From IMG/VR virus record IMGVR_UViG_3300033149_002467, positions 1-41,852 of that record: DNA of 41,852 nt; one strand, given 5' to 3'. The notes beneath the pieces were generated by a model that had not been told where the DNA came from, did no database searches, and saw only the letters and a list, made by a program, of their open reading frames with translations. The position numbers and the translations under genes are program-made. Position 1 is the stretch's first letter. Every line of letters begins with the position of its first letter. Of this stretch, positions 1 to 41,852 are shown one piece after another. Source of the DNA: a virus.

Positions 1-114
1 AACCTCCACCATTGACTTTATCGTCTCTTACAAGGGCATTACATCAACATTAAGTTTTTCTTTTGACGGATACAATTCGTGTAGAAATGGAACTTGGGGA
101 ACATCCACAAAAGC
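1..114. repeat. Terminal direct repeat, left copy
   Basis: These 114 bases are identical to 41739-41852. The repeat lies inside one open reading frame that continues correctly across the join, so it most likely marks the overlap of a closed circular (or circularly permuted) assembly rather than a true terminal repeat. The unit length without the duplicate is 41,738 bp. Confidence 0.95.
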
Positions 115-247
115 GTTTTGTATTGAGAAAGTTAAGAAACAAATTGAAGGCAATTTAAAGGCGTGGAAAGAGGGGATTGATGGACAAAAAGTTAAAGAAA
201 CAAAGGTTGATTATAGTGATGAGATAATAATAAAAGATTTAAAATAA
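1..247 (+). CDS. Signal-anchored small protein, 3' part (gene continues from 41584)
   Basis: This is the C-terminal part of a 133-residue protein whose start is at 41584. Joining 41584-41739 to position 2 gives one uninterrupted frame that ends at the TAA at 245-247. The part encoded here is soluble-looking, with two cysteines (in NSCRNG and AFCIEK) that could form a disulfide, followed by a lysine-rich helix and an acidic tail. The next gene starts one base after the stop. I do not recognise a family. Its position directly before a papain-like peptidase and holin-like genes suggests a lysis or cell-envelope role (inference). Confidence 0.75.
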   Translation, partial: TSTIDFIVSYKGITSTLSFSFDGYNSCRNGTWGTSTKAFCIEKVKKQIEGNLKAWKEGIDGQKVKETKVDYSDEIIIKDLK

Positions 248-248
248 T

Positions 249-1124
249 ATGAATAAACAAATACAAGGAGGATTGCGTCCTCTTAAAAAAGATAGAAGAG
301 ATTTCTCTTATACAAAAAAATTCGGAATAGTTAGTTTGCCGACTCAAAATTTTAGAGTTGGCGCGCCACTTGAAATAAAAGAACAATTTTCATCAGATAT
401 GTGTACTGCTTTTGCCTCTACTGGATTATCAGAACTTCAAGAAGGTGTAATCTTGTCTCCTGAATGGCAATTTGCTAAAATTAAACAAATGGAAGGTAAT
501 TGGCAAGCGTGGGGAGCAGACCTTAGGACAACTTGTAAGAGTTTAGTGAAATATGGTTCTCTTCCTAAAGATAAAGCAGAATTTAATTTAAAATTTAAAG
601 ATAGGAATTTTTTAGCTAACTGGGAAAACTGGGATAAAACAAAGTATGGTAATGGTTTTGAACTTGAAATGATTGCAAGAAAACATAGAAAACAATCTTA
701 TTTCGCCATAGATACAAGCGGCTATACTGACTTATTTGACGCAATGAGAGGAGCATTATGGCAGCAAAAGGAATATAAGCGTGGTATCTTAACAGGTATT
801 ATGTGGCGTACTGTTTGGAACAACTTAAAAGATGGGATTATTCCTATTCAAAATGGAGGCGGTGAGTTCGGACATTCCTTTTACTTCATAGGACAAAAAT
901 ATATTGATAATGTCCTATATTTAGAAGCGATTACTTCTAATGGGCTTGATATGGGAAACAAAGGCAGTTATTATTTCCCAAGAGAAGTGGTGAATCAAGA
1001 ATGTATTTATGGCAACTATATTTTTGTTGATATGCCGCCTGAACAAGCAAAGGTTGAAGTATGGAGTAATTATCAAGTATTTTTAGATAGAATAAAAAAA
1101 TTGTTAACAGCATTACTGCAATGA
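249..1124 (+). CDS. Papain-like cysteine peptidase
   Basis: The 291-residue product shows the C1A papain-family landmarks in order. Q46 lies six residues before C52 in SSDMCTAFAST (oxyanion Gln and nucleophile Cys). H209 is in EFGHSFYF (catalytic His). N231 is in AITSNGLDMGNKGSYYF, matching the usual Asn-Ser-Trp-Gly block. There is no signal peptide. The gene lies in the late block next to holin-like and M23 peptidase genes, so it may cut peptidoglycan cross-bridges or host surface protein during lysis or entry, or act as a virion protease; the sequence does not decide. ATG 249 is used because it immediately follows the previous stop. It has no Shine-Dalgarno sequence. The fold call is fairly sure; the substrate is unknown. 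Confidence 0.75.
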   Translation: MNKQIQGGLRPLKKDRRDFSYTKKFGIVSLPTQNFRVGAPLEIKEQFSSDMCTAFASTGLSELQEGVILSPEWQFAKIKQMEGNWQAWGADLRTTCKSLVKYGSLPKDKAEFNLKFKDRNFLANWENWDKTKYGNGFELEMIARKHRKQSYFAIDTSGYTDLFDAMRGALWQQKEYKRGILTGIMWRTVWNNLKDGIIPIQNGGGEFGHSFYFIGQKYIDNVLYLEAITSNGLDMGNKGSYYFPREVVNQECIYGNYIFVDMPPEQAKVEVWSNYQVFLDRIKKLLTALLQ

Positions 1125-1187
1125 CTAAATTTGAACAACTAAAATTATTGTCTTAAATATTCAAATTCGTCTGCAATTAAAAATTTT

Positions 1188-1442
1188 ATGAATAATATAG
1201 AAAATCGTATGACAAAAATTGAAATTAAATTAGAGTCCATTGATAAGAAATTAGATGAAGTGCCGACTAAAGCGGAAATGGATTTAGCTAATCGTCAATT
1301 AGTGGAAGAAATGAAAACAGACATCAAAAAAGACTTTGTTTCCAAAGAGAGATTTGAACCAGTAGAAAAAATAGCTTATGGCTTAGTTGGTTCAGCAGTA
1401 TTTACGATTGCTTATGCAATTTACGCATTAGTTATTAAATAG
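1188..1442 (+). CDS. Holin-like coiled-coil protein with C-terminal membrane segment
   Basis: This 84-residue protein has an N-terminal coiled coil (MTKIEIKLESIDKKLDEV, about residues 8-60) and one hydrophobic segment at the C-terminus (about 63-82, GLVGSAVFTIAYAIYALVI). That architecture is shared with XhlA/hemolysin-type accessory holins of Gram-positive phages. Its position between two peptidase genes supports a role in membrane permeabilisation at lysis. It could also be an unrelated membrane-anchored coiled coil. No clear ribosome-binding site is present. Confidence 0.6.
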   Translation: MNNIENRMTKIEIKLESIDKKLDEVPTKAEMDLANRQLVEEMKTDIKKDFVSKERFEPVEKIAYGLVGSAVFTIAYAIYALVIK

Positions 1443-1472
1443 ATCTTTAATAAAATAATGGGGGTATATAAA

Positions 1473-1589
1473 ATGAAATGTGGACAATGTTATCACCAAA
1501 TGATTTTTATCTTTATGGATAAGTATACTGTTTTATATGAATGTCCTCATTGCTTAATTTTTTTCTACCTTATAAGGAGGCGAGTATGA
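1473..1589 (+). CDS. Small zinc-finger peptide
   Basis: The 38-residue product begins MKCGQC and carries a second CPHC pair, giving a CxxC/CxxC zinc-knuckle arrangement around a hydrophobic middle. An in-frame ATG at 1458 would add five residues (MGVYK). I prefer 1473 because the GGGGG at 1460-1464 could serve as a weak ribosome-binding site and because family-like zinc ribbons usually start just before the first CxxC. Its 3' end carries the AAGGAGG that precedes the next gene. Function unknown. Confidence 0.5.
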   Translation: MKCGQCYHQMIFIFMDKYTVLYECPHCLIFFYLIRRRV

Positions 1590-1590
1590 A

Positions 1591-1761
1591 ATGACACCAA
1601 TGTGTCCGTATCACAATGTTATGATGAGACCTGTGAAATTATTAGAGGGTTATCGGCAAATGTTTCATTGCCCAATTTGTTTTAGAGTTAGAGTTATCTC
1701 AACCTTGAAAGATGAAAATGGAGAAAGAAAACAACTGGAACTCTGGATGAGCGCTATTTAG
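1591..1761 (+). CDS. Small zinc-finger peptide, second copy type
   Basis: This 56-residue product contains CPYH near the N-terminus and CPIC at about residues 27-30, so it could bind one zinc ion. A strong AAGGAGG at 1574-1580 lies upstream; it is also suitably spaced for the ATG at 1586, which stops after two codons, so 1591 is the productive start. It resembles the preceding peptide in size and Cys layout, and the two may be paralogues. Function unknown. Confidence 0.5.
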   Translation: MTPMCPYHNVMMRPVKLLEGYRQMFHCPICFRVRVISTLKDENGERKQLELWMSAI

Positions 1762-1799
1762 AAGTTTATTTAATATAAACTTTTTTAAGGAGAAAAAGA

Positions 1800-1949
1800 A
1801 TGGGAAAACGAGATTATAAATATAGCCGCGCAATAACTAACCGAAACAGGGTTGAAGAACGCATTTTCAAAATGATGAGCAAACAACCCAACCCAAAACA
1901 GATACGACTAACATTTAGAATAAACGCCAAGAAACCAGAAAGGAGGTGA
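1800..1949 (+). CDS. Small basic peptide
   Basis: The product has 49 residues, is rich in Arg and Lys (about 15), and contains no hydrophobic stretch. AAGGAG lies 8 to 13 bases upstream of the ATG, one of the few good Shine-Dalgarno sites here. The composition would suit nucleic acid binding. No family recognised. Confidence 0.5.
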   Translation: MGKRDYKYSRAITNRNRVEERIFKMMSKQPNPKQIRLTFRINAKKPERR

Positions 1950-1979
1950 AAAATCTCCGTAGTGCCAACCCCTCTACAT

Positions 1980-2087
1980 GGGGCAACCACAAAGTTGCCC
2001 CCTTTATTCCGCCCTCTAAGGGGGAACAACCTTTATTGGCCTAATCGCTATTTTATTTTCAACCCTTCATTTAGAGGGTGGAATAAA
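1980..2087 (+). other. Nested inverted repeats in an untranslated region
   Basis: 1980-1987 (GGGGCAAC) and 1994-2001 (GTTGCCCC) form a perfect 8-bp hairpin with a 6-base loop. Directly after it, 2003-2019 pairs with 2071-2087 over 17 bases with one G-U pair, enclosing about 50 bases. The stretch 1950-2144 has no convincing gene. The first hairpin could be a terminator, although the base run after it is mixed C/T rather than T only. Confidence 0.6.
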
Positions 2088-2144
2088 AGAAAAAACCAGC
2101 GACCTAAATTGGATATACGCTGGTACAAAGTATTTTTAGTTTTC

Positions 2145-2173
2145 TTGACAAATTTGCCTATTATTGTTATGAC
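2145..2173 (+). promoter_or_regulatory. Candidate sigma70-type promoter
   Basis: TTGACA at 2145-2150 and TATGAC at 2168-2173 are separated by 17 bases. The next gene starts at 2203. The -35 is perfect; the -10 is weaker. Confidence 0.45.
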
Positions 2174-2202
2174 GGAATAATTTAAGAAGTATTACACCAT
2201 AT

Positions 2203-2379
2203 ATGGCAAATAAAGTCAAAAAAACTGCGAGAATATCCCATAAAAAATTAATGGGCAGTTCTTCAAAAAAAGGTCAAACGCCTCATACAAGGCAATCTAA
2301 ACGTTCTGATAACGATTCAGAACACGATTTAAAGTTTGTAAAACAATATATTTTAGAATCTTATGGTATTATAAAGTAA
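2203..2379 (+). CDS. Hypothetical basic protein, 58 aa
   Basis: The product is hydrophilic and Lys/Ser-rich through residue 30, with an amphipathic C-terminal helix (about 43-58). It lies between a candidate promoter and the M23 peptidase gene. There is no recognisable ribosome-binding site. No family recognised. It is kept because it fills the gap in a tightly packed operon and starts a plausible distance from the promoter. Confidence 0.45.
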   Translation: MANKVKKTARISHKKLMGSSSKKGQTPHTRQSKRSDNDSEHDLKFVKQYILESYGIIK

Positions 2380-2403
2380 TTAGGTAGCAATGAAATCACA
2401 TAT

Positions 2404-2994
2404 ATGAAACTCATATTTTATAGACCGATCAAATACAATATTTTAACACAAGGATTTGGCGAAAATAAACATCCATATTATAAAAGTATCGGGATGTTAG
2501 GCCACCAAGGTTGGGATTGGTTTCTTAAAAATGGCGATAAAATTTATTGGAATGCAAATCTAGCAGGTGAAGTTATTGAAATTCATAAAGACAATTCAGG
2601 AGGAATAGGAATTGTAATCGTGGTTAGAGATGAAGATGGTCAATGGTATAAGGTTCGTTTCTGGCATATTTTAGTAGGCGGTGTTAAAGTACAGGTAGGA
2701 CAAAAAATTGAAACGGGAAAAGTTGTGGCATTGGGAAATAATACCGGCATATCAACTAACCCGCATTTACATTGGGATCTGAAACCCCTTAAATGGTATA
2801 AAGACGGAAAATATGAATTGCTTTATCCGAAAGGGACACAAGAATATGAAGATTATAGAGGAGCAATAGATATTACACCGTTTTTTAAAAACATTTTTGT
2901 TAAAGATTTGATGTTGAATTTAGAAGCTCAACATTCAATCTTAAAAAAGGTCATTCTTTTAATTAAACAATTTTTATGGAAGCAACAACAATAG
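2404..2994 (+). CDS. M23-family zinc metallopeptidase (endolysin candidate)
   Basis: The 196-residue product has the LytM/M23 signature. H34 and D38 in GHQGWDW are the first metal ligands, H88 in WHIL is the usual catalytic His, and H121/H123 in NPHLHWD is the HxH motif. The domain fills residues 12-130; a C-terminal tail ends in a hydrophobic helix near 175-193. M23 enzymes hydrolyse peptide cross-links in peptidoglycan. There is no signal peptide, so release would need a holin, and the next gene, which overlaps its 3' end by 19 bases, is holin-like. This is the most probable endolysin of the phage. Confidence 0.85.
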   Translation: MKLIFYRPIKYNILTQGFGENKHPYYKSIGMLGHQGWDWFLKNGDKIYWNANLAGEVIEIHKDNSGGIGIVIVVRDEDGQWYKVRFWHILVGGVKVQVGQKIETGKVVALGNNTGISTNPHLHWDLKPLKWYKDGKYELLYPKGTQEYEDYRGAIDITPFFKNIFVKDLMLNLEAQHSILKKVILLIKQFLWKQQQ

Positions 2995-3218
2995 GAGCAG
3001 TGCCTCTAATTATTGGTATAGTAGAATTGGCTAAAAGATTAGGATTGCCAGTGAAATACGCCTCTCTTTTTGCAGTGATATTGGGAGTGGCAGCCGCATT
3101 TTTGCTTGAATCGGGAGCAATTGCTCAAAAAGCATTGACAGGTATTGTTTACGGATTGTCTGCGGCAGGGCTTTACAGCTCTGCTAAAACAGTTATAAAA
3201 CCAAAGGTCACGGATTAA
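2976..3218 (+). CDS. Holin (two transmembrane segments)
   Basis: This 80-residue protein is strongly hydrophobic, with membrane segments at about residues 5-22 and 28-45 and a third possible one near 53-68, then a short charged tail (KTVIKPKVTD). Its size, topology and position overlapping the end of the M23 endolysin gene fit a phage holin that times release of the endolysin. The overlap suggests translational coupling. The exact holin family is not assigned. Confidence 0.75.
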   Translation: MEATTIGAVPLIIGIVELAKRLGLPVKYASLFAVILGVAAAFLLESGAIAQKALTGIVYGLSAAGLYSSAKTVIKPKVTD

Positions 3219-3265
3219 TAATAGAAGATTTTTAATAAATCTTTTAATAAAATAAAACTATCTTT

Positions 3266-3409
3266 ATGTTTGATGAAGAACCGACTACTGAAGAAGCTCC
3301 CGAATCCGAAACTCCAGAAGAGGAAGAAACTGTTGATGAAGAACCGACTACTGAAGAAGCTCCCGAATCCGAAACTCCAGAAGAGGAAGAAACTGAAGAC
3401 GAGGAGTAA
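3266..3409 (+). CDS. Acidic tandem-repeat protein, 47 aa
   Basis: The product is almost entirely Glu, Asp, Thr, Pro and Ser, built from two copies of a 21-residue unit (DEEPTTEEAPES, then ETPEEEETV). The first 62 bases of two adjacent 63-bp DNA units are identical. It ends just before a strong terminator, so it is the last gene of the lysis operon. The composition suggests an unstructured polyanion. A DNA-mimic or chaperone-like tail is possible but not supported by any motif. Another frame of the same DNA is also open, but it would give an improbable Lys/Leu-rich repeat product. Confidence 0.6.
   Translation: MFDEEPTTEEAPESETPEEEETVDEEPTTEEAPESETPEEEETEDEE
3271..3396 (+). repeat. 63-bp tandem duplication
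   Basis: Unit 1 is 3271-3333 and unit 2 is 3334-3396. They are identical except at the last base. The length is a multiple of three, so the frame of the acidic gene is kept. The near-identity points to a recent duplication. Confidence 0.9.
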
Positions 3410-3423
3410 AACCTTTGCCAGAG

Positions 3424-3443
3424 AGCCCCTTCGGGGGCTTTTT
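3424..3443 (+). terminator. Rho-independent terminator
   Basis: AGCCCC, a TTCG tetraloop and GGGGCT form a compact hairpin followed directly by TTTT. It lies 15 bases after the stop of the acidic gene and closes the late/lysis transcript. Confidence 0.9.
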
Positions 3444-3454
3444 GGTGAACCCCA

Positions 3455-3482
3455 TTGACAAATTATTTGAGTTTGCTAAGAT
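3455..3482 (+). promoter_or_regulatory. Candidate promoter for hairpin RNA A
   Basis: TTGACA at 3455-3460, 16-base spacer, TAAGAT at 3477-3482. The spacer (AATTATTTGAGTTTGC) closely resembles that of the second promoter at 3654, so the two look duplicated. Confidence 0.6.
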
Positions 3483-3503
3483 AAAAATAATATACACAAA
3501 GTA

Positions 3504-3578
3504 TTACAATTAAAAAGGCAGGCTTTTTTTATTGGTAGTAATACGCCAGTGCACGGGAGCTTGCCTTTTTAATTGTAA
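3504..3578 (+). ncRNA. Candidate hairpin RNA A
   Basis: 3504-3523 pairs with 3559-3578 over 20 bases with only one G-U pair, closing a 35-base loop. The element starts about 20 bases downstream of its promoter, and no gene follows it. The stem contains a T-run arm, so its 3' side could also end transcription. This looks like a discrete small RNA rather than the leader of a gene. An unconvincing frame starting at 3584 runs through the next promoter and was not accepted. Confidence 0.55.
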
Positions 3579-3653
3579 AATATATGCAACAAGAATTGTT
3601 TCAAGCTAAAAGCCCTTTAAAAAAAATTTTTAGTTGCTTGTGGAAAACTTTAC

Positions 3654-3681
3654 TTGACAAAATATTTGGGTTTGATATACT
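3654..3681 (+). promoter_or_regulatory. Promoter for structured RNA B
   Basis: TTGACA at 3654-3659, 16-base spacer, TATACT at 3676-3681. The layout is the same as the promoter at 3455 and those at 5145 and 5358. Confidence 0.65.
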
Positions 3682-3687
3682 TAAAAT

Positions 3688-3801
3688 AATGAACAATATA
3701 AATAATATACAAACTAATTATTTTCTCAAAAAAAGATACAGCTGTATTTTATTTTGTGTTGTTCATTACAAAACCCGCTTTTCGGAGCGGTGTTTTGTTT
3801 T
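3688..3801 (+). ncRNA. Candidate structured small RNA B with its own terminator
   Basis: The element begins seven bases after the -10 box. Its first nine bases (AATGAACAA) pair perfectly with 3759-3767. A 12-base palindrome (ATACAGCTGTAT, 3736-3747) lies inside. A hairpin at 3768-3798 (ACAAAACCCGCT with AGCGGTGTTTTGT) followed by a T-rich run forms a convincing terminator. The promoter-RNA-terminator unit of about 115 nt contains no plausible reading frame. Confidence 0.65.
3768..3801 (+). terminator. Terminator of RNA B
   Basis: A 12-bp stem with one bulged U and a TTTCGG-type loop is followed by TTTTGTTTT-like sequence. Confidence 0.75.
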
Positions 3802-3854
3802 AGAAAAATATAGAACCAAAGTCCTTTCAGTGTAATGACTTAAAACTGGCCTAG

Positions 3855-3999
3855 AAATAGAAAACAAATAGTAGGTGCTGATAATGGCAGTTCATCTACG
3901 AAAGCAAGTCCAGCTCTGACCCACACCCGTCAACTGGCACTCACCATTTGTTCTCTATTTAAACTGGTTCATAATAACGAAATACTGTTATTTCAAACC
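3855..3999 (+). ncRNA. Third structured element C (possible RNA or 5' leader)
   Basis: 3855-3878 pairs with 3937-3960 over 24 positions with three A-C mismatches and one G-U pair. Inside, CAGTT near 3888 can pair with AACTG near 3932. A second hairpin follows (GGTT with AACC and ATAAC with GTTAT, about 3966-3999). It lies upstream of the gene at 4031, which has a good ribosome-binding site, so it may be a regulatory leader. I saw no clear promoter of its own. Confidence 0.45.
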
Positions 4000-4030
4000 A
4001 TCAATTAGAGAATGGAAGGGAAGGGGTGTT

Positions 4031-4228
4031 ATGAAAAATAAAAGAGTAAAATTTATTAAAAAAATTGGGAAAAATTGTTTGATTTTTAATTATAATAATG
4101 AGCAAGAAGTTTTTTATGGAAAAGTAGATATGAAAGAATGGAATAGAACTCAAGGGGTTTATTATAAAAAAGCTAAGAGAGCAATGTTAAGAAATATAAG
4201 AAATAACAAAGCAGAACAAAATAAGTAA
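4031..4228 (+). CDS. Hypothetical basic protein, 65 aa
   Basis: The product is Lys/Arg/Asn-rich. Its first half looks like a small beta fold (KRVKFIKKIGKNCLIFNYNNE). The start is supported by GGAAGGGAAGGGG ending seven bases upstream, one of the best ribosome-binding sites in the window. It is the first gene after the non-coding RNA block and probably opens the early region. No family recognised. Confidence 0.6.
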   Translation: MKNKRVKFIKKIGKNCLIFNYNNEQEVFYGKVDMKEWNRTQGVYYKKAKRAMLRNIRNNKAEQNK

Positions 4229-4239
4229 TAATAAATAAT

Positions 4240-4515
4240 ATGATTATAAAAGACATTCAAAAAAAGATAAAAAAATGGGATAAAGAAATACAAGACGATA
4301 TTAAGAACACTGAAAATAAAGATTTAAAGTATATAAAGGAATTGAATTACGATATAGTGCAATTATTAGGCAAAATACAGTTATTTGAGTTAAAGTATGG
4401 TTATGAGGTTGAGATAGATATAAAGAAAAAGATAGTTCCTAAAAATTGGTTTGGAAAGGGAGTTGTGGAAAGTATGTTTGAAGGACAACAGGTGGTTAAA
4501 AAGAAAACTAAATAA
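4240..4515 (+). CDS. Hypothetical helical protein, 91 aa
   Basis: The protein is highly charged and predicted largely helical: Lys/Asp/Glu heptads through residue 70, with no cysteines and no membrane segment. It follows the previous gene by 11 bases and lacks a Shine-Dalgarno sequence. No family recognised; a coiled-coil accessory role is all that can be said. Confidence 0.6.
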   Translation: MIIKDIQKKIKKWDKEIQDDIKNTENKDLKYIKELNYDIVQLLGKIQLFELKYGYEVEIDIKKKIVPKNWFGKGVVESMFEGQQVVKKKTK

Positions 4516-4525
4516 CCCAGCATTT

Positions 4526-4951
4526 ATGAAACTAACTAAAAAAGAAAAAAAACAAATTGAAAAAGAAATCGGGGATTATTTTTGCAATGTGATAATGTCA
4601 ATATGTCAAATAAGTAATTATCGGGTTTTTACAAAAGTTGATTTGGATACTGGAAAAGATAAAACTTTTAGCATAAAACAAGGTTTTCCTTATCGGAGTA
4701 TCAATTTGTATATTGGACAGAGTGGTGTAGATTATTGGCGAACAAAGAATTGGCAGGCAATAAGATTTGCTTTACTTCACGAAGCGTTTCATATTTTACA
4801 CTGGACTTACAGAGAATATGCCAAGGCGAGATTTATTCAGCCGGATACATTACAGGAAATAGAAGAGGATTTAGCGGATAAATTTGCTGGCATTGTAAGT
4901 TTATTATGGGATAAATATGCCAAAAATAACAAAACGAGTAAAACTACTTAG
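4526..4951 (+). CDS. HExxH zinc-metallopeptidase-like protein
   Basis: The 141-residue product contains LLHEAFHILH at residues 83-92, a HExxH zinc site. An acidic cluster (EEIEEDLADKFAG, about 110-122) could supply the third ligand, as in ImmA/IrrE-type and minigluzincin proteins. An upstream in-frame ATG at 4451 would overlap the previous gene by 65 bases; ATG 4526 is preferred because it starts 11 bases after that stop and opens with a plausible helix. ImmA/IrrE-like peptidases usually act on regulators, but the partner here is unknown. A non-peptidase role is possible. Confidence 0.6.
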   Translation: MKLTKKEKKQIEKEIGDYFCNVIMSICQISNYRVFTKVDLDTGKDKTFSIKQGFPYRSINLYIGQSGVDYWRTKNWQAIRFALLHEAFHILHWTYREYAKARFIQPDTLQEIEEDLADKFAGIVSLLWDKYAKNNKTSKTT

Positions 4952-5126
4952 GGATATTGAAGCATTAGAAAAAAAGCGGAAATATCCCAGAATGAGATGC
5001 CCTCATTGCGAACGCCTTGTTAATCTTAAATTTGACCCGAAACAGAATTGGGATAAAGCAAAAATAGCCAGATGTCCAAAGTGCAGGAAGTTTCTTTTTA
5101 AGGAGATTGAGTGGGATTTGGATTGA
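4917..5126 (+). CDS. Zinc-ribbon protein, 69 aa
   Basis: The product has CPHC at about residues 28-31 and CPKC at about 53-56, a treble-clef or zinc-ribbon arrangement, with a basic N-terminal helix. It overlaps the HExxH gene by 35 bases. It probably binds nucleic acid or protein; no family assigned. Confidence 0.6.
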   Translation: MPKITKRVKLLRDIEALEKKRKYPRMRCPHCERLVNLKFDPKQNWDKAKIARCPKCRKFLFKEIEWDLD

Positions 5127-5144
5127 CTTTTTTACAGAGGGGAC

Positions 5145-5172
5145 TTGACAAGGTTTTTGAAAAAAGTATAAT
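5145..5172 (+). promoter_or_regulatory. Strong consensus promoter
   Basis: TTGACA at 5145-5150, a 16-base spacer and TATAAT at 5167-5172 are both perfect. The downstream ATG is 11 bases past the -10 box, so the leader would be only about five bases. Confidence 0.8.
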
Positions 5173-5183
5173 AAAGAAAAACT

Positions 5184-5354
5184 ATGCCATTATCAAAAAA
5201 GGAATTAGAAAAAAAACAAAGGAAGTGGAATCAAATACTCAAAATGAGAAAAGAGGGATATTCATTAAGGGTAATTGCAAGAATGTTTGAAATGACCCCA
5301 GAGGGTATTAGTTGGGTGTGTAAAAGGAAGAAATATCAACCTGTGGAAAAGTAG
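5184..5354 (+). CDS. Small helix-turn-helix regulator
   Basis: This 56-residue protein contains a helix-turn-helix between about residues 18 and 50: ILKMRKEGYSLRVIARMFEM, then TPEGISWVCKRKKY. The pattern matches resolvase/sigma region 4-type HTH segments, with a basic recognition helix. It is preceded by a perfect promoter and followed four bases after its stop by a second nearly identical one, so it may regulate these promoters (inference). It is almost leaderless. Confidence 0.65.
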   Translation: MPLSKKELEKKQRKWNQILKMRKEGYSLRVIARMFEMTPEGISWVCKRKKYQPVEK

Positions 5355-5357
5355 GAC

Positions 5358-5385
5358 TTGACAAGCATTTTGGATTTAGTATAAT
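5358..5385 (+). promoter_or_regulatory. Strong consensus promoter, sister of the one at 5145
   Basis: TTGACA at 5358-5363, 16-base spacer, TATAAT at 5380-5385. The block GGACTTGACAAG is shared exactly with the promoter at 5145. Confidence 0.8.
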
Positions 5386-5421
5386 GGAAGAGAAAGGTCG
5401 TAAATAATAAAAATCAAATCT

Positions 5422-5559
5422 ATGTCAAATCAAGATTGTAGCGAGGATTATCCCATTGGGGGTATGATTGAGAGATATGACATTGAAAAAGAAAAAGAGC
5501 TATGTATTACAAAACCTACCGACAACTTAAAAGAGAACGAGAACGAGAAAGACGAATAG
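5422..5559 (+). CDS. Small acidic peptide, 45 aa
   Basis: The peptide is Glu/Asp/Asn-rich with two cysteines and no known motif. It is the first frame after the promoter at 5358 (leader about 30 bases) and overlaps the next small gene by 58 bases in another frame. Kept with low confidence because of the promoter. Confidence 0.4.
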   Translation: MSNQDCSEDYPIGGMIERYDIEKEKELCITKPTDNLKENENEKDE

Positions 5560-5651
5560 CGAGAGCAAAGGGAGTGGTTGGGTACACTTTGCTTATTATT
5601 CTGATATTGACGCTCTACGCTTTTGGTTCAAACCTAACTTACCCATATTAA
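5502..5651 (+). CDS. Small single-pass membrane peptide, 49 aa
   Basis: An Arg-rich N-terminus (residues 7-24, RQLKRERERERRIARAKG) is followed by a hydrophobic helix (about 25-42, VVGYTLLIILILTLYAF) and a short polar tail, typical of a type II or tail-anchored membrane peptide with the basic side inside. It overlaps the previous acidic frame; of the two, this one looks more protein-like. Early-expressed membrane peptides of phages often target host envelope functions, but nothing here specifies a target. Confidence 0.5.
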   Translation: MYYKTYRQLKRERERERRIARAKGVVGYTLLIILILTLYAFGSNLTYPY

Positions 5652-5685
5652 AAGTCGTTCAAGTTCATTATAATTTAATAGTAAG

Positions 5686-6090
5686 ATGAAATGTAAGTAT
5701 TGTGGTAAAGAATTTAGTAAAAGATTTAATCATCAGAAATATTGTTCACCTGAATGTTTACGAGCATCACGACGAGCCTATAACAGACAGTGGTCAAGAC
5801 GCAATAGAGTTAAAGTAAATATTGCCAAGAAGAGATTTAGAGTAAAGCGACGGATAGAGTTAAAAACTAGGGCAGTTAATTTGTTGGGTGGATGTTGTCA
5901 GAATTGTGGTTATTCTAAGTGTATTGAGGCATTAGATTTTCATCATAGAGATGAAGAAAAAAAAGATTTTTCAATCAGTAATGCTTTTAAGAATTATATG
6001 GATTGGAAAATGATTGAATCCGAATTGAGGAAGTGTGTCTTACTATGTTCCAATTGCCACAGAGAGCTACACGCAAAACAAAAGCGTTAA
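5686..6090 (+). CDS. HNH homing-type endonuclease
   Basis: The 134-residue product has an N-terminal zinc finger (C3, C6, C20, C24), a basic linker and a C-terminal HNH domain: CQNC at 71-74, DFHHRD at 85-89 with catalytic H86/H87, and LLCSNCHRELH at 119-129. HNH enzymes of this type nick or cut DNA and are often mobile or help packaging. A TATAAT at 5669-5674 lies 11 bases before the ATG, so it may have its own promoter with a very short leader. Its stop codon is embedded in the pseudoknot-like element that follows. Confidence 0.85.
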   Translation: MKCKYCGKEFSKRFNHQKYCSPECLRASRRAYNRQWSRRNRVKVNIAKKRFRVKRRIELKTRAVNLLGGCCQNCGYSKCIEALDFHHRDEEKKDFSISNAFKNYMDWKMIESELRKCVLLCSNCHRELHAKQKR

Positions 6091-6148
6091 TCGTAGATGT
6101 GGGTGCTGAAAGTTCGTTAAGCGATTAACCTCTTTCAGCCCCTACATC
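6086..6148 (+). other. Candidate H-type RNA pseudoknot / structured leader
   Basis: Two helices interleave. 6086-6093 (GTTAATCG) pairs perfectly with 6122-6129 (CGATTAAC). 6096-6112 pairs with 6132-6148 over 17 bases with one G-U pair and one mismatch. The order is arm 1, arm 2, arm 1 prime, arm 2 prime, the topology of a pseudoknot. The element covers the HNH stop codon and the whole leader of the nuclease gene at 6160, so it could control that gene's translation. The two helices could also be alternatives, as in a switch. Confidence 0.55.
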
Positions 6149-6159
6149 TTAAAAAACAA

Positions 6160-7008
6160 ATGAAAAAGCAAATAATTGATGTTGACAAAACTCGTGGTGT
6201 GTTTAGGGCCACCACTACTGATGAAAGGTTTTATATCAAAACCACTAAAAGTCCTAAAACTGGTTTGCCTACCTATGATTTTTATCCATCAACCACTTGG
6301 ATAACCAGCTATTATCCCAAAGGTTATTGGTTCACTCAATGGCAAAAGAAAGTCGGACTTGATGAAGCCGAACTGATTAAAAATTTAGCAGGTGAAAGAG
6401 GTTCAAAGGTTCACTATGCTTGCTCTGATTTAGCAATTGGCAAAGAGATAAGAATGGATAGTAAATATCTCAATCCGACTACTGAACAGGAAGAGGAATT
6501 GAAACCTGATGAATATGGTTGCGTAATGAAATTTGCTAAATGGTTGGACAAAACCAAACCTCAAATACTGGCAATAGAACAAACTCTCTTTAATGAGGAA
6601 CATCATTATGCAGGAACAGTTGATTATGTTTTAAGAATTGACGGACAAATTTATTTGATTGACCTAAAAACAGCACAGGGAGTTTATCCTGATTACAAAC
6701 TACAAATTTCTGCTTATTCTCATCTTGACTTCACGCCAAAGATTGTTCCAGTAAGCAAAGCAGAATGGAATAATCGGAAATTAGCTATTTTACAAGTTGG
6801 ATACAGACGAAATAAAGATGGCTATAAATTCACCGAGGTTGATGACCAGTTTGATGTATTTTTAGCCACCAAAAAGCTCTGGGCTAATGAAAACCCAGAC
6901 ACAAAGCCGAAACAGGTTGAATATCCCATAACCTTGCAAATGAATTTAACAAATCAAGGTAAGATAACAGGGATATTAGAACCTCAAATTAAGAAACCAA
7001 AAAAATAA
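6160..7008 (+). CDS. RecB/Cas4-like PD-(D/E)XK exonuclease
   Basis: The 282-residue product shows the RecB-family nuclease order: H85 in RGSKVHYA, E140 in LAIEQTLF, D155 in GTVDYVLRID, D168 and K170 in LIDLKTA, and Q182 in YKLQISAY. No C-terminal iron-sulfur cysteine cluster is seen, so it is closer to phage RecB-like exonucleases than to cluster-containing Cas4. It probably resects DNA ends for recombination with the zinc-ribbon/SSB-tail and NinB-like genes that follow at 2- and 4-base gaps. The gene lacks a Shine-Dalgarno sequence and follows a structured leader. Confidence 0.8.
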   Translation: MKKQIIDVDKTRGVFRATTTDERFYIKTTKSPKTGLPTYDFYPSTTWITSYYPKGYWFTQWQKKVGLDEAELIKNLAGERGSKVHYACSDLAIGKEIRMDSKYLNPTTEQEEELKPDEYGCVMKFAKWLDKTKPQILAIEQTLFNEEHHYAGTVDYVLRIDGQIYLIDLKTAQGVYPDYKLQISAYSHLDFTPKIVPVSKAEWNNRKLAILQVGYRRNKDGYKFTEVDDQFDVFLATKKLWANENPDTKPKQVEYPITLQMNLTNQGKITGILEPQIKKPKK

Positions 7009-7009
7009 T

Positions 7010-7330
7010 ATGATTACCAAACAATGCCCACAATGTGGCAATCCAATGAAGTTCATCAAAGGTGGAATTAGTAAGAAAACAGGCAATCCATATAATTCAT
7101 TTTGGAGTTGTGGACAATGCAAATTCACAGCTAACATTGAAACGAAAGCAGTGCCACAGGGACAATCAACTAAACAACCCCAGACTGTTGCAGGAATAAC
7201 ACAGATTATCGCTTTACTGGGTGAAATTCGAGATTTACTGAAAACAAACAACGCCCAATTTGACGAACCTAATGCTCAATTACAGGAACAGGCAGATAAT
7301 GAGATAAACCCAGACGAAATTCCATTTTAA
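7010..7330 (+). CDS. Zinc-ribbon protein with SSB-like C-terminal tail
   Basis: The 106-residue product has an N-terminal zinc ribbon (C6, C9, C34, C37), a polar linker, a predicted helix (about 62-82) and an acidic tail ending NPDEIPF. The last residues strongly resemble the conserved acidic tip of bacterial SSB (DDDIPF), which docks recombination and replication proteins. No OB fold is recognisable at this length. It may be a minimal ssDNA-binding protein, or an adaptor that mimics the SSB tail to recruit host enzymes. The neighbours (nuclease upstream, NinB-like downstream) support a recombination role. Confidence 0.65.
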   Translation: MITKQCPQCGNPMKFIKGGISKKTGNPYNSFWSCGQCKFTANIETKAVPQGQSTKQPQTVAGITQIIALLGEIRDLLKTNNAQFDEPNAQLQEQADNEINPDEIPF

Positions 7331-7334
7331 AAGT

Positions 7335-7730
7335 ATGATTTTTTACGGGAAAGTTCAGAACCACCGATTGTTGTTGAAAAATAAGCAGAAGTGGAACGAG
7401 TATTTAGGGAAACTTTCTGACTGTAATGTTGAAATTGATATTAAAAGAAAGCGAAGTAAGCGAACTTTATCCCAGAATAATCTCTACTGGTTATGGCTTA
7501 CTGAAATTTCCAATTATACTGGCTATTACCCTGAGGAATTGCATAGTTCTTTTAAGGCAATGTTTCTGACTGACCGGAGCAAGAAAATCCCGCTGGTTCG
7601 TTCTACTTCAATCCTTAATAAAATCCAATTCGGACAATATCTGAATAAAATAGAAAAAGTCGCTCTTGAATTGGGAATAACTTTACCAAACCCTGAATTA
7701 TATTATGAATTAGGGTGGATTCCTGAATAA
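7335..7730 (+). CDS. NinB/Orf-like recombination mediator
   Basis: The 131-residue product has the NinB-family layout: a basic segment KRKRSKRTLSQNNLYWLWL (about 37-55), a helical HSSFKAMFL region, and FGQYLNKIEKVALELGITLP near the C-terminus. Lambda NinB (Orf) binds single-stranded DNA and can replace RecFOR functions, loading recombinase onto SSB-coated DNA. Its position after an exonuclease and an SSB-tail protein supports this. Family assignment is by pattern only. Confidence 0.65.
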   Translation: MIFYGKVQNHRLLLKNKQKWNEYLGKLSDCNVEIDIKRKRSKRTLSQNNLYWLWLTEISNYTGYYPEELHSSFKAMFLTDRSKKIPLVRSTSILNKIQFGQYLNKIEKVALELGITLPNPELYYELGWIPE

Positions 7731-7737
7731 TTATAAT

Positions 7738-7779
7738 GGGCAGGTGAGATTAAACCGACCTTGTCTTGCCTGCCCTTTA
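7738..7779 (+). terminator. Terminator-like hairpin after the recombination cassette
   Basis: 7738-7749 (GGGCAGGTGAGA) pairs with 7764-7775 (TCTTGCCTGCCC) over 12 bases with two G-U pairs, followed by TTTAT. The U run is short, so it may attenuate rather than end transcription. Confidence 0.55.
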
Positions 7780-7787
7780 TAGGACTT

Positions 7788-8153
7788 ATGAAACAAAGAA
7801 AACTTAAATTTAAAATATGGGATAGTATAGCTAATGTAATGTATGACCCGTTTGAACTTAAAGAAATTATGATTAATAAAAAGGCACCAAATATGGCAAA
7901 GCATTACATCTATTTGCAATTTATTGGATTATTGGACAAGTCAGGCAAAGAGATTTATGAGGGAGATATAATAAAGGCGATTGTAAATGACGAAGAATTT
8001 ATTGGGAGAATAGTTTGGGATTCTGGTTGTTTTAATTGGGTTAAACAAAATGGGGTTGAGTATCAACTTGGAAATTTACAAACAACGGAGATAGAAGTAA
8101 TCGGCAATATTTATGAAAATCCTAATAGGATTTATGAAAACTATACAAGGTAA
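7788..8153 (+). CDS. YopX-family protein
   Basis: The 121-residue product has the YopX pattern: KFKIWDS near the N-terminus, LQFIGLLDKSGKEIYEGDII in the middle, a beta segment GRIVWDSGCF, and IEVIGNIYENP at the end. YopX proteins are common in phages of low-GC hosts; their function is not known. A frame starting at 7761 would begin inside the upstream hairpin, so ATG 7788 is chosen, six bases after AGGA. The 3' end overlaps the thymidylate-synthase-like gene by 20 bases. Confidence 0.8.
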   Translation: MKQRKLKFKIWDSIANVMYDPFELKEIMINKKAPNMAKHYIYLQFIGLLDKSGKEIYEGDIIKAIVNDEEFIGRIVWDSGCFNWVKQNGVEYQLGNLQTTEIEVIGNIYENPNRIYENYTR

Positions 8154-8841
8154 AACATTAGGTGAAACTTGGATAAAACTAGTGGATAAAGTACTAAAAG
8201 ATGGGGAAAAAATCCCAGATGAAAAAAGGGATAGAATTGCTCTTCAATCTGTTGTGCTTAAATCTGAAACTTGTTATATACCTGATGAAATCATAACTAA
8301 ATATGGTAATCAAGAGAACATTAGTCAATTAATTAATATGACTTTTGATAATAAAGAAATGCACGATTTTGATGTAATTCCAAGTTTTAGTGATGGTCAT
8401 AAGAGTTATTTTGCTAGATTACAAGAAAGTAATTTTATAGAATATGCGGTAGAGCGTTTAACATTAATACCGGAAAGTAAGAAAGTAATAATGGTTTATC
8501 CTGAATGGGAGGATTATATAAAAGTGAGAAGGAATCATTATGATGATTATCTTCCTTGTGTTGTAGCGGTACAGCTTAGGATGTTAGAAAATAAAAATGG
8601 AAGTTGGAATATGAATATTGTTTTTTTTGCAAGATCAGCGGATATATTTCAGAAGTTTCACGCTAATATGATAGCAATGGTTATGCTCGCAATAGATGTT
8701 AGCAAAAAGGTATCAAACAATTTAGGTAAGAATATTTATTTAGGTTCTTTAGAGGGAATGATAACAGATGCCCATATTTATGATGAAACATTAAATGAGG
8801 CGAAAGAACTGATAAAAAAGTATGAGCTTGAAGAACATTAA
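8134..8841 (+). CDS. Thymidylate-synthase-like pyrimidine-modifying enzyme
   Basis: The 235-residue product aligns by eye with the catalytic half of thymidylate synthase. C142 in YLPCVVAVQL matches the nucleophile block (APCH...QF). R167, S168 and D170 in ARSADIF match the phosphate-binding RSxD. N178 matches the base-reading Asn of GLPFNIASY. H214 and Y216 in DAHIYDE match the HxY motif. The His after the nucleophile is replaced by Val, and the N-terminal half is divergent. This family methylates or hydroxymethylates dUMP/dCMP at C5 using folate. Keeping Asn rather than Asp at the base-reading site favours a uracil substrate. It overlaps the QueC-like gene by 20 bases. ATG 8134 is preferred to 8113 because the latter adds residues lying deep in YopX. 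Confidence 0.7.
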   Translation: MKTIQGKTLGETWIKLVDKVLKDGEKIPDEKRDRIALQSVVLKSETCYIPDEIITKYGNQENISQLINMTFDNKEMHDFDVIPSFSDGHKSYFARLQESNFIEYAVERLTLIPESKKVIMVYPEWEDYIKVRRNHYDDYLPCVVAVQLRMLENKNGSWNMNIVFFARSADIFQKFHANMIAMVMLAIDVSKKVSNNLGKNIYLGSLEGMITDAHIYDETLNEAKELIKKYELEEH

Positions 8842-9694
8842 AGGAGAAATAAAGTTTGAGGATAAGATAAATGAAGATCCAGTATTATTGAAAACATTAA
8901 ATACTTTTTTAAAGAAAAAGCGTGGTTATGTTATCAATATGCCAAAGAAAGGAAGTGAAGTGGTCGCTTGTATTTCGGGTGGAATGGATAGTGTTGCAAA
9001 TATAGTTATTTTAATGGAGGAATATAAATATAAAGTTTATCCGTTCTTTATTAATAGAAATCAATCAGCTTATAAATATGAAAAGGCTGCAATACTTTAT
9101 TACAATAAATTATTTAAAAAGAAATATCCTAAACGATATAATCAGTTTGTTGAGATTAAAGTTGATACTCCGGGTCAAATATATAAGGATATGTTAAGGA
9201 TTACTAAAAAGGCAATGGATAATACAGAGCTTAGTAGAAATATATCTTATCCAGCTAGAAATCCAATAATGTTTTTAACAGGTATGGAATATGCTTATTC
9301 TTTGTCTGCTAAAAATATTAATGTGAGGGCAATATTTTCAGCTCACGTAGCATCAGATACATCATATCATTGTTCACTTACTTGGACACGACTTACTAAT
9401 GTGATGATGTGTCAAATTACAAATGATTACAATTGGCAATTTATTAATATTCCGACAGAACAAGAATTAGGCAATTTCTTTGATAAGGATATTTTTGTTA
9501 AATATTGTAATAAAAAGGATATTGATTTGACTAAGACAAGAACTTGTGTCAGTAAAAACAAAATCCAATGCGGAGATTGTCCTACGTGTTGGCAAAGGCG
9601 AATAACATATAAAAATTTAGGATTAAAAGACAAGACTAAATATTTATATCCCCTAAGATGTGAATGCCCAAGTTATTATGAAAAAAGAGATTGA
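8822..9694 (+). CDS. QueC-like PP-loop ATPase/synthetase
   Basis: The 290-residue product has a PP-loop (ACISGGMDSVAN, motif at 52-57) and a C-terminal zinc site C242, C250, C253, C256 (TRTC, then CGDCPTCWQRR), the two hallmarks of QueC, which turns 7-carboxy-7-deazaguanine into preQ0 with ATP and ammonia. The substrate region is unlike QueC: the usual GYPDCR block is replaced around SAHVASDTSYHC (about 175-190). An extra 45 residues precede the PP-loop. No queD, queE, folE or TGT-like gene is seen, so the substrate may not be deazaguanine. It is sandwiched by overlaps between the thymidylate-synthase-like and CYTH genes, implying one pathway. Confidence 0.75.
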   Translation: MSLKNIKGEIKFEDKINEDPVLLKTLNTFLKKKRGYVINMPKKGSEVVACISGGMDSVANIVILMEEYKYKVYPFFINRNQSAYKYEKAAILYYNKLFKKKYPKRYNQFVEIKVDTPGQIYKDMLRITKKAMDNTELSRNISYPARNPIMFLTGMEYAYSLSAKNINVRAIFSAHVASDTSYHCSLTWTRLTNVMMCQITNDYNWQFINIPTEQELGNFFDKDIFVKYCNKKDIDLTKTRTCVSKNKIQCGDCPTCWQRRITYKNLGLKDKTKYLYPLRCECPSYYEKRD

Positions 9695-10214
9695 AGTTAA
9701 ATTTAAAGTGAATAATTATCAAAATACTTTAAAAAAGTTAGAAGATATTTTTGGAGAAAGTGGACCAGAGTTTTATGAGAAAACTTATGGATTTTTTACT
9801 CCTGATGATTGGTCTTGGAAAGAAGCTGGAATTTTTCCAAGAATAAAAGAAACAAAAGATAATTTAATCTTTGGTATAAAAATTAGACCAAAAAAACAAG
9901 ATGAGAATTATTTTGAAAGAGATGAATGGGAAATAGAGATTAATGATAAACAAGATAGAATTCATCTGTTAAAAATGTTGGGATATTCTCATATAGTAAT
10001 ATTTGAAAAGTTTAGAAGGAAATGGCAAAAAAATAATTTTTCAATTACTTTAGATAGATTGCCATTTGGTGAATATGTTGAGATTGAAAGTACAAAAGAG
10101 AATATTGAGAAATTAGCAAAAAAATTAGGTTTAAAAGACAGAATTACAAAAGCGTATCTTGGTGTGTGGCAAGATTTGAGAAAAGGAAATGACCCTGAAG
10201 ATGCAATGTTTTAG
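9678..10214 (+). CDS. CYTH-domain phosphohydrolase
   Basis: The 178-residue product carries the CYTH signature. EIEVK at residues 4-8 is the ExExK motif. Basic strand pairs follow (PRIKE, GIKIRPKK), then acidic DEWEIEI, EKFRRKW and LDRLPFGEYVEIES. CYTH tunnel enzymes bind triphosphates with Mg or Mn (thiamine triphosphatase, CyaB adenylate cyclase, RNA triphosphatase). All charged positions I can check are present, so it is probably active. ATG 9678 puts ExExK at the usual N-terminal place; an ATG at 9660 would add six residues. It overlaps the QueC-like stop by 17 bases. Confidence 0.8.
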   Translation: MKKEIEVKFKVNNYQNTLKKLEDIFGESGPEFYEKTYGFFTPDDWSWKEAGIFPRIKETKDNLIFGIKIRPKKQDENYFERDEWEIEINDKQDRIHLLKMLGYSHIVIFEKFRRKWQKNNFSITLDRLPFGEYVEIESTKENIEKLAKKLGLKDRITKAYLGVWQDLRKGNDPEDAMF

Positions 10215-10292
10215 AGGGTGGATGAATTGAAGATAAAAAAAGTAGTAAACTGCAATAAAAGAAATATATGATTTTATTGAAAAATAAATAAT

Positions 10293-10589
10293 ATGAGAAT
10301 ATTTGAAACAATACTTGTTTTAATAGTGCTGGCCTTAATGATTGCCCTCCTTATATGGTCCTATCAGTATTTTCAGTTTGAAATTAATGCCAAATACAAA
10401 TTAACAGCCGAAGAACGAGCAGAATATACTCAATTAAAAATGAAAATAGGAAAACTTCAAGAACAAATTATTATGTTAGAATGTTTAGTAGAGTGTTCTA
10501 AAATGCCTTATTGGATTGATGAATATGATAAGTTGCAATGCGAGAAGTTATGTATAATGAATAAGGTTCAAGAAACAAATAATTACTAA
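10293..10589 (+). CDS. Membrane-anchored coiled-coil protein
   Basis: The 98-residue product has one N-terminal membrane helix (about residues 5-25, TILVLIVLALMIALLIWS) followed by a coiled coil with four cysteines (about 40-95). This topology is typical of phage Rz/i-spanin-like or envelope-modifying proteins, but the location in the early region and the lack of a partner make that uncertain. Its last codons form part of the 5' arm of the structured RNA that follows. Confidence 0.6.
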   Translation: MRIFETILVLIVLALMIALLIWSYQYFQFEINAKYKLTAEERAEYTQLKMKIGKLQEQIIMLECLVECSKMPYWIDEYDKLQCEKLCIMNKVQETNNY

Positions 10590-10775
10590 GTTCCGAGCTG
10601 TGACTGAAATGTCCTTTGTTCGGGGGCAAGGTACACCTGCCGCTATTTAACGGAGATAGACAAGGGTGGTTGAGGCCAAGTGATGTAATAAGTATCTGCT
10701 GAACTGCAACCTCTTGGGGGTGGGACGGGTTCGCGGCCGTCTTGCAGAATCCCTCCAGCTCGGTACTTAGTAATT
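10581..10775 (+). ncRNA. Large structured RNA, about 195 nt, unassigned
   Basis: 10581-10600 pairs with 10756-10775 over 20 positions with a single T-T mismatch. Internal helices include GGC-AGGT with ACCT-GCC (about 10643-10661), GGTTG with CAACC (about 10669 with 10709), and GACGG with CCGTC around a GTTCGCGG loop (about 10726-10742). The region is clearly more GC-rich than its surroundings and has no plausible reading frame. It resembles none of RNase P, tmRNA, SRP RNA or a group I intron by the core motifs I checked. It could be a free RNA or the leader of the gene at 10842. Confidence 0.65.
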
Positions 10776-10841
10776 ATTTATTGGGGAAATCAATCTCAAA
10801 AGAGGTAAGACACCCCAGAAAGGTCAATAAAATATAAAAAT

Positions 10842-11185
10842 ATGCAAAAAGAAATTATAATTAACGGTACAACTTATGTGCCAAAATCGGCTGAAAAAGC
10901 TAAAATTAAAAAAGGTCTTGAATATAAGATAGTTCGCACTCGTTTCGCAGGAGTATTTGCTGGTTATTTAGAAAGCAAAAAAGAACAGAATGTAGTTTTA
11001 AGAAACGCAAGGCGATTATGGTATTGGGATGGTGCGGCCTCCTTATCACAACTTGCAATGGAGGGTGTGTCTAAACCAGAAAATTGTAAGTTCCCTTGCG
11101 AGGTTGATAAAATAGAGTTAGATGAAGTAATTGAAGTATTAGATTGTACAGAAAAGGCACGAAAGAATATAGCAAATGTAAAAGT

Positions 11186-11198
<13 letters not shown>
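10842..11198 (+). CDS. DUF6948-like phage protein
   Basis: This 118-residue protein contains a block that I recognise from many phage and metagenomic genomes: YKIVRTRFAGVFAGYLES, NARRLWYWDGAASLSQLA, and CTEKARKNIANVKVW. The family has no known function. It looks like a compact alpha/beta domain with no membrane segment. Its start follows the structured RNA by about 65 bases, and its stop overlaps the Gly/Ser repeat gene, an arrangement I associate with this family elsewhere. Confidence 0.75.
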
Positions 11199-11491
<293 letters not shown>

Positions 11492-11499
11492 GTATCTTT

Positions 11500-11643
11500 A
11501 CTACCCCGTGCCCTCTTCCTGCTGTATTTTTATTGGGTTCCTCCGTAAAGTTTTCGGCAGTCGTAAGTGCAAGGGCGGGGTGGTTAATACAGGAGTTTGT
11601 CTCCTGTATGGTGATGGGTAATTTTCATCAACGAAAGTTGGTG
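11500..11643 (+). ncRNA. Structured leader or RNA upstream of the methyltransferase gene
   Basis: Three helices are visible. ACTACCCCGTGCCCT (11500-11514) pairs with 11572-11584 with one bulge. ATACAGGAG (11587-11595) pairs perfectly with CTCCTGTAT (11601-11609). CATCAAC and GTTGGTG (11626-11643) close a GAAA tetraloop. The region 11492-11683 holds no convincing gene. A Shine-Dalgarno AGGAG at 11669 follows, so this is probably the 5' leader of the gene at 11684. Confidence 0.55.
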
Positions 11644-11683
11644 GCTGAACAACGCCCCATTAGCATTTAGGAGATAAATAATT

Positions 11684-12145
11684 ATGAAAACAAAAACATT
11701 TCATTATACAAATGAACAAATGGTAAAAGATTTGATAAATTTAACACCATTAGAGGGGTGTGTATTAGACGCAGGTTCTGGAGAAAAAATTTGGTATCAT
11801 AATATTAAGGGAAGTAAAGAAGAATGTGAATTAGATAGGGGTTGTAATTTTTACGAATGGATAACACCAGTAGATTGGATTATTGGTAATCCTCCATTCC
11901 ATGAGAGTTGGAAATTCTTTGAACAGGCAAGTAAAATAGCTAGAAAGGGAATAGCATTCCTAATAAACAACCAAGCATTTAATTCTATGACACCAAGAAG
12001 GTTTGAATTATTAAAAAAACGAGGATTTTATTTAAATAAGATGCATATAGTTTCTGATGCTAGATGGTTTGGGCGATATTATTATTTAATATTTCAAAAG
12101 AAAAAAAATGATTTTATGAGTTGGGAAACCAAGACATATAAATAA
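11684..12145 (+). CDS. Adenine-specific DNA methyltransferase-like protein
   Basis: This 153-residue protein has a motif I-like VLDAGSG (27-33) and a motif IV NPPF (IIGNPPFHES, 67-75), the pair that marks N6-adenine methyltransferases. It is short: there is no clear target-recognition domain, and the segment between the motifs is only about 35 residues. It may act as a minimal or helper methyltransferase, or modify RNA or protein. It would protect phage DNA from restriction if active. An AGGAG lies 10 bases upstream of the ATG. Its first eight codons are shared almost base for base with the next gene. Confidence 0.7.
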   Translation: MKTKTFHYTNEQMVKDLINLTPLEGCVLDAGSGEKIWYHNIKGSKEECELDRGCNFYEWITPVDWIIGNPPFHESWKFFEQASKIARKGIAFLINNQAFNSMTPRRFELLKKRGFYLNKMHIVSDARWFGRYYYLIFQKKKNDFMSWETKTYK

Positions 12146-12154
12146 TAAAAAATT

Positions 12155-12769
12155 ATGAAAACAAAAACATTTCGTGGAATAAAATTTAATGTTTATACAG
12201 ATACAAAAATAGAAGGCGATTTCATTAAACCAAATGAAGCTGTCTATTTTGAAAACGATGTTGAGATTACGGGTAAATTAGAAGTAAAATACTTGAAAAC
12301 AGAAGGGTCAATCAATGTTCATAAATCATATATTGTAGATAAATGGGAAGAGATTGGCGGGTCTCAAAAGATTGGCTGGTATCAAAAGATTGGCTGGTCT
12401 CAAAAGATTGGTGAGTCTCAAAAGATTGGCTGGTCTCAAAAGATTGGTGAGTCTCAAAAGATTGGTGAGTCTCAAAAGATTGGTGATTATCAAGAGATTG
12501 GTTGGTTTCAAAAGATTGGTGGACATCAAAGGATTGGTGATTATCAAGAGATTGGTGAGTCTCAAAGGATTGGCGGGTCTCTTAAAGCAAAATCATCACG
12601 AGTATCTTTATATTCAACAGTAAAAGGTACTTATGAAGTAGAGGGCAAGGTATTTATAGGAGTGTGTGAATGGCGGGATACCACAGAAGAAGAAGAAACT
12701 TTAACTTGTGGCAAGTTTATTTCCGGGGATATTAAATATGGTAAATTAAAGGAAATCGGGAAAGAATAA
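12155..12769 (+). CDS. Hexapeptide-repeat beta-solenoid-like protein
   Basis: The 204-residue product has a central array of about 14 six-residue units of form S-Q-K-I-G-W/E (residues about 66-142), flanked by an N-terminal beta-rich segment (DFIKPNEAVYFENDVEITGK) and a C-terminal domain with KGTYEVEGKVFIG. The regular Ile-Gly pair every six residues suits a beta-helix with Ile pointing inward. The flanks resemble polymer-forming (bactofilin-like) or tail-spike folds, but I cannot assign a family. The start shares the MKTKTF leader with the gene at 11684. Confidence 0.6.
   Translation: MKTKTFRGIKFNVYTDTKIEGDFIKPNEAVYFENDVEITGKLEVKYLKTEGSINVHKSYIVDKWEEIGGSQKIGWYQKIGWSQKIGESQKIGWSQKIGESQKIGESQKIGDYQEIGWFQKIGGHQRIGDYQEIGESQRIGGSLKAKSSRVSLYSTVKGTYEVEGKVFIGVCEWRDTTEEEETLTCGKFISGDIKYGKLKEIGKE
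12352..12580 (+). repeat. 18-bp tandem repeat array inside a gene
   Basis: The units read approximately CAAAAGATTGG-YKRRTCT and recur every 18 bases about 13 times, with variation mainly at the two codons after Gly. This creates long open shadow frames on both strands. Confidence 0.85.
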
Positions 12770-12816
12770 AAAAGAGTAAAAATAAAGGTTGATAATGGAT
12801 AAATTATTAAATAATT

Positions 12817-13068
12817 ATGAATATAATACAAAAAAAGAAAAAGGAATTTGAAACAGGAGTTAGACAAGGAAAGTTTACAAATAAGTATGGTGATTGGTAT
12901 GAGACAAAAATAAAGAATCTTTTACAAAATATTCAAGCATTTAATGAAAAAGAAGCTAAACAAAAAGCATTGATTGGATGGGGTAAATCTGTTGCAAAAA
13001 GAGGCATTCCTTATGGTTGGGTTGGATTGGCAGATGTTAAAGTAAAAAAAATTATTTATGCTAGATAA
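12817..13068 (+). CDS. Small duplicated-family protein A
   Basis: This 83-residue basic protein contains the block KEFETGVRQGKFTNKYG, which recurs in the gene at 13423, and a C-terminal KALIGWGKSVAKRG segment. No family recognised. It overlaps the next gene by 11 bases. Confidence 0.55.
   Translation: MNIIQKKKKEFETGVRQGKFTNKYGDWYETKIKNLLQNIQAFNEKEAKQKALIGWGKSVAKRGIPYGWVGLADVKVKKIIYAR
12841..12892 (+). repeat. Duplicated coding block R1, copy a
   Basis: About 52 bases, closely matching 13443-13496, including an identical run GGAAAGTTTACAAATAAGTA. It encodes the family A motif. Confidence 0.8.
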
Positions 13069-13432
13069 AATAATAGAACAAAAAAAGATGAGAGAATTAA
13101 TAATTGATATAATGCAAGCTGGTTTTGATGTAGCTATGGGTGGAGATGCCTTTGCAACTCAAAAAGAAAATAAAGAATGGCAAAAAAAAGAATATGATAA
13201 GGTGTTGGAACAATTTACAAAGAAAATAGAAACCGCCCTAAAAGAAACCATAGAAGCTACTTGTAACGCTATGTTAGTGGAGGAGATAGAGGAACATCAT
13301 TTGGATGATTGCCATTCTTTTGATTTAGATGGAAAGCATTATGAATGTTCTTGTGGGAATGATGTATTAGTAAAGGGCTTCAACCAATGTTGTGCCTTAC
13401 AAAGAGAGAAAGCAAAAAAACTATGCCAATAA
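13058..13432 (+). CDS. Cys/His-rich duplicated-family protein B
   Basis: The 124-residue product has an N-terminal amphipathic helical half and a C-terminal Cys/His-rich part: EEHHLDDCHSF, HYECSCGND, then FNQCCALQREKAKK. These could bind one or two zinc ions. The C-terminal block recurs in the gene at 13423. It overlaps both neighbours by about 10 bases, so translation is probably coupled. Function unknown. Confidence 0.55.
   Translation: MLDKIIEQKKMRELIIDIMQAGFDVAMGGDAFATQKENKEWQKKEYDKVLEQFTKKIETALKETIEATCNAMLVEEIEEHHLDDCHSFDLDGKHYECSCGNDVLVKGFNQCCALQREKAKKLCQ
13379..13411 (+). repeat. Junction repeat R2, copy a
   Basis: TTCAACCAATGTTGTGCCTT followed by ACAAAGAGAGAAA. Copies b (13645-13678) and c (14008-14033) also lie at gene junctions. 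Confidence 0.8.
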
Positions 13433-13719
13433 AACAACTTAAAAAAGAGTTTGAAACAAAAGTTAGGCAAGGAAAGTTTACAAATAAGTATGGTGGTATA
13501 AATATGATAAAATCTTGGAATTGGATAGAAAAACGGGTTATCCCAGAAATAATAGAAAGTATGTTAGTGAAGGAGATAGAAGACGAGGAGGAATTTCAAA
13601 ATATATCAGGGTTTAGGGCAGAAACTTGTAGTGTTCCAGTAATTTTCAACCAATGCTGTGCCTTACAAAAAGAAAAAGGTCGGGAAATAAAAAAGAGTTT
13701 ATGCCAGAAAATAAAATAA
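13423..13719 (+). CDS. Hybrid of families A and B
   Basis: The 98-residue product begins with the family A block (KEFETKVRQGKFTNKYGG) and ends with the family B block (FNQCCALQKEK), with a shortened middle (MLVKEIEDEEEF). It looks like a fusion of the two preceding genes after deletion. ATG 13423 is chosen over the frame opening at 13387, because the latter reads the conserved junction DNA out of its coding register. Confidence 0.5.
   Translation: MPIKQLKKEFETKVRQGKFTNKYGGINMIKSWNWIEKRVIPEIIESMLVKEIEDEEEFQNISGFRAETCSVPVIFNQCCALQKEKGREIKKSLCQKIK
13443..13496 (+). repeat. Duplicated coding block R1, copy b
   Basis: Second copy of the 12841-12892 block, with several substitutions in its first half. 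Confidence 0.8.
13645..13678 (+). repeat. Junction repeat R2, copy b
   Basis: Differs from copy a at a few bases (GCTGTGCC, then ACAAAAAGAAAAA). It lies at the end of the gene at 13423. Confidence 0.8.
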
Positions 13720-14006
13720 CACAAAAACAAATAGAGAAAGCATTGGTGAAAATTGGTTGGAGTTTACGAAATCACGGTTGTGATTGGTGGTATTTCTATA
13801 ATCACAAAAAGAATTGCACAGGACTTCGTTTATTGTATCCTAAAACTGACGCTCGTATTGACTTTGAAGGAAAGAATCATAGATACCCCAGCTTTACATT
13901 TTATTTGAAAGATTGTGTATTAGATGAATTGGATAAGGCCGTTTCGTTTAGAGGAAAGAATGATAAATCTATTTTTATGTTATTGACTAATTATGATAAA
14001 AAATAA
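13701..14006 (+). CDS. Hypothetical protein, 101 aa
   Basis: The product is a compact alpha/beta-looking protein with aromatic-rich segments (WSLRNHGCDWWYFYNHKK) and a middle TGLRLLYPKTDARIDFEGK. It has no family match I can name. The start at 13701 (MPENK) overlaps the preceding stop. It is followed within two bases by a third copy of the junction repeat. Confidence 0.55.
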   Translation: MPENKITQKQIEKALVKIGWSLRNHGCDWWYFYNHKKNCTGLRLLYPKTDARIDFEGKNHRYPSFTFYLKDCVLDELDKAVSFRGKNDKSIFMLLTNYDKK

Positions 14007-14007
14007 T

Positions 14008-14033
14008 TGCTGTGCCTTACAAAGAGAGAAAAG
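14008..14033 (+). repeat. Junction repeat R2, copy c (truncated, non-coding)
   Basis: It begins inside the unit (TTGCTGTGCCTTACAAAG) just after the stop of the gene at 13701, so it is a leftover fragment outside any gene. Confidence 0.75.
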
Positions 14034-14060
14034 AGATAAAAAATAAATTAAAATAAAAAT

Positions 14061-14147
14061 ATGCCCAATAAAGATAAAACAGGCCCTAGAAAGCGTAGTC
14101 CTCGTCCCAGTAGAAAAAAGGGTGGGAGGAAACAGGGTAAATGTTAA
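14061..14147 (+). CDS. Short MPNKDKTGP-type peptide, 28 aa
   Basis: The peptide MPNKDKTGPRKRSPRPSR plus a GGRKQGKC tail follows the layout of the very short MP(N/G)xDxTGPxGxGPxTGRGxGxC peptides seen in many bacterial and metagenomic genomes (DUF5320-like). Here most Gly are replaced by Lys/Arg, making it strongly basic. The pattern of start, TGP and terminal Cys argues that it is a real gene despite its size. Confidence 0.5.
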   Translation: MPNKDKTGPRKRSPRPSRKKGGRKQGKC

Positions 14148-14157
14148 AATAAAAAAC

Positions 14158-14254
14158 GCAGGAGTGGCGGAATTTCGCTAAGTAGACGCGAGAGCAGGCG
14201 ATTTGGCTCTTGGAGGTTGGTCTCTCCGTGTGGGTGCAAATCCCACCTCCTGCA
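14158..14254 (+). tRNA. Irregular class II tRNA (Leu-like), anticodon not assignable
   Basis: The acceptor stem is perfect (GCAGGAG 14158-14164 with CTCCTGC 14247-14253), as is the T arm (GTGGG, TGCAAAT loop, CCCAC, 14230-14246). A long variable arm (GGAG with CTCC, about 14112-14127) and TGGCGGAA...TAGACGC in the D region are typical of tRNA-Leu. The D loop is about six bases longer than usual. The anticodon stem AGAGC/GCTCT (14191-14195 with 14206-14210) closes a 10-base loop, AGGCGATTTG, instead of 7. No CCA is encoded. It may be a diverged, non-standard or decaying tRNA. Confidence 0.7.
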
Positions 14255-14310
14255 TATATGAATAAAGAATAAACAGATAAACAAATCAGTATTTTATTAG
14301 ATAAGCAGGA

Positions 14311-14379
14311 ATGGCCAGAGAAAAAGATGGGCGATTTAAGAGTAGAAGAAATAAAAAAAAGATTTTTGATAGGATTTGA
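14311..14379 (+). CDS. Possible 22-aa basic peptide
   Basis: A short frame (MAREKDGRFKSRRNKKKIFD) lies in the 155-base gap between the tRNA and the HNH gene and ends inside the -35 box of the next promoter. GRFKS-like basic peptides occur in phages, but support is thin. Otherwise I see nothing in this gap. Confidence 0.25.
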   Translation: MAREKDGRFKSRRNKKKIFDRI

Positions 14380-14403
14380 CATTTTTGATTAGTTTGGTAT
14401 TAT
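14376..14403 (+). promoter_or_regulatory. Promoter for a probably leaderless HNH mRNA
   Basis: TTGACA at 14376-14381, 16-base spacer, TATTAT at 14398-14403. The ATG of the next gene starts seven bases after the -10 box, where transcription itself should start. Confidence 0.7.
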
Positions 14404-14409
14404 GAAATT

Positions 14410-14775
14410 ATGAAGGCTACTAAACAAACCCTACGAAGACGTAGAATAATCAAGGAAGCAGATCATTTGTGGATGCAGTTATGTTTTGAAGAATGGGGTA
14501 GAATGTGTAATTACTGTGGTAAGCCAGCAATGCAAGTTCACCATTTTTATAGAAAAAGTATGTATGGACATTTACGTTATGATATAGATAATGGAGTTCC
14601 TTGTTGCCAAGGTTGCCATCTTAGAGCTGATGATTCTAATTATATTGATATATTAAAAGACCGAAGAGGTGAGGATTGGTATTTGTCTTTAAAAGAAAAA
14701 TCATTTCATCCACCAAAAAATTATAAAAATAACATTATTTGGATTAAAGGTGAATTAGAAAGATTAAAAAAATGA
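14410..14775 (+). CDS. HNH endonuclease
   Basis: The 121-residue product has CNYC at 33-36, MQVHHFYRK with H44/H45, an Asn in DIDNGVPCC (N61), and CQGCH at 66-70, the zinc-supported HNH fold. HNH enzymes upstream of terminase genes often take part in packaging, although here GroEL and others lie between. The messenger would be leaderless. The stop overlaps the next ATG (ATGA). Confidence 0.85.
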   Translation: MKATKQTLRRRRIIKEADHLWMQLCFEEWGRMCNYCGKPAMQVHHFYRKSMYGHLRYDIDNGVPCCQGCHLRADDSNYIDILKDRRGEDWYLSLKEKSFHPPKNYKNNIIWIKGELERLKK

Positions 14776-14984
14776 AAAAGAAAAAAAAGCAAACGATAAA
14801 AACAATAAAAGGTATTAACAATATACAAATAAATCGTTGTCAAAATTGTAATGAAAAAGAAGCAGATTCTTGGATTGCAGATGAAAAAAGTTATGGTGGT
14901 AGTATATTTTTATGTGTTGATTGTTATTTAAATAGGCAAATTGGCAAGAAAGAATTAAAAAGATTGTATGCTTTAAATTTTTAG
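14772..14984 (+). CDS. Zinc-finger protein, 70 aa
   Basis: After a Lys-rich N-terminus, CQNC (about residues 23-26) and CVDC (about 52-55) form a likely zinc site around a KEADSWIADEKSYGG segment. Coupled by ATGA overlap to the HNH gene. A small accessory protein of the HNH nuclease is possible. Confidence 0.6.
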   Translation: MKKKKKQTIKTIKGINNIQINRCQNCNEKEADSWIADEKSYGGSIFLCVDCYLNRQIGKKELKRLYALNF

Positions 14985-15023
14985 CAGTTGTTATTTCTTA
15001 ATAATAGTTAAAAAAATAAAAAG

Positions 15024-15212
15024 ATGGTTTTCCAAGCTAAAAAATATAATAACAGAGATGAGCTTGAAGCTGATATTTCAGCCAAGTTAGGTCGGCAAAT
15101 AAATAAAAATAAAGAAACCGATTGTATTATAAAAGGTAAACAAAAGGAGCTAAAACTTTTGCATTTAAGCAAATCTAGCTCTGTTTTTGGTTGCAGAGTT
15201 GAGATAGTTTGA
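15024..15212 (+). CDS. Hypothetical protein, 62 aa
   Basis: The product is a short alpha/beta-looking domain (NRDELEADISAKLGRQINKN). No ribosome-binding site and no known family. It lies 36 bases before GroEL, and its less AT-biased codons resemble those of GroEL, so the two may have entered the genome together (inference). Confidence 0.45.
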   Translation: MVFQAKKYNNRDELEADISAKLGRQINKNKETDCIIKGKQKELKLLHLSKSSSVFGCRVEIV

Positions 15213-15248
15213 AGTAGTTTATTATATAAATAATCTATTAAATAAATT

Positions 15249-16820
15249 ATGAAGGAATATAAAATACTTGCCATAGGTGAAGAAGCCACAGAAAAGTTAC
15301 AAAGTGGCGCTAATCAAGTTTGCGATATGGTAAAACTTACTCTTGGCCCTTATGGCCAGAATGTAGTAATTGACCAAGCTAGAATACATCGCAAGCCAAG
15401 AATAACCAACGATGGCGTAACCATTGCCCGTTTTATTACTTTAAAAGACGATTTAGAAAATCAAGGAGCGCAAGTTGTTATTCAGGGCGCGCTTAAAACA
15501 AATGAACTCTGTGGCGACGGCACCACTTCCACCATGGTGCTTATTAAAAAGATTTTAGATGAAGTTAAAAATAAGTATGATTTCAATAATAAGTTAGGTG
15601 GTTCAGATAGCGTGGTAAAAGTAAAAAAACAACTAGAAACTGAAGCCAAAGAAGTTATTGAGAAATTAAAAAAACAAGCTAAAGCAGTAAAGACAGATGA
15701 GGATTTAAATGTTATCGCTAAAACCGCGGTAGAAGATGAGGAAATGGGTATGATTATTGCTGATATGATGAGAATTATTGGTAATGATGGGCATATCGTG
15801 GTTGAGGATACCTATGGGGAAAAGATAGAAACTGAGATTGTATCAGGTATGCGATTTGAAGGAAAGTATGCTGAAGACTTTATGATTACTAAACCCGGCC
15901 GGAAAGAAGCAGAGATGAAAGACCCACTTATATTCATAACTAATCAAGAGATAGAAGATGTTGATCAGATAGCTAAAGTAACGATGACTGCCTCACAAGC
16001 TGGAGTAAGGAATATCGTGATATTTTCGCCAAACTTTACTAGGGATGTGCTTTTGAATATGTATAAATCATTATTTTTTAAAGACCCATTCAGGGTGTTG
16101 GCAATAAAAACCCCGAGCTTGCTAAAAGATATGTACCGAGATATTGCTATTTACACTGGCGGCAAATTTTATGACAAGAAAACTTTTAAAGACGATATAA
16201 GGAATTTTATGTTAGAGGATTTTGGCAGAGCAAAGAGTGTAATGGGCAATGGTGTAGAAAATGGCAGCGAAGTATTTATTACCAAAGGTAAGGGTGATAA
16301 AAAAGAAATTGAAAAACAAGTAGCAAAAATTAAAGAACAGATTAAAATAGAACCAGTAGAAGATATTAGAAACCGATTTAAAAGGCGTATTGCTTCTTTA
16401 TCAGGCGGAGTGGGAATAATCAGAATGGGAGCAAGAAGCGATGTAAGCAAGTATTACAGAAAAGATAAGATAGATGACGCTATTTATGCCACCAAAGCTG
16501 CCCTAGAAGAAGGTATTGTTAAAGGTGGGGGATTGGCTTTAAAAGATATTGCGAAAACTCTGCCAAAGGATTACCTCTTAAAAGAAATACTAAAAGCTCC
16601 ATTTGAGCAAATTGTTAATAACTCTGGCGGCCAGTTAACAGAAAAAGATATGGTTACTATATTTGACCCAGCAAAAGTTGTAAGAATTAGTTTAGAAAAC
16701 GCAATAGATGTGGCTTCAACACTTATTACTGCTGGTGGGATTATAGCGAATAAACGAAATGACATTGATGATTTGAGGCATATTTTAAGCGGTACTCAAC
16801 CTCACGAGTTATCTGAATAA
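15249..16820 (+). CDS. groEL: Phage-encoded GroEL chaperonin
   Basis: The 523-residue product aligns along the whole GroEL length (usual about 545). The nucleotide site is intact: TLGPYGQNVV (31-40), NDGVTIAR (54-61) and GDGTT (89-93, with the catalytic Asp). SGGVGIIRMG and the KIDDAIYATKAALEEGIVKGGG block retain the hydrolytic Asp equivalent to D398. The apical domain diverges, and the Gly-Gly-Met tail is absent. Phage GroELs fold capsid or other structural proteins in some large phages. No GroES-like gene is seen, so it may work without one or borrow the host's. Codon choice is richer in G/C than in its neighbours, suggesting acquisition from a host. Confidence 0.95.
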   Translation: MKEYKILAIGEEATEKLQSGANQVCDMVKLTLGPYGQNVVIDQARIHRKPRITNDGVTIARFITLKDDLENQGAQVVIQGALKTNELCGDGTTSTMVLIKKILDEVKNKYDFNNKLGGSDSVVKVKKQLETEAKEVIEKLKKQAKAVKTDEDLNVIAKTAVEDEEMGMIIADMMRIIGNDGHIVVEDTYGEKIETEIVSGMRFEGKYAEDFMITKPGRKEAEMKDPLIFITNQEIEDVDQIAKVTMTASQAGVRNIVIFSPNFTRDVLLNMYKSLFFKDPFRVLAIKTPSLLKDMYRDIAIYTGGKFYDKKTFKDDIRNFMLEDFGRAKSVMGNGVENGSEVFITKGKGDKKEIEKQVAKIKEQIKIEPVEDIRNRFKRRIASLSGGVGIIRMGARSDVSKYYRKDKIDDAIYATKAALEEGIVKGGGLALKDIAKTLPKDYLLKEILKAPFEQIVNNSGGQLTEKDMVTIFDPAKVVRISLENAIDVASTLITAGGIIANKRNDIDDLRHILSGTQPHELSE

Positions 16821-16822
16821 TT

Positions 16823-17113
16823 ATGACAATATTAGAACTCTTATTATATATATTATTAGCTATGGCATTAACATTTTTGGTTTTTACCATAGGACATTGG
16901 TATGGGACAACAAGTGTAGAAGCGGACATTATTTATAAAACTCGGTATGTGGAAAAAACAGATTGTCCTATATGCCAAGAATGTATTGAGAGGGATTGTC
17001 CAATTTATAATTGGGACATAGTAAATCAAGTTGAATTATTAGAAACCAAGTTAGAGATTCAAAAACAAATTTGTGAAACAGAAAAGTCAATTATTAGAAA
17101 ACAATGTAAATGA
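16823..17113 (+). CDS. Membrane-anchored Cys-rich coiled-coil protein
   Basis: The 96-residue product has one membrane helix at the N-terminus (about residues 4-25), then KTDCPICQECIERDCPIY (four cysteines) and a C-terminal coiled coil ending in Cys. The cysteine cluster could bind metal, or form disulfides if outside the cell. The architecture resembles the gene at 10293. Stop overlaps the next ATG by ATGA. Confidence 0.55.
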   Translation: MTILELLLYILLAMALTFLVFTIGHWYGTTSVEADIIYKTRYVEKTDCPICQECIERDCPIYNWDIVNQVELLETKLEIQKQICETEKSIIRKQCK

Positions 17114-17769
17114 AATATAATGTTGTAACAGGTTGGCGGAGAGGAGGCACATCAGCTCTTATGGTATCCCTTAAGCAAGCTGGTTTTCCTATTCTAGGAT
17201 TTAAGTATCCTGTATATTTTAGCCATCCTAAAATCAATGAGAAATATGATGGTGGTATATTAGAGGCAAGGGTATATGAGAGAAATTTAAACCCTACTGG
17301 ATTTTGGGAGTTAGCATCTATTGTTCAAGGCAAAGGACTTCAAAAGAAACATTACGATTTAGGATTTGATAATGATATTGTAAAAGTTCCATTTGGAGTA
17401 TTGCCGCTTTCTAATCCTGATTTAATTAATAAGGTAATTATTATTTTAAGAGAACCTGCAAAAGTTATTGCTAGCCAGTATAAGACGATACCACCAAAGA
17501 AAAGAGAAAAATGGTTAAAAACCGCTAGTCAAGATTTATTACTTAAAGCAGAAACATCTTTGGCTTGGTTGATAAAATACAGAAAAGATTTTGTAATATT
17601 GCATTATAAAGATTTATTAGAAAAGGAAGAAACGGTTTTATCTGATATTGAAATGTTTTTTACCAAATCAAAGTCAGCGATTAAAACAGAATTAGATAGA
17701 GTAAAGCCAATGGAATTAAAAGGAAAAAATTACAAAAGGTTAATTGAATTTTATAAGAATAATATATAA
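17110..17769 (+). CDS. Sulfotransferase-like protein
   Basis: The 219-residue product has the two phosphate-binding sites of PAPS-dependent sulfotransferases. The P-loop-like TGWRRGGTSAL (7-17) binds the 5' phosphosulfate. IILREPAKVIASQY (111-124, with R114 and S122) matches the 3' phosphate site. The fold would transfer sulfate to a sugar, peptide or small molecule. The family is uncommon in small phages; a role in modifying host surface glycans or virion proteins is conceivable. The acceptor cannot be predicted, and the segment between the two sites (about 30-105) is divergent. Confidence 0.7.
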   Translation: MKYNVVTGWRRGGTSALMVSLKQAGFPILGFKYPVYFSHPKINEKYDGGILEARVYERNLNPTGFWELASIVQGKGLQKKHYDLGFDNDIVKVPFGVLPLSNPDLINKVIIILREPAKVIASQYKTIPPKKREKWLKTASQDLLLKAETSLAWLIKYRKDFVILHYKDLLEKEETVLSDIEMFFTKSKSAIKTELDRVKPMELKGKNYKRLIEFYKNNI

Positions 17770-17806
17770 GATTAACAAAAATATTGTAATGTAATAATAA
17801 AACATT

Positions 17807-18289
17807 ATGAGCAATACACAAACAAAAAAGCCAAAAAAATTGCCTAATAAAATAGGAAAGAACAGGAAAACACGAGATGAAAAAGGTAGATTTATTAAAG
17901 GTATAGCTCCAAATCCAAAAGGAAGACCTAAAGGGAGTGGTTTATCTATTACAAGTTTAGTTAAAAAAGAATTAGAAAAATGTCCTGAAGGTGAAGACAA
18001 GAAAACTTATGCTGATTTAATAGTTAAAAGGATTTTGAGTAAAGCAATCAAGGATGGAGATACAAGAATGATAGAGAAGATTTGGGCATATATGGATGGT
18101 ATGCCAAAGCAGAAGTTTGAGGGTGATGTTAATTTGAATATAAATAAACTTTTAGATGACTTATCTAAGCCCACAAAACAAAAAAAGGCTTCAGGACAAG
18201 AAATGGAGGAGGAATCATCTCTACAAGATAGTGGACAAGGAGAAACAACTTATAACATTCAAGGAGAAGGAAGTTCAACGACAGTTTAA
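17807..18289 (+). CDS. Small terminase subunit candidate (DUF5681-like)
   Basis: The N-terminal part has KGRFIKGIAPNPKGRPKGSG (about residues 26-45), the DUF5681 signature (GRFxKGxxxNPxGRPKG), commonly found just before large terminases. A helical middle (about 48-105) and an acidic polar tail follow. Small terminase subunits recognise phage DNA and feed it to the motor. It overlaps the large subunit by 134 bases, an unusually long overlap, in which the tail is encoded in a second frame. Confidence 0.7.
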   Translation: MSNTQTKKPKKLPNKIGKNRKTRDEKGRFIKGIAPNPKGRPKGSGLSITSLVKKELEKCPEGEDKKTYADLIVKRILSKAIKDGDTRMIEKIWAYMDGMPKQKFEGDVNLNINKLLDDLSKPTKQKKASGQEMEEESSLQDSGQGETTYNIQGEGSSTTV

Positions 18290-19682
18290 TGACAACGCCC
18301 ATAACAGGAATATTATTTTGAAAAGCCGACAGCATGGATTTACCACGAATGCTTGTATTGACGGATTAGATGATGTTCTTTTTAATAGAAATTTTAAGTT
18401 TACAATAATCGCTGATACTTTAGAACACGCTAAAGAAATATTTGAAAAAATACAGATAGCGTGGAATAATTTTCCTTTAAAGTCTCTTTATCAAGCAGAT
18501 AGTGAAACAGCTCGGCAGTTGATGTTCAATAATGGCTCAATAGTGAGAGTAACCACATCAGCTAGAAGCGCTACGGTTAATAGACTTCATATTTCAGAGC
18601 TTGGGCCAATTGCTGATGAACAACCAAAAAAAGCAAAAGAGATTATTACAGGTTCTATTCCAGCAGTGCCTAAAAATGGCAGAATAGATATTGAAAGCAC
18701 AGCTAGAGGTGAAACTGGATTATTCTATGATATGTGCCAGAGAGCGATGAAAAATACAAAGATAGAAAGTCAATTAGATTTCAAGTTTCATTTTTTTGGT
18801 TGGCTAGAAGATAGCGATTGCTCTTTAGATGGAGAGTTTGATGTGCCGCAAGATTTAATTGCTTATCAAAAAAAGTATGGTATATCAGATAACCGGATAA
18901 ATTGGTATTATCAACAAAGAAAGATTTTAGGCGAACTTATCAAGCAAGAATATCCGCTTAATCCTGAAGAAGCGTTTATGTATTCTGGTCAAAAGATGTT
19001 TGACCAAGAGATTATTGAGGATTATTTAGGTAGAGCAGAGGATGGCAGAAAAGAGGGAAACTGGACATATTATAAAGAATACAAACCAGGACATAGATAT
19101 GGATTAGGCGCTGATGTTTCTGAAGGGCTAGGGTTAGATAGTAATACTATAATTATTTGGGATTTTACGCCTATTAAGCCAAAAGTAGTAGCGTGCTATA
19201 ACAATAATAAAATAGCTCCTGATTTATTTGCTTATGAAATAAAGAATGGCGGGGAAAAGTATGGTATGGCAATAGCTGGGGTAGAAAAGAATAACCCAGG
19301 ACACGCTACGATAACTGAACTTAAAAAGATTTATCCGATAAAGAATATATATCAGTATGTTAGAACTGATAGGACATCAGATTTAAAAACCAAGATACTT
19401 GGCTGGAATACGACAGCTACCACAAAACCTAAGATGCTTTACGATTTAAGGAGAGCAGTTCACGACCAATTAGTTGAAATACCCTCTAAGCCACTTTTAA
19501 CGGAAATGAGAACTTATGATATAAGAGATTTGCAAGTTGTCAGATTAGATGAAGAACAAACTCAACATTGGGATTTACTTATAGCAGCAGCTATTGGTTT
19601 TCAGATGAAAACTTCTTTAGAAGATAATCAACAACCTCAATCCTATCGTCCTCATTGGACGGGGTATGGGAAAAAAGTATGA
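18156..19682 (+). CDS. terL: Terminase large subunit
   Basis: The 508-residue product has a Walker A-type loop KSRQHGFTT (56-64), a Walker B-like LHISELG near residues 148-154 and a coupling-like ESTARGE segment. The C-terminal RNase H-like nuclease includes GADVSEGLGLDSNT, an acidic GVEKNN block and a late QHWDLLIAAAIG. The DNA motor cuts and pumps the genome into the capsid. ATG 18156 is the only start that keeps the ATPase N-terminus and lies deep in the small subunit gene. The next small gene starts at its stop. Confidence 0.9.
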   Translation: MTYLSPQNKKRLQDKKWRRNHLYKIVDKEKQLITFKEKEVQRQFNDNAHNRNIILKSRQHGFTTNACIDGLDDVLFNRNFKFTIIADTLEHAKEIFEKIQIAWNNFPLKSLYQADSETARQLMFNNGSIVRVTTSARSATVNRLHISELGPIADEQPKKAKEIITGSIPAVPKNGRIDIESTARGETGLFYDMCQRAMKNTKIESQLDFKFHFFGWLEDSDCSLDGEFDVPQDLIAYQKKYGISDNRINWYYQQRKILGELIKQEYPLNPEEAFMYSGQKMFDQEIIEDYLGRAEDGRKEGNWTYYKEYKPGHRYGLGADVSEGLGLDSNTIIIWDFTPIKPKVVACYNNNKIAPDLFAYEIKNGGEKYGMAIAGVEKNNPGHATITELKKIYPIKNIYQYVRTDRTSDLKTKILGWNTTATTKPKMLYDLRRAVHDQLVEIPSKPLLTEMRTYDIRDLQVVRLDEEQTQHWDLLIAAAIGFQMKTSLEDNQQPQSYRPHWTGYGKKV

Positions 19683-19852
19683 GAGATAAAGGGCAAGGAG
19701 CGTGGGACATAGTAAAACCTCGCTCCATAAGAATAATAAAAGATGATGACTTTATTCAAGAGGATGAGGAAGAACACCAAAAAAAAGAAGCTAAAAAAAG
19801 AGCTTACCGACCTTACTATACAAAGTATGGCAGGAAATATTACCCAACATAA
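19679..19852 (+). CDS. Hypothetical acidic/basic protein, 57 aa
   Basis: The product begins MRDKGQGAWD, with an acidic middle (DDDFIQEDEEEHQKK) and a basic Tyr-rich tail (YRPYYTKYGRKYY). ATG 19679 overlaps the TerL stop by four bases, typical of coupling. An upstream ATG at 19655 is possible but lies fully within TerL. No function assigned. Confidence 0.5.
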   Translation: MRDKGQGAWDIVKPRSIRIIKDDDFIQEDEEEHQKKEAKKRAYRPYYTKYGRKYYPT

Positions 19853-19881
19853 CATATTAAGCAATCTGTGGATAAGTCAGC

Positions 19882-19910
19882 TTGACTTTTCAAAATTCGT
19901 TTCGTATAGT
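19882..19910 (+). promoter_or_regulatory. Candidate promoter for the head genes
   Basis: TTGACT at 19882-19887, 17-base spacer, TATAGT at 19905-19910, followed by a leader to the portal gene. Confidence 0.5.
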
Positions 19911-20026
19911 AAAGAAACAAAATAACCTAGTCCTTTGCTAGTGGGGAACTCACACCTATAATTGGCAATTTACCAAAAGAAGAGAAGCAAGTTTCCAAGT
20001 ATCAAGCTAATAAGCAGGTACGGGAT

Positions 20027-21916
20027 TTGACTTCTCAAATAAAGCAAGATTATGAAACTGGTTTTGAAATAGCTACAAGGCAATTTAGAGAGTTTAACGA
20101 CAGGAACTTTTTTGATGTTTTAAGTGATAATCAAATGAAGTTCAACTCTTATGCCGAAGGCCCAAGTCAAGACCCAGAAGAGAGCTGGATGTGGCCTGGA
20201 GTAAGACCAATTACTAGAAATAAAGTAATGAGTTTAGCCGCTCACTTAACTTCATCTTTAATATTTCCTAATGTCTTTGCTCAAAACGAAGCAGATGAAG
20301 AAGACAGGAATATGGCGCAAGTGATGAAAGATTTAGTTAAGTGGCATATATTAAACACCAACTATGGTGTTTCTTTTGTTTTCGGAATAGTGGCAGCGTT
20401 AGTAAACCCTATGACATATTTCCATATTCAATATGCTCAAGTGCCACAAAAAATTAAGTTAAAAAAAGAAAATGGTGAAATAGAAGAAATTGAAGGAATT
20501 GATGATGAGTTTAGTGGAATTCAAGTAAGTGTGGTGCCCGGTGATGAAGTATATATTGCTGATCCTTATCAGTTTAATATTCAAAAGCAAGCATTTTTAA
20601 TAAGACGACGTTATATTAGTTATGCGGAAGCTGAAGGACTTTACAAAGACCATCGTTATTTTAAATATGTTGAGCCGGGAGTAAAAGCGCTATTTAACGA
20701 TGAAGACCAAACTTTTTATGATATTAGAATGGATGATGCTCCAACTACTTGCGAGGAAACAATTTATTATAATCGTCAAGAGGATTTAGAAGTTCACTTT
20801 ATTAACGGTATTTATATGGGTGAGGAGAATGTAAATGCTAATCGTATGAAGCATCGCACTAATAGAAATAAACCTAAATATCCTTATGTTCCTTTGCGTT
20901 ACGAACCTTATGATGAAGGCAGGTTCTTTTTTTCAAGAAGCGCGGTTGAGAGATTTATCCAAGATCAGGATTTAGTAGATATGTTATGGCGTTTAGTAAT
21001 TGATGCTACTCATATTAGCGTAAAACCACCATTAGCTGTTAGTGGAAATAACGAAAGAATAACCCCAGGGATTATGACACCATCAGCAGTTACTCAATTT
21101 AATGAAGGAACTAAGATAGAAAATTTAGGGCAGTATTCAAATCTTATTGGAGGAATTAACTTAATAAGAGAAACAGAACAATCAATAAATGAAAGCTCAC
21201 AAGCTCCACAACAGGCAGGACAAGCTGAAAAGGGCGCTCAAACTGCTTATGAGATAGCTACTCTTCAACAAAACGCTAGAATACAATTAGGATTAGCTGG
21301 TAAGATGATTATTTCAGCTGTTAAGGATTTAGGGGATTTGTTAGTAGATTTAATTATTATGCATCAAACCGTAGGAGAGGTTGATGAATTATCAGATGGA
21401 TTAAAGTTTAGAAACTTTTTATTGCCCGATGAAATAGAAAATGGAGAAAAGATTAGCAAGAAAATAGATTTTTCAGAAGAACTTATTGGTTTGCACTTAA
21501 CTGATAAAGAAATCCAAAAAAGAAATGACCAGCTAACTAAAGATACAGGTGGAATAGATAGTGGAATGTATATTTATAAGATTAACCCAAGAGTGTTTGC
21601 TAGTTTAAATTACAAGCTCCAAGTAGAAGCGGATGTGTTAATACCTAAAAATGAACAATTTGAAAAAGCCCTTAACTTAGAGGCATATGATAGAATGATA
21701 ATGAACCCTTATGCTGACCAAAGGGCTGTTTCAAGAGATTTCTTATTTGAAACATTAAAGAAAGGTGAAAGTAATAAGTATATGACAAAACAACCAATGA
21801 TGCCTCAAATGACATCACAGAGTGGCAAATCCCTTCAACTTCAAGGAAGTCCCTTAGTATCTCAAATGACGCAAAATCAAGGTATGGCAGGAGTAATGCC
21901 GGGCAAAGGTCAATAA
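20027..21916 (+). CDS. Portal protein
   Basis: The 629-residue protein lies between terminase and scaffold. Its features fit a podovirus-type portal: WMWPGVRPITRNKVMSLAAHLT near the N-terminus, a YRPY-like wing region, EQSINESSQAPQQAGQAEKG, then a helical stem. It forms the dodecameric ring for DNA passage. The start is uncertain. TTG 20027 is the first standard start, but the frame is open from 19931, and the segment NLPKEEKQVSKYQANKQVRD just upstream looks protein-like, so the true start may be a rare ATA/ATT codon at 19958-19961. Confidence 0.8.
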   Translation: MTSQIKQDYETGFEIATRQFREFNDRNFFDVLSDNQMKFNSYAEGPSQDPEESWMWPGVRPITRNKVMSLAAHLTSSLIFPNVFAQNEADEEDRNMAQVMKDLVKWHILNTNYGVSFVFGIVAALVNPMTYFHIQYAQVPQKIKLKKENGEIEEIEGIDDEFSGIQVSVVPGDEVYIADPYQFNIQKQAFLIRRRYISYAEAEGLYKDHRYFKYVEPGVKALFNDEDQTFYDIRMDDAPTTCEETIYYNRQEDLEVHFINGIYMGEENVNANRMKHRTNRNKPKYPYVPLRYEPYDEGRFFFSRSAVERFIQDQDLVDMLWRLVIDATHISVKPPLAVSGNNERITPGIMTPSAVTQFNEGTKIENLGQYSNLIGGINLIRETEQSINESSQAPQQAGQAEKGAQTAYEIATLQQNARIQLGLAGKMIISAVKDLGDLLVDLIIMHQTVGEVDELSDGLKFRNFLLPDEIENGEKISKKIDFSEELIGLHLTDKEIQKRNDQLTKDTGGIDSGMYIYKINPRVFASLNYKLQVEADVLIPKNEQFEKALNLEAYDRMIMNPYADQRAVSRDFLFETLKKGESNKYMTKQPMMPQMTSQSGKSLQLQGSPLVSQMTQNQGMAGVMPGKGQ

Positions 21917-21929
21917 AAAATACAAAATT

Positions 21930-22058
21930 ATGAAGAAAAAACAAAAAAAACCAAAGACTTCTGAAGAAATCTTAGTAGAAAAAGCTAAGAAAAAAGCTGA
22001 AAGGCGAGCTAAGGTTGTAGAAGTTTATAAAAATCAACATACAAGAAATAGACAATAA
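21930..22058 (+). CDS. Small basic peptide, 42 aa
   Basis: The peptide is Lys/Arg/Glu-rich and predicted as a single helix (SEEILVEKAKKKAERRAKVV). It lies 13 bases after the portal stop and two bases before the next gene. Perhaps a nucleic-acid-binding head accessory. No family. Confidence 0.5.
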   Translation: MKKKQKKPKTSEEILVEKAKKKAERRAKVVEVYKNQHTRNRQ

Positions 22059-22060
22059 TT

Positions 22061-22483
22061 ATGGATGAAGAAAAACAAACAAAACAAAAGAAAGTGCCAT
22101 TACCAGAGTTTCATCAACCTACTGGTCCAAAAATGGTGGGTACAAAAGAATCTCGTGATAAAACAGGTACTTTTTACGAAAGTTCCCCAGGCGCTTTAAA
22201 AGATGCTGAACCATACAAAGACGACCCGCAATATGCCTGTTATTTAACAGAGATATTTGTTAATAAGTATTTGGGATATGTATATGGTTTTGATAAATGG
22301 TTAAAAAATTCTGGTTGTAAAGGCGAAATTAGAAAGAAACTTGATGCAATTAAGTATAATAGTAAAAAAGGAAGCAAAGAAGAAATGATGCATACAAGAA
22401 TTAAAAGGGACAAAGAACGAAAAGTTGCATTAGCCAAGAAAAGGCGAGCTAAATTACAAAGACAATTAGATGGAGAAATTTAA
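22061..22483 (+). CDS. Hypothetical protein of the head region, 140 aa
   Basis: The hydrophilic product has a Pro-rich N-terminus (PLPEFHQPTGPKM), a middle (PYKDDPQYACYLTEIFVNKYLGY) and a basic helical tail (KRDKERKVALAKKRRAKLQRQ). It overlaps the next gene by 14 bases. Its position suggests a head-assembly or DNA-binding accessory; no family recognised. Confidence 0.6.
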   Translation: MDEEKQTKQKKVPLPEFHQPTGPKMVGTKESRDKTGTFYESSPGALKDAEPYKDDPQYACYLTEIFVNKYLGYVYGFDKWLKNSGCKGEIRKKLDAIKYNSKKGSKEEMMHTRIKRDKERKVALAKKRRAKLQRQLDGEI

Positions 22484-22784
22484 CCCCGTACATCCTAGTT
22501 TGGTTTTATGGAATAGACAGGAACGAAAGGGCGATAAAATGGTAAATGCTGTTTATTTAGGTGATAAGAAATTGGAAAATGAGCAAATAAAAGAGTTAAA
22601 ACGAGAGGTAAAAGAATTAAAGCGAAGTAATTTGTGGAAGCTCTTAATGGATTATTTACTTTATCATCAACAGGAATATTTGATAAAAGATGCTAAAAAT
22701 TGGGATGATACACTGTATGGCAGAGCAGCAATTTACAATTTAAGAAATTTACAAAAGTTAGTAGATGATATTTTAAGCTGGTAG
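22470..22784 (+). CDS. Hypothetical coiled-coil protein, 104 aa
   Basis: The product has a short N-terminal WNRQERKG segment, a coiled coil (about 37-55, QIKELKREVKELKRSN) and an aromatic C-terminal helix (LLMDYLLYHQQEYLIKDAKNWDDTLYG). Its stop codon lies in the base of the long hairpin at 22780. Confidence 0.55.
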   Translation: MEKFNPVHPSLVLWNRQERKGDKMVNAVYLGDKKLENEQIKELKREVKELKRSNLWKLLMDYLLYHQQEYLIKDAKNWDDTLYGRAAIYNLRNLQKLVDDILSW

Positions 22785-22840
22785 ATGTTCTAATGGATGC
22801 TTAACTTACTAGCGGTTAAGTATCCATTAGGGCATCTACC
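22780..22840 (+). other. 26-bp near-perfect hairpin
   Basis: 22780-22805 pairs with 22815-22840 at every position, with only three G-U pairs, closing a nine-base loop (TTACTAGCG). No U-tract follows. It separates the portal-accessory genes from the scaffold/capsid genes and could be an RNase III-type processing site or a barrier. The 22841-22919 leader also contains a CGGCA/TGCCG hairpin but no gene. Confidence 0.8.
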
Positions 22841-22919
22841 CTACTGGATAGCTTGTTGCCAGTTAAGTTGAAAAAAACAAGTTTAATGCGGCAGTTATGC
22901 CGACTTATAAAATAACTTT

Positions 22920-23612
22920 ATGGCTGACATAAAAGAAAGTCCTCAAGTGGAAGAACCACAAGAGGCGAAAGACCCTCAAGCAGCCGAGGAGTCAAAACCA
23001 GAAGAAAAACCTTTTGAAGCTCCACAAGAGCCTCAAAAGGATAGCTCTTCACAACCAATTGACTACAAAGGTGAGCTTGAGAGAGCAAAGAAAGCTATTA
23101 TTGGCCTTAAAAAGGAAAATAAGGAGCTTAAAAAAGATCCTGATAAAGAAAAACCTCGTTTAGATGAAGAAGACATCAATCAAAGAATTGAAGAATCTAT
23201 TGCTGAACGGATAAAGCAAGAAATGGAAGGATTTAAAGTCGCCTCTACTAGATCGCAAGCCGAGATAGTAGTAGGACAACTTACTTCCAATAAGGACGAA
23301 CAAGATCTCATTCTGCATCATTACGAAAACTCTATTAGGATTACAGGGAATTTAAAGAATGACCTTGAAAACGCTCAAGCGCTTGCAAATAAACGTAAGC
23401 TCACAGCTCAAAATGCCGAACTCAAGCGGGCAATGTCTTCAAAAGAGAACATTAGCAAACCTGCTGGAGCTGGGGCAAAGCCAAATCCACCTGCTAAAGC
23501 GCCAGAATTGAATGCAGATACTGTTAAATTTTTGCAATCAAGAGGCGCTAAAGTAAACAAAGATGGTAAATGGCAATTCCCTAATGGCAGAATATACGAG
23601 CCAGAAGAATAG
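22920..23612 (+). CDS. Capsid scaffolding protein
   Basis: The 230-residue protein begins with about 50 acidic, Pro/Gln-rich residues (VEEPQEAKDPQAAEESKPEE), continues with coiled-coil helices (about 50-155), and ends with a Pro/Ala linker and a basic tail (KFLQSRGAKVNKDGKWQFPNG). This is the usual make-up of HK97-type scaffold proteins, and it sits directly before the decoration and capsid genes. The basic C-terminus would contact the capsid shell. Confidence 0.75.
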   Translation: MADIKESPQVEEPQEAKDPQAAEESKPEEKPFEAPQEPQKDSSSQPIDYKGELERAKKAIIGLKKENKELKKDPDKEKPRLDEEDINQRIEESIAERIKQEMEGFKVASTRSQAEIVVGQLTSNKDEQDLILHHYENSIRITGNLKNDLENAQALANKRKLTAQNAELKRAMSSKENISKPAGAGAKPNPPAKAPELNADTVKFLQSRGAKVNKDGKWQFPNGRIYEPEE

Positions 23613-23666
23613 CTGAAAAACTAAAGTCGGCAGTTATTGGTAGTCAATTGTAATTACAGCTTTAAT

Positions 23667-24188
23667 ATGGCACGAGGAAATTATGAAGTCCTGAAGCATA
23701 GCGGAGGGACTAGGGAATATCCAGTGCAAGATAGGACTAGTTCAAGCCAAACTGCTGCTTATCTTCCAGGTGAGCCATTAAAACAAGGCACAACTCCTTA
23801 TGTTATTGCTTTGGCTACTGGCGATCCTGAAGTTGGAACTGACCAATTTATTGGTGTAACTGCTATTGGTTCAACCGAAACCTCATCTGCCGATGGGGTT
23901 GTTGTCGTTGAAACAATTTTACCAGTTAAGACAGTTTTAAGAGCCAGAGCTACAACCACTGCTAATGTTGATACTCAAGCAGAGATTGATGCATTAAAGG
24001 GTGATTGGGTTTGTGGCGATTTAAGCGGTACAGGCACCAATGGTTCAGCCGCAGTATTTACGATTGATGAAGACGAGACCGATGATCCTAATGTTCACGG
24101 CTTTAAGATTCTTGACGGCGATCCAGTATCTTATAAACTTGAATTTATCTGTCATGCAATGTCATCCGAAGCTGCTCCATACTTATAA
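23667..24188 (+). CDS. Head decoration-like protein
   Basis: The 173-residue product is beta-rich with small residues (PLKQGTTPYVIALATGDPE, FIGVTAIGSTETS), like lambda gpD-type or other small capsid decoration proteins encoded just upstream of major capsid genes. ATG 23667 (MARGNYEV) is chosen over 23637, which lacks homology-like sequence and overlaps the leader. Confidence 0.65.
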   Translation: MARGNYEVLKHSGGTREYPVQDRTSSSQTAAYLPGEPLKQGTTPYVIALATGDPEVGTDQFIGVTAIGSTETSSADGVVVVETILPVKTVLRARATTTANVDTQAEIDALKGDWVCGDLSGTGTNGSAAVFTIDEDETDDPNVHGFKILDGDPVSYKLEFICHAMSSEAAPYL

Positions 24189-24191
24189 TAT

Positions 24192-25139
24192 ATGCCTTTA
24201 CATAAAGGGACTGCCCCAAGCGCAGTAAAGACAGCGATTGACGATGTGGTTTATGCGGAATATGACCGCGAAGATGAACCACAAGAAGTATTGGCTACTA
24301 ATGGAATTTTCTTTAAGCAACTAAGTTCTAGTCAAGGAGCTGAAATCTTTGAAGAATATTCTGGTGTGGGTGGCTTTACTACTCACGATGAGCGTGAGGA
24401 CATTGATGAAGCAAGTGTATATCTAGCTAATCAAACAACTTATACTCATAACAACTATAAAAGAGCATTACCTATTTCGGTAGAGTTCTTTGAAGATGAT
24501 AAGCATATGGTTGTTAATAAGAGTATTGAAAGATTTGGTATGAGAGCTAGAACAACAAGGGATAAGTATGCATTCCAGCAAAGCTATGGTGACGCGTTTA
24601 GTGGAGCAACCACTCCTGATGGGAGCGCTTTACTCTCTAACTCTCACACATCGGTTATGGGTGATACTATTGATAACCTTGTAACAGCTGCTTTATCTCC
24701 TGACAATCTAGCCACCTTAATCAAGACATTAAGGGTTCAAAAAGCCCAAGATGGTGAGTTAGGTGGTCAGAATGCCGCTGGATTACTTGTTTCTCCAAAT
24801 GACTTTAAGGAAGCAACTACAATTACTGATTCTACTTTGGAACCCCAATCAACAGATAATGATATTAACTATGTTTCAAACATCTACCCCGGTATGGTAT
24901 GTGGAACTAGCGCGTATTTAGATAGCAGTTTTAACACTGCCAACTCAAATACCGACACATCTTATTTTGTTGTAAGCAGAAATCATAATATCACCAGATG
25001 GGAAAGATTAGGTCTTACGACCAAACTTCTTTCACCTGCTGATTTGAAAGAAGATGAATGGTACTACAAAGCGAGATTCAGAGAAATTGTAGGATGTTTA
25101 GGATGGGAAGGAATTGTTGGTAGTAATGGAACTACATAA
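24192..25139 (+). CDS. Major capsid protein
   Basis: The 315-residue protein directly follows the scaffold and decoration genes and precedes the connector genes. Elements typical of the HK97 fold in Mu gpT-like capsids are visible: EEYSGVGGF, TTYTHNNYKRALPISVEFFED (E-loop and spine), KYAFQQSYGDAF, LLVSPNDFKEA, and a C-terminal YFVVSRNHNITRWERLGL block. It probably forms the icosahedral shell, perhaps with help from the phage GroEL (inference). Confidence 0.8.
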   Translation: MPLHKGTAPSAVKTAIDDVVYAEYDREDEPQEVLATNGIFFKQLSSSQGAEIFEEYSGVGGFTTHDEREDIDEASVYLANQTTYTHNNYKRALPISVEFFEDDKHMVVNKSIERFGMRARTTRDKYAFQQSYGDAFSGATTPDGSALLSNSHTSVMGDTIDNLVTAALSPDNLATLIKTLRVQKAQDGELGGQNAAGLLVSPNDFKEATTITDSTLEPQSTDNDINYVSNIYPGMVCGTSAYLDSSFNTANSNTDTSYFVVSRNHNITRWERLGLTTKLLSPADLKEDEWYYKARFREIVGCLGWEGIVGSNGTT

Positions 25140-25155
25140 TCCTTGCAATTGGGCT

Positions 25156-25179
25156 GGGCGGTAGTTCTTACTGCCGCCC
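25156..25179 (+). terminator. Strong hairpin after the capsid gene
   Basis: GGGCGGTAG (25156-25164) pairs with CTGCCGCCC (25171-25179), with one G-U pair and a six-base loop. The following sequence has no U-tract, so this may stabilise the capsid mRNA end rather than terminate. Confidence 0.6.
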
Positions 25180-25195
25180 CACCCTGTAAAAATCT

Positions 25196-25918
25196 ATGAC
25201 TAAAAAAAGCAAAGAAAAATTAAAGAATGTCTTTATAGGAGTTCTTGCTGGATTGATTGTTTTAGGTATTGGCAATATTTTTATTGCCAGAGCAGCAGGA
25301 TTGGGAAGTTTCTTAGATGCTAATGATTTAGAATTTCTATTGAAAATGGTTCTCAATCAAGCTCAAGGCGGTGAATCCTTTGGTGGTTATACTAGAGGAT
25401 ATTGGGATAGCGCTGATGGTTATTATGTTGATGGCACAGCTATTATTGATGGTAGTGGAAATATCTCTATGTCAGGCGCATTAACTGTTACTGGCGAAAC
25501 TAACCTTGCTAAAACAATTGAAGGTGGTTCAAGTGGCACTATTGGTTGGAATAATGTGACTAGCACAGCAGCCGATTGGTGTGAGAATAAAATTGTTAGA
25601 TGGAGAGGAGATGAAAATACTACTTTAGGTATGGCCAGCTCTTCTGATTTAATTGCTGATTGTATTCCGACTATTGGTGATACAACCAGAGTTTTATTTA
25701 ACAATTTTTCTACTAATACTGCGAGTGTAATCATTAAGACCACTGATGGCGCGGCAGGAACTATGGTAATGCTTGCTAACGCAACATCAACTACCGCAAT
25801 AAGTGAACCCGTTGATTCAATGGTTCTTCCTAAAAAGAGTTACGCTCTTGTTGAAATTACTAATTTAACAGGCGCAACTACAACTGTTGCAGTGACTCGT
25901 ATGAAGAATACCGATTAA
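25196..25918 (+). CDS. Sec-exported or membrane-anchored structural-like protein
   Basis: The 240-residue product has a basic N-terminus and a membrane helix (about residues 11-30) followed by ARAAG, a plausible signal peptidase site. The rest is beta-rich and Ser/Thr-rich (DGSGNISMSGALTVTGETN) with no enzymatic motif. Its position among virion genes suggests a head fibre or surface protein, but the export signal is unexpected for a virion component. Confidence 0.6.
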   Translation: MTKKSKEKLKNVFIGVLAGLIVLGIGNIFIARAAGLGSFLDANDLEFLLKMVLNQAQGGESFGGYTRGYWDSADGYYVDGTAIIDGSGNISMSGALTVTGETNLAKTIEGGSSGTIGWNNVTSTAADWCENKIVRWRGDENTTLGMASSSDLIADCIPTIGDTTRVLFNNFSTNTASVIIKTTDGAAGTMVMLANATSTTAISEPVDSMVLPKKSYALVEITNLTGATTTVAVTRMKNTD

Positions 25919-25926
25919 CTTGGATT

Positions 25927-25974
25927 CCTAGCCCCTCATTCCTTGCAGAGGGGCTAGGGGTCTAATAACTTTTT
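25927..25974 (+). terminator. Terminator-like hairpin
   Basis: CCTAGCCCCTC (25927-25937) pairs perfectly with GAGGGGCTAGG (25948-25958) around a 10-base loop. A TTTTT run ends at 25974, just before the next ATG. Confidence 0.6.
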
Positions 25975-26439
25975 ATGACAAAAAACAATATTACAATATC
26001 ACTTATAATCATTGCTTTATTAGGTATTATTGGCGCGCAGTATTTTTCAAGCAGTGGGCGGCCATTTGGAGCCATTTCAATTTTAAGCGGCCCAACTTCA
26101 AATACTGTATTCGTAAATACTACAAGTTCAGGAGTTATTTTATCAGCTACTAATCAAGTTAGTTACCGAGCAATTTGCTCAACAGCGACAACTACTTGGT
26201 CAGGTGGCGGTGAGATAATCACTTTATTAGTGGCTACTAGCAGTGAAGTTTCTACTGTTGACCCCGCAGTTGGTCTTTACCGAGCAGGAGGTGGGGCAGA
26301 TGCTAGTTATATTTTAACTTTTGAACAACCTTGTATAGAATTTGTTAATGGCAAAAATTTAACAAATAGAACTATTTACGGTGTGGCAACATCTACCCAA
26401 GAAGGCGTAGATTATTATGTAACAACCATTGAACAATAA
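25975..26439 (+). CDS. Signal-anchored beta-rich protein
   Basis: The 154-residue product has an N-terminal membrane or signal helix (about 7-24, SLIIIALLGIIGAQYF), then a Thr/Ser-rich beta region with two or three cysteines. It resembles the gene at 25196 in layout. Its stop overlaps the next ATG by one base. Role unknown; perhaps displayed on the envelope or an unusual virion decoration. Confidence 0.6.
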   Translation: MTKNNITISLIIIALLGIIGAQYFSSSGRPFGAISILSGPTSNTVFVNTTSSGVILSATNQVSYRAICSTATTTWSGGGEIITLLVATSSEVSTVDPAVGLYRAGGGADASYILTFEQPCIEFVNGKNLTNRTIYGVATSTQEGVDYYVTTIEQ

Positions 26440-27635
26440 TGGCTACAATAGGCAATGTAAAAGATTCCCTTACAGGGATGTTACATGGACAGACTTTAAA
26501 TAAAATCAAGAACATTAACCGATTATTCCAGCGAGCTGGAGATAGTTTGCTTTCAAGAATTGACCCACCTGAAACAATACGAATAAGCCAAATAAGCAAT
26601 GCTATTCACGAGGAAATTTATGATTACACAGCTCCTTCTGATTTAAAAGATGAAAAAGTAATTGATATTCGTCCGCAGGTAAACAGAACTTCAAGCGATA
26701 ACCCAATGCAGTATTTCAGTAAACCTTTTGACCTTAAAAAGGCAAATAATGGGTTTGCTATAAGATACGACACAGGGACTAAAAGTTTAAGATTTTCAAA
26801 AGATGTTAGCCCTAATAGAAAAGTGCTGCATAATATGAATAGTTTAACAGCTAATGGCTCTTGGTCAGCAGATGGCGCAGATGCTTCTAATTTAACAGTA
26901 GATACTTTAAATTACGCTCAAGGCAATGCATCGTTTAATTTTGACTTAACAGGAAGTGGAATGACAGGATATATAGAAAATAGTGATATGACTGCTGTGG
27001 ATTTATCAGATGAAGAAAACCAAGCAAAGATATTTGTTTGGGTCTATATTCCTGATACCTCAATTATTACTAATTTTATACTTTATTGGGGTAGTTCGTC
27101 TTCAGCTTATTGGAGCGCAACTGTAACTAGTCCTCACGATGTTTCAAGTTTTAAAACTGGATGGCAATTACTTGCCTTTGATTGGAATGGGGCAACTGAA
27201 ACAGGCAGCCCTAGCAGCAGCGCAATAAATTATTTAAGATTAACCGTAACTTACGATGGTACAGCTGATACTGATTTAAGAGTAGATGAAATATCTTGTT
27301 CAAGAGGGGAGATTTTTGAAATTGAGTATTATTCAAATTATTTATTCAGAACATCAAGTGGTGTTTGGCAAGAAAACACTTCAGATGACACTGATATACT
27401 TAATCTAGGAAATGATGGAGTGCAGATTTATACTTTAGAATGCTTAAAGGCTTGCGCTCAACAAATACAAGGTGTAGATAGTGGATTTGATATGAATTAT
27501 GTAGAAAATGAATTATCAGGATTAGAAGGACTTTATACAAAGTACAAATTTGAACATCCCAGCCAAGCTATAAAGAAAAAGGATTATTACCGTCCATTAA
27601 GGTTCACAGGAACCAGAGCTTCATTTTTACGATAA
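26439..27635 (+). CDS. Tail-tube/connector protein A-like with inserted beta-sandwich
   Basis: The 398-residue product has an N-terminal part (1-125) and a C-terminal helical part (about 315-398, LECLKACAQQIQGVDSGFD) that together have the size of podovirus tail tubular protein A. Between them lies about 190 residues of beta-rich sequence (GSWSADGADASNLTVD through LRVDEISCSRGE) typical of carbohydrate-binding or LamG-like sandwiches. It would form the ring below the portal; the insert may stick outward and bind glycans (inference). Confidence 0.55.
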   Translation: MATIGNVKDSLTGMLHGQTLNKIKNINRLFQRAGDSLLSRIDPPETIRISQISNAIHEEIYDYTAPSDLKDEKVIDIRPQVNRTSSDNPMQYFSKPFDLKKANNGFAIRYDTGTKSLRFSKDVSPNRKVLHNMNSLTANGSWSADGADASNLTVDTLNYAQGNASFNFDLTGSGMTGYIENSDMTAVDLSDEENQAKIFVWVYIPDTSIITNFILYWGSSSSAYWSATVTSPHDVSSFKTGWQLLAFDWNGATETGSPSSSAINYLRLTVTYDGTADTDLRVDEISCSRGEIFEIEYYSNYLFRTSSGVWQENTSDDTDILNLGNDGVQIYTLECLKACAQQIQGVDSGFDMNYVENELSGLEGLYTKYKFEHPSQAIKKKDYYRPLRFTGTRASFLR

Positions 27636-27641
27636 TTATGT

Positions 27642-29462
27642 ATGCCAGACAAATTTTCAATATTAAATCAAGATAAGAATGGTAACACTAGGTTTTTGGG
27701 ATATATGACTAAGTCTGACGCAATCAATACCCCACCTGGTTTTTTAACAGAAGGAAGTCAAAATGTTCTTATCAATCAAGAAGAAAAGATAGCTATTAGA
27801 GGTGGCTATACTCTTTTTGGGGCAGCTGATACCACAGCTAATGCAATAGATAGCGCCTATGACTGGCTAAATAGCAGTGGAACCAAGATAGCCCTACGAA
27901 AGTTTAACACTACGCTCCAATTTTACGACGCAAATGTTGGCGCTTGGACAAGTTTTGTTGACACCTTTTCCACTAACCAAATGCAATTTGATGGCTCTTA
28001 CTGGGATAATACAGAAATCATAGATTTACTTCTATTTGTTAATGGCACAGACAATATGTATGACTGGTCAGGAGCAATTACTACGCTTAAATCAGCAACA
28101 GCTAACACATTAACTAAAAATGGCGCGACTACTTGGGCGCAAGAGAGATTTTTACAAAATGGCGCGCGAAAGGTAACTATAAATGGCACAGAATATACTT
28201 ACACAGGCGGAGAGAATACCACTACATTAACTGGAGTAACTCCAAATCCATCAGGAGAAGCTGCTGGCTCAACTGTCTTTCAAAGTATTCGGATAAATGT
28301 TAACACTCCAGCCGCTAATTTTTTCTCAACGGATATTAGGGTATTAAATAATCGTGTTTGGGTAGTATCAGACACATCACAATTAGTTTATGTTTCTAAA
28401 AATACTGATTTTACTGATTATACCTTTTCTTCCCCTCGTGTAGCTGGTGAAGGAAACTTAATACGAATAGACAGCCGAGGAATAGCTTTAGAAGTGTTAG
28501 ATAATGGAATGATGATATTTTCAGGAGAAGATGATATTTACAAATCAAAGCAACAAACTATTGATGTAGGTGGAACTTTAACAGAAGCTGAAAGTTTAGA
28601 CAAACTAAAAACATCAAGCGGACAATCAGCCCAATCGCCTAATTTGGTAACAAAAATAGGGGATATGGTTGCTTGGATAAGCCACGAACCAGTATTAAGA
28701 ATAATAGGAAGCCAGCCAAATTTAGAAAATCCACAAATGGTCAACCTATCAGATCCAATAAAACCAGATTTTGACAATGCAACTTTTACCAATGGCCATA
28801 TTAAATTTCACAAACAAAGAATTTATATCTCACTTCCAAACGATGGTGAAGTATTTATTAACGAGCTTTTAGTGGATGCTCAAGGAAGAGAAAGACGTTT
28901 ATGGCAACCACCTCAAATTTTACCAGTTAGAATGTTTGCTGTTATTTCGGGAGATATTTATGGACATTCAAACACAGTTCAAGAAACCTACAAACTATTT
29001 GATGGCACAGATGATAATGATGGAAGTTTCAAAGCTCTTGCCTATCTTTCTTATAGGAGCTTTGCGGATAGAGTAAGCCAAAAGAACTTTGACGAATATT
29101 ATGTAGAGGGCTCTATTTCAGGCAACACTTCCTTAAAGGTAACATTTAGATATGACAGTGGTGGAGCAAGCGGTGAGGTAGAGAATACGATTGACGGTAG
29201 TGATAGCGATATATTGTTTGAAAGCACTCAAAGTGGCAGTTTGGGCGATAATCCTTTGGGTGATGCTCCTTTGGGAGATTATCCAAATGCGGTAACAACA
29301 GATTTAGTTCACTTTGAAACAATCATTGAAGCTGCTAAAGTTGATTGTTCTAAGTTTCAGATAATTTTTGAAACAGATGATATTGACCAGCAATGGACAC
29401 TTTTAGCGATAGGTCCGAACGCTAAAATGAGTGGAAGTATTAATACAACTATTAAAAAATAA
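27642..29462 (+). CDS. Tail tubular protein B-like (tail tube/stabilisation protein)
   Basis: The 606-residue beta-rich protein starts with INTPPGFLTEGSQNVLINQE, has propeller-like repeats through residue 450, and near the end a DNPLGDAPLGDYP segment, which recalls the LG-repeat region of T7 gp12-like nozzle proteins. It follows the tail-tube A-like gene and would complete a short podovirus tail. An in-frame upstream start is not available (the ATG at 27637 is out of frame). Confidence 0.65.
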   Translation: MPDKFSILNQDKNGNTRFLGYMTKSDAINTPPGFLTEGSQNVLINQEEKIAIRGGYTLFGAADTTANAIDSAYDWLNSSGTKIALRKFNTTLQFYDANVGAWTSFVDTFSTNQMQFDGSYWDNTEIIDLLLFVNGTDNMYDWSGAITTLKSATANTLTKNGATTWAQERFLQNGARKVTINGTEYTYTGGENTTTLTGVTPNPSGEAAGSTVFQSIRINVNTPAANFFSTDIRVLNNRVWVVSDTSQLVYVSKNTDFTDYTFSSPRVAGEGNLIRIDSRGIALEVLDNGMMIFSGEDDIYKSKQQTIDVGGTLTEAESLDKLKTSSGQSAQSPNLVTKIGDMVAWISHEPVLRIIGSQPNLENPQMVNLSDPIKPDFDNATFTNGHIKFHKQRIYISLPNDGEVFINELLVDAQGRERRLWQPPQILPVRMFAVISGDIYGHSNTVQETYKLFDGTDDNDGSFKALAYLSYRSFADRVSQKNFDEYYVEGSISGNTSLKVTFRYDSGGASGEVENTIDGSDSDILFESTQSGSLGDNPLGDAPLGDYPNAVTTDLVHFETIIEAAKVDCSKFQIIFETDDIDQQWTLLAIGPNAKMSGSINTTIKK

Positions 29463-29463
29463 T

Positions 29464-29580
29464 ATGCCTTTTAAAAAAATTGGTAAAAATAAATATCGTA
29501 GTCCATCAGGTCGTAAATGGACGTTAAAACAAATCAGAGCTTATTACGCTCATAAAAAACGCCGAAAAAGGCGTAAATAA
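29464..29580 (+). CDS. Small basic SPSGRKW peptide, 38 aa
   Basis: The peptide contains KNKYRSPSGRKWTLKQIRAY and a Lys/Arg-rich tail. This is a type of very short protein I have seen between tail genes of phages. It fits snugly between flanking genes (one- and two-base gaps). It may bind DNA or a virion partner. Confidence 0.6.
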   Translation: MPFKKIGKNKYRSPSGRKWTLKQIRAYYAHKKRRKRRK

Positions 29581-29582
29581 AT

Positions 29583-31208
29583 ATGGCAATAGAATTAATA
29601 ATACAAAAAATAATAACAGTTTTAGTAGCCCTGACAACATTTATCACAGGGTCTATTACACCAGATGTTGCTGCTTTAAAAGATGAAGTTGCTCAACTTC
29701 AAGTAGATAACATTGCTAACACTCAATTCTTTCAAGGTAGTGAACCAAGATTTGGCGTAACCAGAATAGCGGCATTGGGAAGGTATCAGCTTTCATCAGC
29801 AATATCTTCAAGCGCTACTTCAATAATCTTAAAATCTCTAACCATTCCTATATCAGGAACAGAGGTTAATATGGCTACTGTGTTTGGGGATATTGGTTAT
29901 GCAACAATAGAACCGGGAAGCACTACTAGAAAAGAGTTTATTTCCTTTACTGGGATAACTCAAAGCGGTTCTAATGATACAGCAACTCTCACAGGGGTAA
30001 CTAGAGGGCTATCTTTTGTTTACCCTTATACGGCTAGTACAACTCATCAAATATCACATAGTGGAGGTTCTACGGTAATCTTTAGTAATCCACCTAGTTT
30101 TTATAACCGATTTGCGATAAAGGATAATGATGAAACAATTTCTGGCGCTTGGACATTTACTAGCACGGCGCAACCTATATTTGACGCGCAACCAACACCG
30201 ACTGATGATAAACAATTAATAACTAAACAATACGCAGACAATATAGCAAATCAAGGAGCTGCTACTAGTACCGCGACAGTGGCTGGTATAGTAGAAATAG
30301 CTACCAGAGCTGAAATAGCTTCTACTACTGCGGTAGCAGCTAATAAAGCAGACTTAGTAGTAACTGCCCAGTATTGCACAAGCAGTATGGAGGTGGCGAA
30401 TTATTGGATACCAATGACAGATAGTGATGGTAAACTAGACCAGAGTTTTATTGATTTAACTGAAAATTGGGCATTTCTTGCGCCAGTTGGATTTGGATAT
30501 AGTGTGAATTTTTTAAATGGTTGGACTTTAGTAGGAAATAGCACTACTACTGGTAATGTGTATATTACGGATGATTTAACAGTAACAGGAGATGGCTCAT
30601 CTTTGGCAACTACTACCTTTACAGGAATACCAACTTTGCCAGCCATTGATCCAGACGCGGATAATGAAGCTACAAGAAAAAGTTATGTTGATGATGGTGA
30701 TGATACTTTAATATTTGTTGAAAATACTAAACTTACTTATAACAATAATGTTCAGGGAGCGACATCCTCAAGGGATTTTGCTACTGCTACAATTCCAGCC
30801 AATATTCTGGGAACAGGTAATGGAATACATATTAAATCATTCATTGAATTAACTGATGAAATGGATTGTGGAAGTTCTAATGTTACTTTTGGTTTGACTT
30901 ATGGTTCTACTGAATTAGCAACTGCCGTTGTTCAATTAAGTGGCGCGGTAGATACAAATTATCTGGGAACGATTGAAGCGGTAATATTTGCAGATGGAGC
31001 TACTAATTCTCAATTCGGCACAATCCAATTATTAACAGGACAAAATGGTGATAATAGTAGAGGTGGTCAAGGCGATGGAACAGCTGCGGAAGATAGCACG
31101 GTGGCTAAAACATTAAAATTGACTGTTACTTTTAGCAGTGATTGCCATGCAGCAACTTATCAGGTGGTAGATAGAGCGCTAGGCACTTATTTCCAAGTAA
31201 TAAAATAA
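29583..31208 (+). CDS. Tail fibre-like protein
   Basis: The 541-residue product has a hydrophobic N-terminus (about 5-24), a short coiled coil (VAALKDEVAQLQVDN), a beta domain and a typical fibre middle: DETISGAWTFTSTAQPIFD, ITKQYADN, VAGIVEIATRAEIASTT. The C-terminal sandwich resembles metagenomic fibre ends. It probably binds the host surface. The hydrophobic start could be a weak signal anchor. Confidence 0.65.
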   Translation: MAIELIIQKIITVLVALTTFITGSITPDVAALKDEVAQLQVDNIANTQFFQGSEPRFGVTRIAALGRYQLSSAISSSATSIILKSLTIPISGTEVNMATVFGDIGYATIEPGSTTRKEFISFTGITQSGSNDTATLTGVTRGLSFVYPYTASTTHQISHSGGSTVIFSNPPSFYNRFAIKDNDETISGAWTFTSTAQPIFDAQPTPTDDKQLITKQYADNIANQGAATSTATVAGIVEIATRAEIASTTAVAANKADLVVTAQYCTSSMEVANYWIPMTDSDGKLDQSFIDLTENWAFLAPVGFGYSVNFLNGWTLVGNSTTTGNVYITDDLTVTGDGSSLATTTFTGIPTLPAIDPDADNEATRKSYVDDGDDTLIFVENTKLTYNNNVQGATSSRDFATATIPANILGTGNGIHIKSFIELTDEMDCGSSNVTFGLTYGSTELATAVVQLSGAVDTNYLGTIEAVIFADGATNSQFGTIQLLTGQNGDNSRGGQGDGTAAEDSTVAKTLKLTVTFSSDCHAATYQVVDRALGTYFQVIK

Positions 31209-31210
31209 TT

Positions 31211-32890
31211 ATGCCAGAAGAAACACCAAATCCTTTTGAACAATTTAATAATCCATTATTTTCTCAACCAAAAGATATATCTGAAATAAAGGATGAAAGT
31301 GTTTCTTTACAAGGTATTACGCCCGACATTCCAGAAACAGGAATGATTACAAATGTGGGAAATATAAGAGAATTTAATGATAATGTGCAAAAAGTTGATA
31401 AACTAAGACAAAAAATAACGGAAGTACAAGGAGAGCTTGCTGAGAAACAAAAACAATTAGCAGAAAAGCAGAAACAAGAACAAGCTGATTTTGAAGCTAA
31501 ACAAGACCAAGAAAAACAACTTGCTTTAGAAAGGCAAGCTGTTGGAGTTATAGAGGAAATAGAAGATCCGAGATTAGTAGAATGGCAGAAAGAGAAAGAA
31601 AATTATGAAAAACAATTAAATGATGCATTAGTAGAATTAGATTCTTTAAGGATTAATGATGTAGCACAACAGCAATTAATCAATGCTATTAAAATGCAAT
31701 TTGATGTAAGGCGTACTCAAGCAGAGCAAGCAGGACAACGTGCTTTACAGGCAGCGCAAACTTTCAATATGAGATTTGGTAGTTCTCGTTTTAACCCTTT
31801 AGCAGCAACTGGGGTTATCCAAGCCCAAGAACAAGCAACTCTTAGAAATTTAGCAGAAATTGATGCTATGGAAGCTCAAGCATTGGCAGAAATCAATCAA
31901 GCAGAACAAGAAAAAGATTTTATATTATTGAGGGAAAAAATTGCTTTAGTAGATGAACAAAGGAAAGAAAAGAATAATCAATTGATTGCTTTACAAAATC
32001 AAGTCAATGAAGAAAATAGGTTAAGAACAGAATCATTACAACAAATGGAAAGACATTCAAGGGTGTTTGACTTTATTAGGAATGGTATTACAAATGTTGC
32101 TGATATTTTCCAATTAGCTGGCGATATACCTTTAGAAGAAGTAGAATATGTGATTGATACCTTAGTAGAAGAACAAGAGCAAAAACCAACCGAAAGTAAA
32201 ATTGATGCTTACACTGATGAAAATAATCATAGAGTAATAACTTTTTATGATAGTTCTACGGGATTTACAAGAGAAGTTGTGAGTGATAGGCAAGTTTTAC
32301 AAAAATCCCCTGAAAGTGATCCGCAACAGATATTAACTAATACTCGTAATCTCAAAAAGGATTTTAGCGCTAGTCCAGAAGTAAAAGATTTTGTACAGGT
32401 GCGAGAGAAATTTCAAAAATTAGAAGAAGCTAAGAAAGAGGCAGAAATAACTGACAACTTTGTAGTCGTTGATCAAGCATTCATTACTTTGTTTAATAAG
32501 ATTACTGATCCAAATTCGGTTGTGCGAGAATCTGAATACGCTAGAACATCAACTGATATTGGATTTATTAATAGGATAAAAGGTAAAGCAGAAAAAGTGA
32601 TTGCTGGTGGTGCTGGTTTAACTCAAGATGAAAGAGATGCAATTTTAAGATTAGTTGGGCGGTTTATGAATGTATCGGCGAGAAACTTTAATAACAAACG
32701 ACAAGAATTTGTAGATATAGCAAATGCTTTTGGTTTAGATGCTACTTTAATTGTTGGTCAGCCAGCTAGTATTAAAGAGGATATAACGCCACAAGCAAAT
32801 GAAATAAAGGTACGCGAATTATCATCGGGATTAATTGGTTTTCTACCAGAAAATGAGTTTGATCCTAGTTTATATACAAAAGTAGAATAA
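31211..32890 (+). CDS. Internal virion (DNA ejection) protein candidate, coiled-coil
   Basis: The 559-residue product has a disordered N-terminus, long Glu/Gln/Lys-rich coiled coils (about 65-280, GELAEKQKQLAEKQKQEQAD and following) and a helical C-terminal domain (about 390-530, NSVVRESEYARTSTDIGFI). In short-tailed phages such proteins are packed in the head and ejected with the DNA. A tape measure is an alternative, but no long-tail genes accompany it. Confidence 0.55.
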   Translation: MPEETPNPFEQFNNPLFSQPKDISEIKDESVSLQGITPDIPETGMITNVGNIREFNDNVQKVDKLRQKITEVQGELAEKQKQLAEKQKQEQADFEAKQDQEKQLALERQAVGVIEEIEDPRLVEWQKEKENYEKQLNDALVELDSLRINDVAQQQLINAIKMQFDVRRTQAEQAGQRALQAAQTFNMRFGSSRFNPLAATGVIQAQEQATLRNLAEIDAMEAQALAEINQAEQEKDFILLREKIALVDEQRKEKNNQLIALQNQVNEENRLRTESLQQMERHSRVFDFIRNGITNVADIFQLAGDIPLEEVEYVIDTLVEEQEQKPTESKIDAYTDENNHRVITFYDSSTGFTREVVSDRQVLQKSPESDPQQILTNTRNLKKDFSASPEVKDFVQVREKFQKLEEAKKEAEITDNFVVVDQAFITLFNKITDPNSVVRESEYARTSTDIGFINRIKGKAEKVIAGGAGLTQDERDAILRLVGRFMNVSARNFNNKRQEFVDIANAFGLDATLIVGQPASIKEDITPQANEIKVRELSSGLIGFLPENEFDPSLYTKVE

Positions 32891-32891
32891 T

Positions 32892-34736
32892 ATGCCATTT
32901 AGACCACTTAAAAATCAACCATTACCAAATCAGCCAATAGTACAATCTACTGGGTTTAAACCATTAGCAGAACAACCAAAAGATTTAGGAATTGGTGGAA
33001 AAATAGCTGAAACTTTTGGTTTTGATGCTTCCATTGGACTTAAAGAAAGGTATCAAGTAGCTAAAGAAAAAGTGATTAAAGATGTTATTAGTATCGCAAG
33101 AGGTGCAAATAAGGTAGCTAACTTTTTGGGTCTTGGCCCACTTCAAGAAACAGCAGCATTAGGAATGATTAGAATATCTCCAAGATTTCGTTCTCTTAAA
33201 AAGAGAGTTGATAGTGGAAATGCAAATATTGGTGATTATGCAGAATATGCTACTATCTTAGAACAAGTACCTAGTGCGAAAGCAATAGCTGGTTCAACCA
33301 TTCAATTAGGGGCTTTACTTGCACCAACCCCTGTTGGCAAAGTTAGTTTGAAGGGAGTTACCACTGGCACAAAAGCATTTATAAAAGGGTTTAAAACACT
33401 TGCCCCAAGAGGTGCTGCTATCGGCGGTGCATTAGGTTTTGGCAAAGCATTAGAAACAGATAAAGGAGTAAAAGGAATTGTTGGTGACACAGCTATTGGA
33501 ACTATTACAGGTGGTATTATCAATGGCCTTTTAGGAGGGTTATTTACAAGATTTCAATATAGCGCTGATAAGACAGCTCAAAAATTAAGAGATAACGCTA
33601 TTAAGCAATACAAAAGTGCGTTAGGAGCTACAAAAGAAAAGTTTAAAAATAAAGTTGATCGAATCGTACCTGAATTATTAGAAAAACAACGCAAGGGTAC
33701 TTTTAGCAATCTTAGAAAAAGTGCTTTAAAAAATATAGCGTTGACCAATAAACAATATCAGCAGCTAGGAGAATTACAAGGATTAACAGAAGTAACTGAT
33801 ATTGAGAATTTAATAAATAGGGAAATTGCTAAATATTCTTCTCCGACAGGTAGAGTGTTTTCAGTTAATCAGAAAAAAGTTAATACTCTTATGGGTCTTT
33901 TAGATGATATTAAATCTTTAAAGGGGGCAAAAAGTCAGGATATAATACAATCATTTCAACATAATTTGGTAATGCAGGTAGATGTTGGAGCAAAAAATGT
34001 AGCAAAAAAGATAAGAAAGATTGATTTGTCTAAGACAGATAATATTGATGATGCAGTGAGATTAATTAAACAATCTTTGACTCAACGAGAATTAAGAAAT
34101 CCAGCTGTGAATATGGCAATAAATAATTGGGCTAAATCTTCAAAGATGATACAAGCTGAATCAGTTAATCTCGTCCCACAACAATCTTTACGAGAATTAG
34201 CTCAACAATATGCAGATGATATTTATGAATCTAGGAAAGCACTGAAAACAATTAAAGATAGTAAGGTTTTGGGGCAAGTTAGAAAGGTAGATTCTGGAAT
34301 TAGAAAATTATTGAATAATCGCAATCCTGATTATGCGGCAATAAATGAAATTTATAATCTTAACCAAAATTTATTAGATGTTTTAGATGAAACTGCACAA
34401 AGAACAGGAGGTAGAAAGTTTTGGAGTTTATTAAGAAGTGAATTTTTTCAGACTGGTTCAATTGTCGGTGGTTTAGTTGGGTTAGGAACAGGAGGAGGAT
34501 TTGGAGCTGCTTCGGGTGGTGTTGTTGGTGGCTTGACAATGATGGGTATAGGACAAACTATGAATTCTACTTGGTTTAATACTTTATCTGCTGTACAAAA
34601 AACAAAACTAGCTAATCAGCTAGCAAAGATACCCGCACAGAATATGCCAAGATTATTAAATTTCCTAAACAAACTAGGAATAAAAGCAGTATTAGAATTT
34701 ATTGATGAAGGAGAACCACCAGAAGAAATTTTTTAG
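32892..34736 (+). CDS. Internal virion protein with membrane-inserting Gly-rich segments
   Basis: The 614-residue product has a hydrophobic Gly/Ala-rich cluster at about 130-220 (SAKAIAGSTIQLGALLAP, ATIGGALGFG-like, GTITGGIINGLLGGLF) and another near the end (about 517-558, GSIVGGLVGLGTGGGFGAAS). The helical middle is charged. Such segments are typical of ejection proteins that form a channel through the host membrane. It follows the coiled-coil protein by one base. Confidence 0.55.
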   Translation: MPFRPLKNQPLPNQPIVQSTGFKPLAEQPKDLGIGGKIAETFGFDASIGLKERYQVAKEKVIKDVISIARGANKVANFLGLGPLQETAALGMIRISPRFRSLKKRVDSGNANIGDYAEYATILEQVPSAKAIAGSTIQLGALLAPTPVGKVSLKGVTTGTKAFIKGFKTLAPRGAAIGGALGFGKALETDKGVKGIVGDTAIGTITGGIINGLLGGLFTRFQYSADKTAQKLRDNAIKQYKSALGATKEKFKNKVDRIVPELLEKQRKGTFSNLRKSALKNIALTNKQYQQLGELQGLTEVTDIENLINREIAKYSSPTGRVFSVNQKKVNTLMGLLDDIKSLKGAKSQDIIQSFQHNLVMQVDVGAKNVAKKIRKIDLSKTDNIDDAVRLIKQSLTQRELRNPAVNMAINNWAKSSKMIQAESVNLVPQQSLRELAQQYADDIYESRKALKTIKDSKVLGQVRKVDSGIRKLLNNRNPDYAAINEIYNLNQNLLDVLDETAQRTGGRKFWSLLRSEFFQTGSIVGGLVGLGTGGGFGAASGGVVGGLTMMGIGQTMNSTWFNTLSAVQKTKLANQLAKIPAQNMPRLLNFLNKLGIKAVLEFIDEGEPPEEIF

Positions 34737-34812
34737 ACTTCTATTTGATGCCAAATTAGCAATATAATTAAACTTATAAAAAGTAGAATATAAAATATCA
34801 TATTTCTAATAC

Positions 34813-34846
34813 ATTATATCAAATAATAATATCTGTCAAATGACAG
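34813..34846 (-). promoter_or_regulatory. Minus-strand promoter with overlapping palindrome
   Basis: On the minus strand, TTGACA (34839-34834) and TATAAT (34818-34813) are separated by 15 bases. The palindrome CTGTCA-AA-TGACAG (34833-34846) covers the -35 box like an operator. No minus-strand gene follows, so a transcript would be antisense to the gene at 32892. The 34737-34934 gap otherwise holds nothing recognisable. Confidence 0.4.
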
Positions 34847-34900
34847 TATTAGATAAGATTGAAGAAACAGCAATAAATAAAAATGCTTGCAAGTAATTAT

Positions 34901-34929
34901 ACTATAACAAAAAATTCAATTATTGTCAA
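34901..34929 (-). promoter_or_regulatory. Second minus-strand promoter candidate
   Basis: TTGACA (34929-34924), 17-base spacer, TATAGT (34906-34901) on the minus strand. It points away from the collagen-like gene and towards 34813. Confidence 0.4.
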
Positions 34930-34934
34930 CTTTT

Positions 34935-35669
34935 ATGAACCAAAAAGCCCAAAAACTCATCTTACTAAAAGCTAATACTCCATTAGCTCTTTTACAAATA
35001 CTTGAAGAAATTCAGAAAAACCAAGATCAGAAGTTATTCCAAATTGAAACTAAGATTAATGAGTTAATTCATAGAAAAGAAACCAATCTTTTAAAAGGGA
35101 TAACACAGATTAAAGGAGATAAGGGCGAAAAGGGCGATATAGGGCCAAAAGGCGAGAAAGGGGATAGTATTATTGGCCCACGAGGAGAACGGGGCATACA
35201 GGGCATTCCTGGGCCTGCTGGAGCGACTGGCAAGCAGGGTCCGAGGGGATTTTCAGGCAAGGATGGCAAAGATGGCAAAGATGGCAAGGATGGTCAAGAC
35301 GCTAAAATAGATATTAAAAAACTAAAAAAAGACATAATAACTTCTTTAGAAAAAATGCAAAAACCGCAAATAGAAAGAATTTTAAAACAGATTCGCGCTA
35401 TTCGCAGAATGGGGAGCGTGCAAGTATCTGGTGGTGGTTTTAGAGAAGAACGCAATGTTTGGGGTGAGATTCCTAGCGGGACAATAAATGGCGTAAATGT
35501 TACTTTTACCCTAGCCAATACCCCATCCAGTGGAACTCTTAGATTATATGCAGGAGGTGTAAGATTGTCAGAAACTGAAGACTACACTTTATCAGGAGCA
35601 ATAATAACTATGTTATCAGCCCCAATGACAGGCGAAGTATTACGGGCTGATTACATTAAATCACGATGA
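34935..35669 (+). CDS. Collagen-like tail fibre
   Basis: This 244-residue protein has an N-terminal helix, then about 20 Gly-X-Y triplets (residues about 58-118: GDKGEKGDIGPKGEKGDS, then GPRGERGIQGIPGPAG and GKDGKDGKDGQDA), a coiled coil and a C-terminal beta domain (GEIPSGTINGVNVTFTLANT). Collagen-like stretches trimerise phage fibres. ATG 34935 is used; a TTG at 34923 would add four residues. The stop overlaps the next ATG (ATGA). Confidence 0.85.
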   Translation: MNQKAQKLILLKANTPLALLQILEEIQKNQDQKLFQIETKINELIHRKETNLLKGITQIKGDKGEKGDIGPKGEKGDSIIGPRGERGIQGIPGPAGATGKQGPRGFSGKDGKDGKDGKDGQDAKIDIKKLKKDIITSLEKMQKPQIERILKQIRAIRRMGSVQVSGGGFREERNVWGEIPSGTINGVNVTFTLANTPSSGTLRLYAGGVRLSETEDYTLSGAIITMLSAPMTGEVLRADYIKSR

Positions 35670-38600
35670 AAAAACTAATTTTTACAATTTTAATTTTAGC
35701 TATTATACCAACAGTTGCTTTTGCGAATTTTTACAGCAGGATTTTAGATTTTATCGGGATAGATAAAGAACCACAATTTGGAGCAACAGTAGTAATGGAA
35801 AATAGAGGTGGCACAGGAACTTCTACTTATGTTACTGGCGATATTTTATATGCTTCTAGCGTTAACAATCTTTATAGTTTACCCATAGGGAGTGATAATC
35901 AGATTTTAACAGTGAGTGGTGGTATTCCTTCTTGGGGAGCAGCGCCAGATGCTGGTTTATGGGTAACTACAACCGATACTGATAATATCATACCAAGAAC
36001 CTCTACTGCTGGTATTATTGTTAACGCCTCTTCTACCTTTACCTCTGATGTTTCAGGTGAGCAATTTTTTGGTGAATTAAGTAATAAAATAAACCCAGCA
36101 TATTCTTTCCAAAATGACTCTGACACAGGAATGTATCGTGATGGTTCTAACTTTGGCTTTTCTGTTGATGCTACTAAAATGTTAACAATGAATACAAGTT
36201 ATATCATTGGCTGGCAACCATTTATAGGACAATTAGAATCTGCTGCTGACCCTACTTTTAGAAATGCTTCGCTACCAACTGGTATGTTTTTTCCTAGCAC
36301 CACTAAATTAGGATTTTCTTCTAATGGAACAGAAATAGCAAGATTTGGCGCAGCTTCTTCCACTTTTAATTCTACTTTAACCGTTGAAGGAGCGGTTACT
36401 TCCACTGACCTTGCTCTTACTAGCTTAACAACTTGCACTCTTAAAACAGATGGAGTGGGAAATATATATTGTGGTTCAGATAATGTGGGCGGAGGCGGCG
36501 CGTTGGGACAATTAGGTGAGTTGACAGATGTATCTACTTCAACCATAGGAGCTGGATATTTTATAGTTAGAAATGCAGCCGATAATAGTTGGCAGTCTAC
36601 AAGCACGATTGCCGAGAGTGGCGATGGCATAATAACAGTTGACAATTTAGTAGTGGGCACCACGCTTACTATTCCCGATAATAGCGTAGATGAGGCAGAT
36701 ATTAACTTTTCAACTGCTTGCGCGGCAGGAAATCATTATTATTTAAATGGGAATGATTTGGCTTGTGAGGCAGACGATAATACCACCTACACGGCTTCTA
36801 ATCCAGTTGCCTTAACTGGTACAGTATTTGGCATTGTAGCCGCTTCAACCACTGAATGGGAAACAGCTTGGACACATTCACAGGATAACACTCAAGCTCA
36901 TTCAGATTATTTACTTAATAATGAAGCTGATACAGGAATTGGGTTAACCCTTACAGTGGCAACTACTACTGGAGCAACCTCAACCCATTTATATGTTTCT
37001 TCTTTGTTTGGAATAAACTCTGAATACTTTACTGACCTTACTGGGACTGGTTTGCAAAACTCCAGCGGGGTGTTAACTCTTAATGCCACTGGTGATTGGA
37101 CAGGCACTTTAGACGGACGCAATGCCAATGAAATGAGCAACTGGCAATTTACTAATGCCAATGCTATTAGTCCAACAAGCACGGTTGGCTTAATAGTTAA
37201 TGCTTCATCAACCTTTACTGGCGACTTCTCCGTAGGCACTTCTACCCCAGCCCTATTTGTAGATGAGGATACGGGTTATGTAGGGATTGGGACAAGAATT
37301 CCGACGCAAAAATTGCATTTAAAAAATGAAGGAGATTGGATAAAAATTGGCGTAGAAGATGCTCTTACTCAAAGTTATTTTGGTTATACTGGACTGGCTT
37401 ATAAAACAGTTCAGGTTGGCAATTTATTAACCAATAAGAACAGCATTTCTTTAGGGGCTGACATTACAGCCAATACTAGCGGATCCTTTTCTGGTAAAAA
37501 TATTGTCATTCCAAATGACAGCAAGATTATTGCTCCCAATAGCGCCAATGATAATTACCGTGGGATCGCCCTTATTGGTTCTGATGATAAACTTTATTTA
37601 GGTGGTGGGGGTACTAACAGTACTGATAATAGTATGGTTATTGACACAATCGGCAACGTCGGCATTGGCACCACAGGCCCTGACCGTAAGTTAGATATAT
37701 TAGACAACACTAATCCCCAACTACGTCTTACCCATACAGATGGGAGTGTTTATGTGGATTTAAGAGCCACAAGTACGGGGGATTTGATCATTACAGGAAG
37801 TGGCGGTAAAGTTGGCATTGGAACTGGAACAACAGCACCCGGGGAATTTTTAACTATTGAATCATCAGGGGCAACTGCTGGCGATGCTACGATAAGATTA
37901 CAAGCCGCAGCGGGGAATTTGACTAAAGGTACTATAATCGGAAATTTAAAATTCTATTCACAAGACGCAAGTACGGGCGGGACTGGGGAAACAGCCAAAA
38001 TTTCTGCTATAGGGGGTACGGCTGCAAGCTGGGCTGGAGCAGGGAGACCGACTGATCTTGCATTTTATACACAACCATCAGGTGCGGCCGCTTCATTAGT
38101 AGAGGCAATGAGGATTGATGAGAATGGGAATGTGGGGATTGGGACGGATAGTCCGAGCGTACCTTTGCATATTATAGGAACGTCTGGCAATTTTGTGACC
38201 TTTGAGAGAGATAGCTCCACAGCAGGATCAAATTTTTTAAGATTGTATAATAGTAATACAACTGATGGCAATGAAGCTTTAATAAATTTTGCAAGTGATA
38301 CAACTGGGGGTGGCGCTTCAAGTAAAGTTAGTTTTGCCAGAATCGGGGCACAATTTATTACTCATGATAGCGCAACAATTAGTAGCAATATTTATTTTGA
38401 AACTGCTAACGCTGGAGTTAAATCTGAAAAAATTCGAATTCAAGGGAATGGTAATCTCGGCATTGGCACAACAGAACCAAGCGAGAAATTGCATATTTCG
38501 GGTGGTGTAGCTATATATGACAGCGATAGGAGCATAACTGATTTGCATCATTTAGTAGATAAAGAATATGTTGATAAGGCGGTAACAGCATTAGGAGCAA

Positions 38601-39775
38601 GATATTATATGTTGGATACTAATTCTGGGGAAGTGGATTATAAAGATTGCTCATCTTCCCCATCAATCGGAGGAGAACAAAATGTTAGCGCTGCGGATTT
38701 ATCAGATGATGATTATATTAAAGGATGGATTGCTCCGAATGTTAATGAGCCAGACAAGTTATTGCTTGGGGTATATAATTGGCGAATTTATGTTGAAAAA
38801 ACCGCTGGCACGCAAGAATTAAGATTATATTGGAAACTAATTGAACGAAAAAATGATGATTCAGAGATTGTTGTTGGAACTTCCACTGTTAGCAACGAAA
38901 TAACAACTGGCAAGAATTCATATATTATTCCTTTAACATTGTCGGAAGACCACGATATAGCAAGCGATAGTTATGTTGTTGGCAAGATTTATGCCGATAT
39001 ATCTGGTGGTGGTTCAGCTCCAAGTATTACCTTATATTATGAAGGTAATTCTGCTTCTCATTGGGAAATACCCACCAATGTAGAAATATTTAACAATTTA
39101 TATGTCAATATAGATGGCGATACAATGACAGGGAATTTAACCGCGCCTAACCTTTATGCTTCTAATGGTATGGGCGTAGGCACTATTACACCTAAATATA
39201 CTCTGCATATAGATGGCACGCTGGGGCTCAATAATACCCTATATGCCACTTCATCAATTTTTGACACTTCTTTAGAGATACCCAACGGGGCAGACCCGCA
39301 AACTGGCGTTGCAGGACAAATTGCGATAGATACAACTCCAATAGATACTTTGAAATACTATGGTTCTGCCACAAATACAATCGTTGCGTGGGAAAGTCCA
39401 ACCGTTGTAATAGCGAGTTCAACTTGGGTGGCTTTTGGAAAGTTTATTCCAGCAAGAATATTTTTTGCCAGCACAACAGTTACTGAAATCAGATGTAAGG
39501 CCAATGGCGGGACCTCTGTTGAGATTTGGTTATCAGATGGCGTAAATGATACAGACACCTTAACTTGCACAACAGCGGGAGCGCACGATGATGGGGATAT
39601 TGCCAACGCCAGCTTTGATGAAGATGAACAATTACATTTTGAAATTGGCAATATAGTCGGCACAGTTAATTCTGTGGCAATAACAGTGAATGGTTACAGG
39701 GATTATGGGGACTGCTTTAGCAATGGGAATGCCAGCAACATCACCAATAGAATATATAACAGCACCAGAAAATAA
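35666..39775 (+). CDS. Giant Ser/Thr-rich fibre protein with Sec signal peptide
   Basis: The 1369-residue product starts with a classic signal peptide (MKKLIFTILILAIIPTVAFA, cleavage after AFA). The body is built of NASSTF/TSTIG segments and repeats of the VGIGT-x(2,5)-P-x-K-L-x-I type (for example NVGIGTTGPDRKLDI, NLGIGTTEPSEKLHI), common in large fibre-like proteins, plus a DKEYVDKAV helix. It is the largest gene and probably a receptor-binding fibre or secreted adhesin. The export signal is odd for a virion part assembled in the cytoplasm. I found no peptidase-type intramolecular chaperone at the end. Confidence 0.75.
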   Translation: MKKLIFTILILAIIPTVAFANFYSRILDFIGIDKEPQFGATVVMENRGGTGTSTYVTGDILYASSVNNLYSLPIGSDNQILTVSGGIPSWGAAPDAGLWVTTTDTDNIIPRTSTAGIIVNASSTFTSDVSGEQFFGELSNKINPAYSFQNDSDTGMYRDGSNFGFSVDATKMLTMNTSYIIGWQPFIGQLESAADPTFRNASLPTGMFFPSTTKLGFSSNGTEIARFGAASSTFNSTLTVEGAVTSTDLALTSLTTCTLKTDGVGNIYCGSDNVGGGGALGQLGELTDVSTSTIGAGYFIVRNAADNSWQSTSTIAESGDGIITVDNLVVGTTLTIPDNSVDEADINFSTACAAGNHYYLNGNDLACEADDNTTYTASNPVALTGTVFGIVAASTTEWETAWTHSQDNTQAHSDYLLNNEADTGIGLTLTVATTTGATSTHLYVSSLFGINSEYFTDLTGTGLQNSSGVLTLNATGDWTGTLDGRNANEMSNWQFTNANAISPTSTVGLIVNASSTFTGDFSVGTSTPALFVDEDTGYVGIGTRIPTQKLHLKNEGDWIKIGVEDALTQSYFGYTGLAYKTVQVGNLLTNKNSISLGADITANTSGSFSGKNIVIPNDSKIIAPNSANDNYRGIALIGSDDKLYLGGGGTNSTDNSMVIDTIGNVGIGTTGPDRKLDILDNTNPQLRLTHTDGSVYVDLRATSTGDLIITGSGGKVGIGTGTTAPGEFLTIESSGATAGDATIRLQAAAGNLTKGTIIGNLKFYSQDASTGGTGETAKISAIGGTAASWAGAGRPTDLAFYTQPSGAAASLVEAMRIDENGNVGIGTDSPSVPLHIIGTSGNFVTFERDSSTAGSNFLRLYNSNTTDGNEALINFASDTTGGGASSKVSFARIGAQFITHDSATISSNIYFETANAGVKSEKIRIQGNGNLGIGTTEPSEKLHISGGVAIYDSDRSITDLHHLVDKEYVDKAVTALGARYYMLDTNSGEVDYKDCSSSPSIGGEQNVSAADLSDDDYIKGWIAPNVNEPDKLLLGVYNWRIYVEKTAGTQELRLYWKLIERKNDDSEIVVGTSTVSNEITTGKNSYIIPLTLSEDHDIASDSYVVGKIYADISGGGSAPSITLYYEGNSASHWEIPTNVEIFNNLYVNIDGDTMTGNLTAPNLYASNGMGVGTITPKYTLHIDGTLGLNNTLYATSSIFDTSLEIPNGADPQTGVAGQIAIDTTPIDTLKYYGSATNTIVAWESPTVVIASSTWVAFGKFIPARIFFASTTVTEIRCKANGGTSVEIWLSDGVNDTDTLTCTTAGAHDDGDIANASFDEDEQLHFEIGNIVGTVNSVAITVNGYRDYGDCFSNGNASNITNRIYNSTRK

Positions 39776-41546
39776 TAGCTTTCAAATAGGAATACAAAAT
39801 TATCAAACAGAATTTGCGCAAGATATTATAGAGGACAAACCATTACAATATAAATTAGGAGAGGATTTTATAAGTTTTAAACCAATAGAAATGCGTTGGA
39901 ATAAAAAGACATTTAAAACAATTAAAAGTTCCTTAAAACAAAATAAGAAATATGTGGAAATTTTTGGACAGGGTATTGATTTAGAAATACAGGAGGGGGA
40001 TAGGATATGGAGTAAGATTATTAAAATAAATAGCTTAACAGATTTAGAAGCAATACCAAATAAGGGATTTCTAGAAATAAAATTTGAAGTAGAAACCAAT
40101 ATGATTATTGATGGCTGGAATAAAAAAGATGATTTTGAAATAACAGAAACAATTCGTTTAGGCGATTATAGTTATCTCGAACCAGCTTATGTTTGGGACA
40201 GTTGGACTTCAACCACCTGTGAAATAATTGACGAAATAGAAGATTGTGAGGTTTTGACAAATCGAATACAAATTAAAAGTTATTTTTCAGAAAATAAAGG
40301 AAAACTATATTATATAAAAGAGATTCCAATTGATTGGATAAGGACTGCATTATTCCCAATATATACGGATGCTGATATTACTTATGGAACGGCTAGTGAA
40401 TTTAATGGGGGAGAAACAAGATTAGTAAGGGTAACAGCTGTTGATGATGATAAAATTGTAGTTTGTTACGGGGATGTAACCAATTGGGATGGTAAATGTA
40501 TTGCTGGGACAGTTAGTGGTACATCAACTTTATCTTGGGGAACAGAGTCGCAATTTGAACCAAGTTGGGTTCATAATCAAACTGCGTGGGATTTGGGAGT
40601 ATGTAAATTAGATACAGATAAATTTGTAGTAATATATGTTGATGATACTGATGATGATGGATATGCAAGAGTTGGAACTATTACTGGCACAGTTATAAAT
40701 GATTGGGGCGCTACAAATGAATTTGAATCAGGCGACACCTTGTTTCCTGCTTGTTCACCATTTGGTACAGATAAATTTGTAGTTTGTTATGATGATGAAA
40801 CTGATGCTCACGATGCAAAATGTGTCGTTGCCACCATAAGCGACAATACAATAACAGATGGAGCGCCAGCAGAATTTTCTGAATGGATACTTTTTATGCA
40901 CCAACCTGTTATGGCTGCAACAGATAGATTTGTTAATTGTTCTTTTCAAGATGGTAACAATTTACTTTATTGTATTGTTGGTAATGTAACTGGTTTAAAT
41001 GTAGAATATGGTACTTATTATACCACCTCTTCCGCGGCGACTATGCCCAGTAGAGATTTAGATATAATAGCACTTGAGGATAATAAATTAGTATTTGTAC
41101 ATAAGGTTGCATATCCTATTAGTGACCCAGTTTTAGGTATAATGACAATTTCTGGCACATCAACCATTTCAGCAAAATTTGTAACAGTACTTACTGATTA
41201 TACAACAGCAGCAGAAAATTTTTCTATTGTGAAAATAGATTCCACGCATTTTGTTGTGGTTGGAAGCAAGGGGAGTGTTGGTCCGGGATATTCAAATTAT
41301 TGCACAGTTGATTTCGGTGCTGAAACAATCACTTGTAGCGGGACCATAAACTTTACAAGTAATGACCCTGGTGGGTATACAGATAAAGCTATTGATGCCG
41401 CTTATGTATCATCTGATAGAATAGTTATTTGTTATCAAGATGATACTGATAGCGATAAAGGTAAATGTATTATAGGGAATACTCCAGCAGCAGAAGAAGA
41501 GGGCGTACTACCACCCCCACCACCTCCACCAATTTTCTTTGAGTAA
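39690..41546 (+). CDS. Beta-propeller-like surface protein with Pro-rich tail
   Basis: The product has at most 618 residues. After an N-terminal beta region (about 30-230), repeats of about 45-50 residues appear (DDDKIVVCYGDVTNWDGKC, TDKFVVIYVDDTDDDGYA, TDKFVVCYDDETDAHDAKC, SDRIVICYQDDTDSDKGKC), each probably a propeller blade. It ends with a run of seven prolines and IFFE. Starts at 39690, 39705, 39723 or 39729 overlap the previous gene by up to 86 bases; the true start is unclear. A receptor-binding or host-glycan-binding role is likely. Confidence 0.7.
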   Translation: MVTGIMGTALAMGMPATSPIEYITAPENNSFQIGIQNYQTEFAQDIIEDKPLQYKLGEDFISFKPIEMRWNKKTFKTIKSSLKQNKKYVEIFGQGIDLEIQEGDRIWSKIIKINSLTDLEAIPNKGFLEIKFEVETNMIIDGWNKKDDFEITETIRLGDYSYLEPAYVWDSWTSTTCEIIDEIEDCEVLTNRIQIKSYFSENKGKLYYIKEIPIDWIRTALFPIYTDADITYGTASEFNGGETRLVRVTAVDDDKIVVCYGDVTNWDGKCIAGTVSGTSTLSWGTESQFEPSWVHNQTAWDLGVCKLDTDKFVVIYVDDTDDDGYARVGTITGTVINDWGATNEFESGDTLFPACSPFGTDKFVVCYDDETDAHDAKCVVATISDNTITDGAPAEFSEWILFMHQPVMAATDRFVNCSFQDGNNLLYCIVGNVTGLNVEYGTYYTTSSAATMPSRDLDIIALEDNKLVFVHKVAYPISDPVLGIMTISGTSTISAKFVTVLTDYTTAAENFSIVKIDSTHFVVVGSKGSVGPGYSNYCTVDFGAETITCSGTINFTSNDPGGYTDKAIDAAYVSSDRIVICYQDDTDSDKGKCIIGNTPAAEEEGVLPPPPPPPIFFE

Positions 41547-41583
41547 TAAAAAAATATAAAGAATTTTTAATTCTAAAAACTTT

Positions 41584-41852
41584 ATGAATAACAAAACAAA
41601 AATACCAATCATCGCTGCGGGATTTGCAATCAGTTTTATAGCGGGCAATTTGGTTAATAATTCATCTAATCCCCCCGTAGGAGCGTCCGTAGAGCTGCCA
41701 GAAGCCTCTGTGGCAAATGTTTTAAGCAAAAAGGTATCAACCTCCACCATTGACTTTATCGTCTCTTACAAGGGCATTACATCAACATTAAGTTTTTCTT
41801 TTGACGGATACAATTCGTGTAGAAATGGAACTTGGGGAACATCCACAAAAGC
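41584..41852 (+). CDS. Signal-anchored small protein, 5' part (continues at position 1)
   Basis: The first 52 codons, up to 41739, continue in frame at position 2 of the window. The N-terminus has a basic start and a hydrophobic helix (about residues 8-23, PIIAAGFAISFIAGNL), so the protein is secreted or membrane-anchored. A low-complexity linker (NNSSNPPVGASVELPEAS) follows. Family unknown; see also 1-247. Confidence 0.75.
   Translation, partial: MNNKTKIPIIAAGFAISFIAGNLVNNSSNPPVGASVELPEASVANVLSKKVSTSTIDFIVSYKGITSTLSFSFDGYNSCRNGTWGTSTK
41739..41852. repeat. Terminal direct repeat, right copy
   Basis: Identical to 1-114; marks the assembly overlap of a circular molecule. The gap 41547-41583 before this gene holds no feature. 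Confidence 0.95.

Follow-up and report, generated by a model that had tools for sequence, protein, structure and literature searches.

A tailed-phage locus encoding thymidylate-synthase-like, QueC-like and CYTH proteins, with a probable QueC-family ligase whose base pocket is remodelled

Three consecutive, overlapping phage genes encode proteins that resemble a thymidylate synthase (TS), the queuosine-precursor enzyme QueC and a CYTH phosphohydrolase, and this arrangement raises the question of whether the three enzymes serve one pathway or act separately. A sequence-only reading of the locus had favoured the former and proposed a new nucleotide pathway leading to a hypermodified DNA base or a small signalling nucleotide. 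We analysed the whole stretch of DNA (the window), which is one entire virus record, IMGVR_UViG_3300033149_002467, of 41,852 bases. Because an exact 114-base direct repeat is present at both ends of the record (positions 1-114 and 41739-41852), it probably represents a complete tailed-phage genome. The proteins of named phages that best match its terminase (from Aeromonas, Vibrio and Escherichia phages) are 31-35% identical to it; a sister contig, L059, encodes a terminase of 71% identity and a GroEL of 42% identity to those of the phage. A Shine-Dalgarno-like site precedes only 3 of the 38 start codons of the genome; scarcity of such sites is a habit of Bacteroidota, which are thus the likely host group of this phage.

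Table 1. Genes of the locus and their profile matches.
Feature	Coordinates	Strand	Matches and remarks
YopX-family protein	7761..8153	+	Pfam YopX 4.5e-20; upstream neighbour, context, outside the proposed function
Thymidylate-synthase-like protein, 235 aa	8134..8841	+	Pfam PF00303 (Thymidylat_synt) 8.3e-9; TIGR03283 1.1e-14
QueC-family PP-loop protein, 290 aa	8822..9694	+	Pfam QueC 6.8e-13; phrog_1550 1.7e-19; PADLOC QueC 5.3e-13
CYTH / triphosphate tunnel metalloenzyme, 178 aa	9678..10214	+	Pfam CYTH 1.1e-9

The three open reading frames, read again from the sequence, have the coordinates and the overlaps given by the sequence-only reading, namely 20 bases between the TS-like and QueC-like genes and 17 bases between the QueC-like and CYTH genes, and profile searches upheld all three family identities, with Pfam matches that exceed Pfam's cut-offs (Table 1). 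Some starts have alternatives: the TS-like gene could begin at ATG 8113 (giving 242 aa) and the CYTH gene at GTG 9660. For the QueC-like gene, the true start may lie further in, at an ATG near 8939, in which case the overlap with the TS-like gene would vanish; Shine-Dalgarno signals, nearly absent from this genome, give no choice between the two starts. The three genes are probably co-transcribed. Overlaps are found in 12 of 37 neighbouring gene pairs of the phage, 9 of them of at least 10 bases, and the upstream YopX gene itself runs 20 bases into the TS-like gene; since overlapping is common genome-wide and extends to this neighbour, the overlaps are weak evidence for a shared product and do not single out the trio.

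The best model for the TS-like protein is TIGR03283, the methanogen-type thymidylate synthase, which aligns over residues 10-229 with profile positions 2-200 of 201, at a score of 54 bits versus a cut-off of 174.55. Against a profile built from bacterial members of this short clade together with a phage contig, L046, that also encodes such a protein, the TS-like protein scored 50 bits, compared with 28 bits against a canonical ThyA profile built from three sequences. In bacteria, the clade had one clear member (L045) among 300 genomes from one phylum, and ten strong members among 297 genomes from a second. Like the methanogen-type enzymes and their bacterial relatives, the phage protein matches the profile over its full length, is short, lacks the canonical ThyA C-terminal part and, in our alignments, keeps Cys142, Arg167-Ser-Ala-Asp170 (RSxD), Asn178 and the HxY motif of His214 and Tyr216 (numbered from ATG 8134), so that the nucleophilic Cys and the phosphate-binding RSxD are retained as had been claimed. 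It differs from them in its low TIGR03283 score, in its identity of about 24% to L045 and in carrying Lys-Lys in place of Arg126/Arg127, two residues that extend across the dimer interface in ThyA. The AlphaFold model of the protein was poor (pLDDT 57) and gave no significant fold match, and its TS fold therefore rests on sequence profiles, which place it in the short 'methanogen-type' TS clade.

Phages also encode TS-superfamily enzymes that act as dCMP or dUMP hydroxymethylases (T4 gp42, SPO1 gp29). Asn178 of the TS-like protein aligns, without gaps, with the dUMP-recognising Asn of ThyA (Asn177), whereas T4 gp42 and phage GMA2 carry Asp at this position (SPO1 gp29 was left out of the alignment). 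We therefore rejected dCMP hydroxymethylase as its identity; the residue points to uracil, not cytosine, as the base of the nucleotide acted upon. Activity as a TS cannot be taken for granted, because the Arg pair is replaced by Lys-Lys and the general-acid Glu has no placed counterpart.

The QueC-like protein yielded a better model (pLDDT 68), the best structural matches of which were viral QueC proteins; in the PDB it matched other PP-loop ATP pyrophosphatases. It shares with QueC (PF06508 cluster 1 of PMC13329287) the PP-loop SGGMDS, the Gln and Glu of YxQxHxxE, the PxRN motif (YPARN), the stacking Tyr182 and all four zinc-binding Cys. Unlike QueC, it carries Arg in place of Tyr35, Val in place of Tyr189 (the Tyr beside the first zinc Cys) and Y-HC for YPDC, in which the Tyr is kept and the Asp is gone, and it bears an N-terminal extension of about 40 residues. 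The motif alignments thus bear out both halves of the earlier description, a preserved four-Cys zinc site and a changed GYPDCR block. In the 24 viral QueC relatives that we fetched for comparison, Tyr35, the Asp of YPDC and Tyr189 are mostly kept, and none of the relatives compared shares the altered motif, so that decay or drift could also account for the changes. E. coli QueC is reported to require Tyr35, Arg99, Tyr131 and Tyr189 (PMC13329287); according to PMC13279940, the YPDC Asp reads the Watson-Crick edge of the 7-deazaguanine base. When genomes were searched with the phage protein, the top match (L083) proved to be an ordinary QueC. In an Agrobacterium plasmid cluster (L004:1894-5057), possibly a defence cluster, TIR-domain proteins and a DNA lyase are encoded together with a QueC-like protein whose YPDC motif is also changed.

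Would the phage have use for a queuosine-type ligase? A phmmer search with phage preQ0 proteins (FolE, QueD, QueE, QueF and TGT) against all window ORFs of at least 50 aa gave no hit with E below 0.04, whereas the QueC-like protein itself was detected at 7e-6. This agrees with the sequence-only reading, in which folE, queD, queE and TGT were not recognisable, and we rejected a canonical queuosine operon, as no other preQ0 gene is present in the genome. Nor did we recognise in the phage genome a kinase, glycosyltransferase, TGT/DpdA or dCMP deaminase of the kind that marks base hypermodification. Since the guanine-recognising Asp and two essential Tyr are lost and no other preQ0 gene accompanies the protein, it is probably a QueC-family ATP-dependent ligase with another substrate and a remodelled base pocket, and probably no longer makes preQ0, the precursor of queuosine. 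Such a ligase with a rebuilt pocket would be the most unusual part of the locus.

The CYTH protein looks intact, as had been proposed, and carries both ExExK (EIEVK, near the N-terminus) and ExE (EWE, after RD). These motifs are shared with SaTTM-like archaeal and bacterial CYTH triphosphatases, and among proteins of solved structure the best match is the triphosphatase SaTTM Saci_0718, although the similarity is weak (3.3e-5 over about 90 residues). By eye, in the alignment to this relative, a Phe lies close to the site at which thiamine triphosphatases carry an aromatic residue. The cyaB model TIGR00318 also matched (9.3e-10), but at 38.6 bits versus a cut-off of 57.95. Class IV adenylyl cyclases (CyaB) are marked by HFxxxxExExK at the N-terminus (PMC8233210), whereas the phage protein begins with MKKEIEVKF, or VNAQVIMKKEIEVKF, and lacks this motif. 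Because the cyclase signature is absent, the protein is likely to be a triphosphatase more so than a cyclase; a role as cAMP cyclase is disfavoured, and a small signalling nucleotide, in the form of a cyclic nucleotide made by this protein, is unlikely.

The explanation that we consider best, at roughly even odds (about 0.5), is that the early region of a complete tailed-phage genome contains three real, intact-looking genes for accessory enzymes. The TS-like protein would most likely transfer a one-carbon unit onto the C5 atom of dUMP, yielding dTMP or 5-hydroxymethyl-dUMP. The QueC-like protein, not a preQ0 synthase, would most likely use ATP to adenylate a carboxylate other than that of 7-carboxy-7-deazaguanine and join it to an amine. 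The CYTH protein would most likely hydrolyse a triphosphate. Put most simply, the three would be accessory genes for the nucleotide pool, with no product necessarily in common.

If the three enzymes instead formed one new pathway, the TS-like protein would supply a C5-modified dUMP, the QueC-like protein would activate or amidate it and the CYTH protein would act on a phosphate intermediate, with the product ending up in phage DNA or as a small molecule. The tight gene order with its overlaps, the dUMP-type TS and a QueC pocket that has shifted away from guanine recognition while ATP site, zinc site and stacking Tyr stay in place all fit such a scheme, which we nevertheless hold to be doubtful. 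The general occurrence of overlaps in this genome, the absence of recognisable hypermodification partners and the distribution of the genes argue against it. The trio, predicted to recur in other phages, was not found in IMG/VR, among named phages and plasmids, or in about 800 genomes drawn from two phyla (Bacteroidota not among them), a search that also took in terminase relatives, with metagenome contigs lying outside it. The IMG/VR scans used single-protein and alignment queries for TS and QueC, which need short conserved stretches and may miss near records; a TS-QueC adjacency pattern gave six matches there, and on reading their ORFs none (0/6) proved to be a pair of these genes. The sister contig L059 stops short of the trio region. 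Short-clade TS relatives, both the bacterial loci and phage contig L046, stand without QueC or CYTH, the bacterial loci having been read with flanks of about 1-1.5 kb either side, which makes the absence of QueC there a local one. Among the papers of the library searched, none was found that names QueC together with thymidylate-synthase-like or CYTH proteins. With the trio not seen elsewhere, TS relatives standing without QueC or CYTH and no partner genes recognised, the proposal of a new pathway to a hypermodified base or signal is left unsupported. Its more specific form would start from a short-clade TS producing a uracil nucleotide substituted at C5; a ligase derived from QueC and devoid of guanine recognition would work on this pyrimidine, and the CYTH protein would process its phosphate form, to give a new modified DNA base or small nucleotide. 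This form is in our estimate unlikely.

Counter-defence, in which the QueC-like protein would mimic or block host Cap9 or QatC, or modify a protein N-terminus, while the CYTH protein removed a phosphorylated signal, strikes us as quite improbable. It draws on the match to the PADLOC QueC model (Table 1) and on Cap9 of type IV CBASS, the only solved structure retrieved by a single-sequence search with the QueC-like protein (E 0.011). Cap9 resembles the phage protein in QueC fold, ATP site and Q(x)5E spacing, the last of these being common also to the QueC-like gene that lies with TIR and DNA-lyase genes on the Agrobacterium plasmid; but it keeps YxDC, which is changed in the phage, where we saw no CBASS partners. 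Likewise, for a Cap9-like reaction on an N-terminal glycine, no plausible partner protein with an MGG, MGT or MGS N-terminus was seen among those window ORFs of at least 50 aa that have a Shine-Dalgarno-like site, a feature of only 3 of 38 starts. QatC shares the QueC fold and ATP site and, like the phage protein, is without the Tyr/Asp recognition pair; it differs in having its own motifs and a length of about 400 aa, and no Qat partners were seen at the phage locus. QatC failed to restore queuosine (PMC13329287). That the protein is an ordinary phage QueC using host-made CDG for DNA or tRNA modification is very unlikely: fold and family agree and phage QueC is common, but Tyr35, the Asp of YPDC and Tyr189, mostly kept by the 24 viral relatives fetched, are lost, and the window holds no TGT/DpdA, QueD, QueE or FolE.

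The QueC family has lately been found to extend beyond preQ0, to protein deazaguanylation in type IV CBASS and, probably, a similar activity in Qat. The phage protein, a QueC relative that has the ATP and zinc sites but is without guanine recognition and is encoded beside a pyrimidine enzyme, offers a concrete and inexpensive test case for a QueC-family ligase acting on something other than a deazaguanine. Should it be true that the three enzymes cooperate, they would constitute a new route to modified nucleotides.

Other parts of the phage genome also bear features of note. Downstream of the locus lie two tandem arrays, one with a 12-base unit in about 22 copies (window 11216-11487), of which one frame reads Gly-Ser repeats, and one with an 18-base unit (12351-12581) that encodes a repeated QKIG[WE]S peptide within a 204-aa protein (ORF 12155-12769). 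The GroEL homologue is encoded at 15249-16820 (phrog chaperonin 3.5e-96), and a weak sulfotransferase-like match (0.0024) at 17110-17769 adjoins the terminase genes. A collagen-like repeat protein (34923-35669; Pfam Collagen 7.9e-9) precedes the tail-fibre genes.
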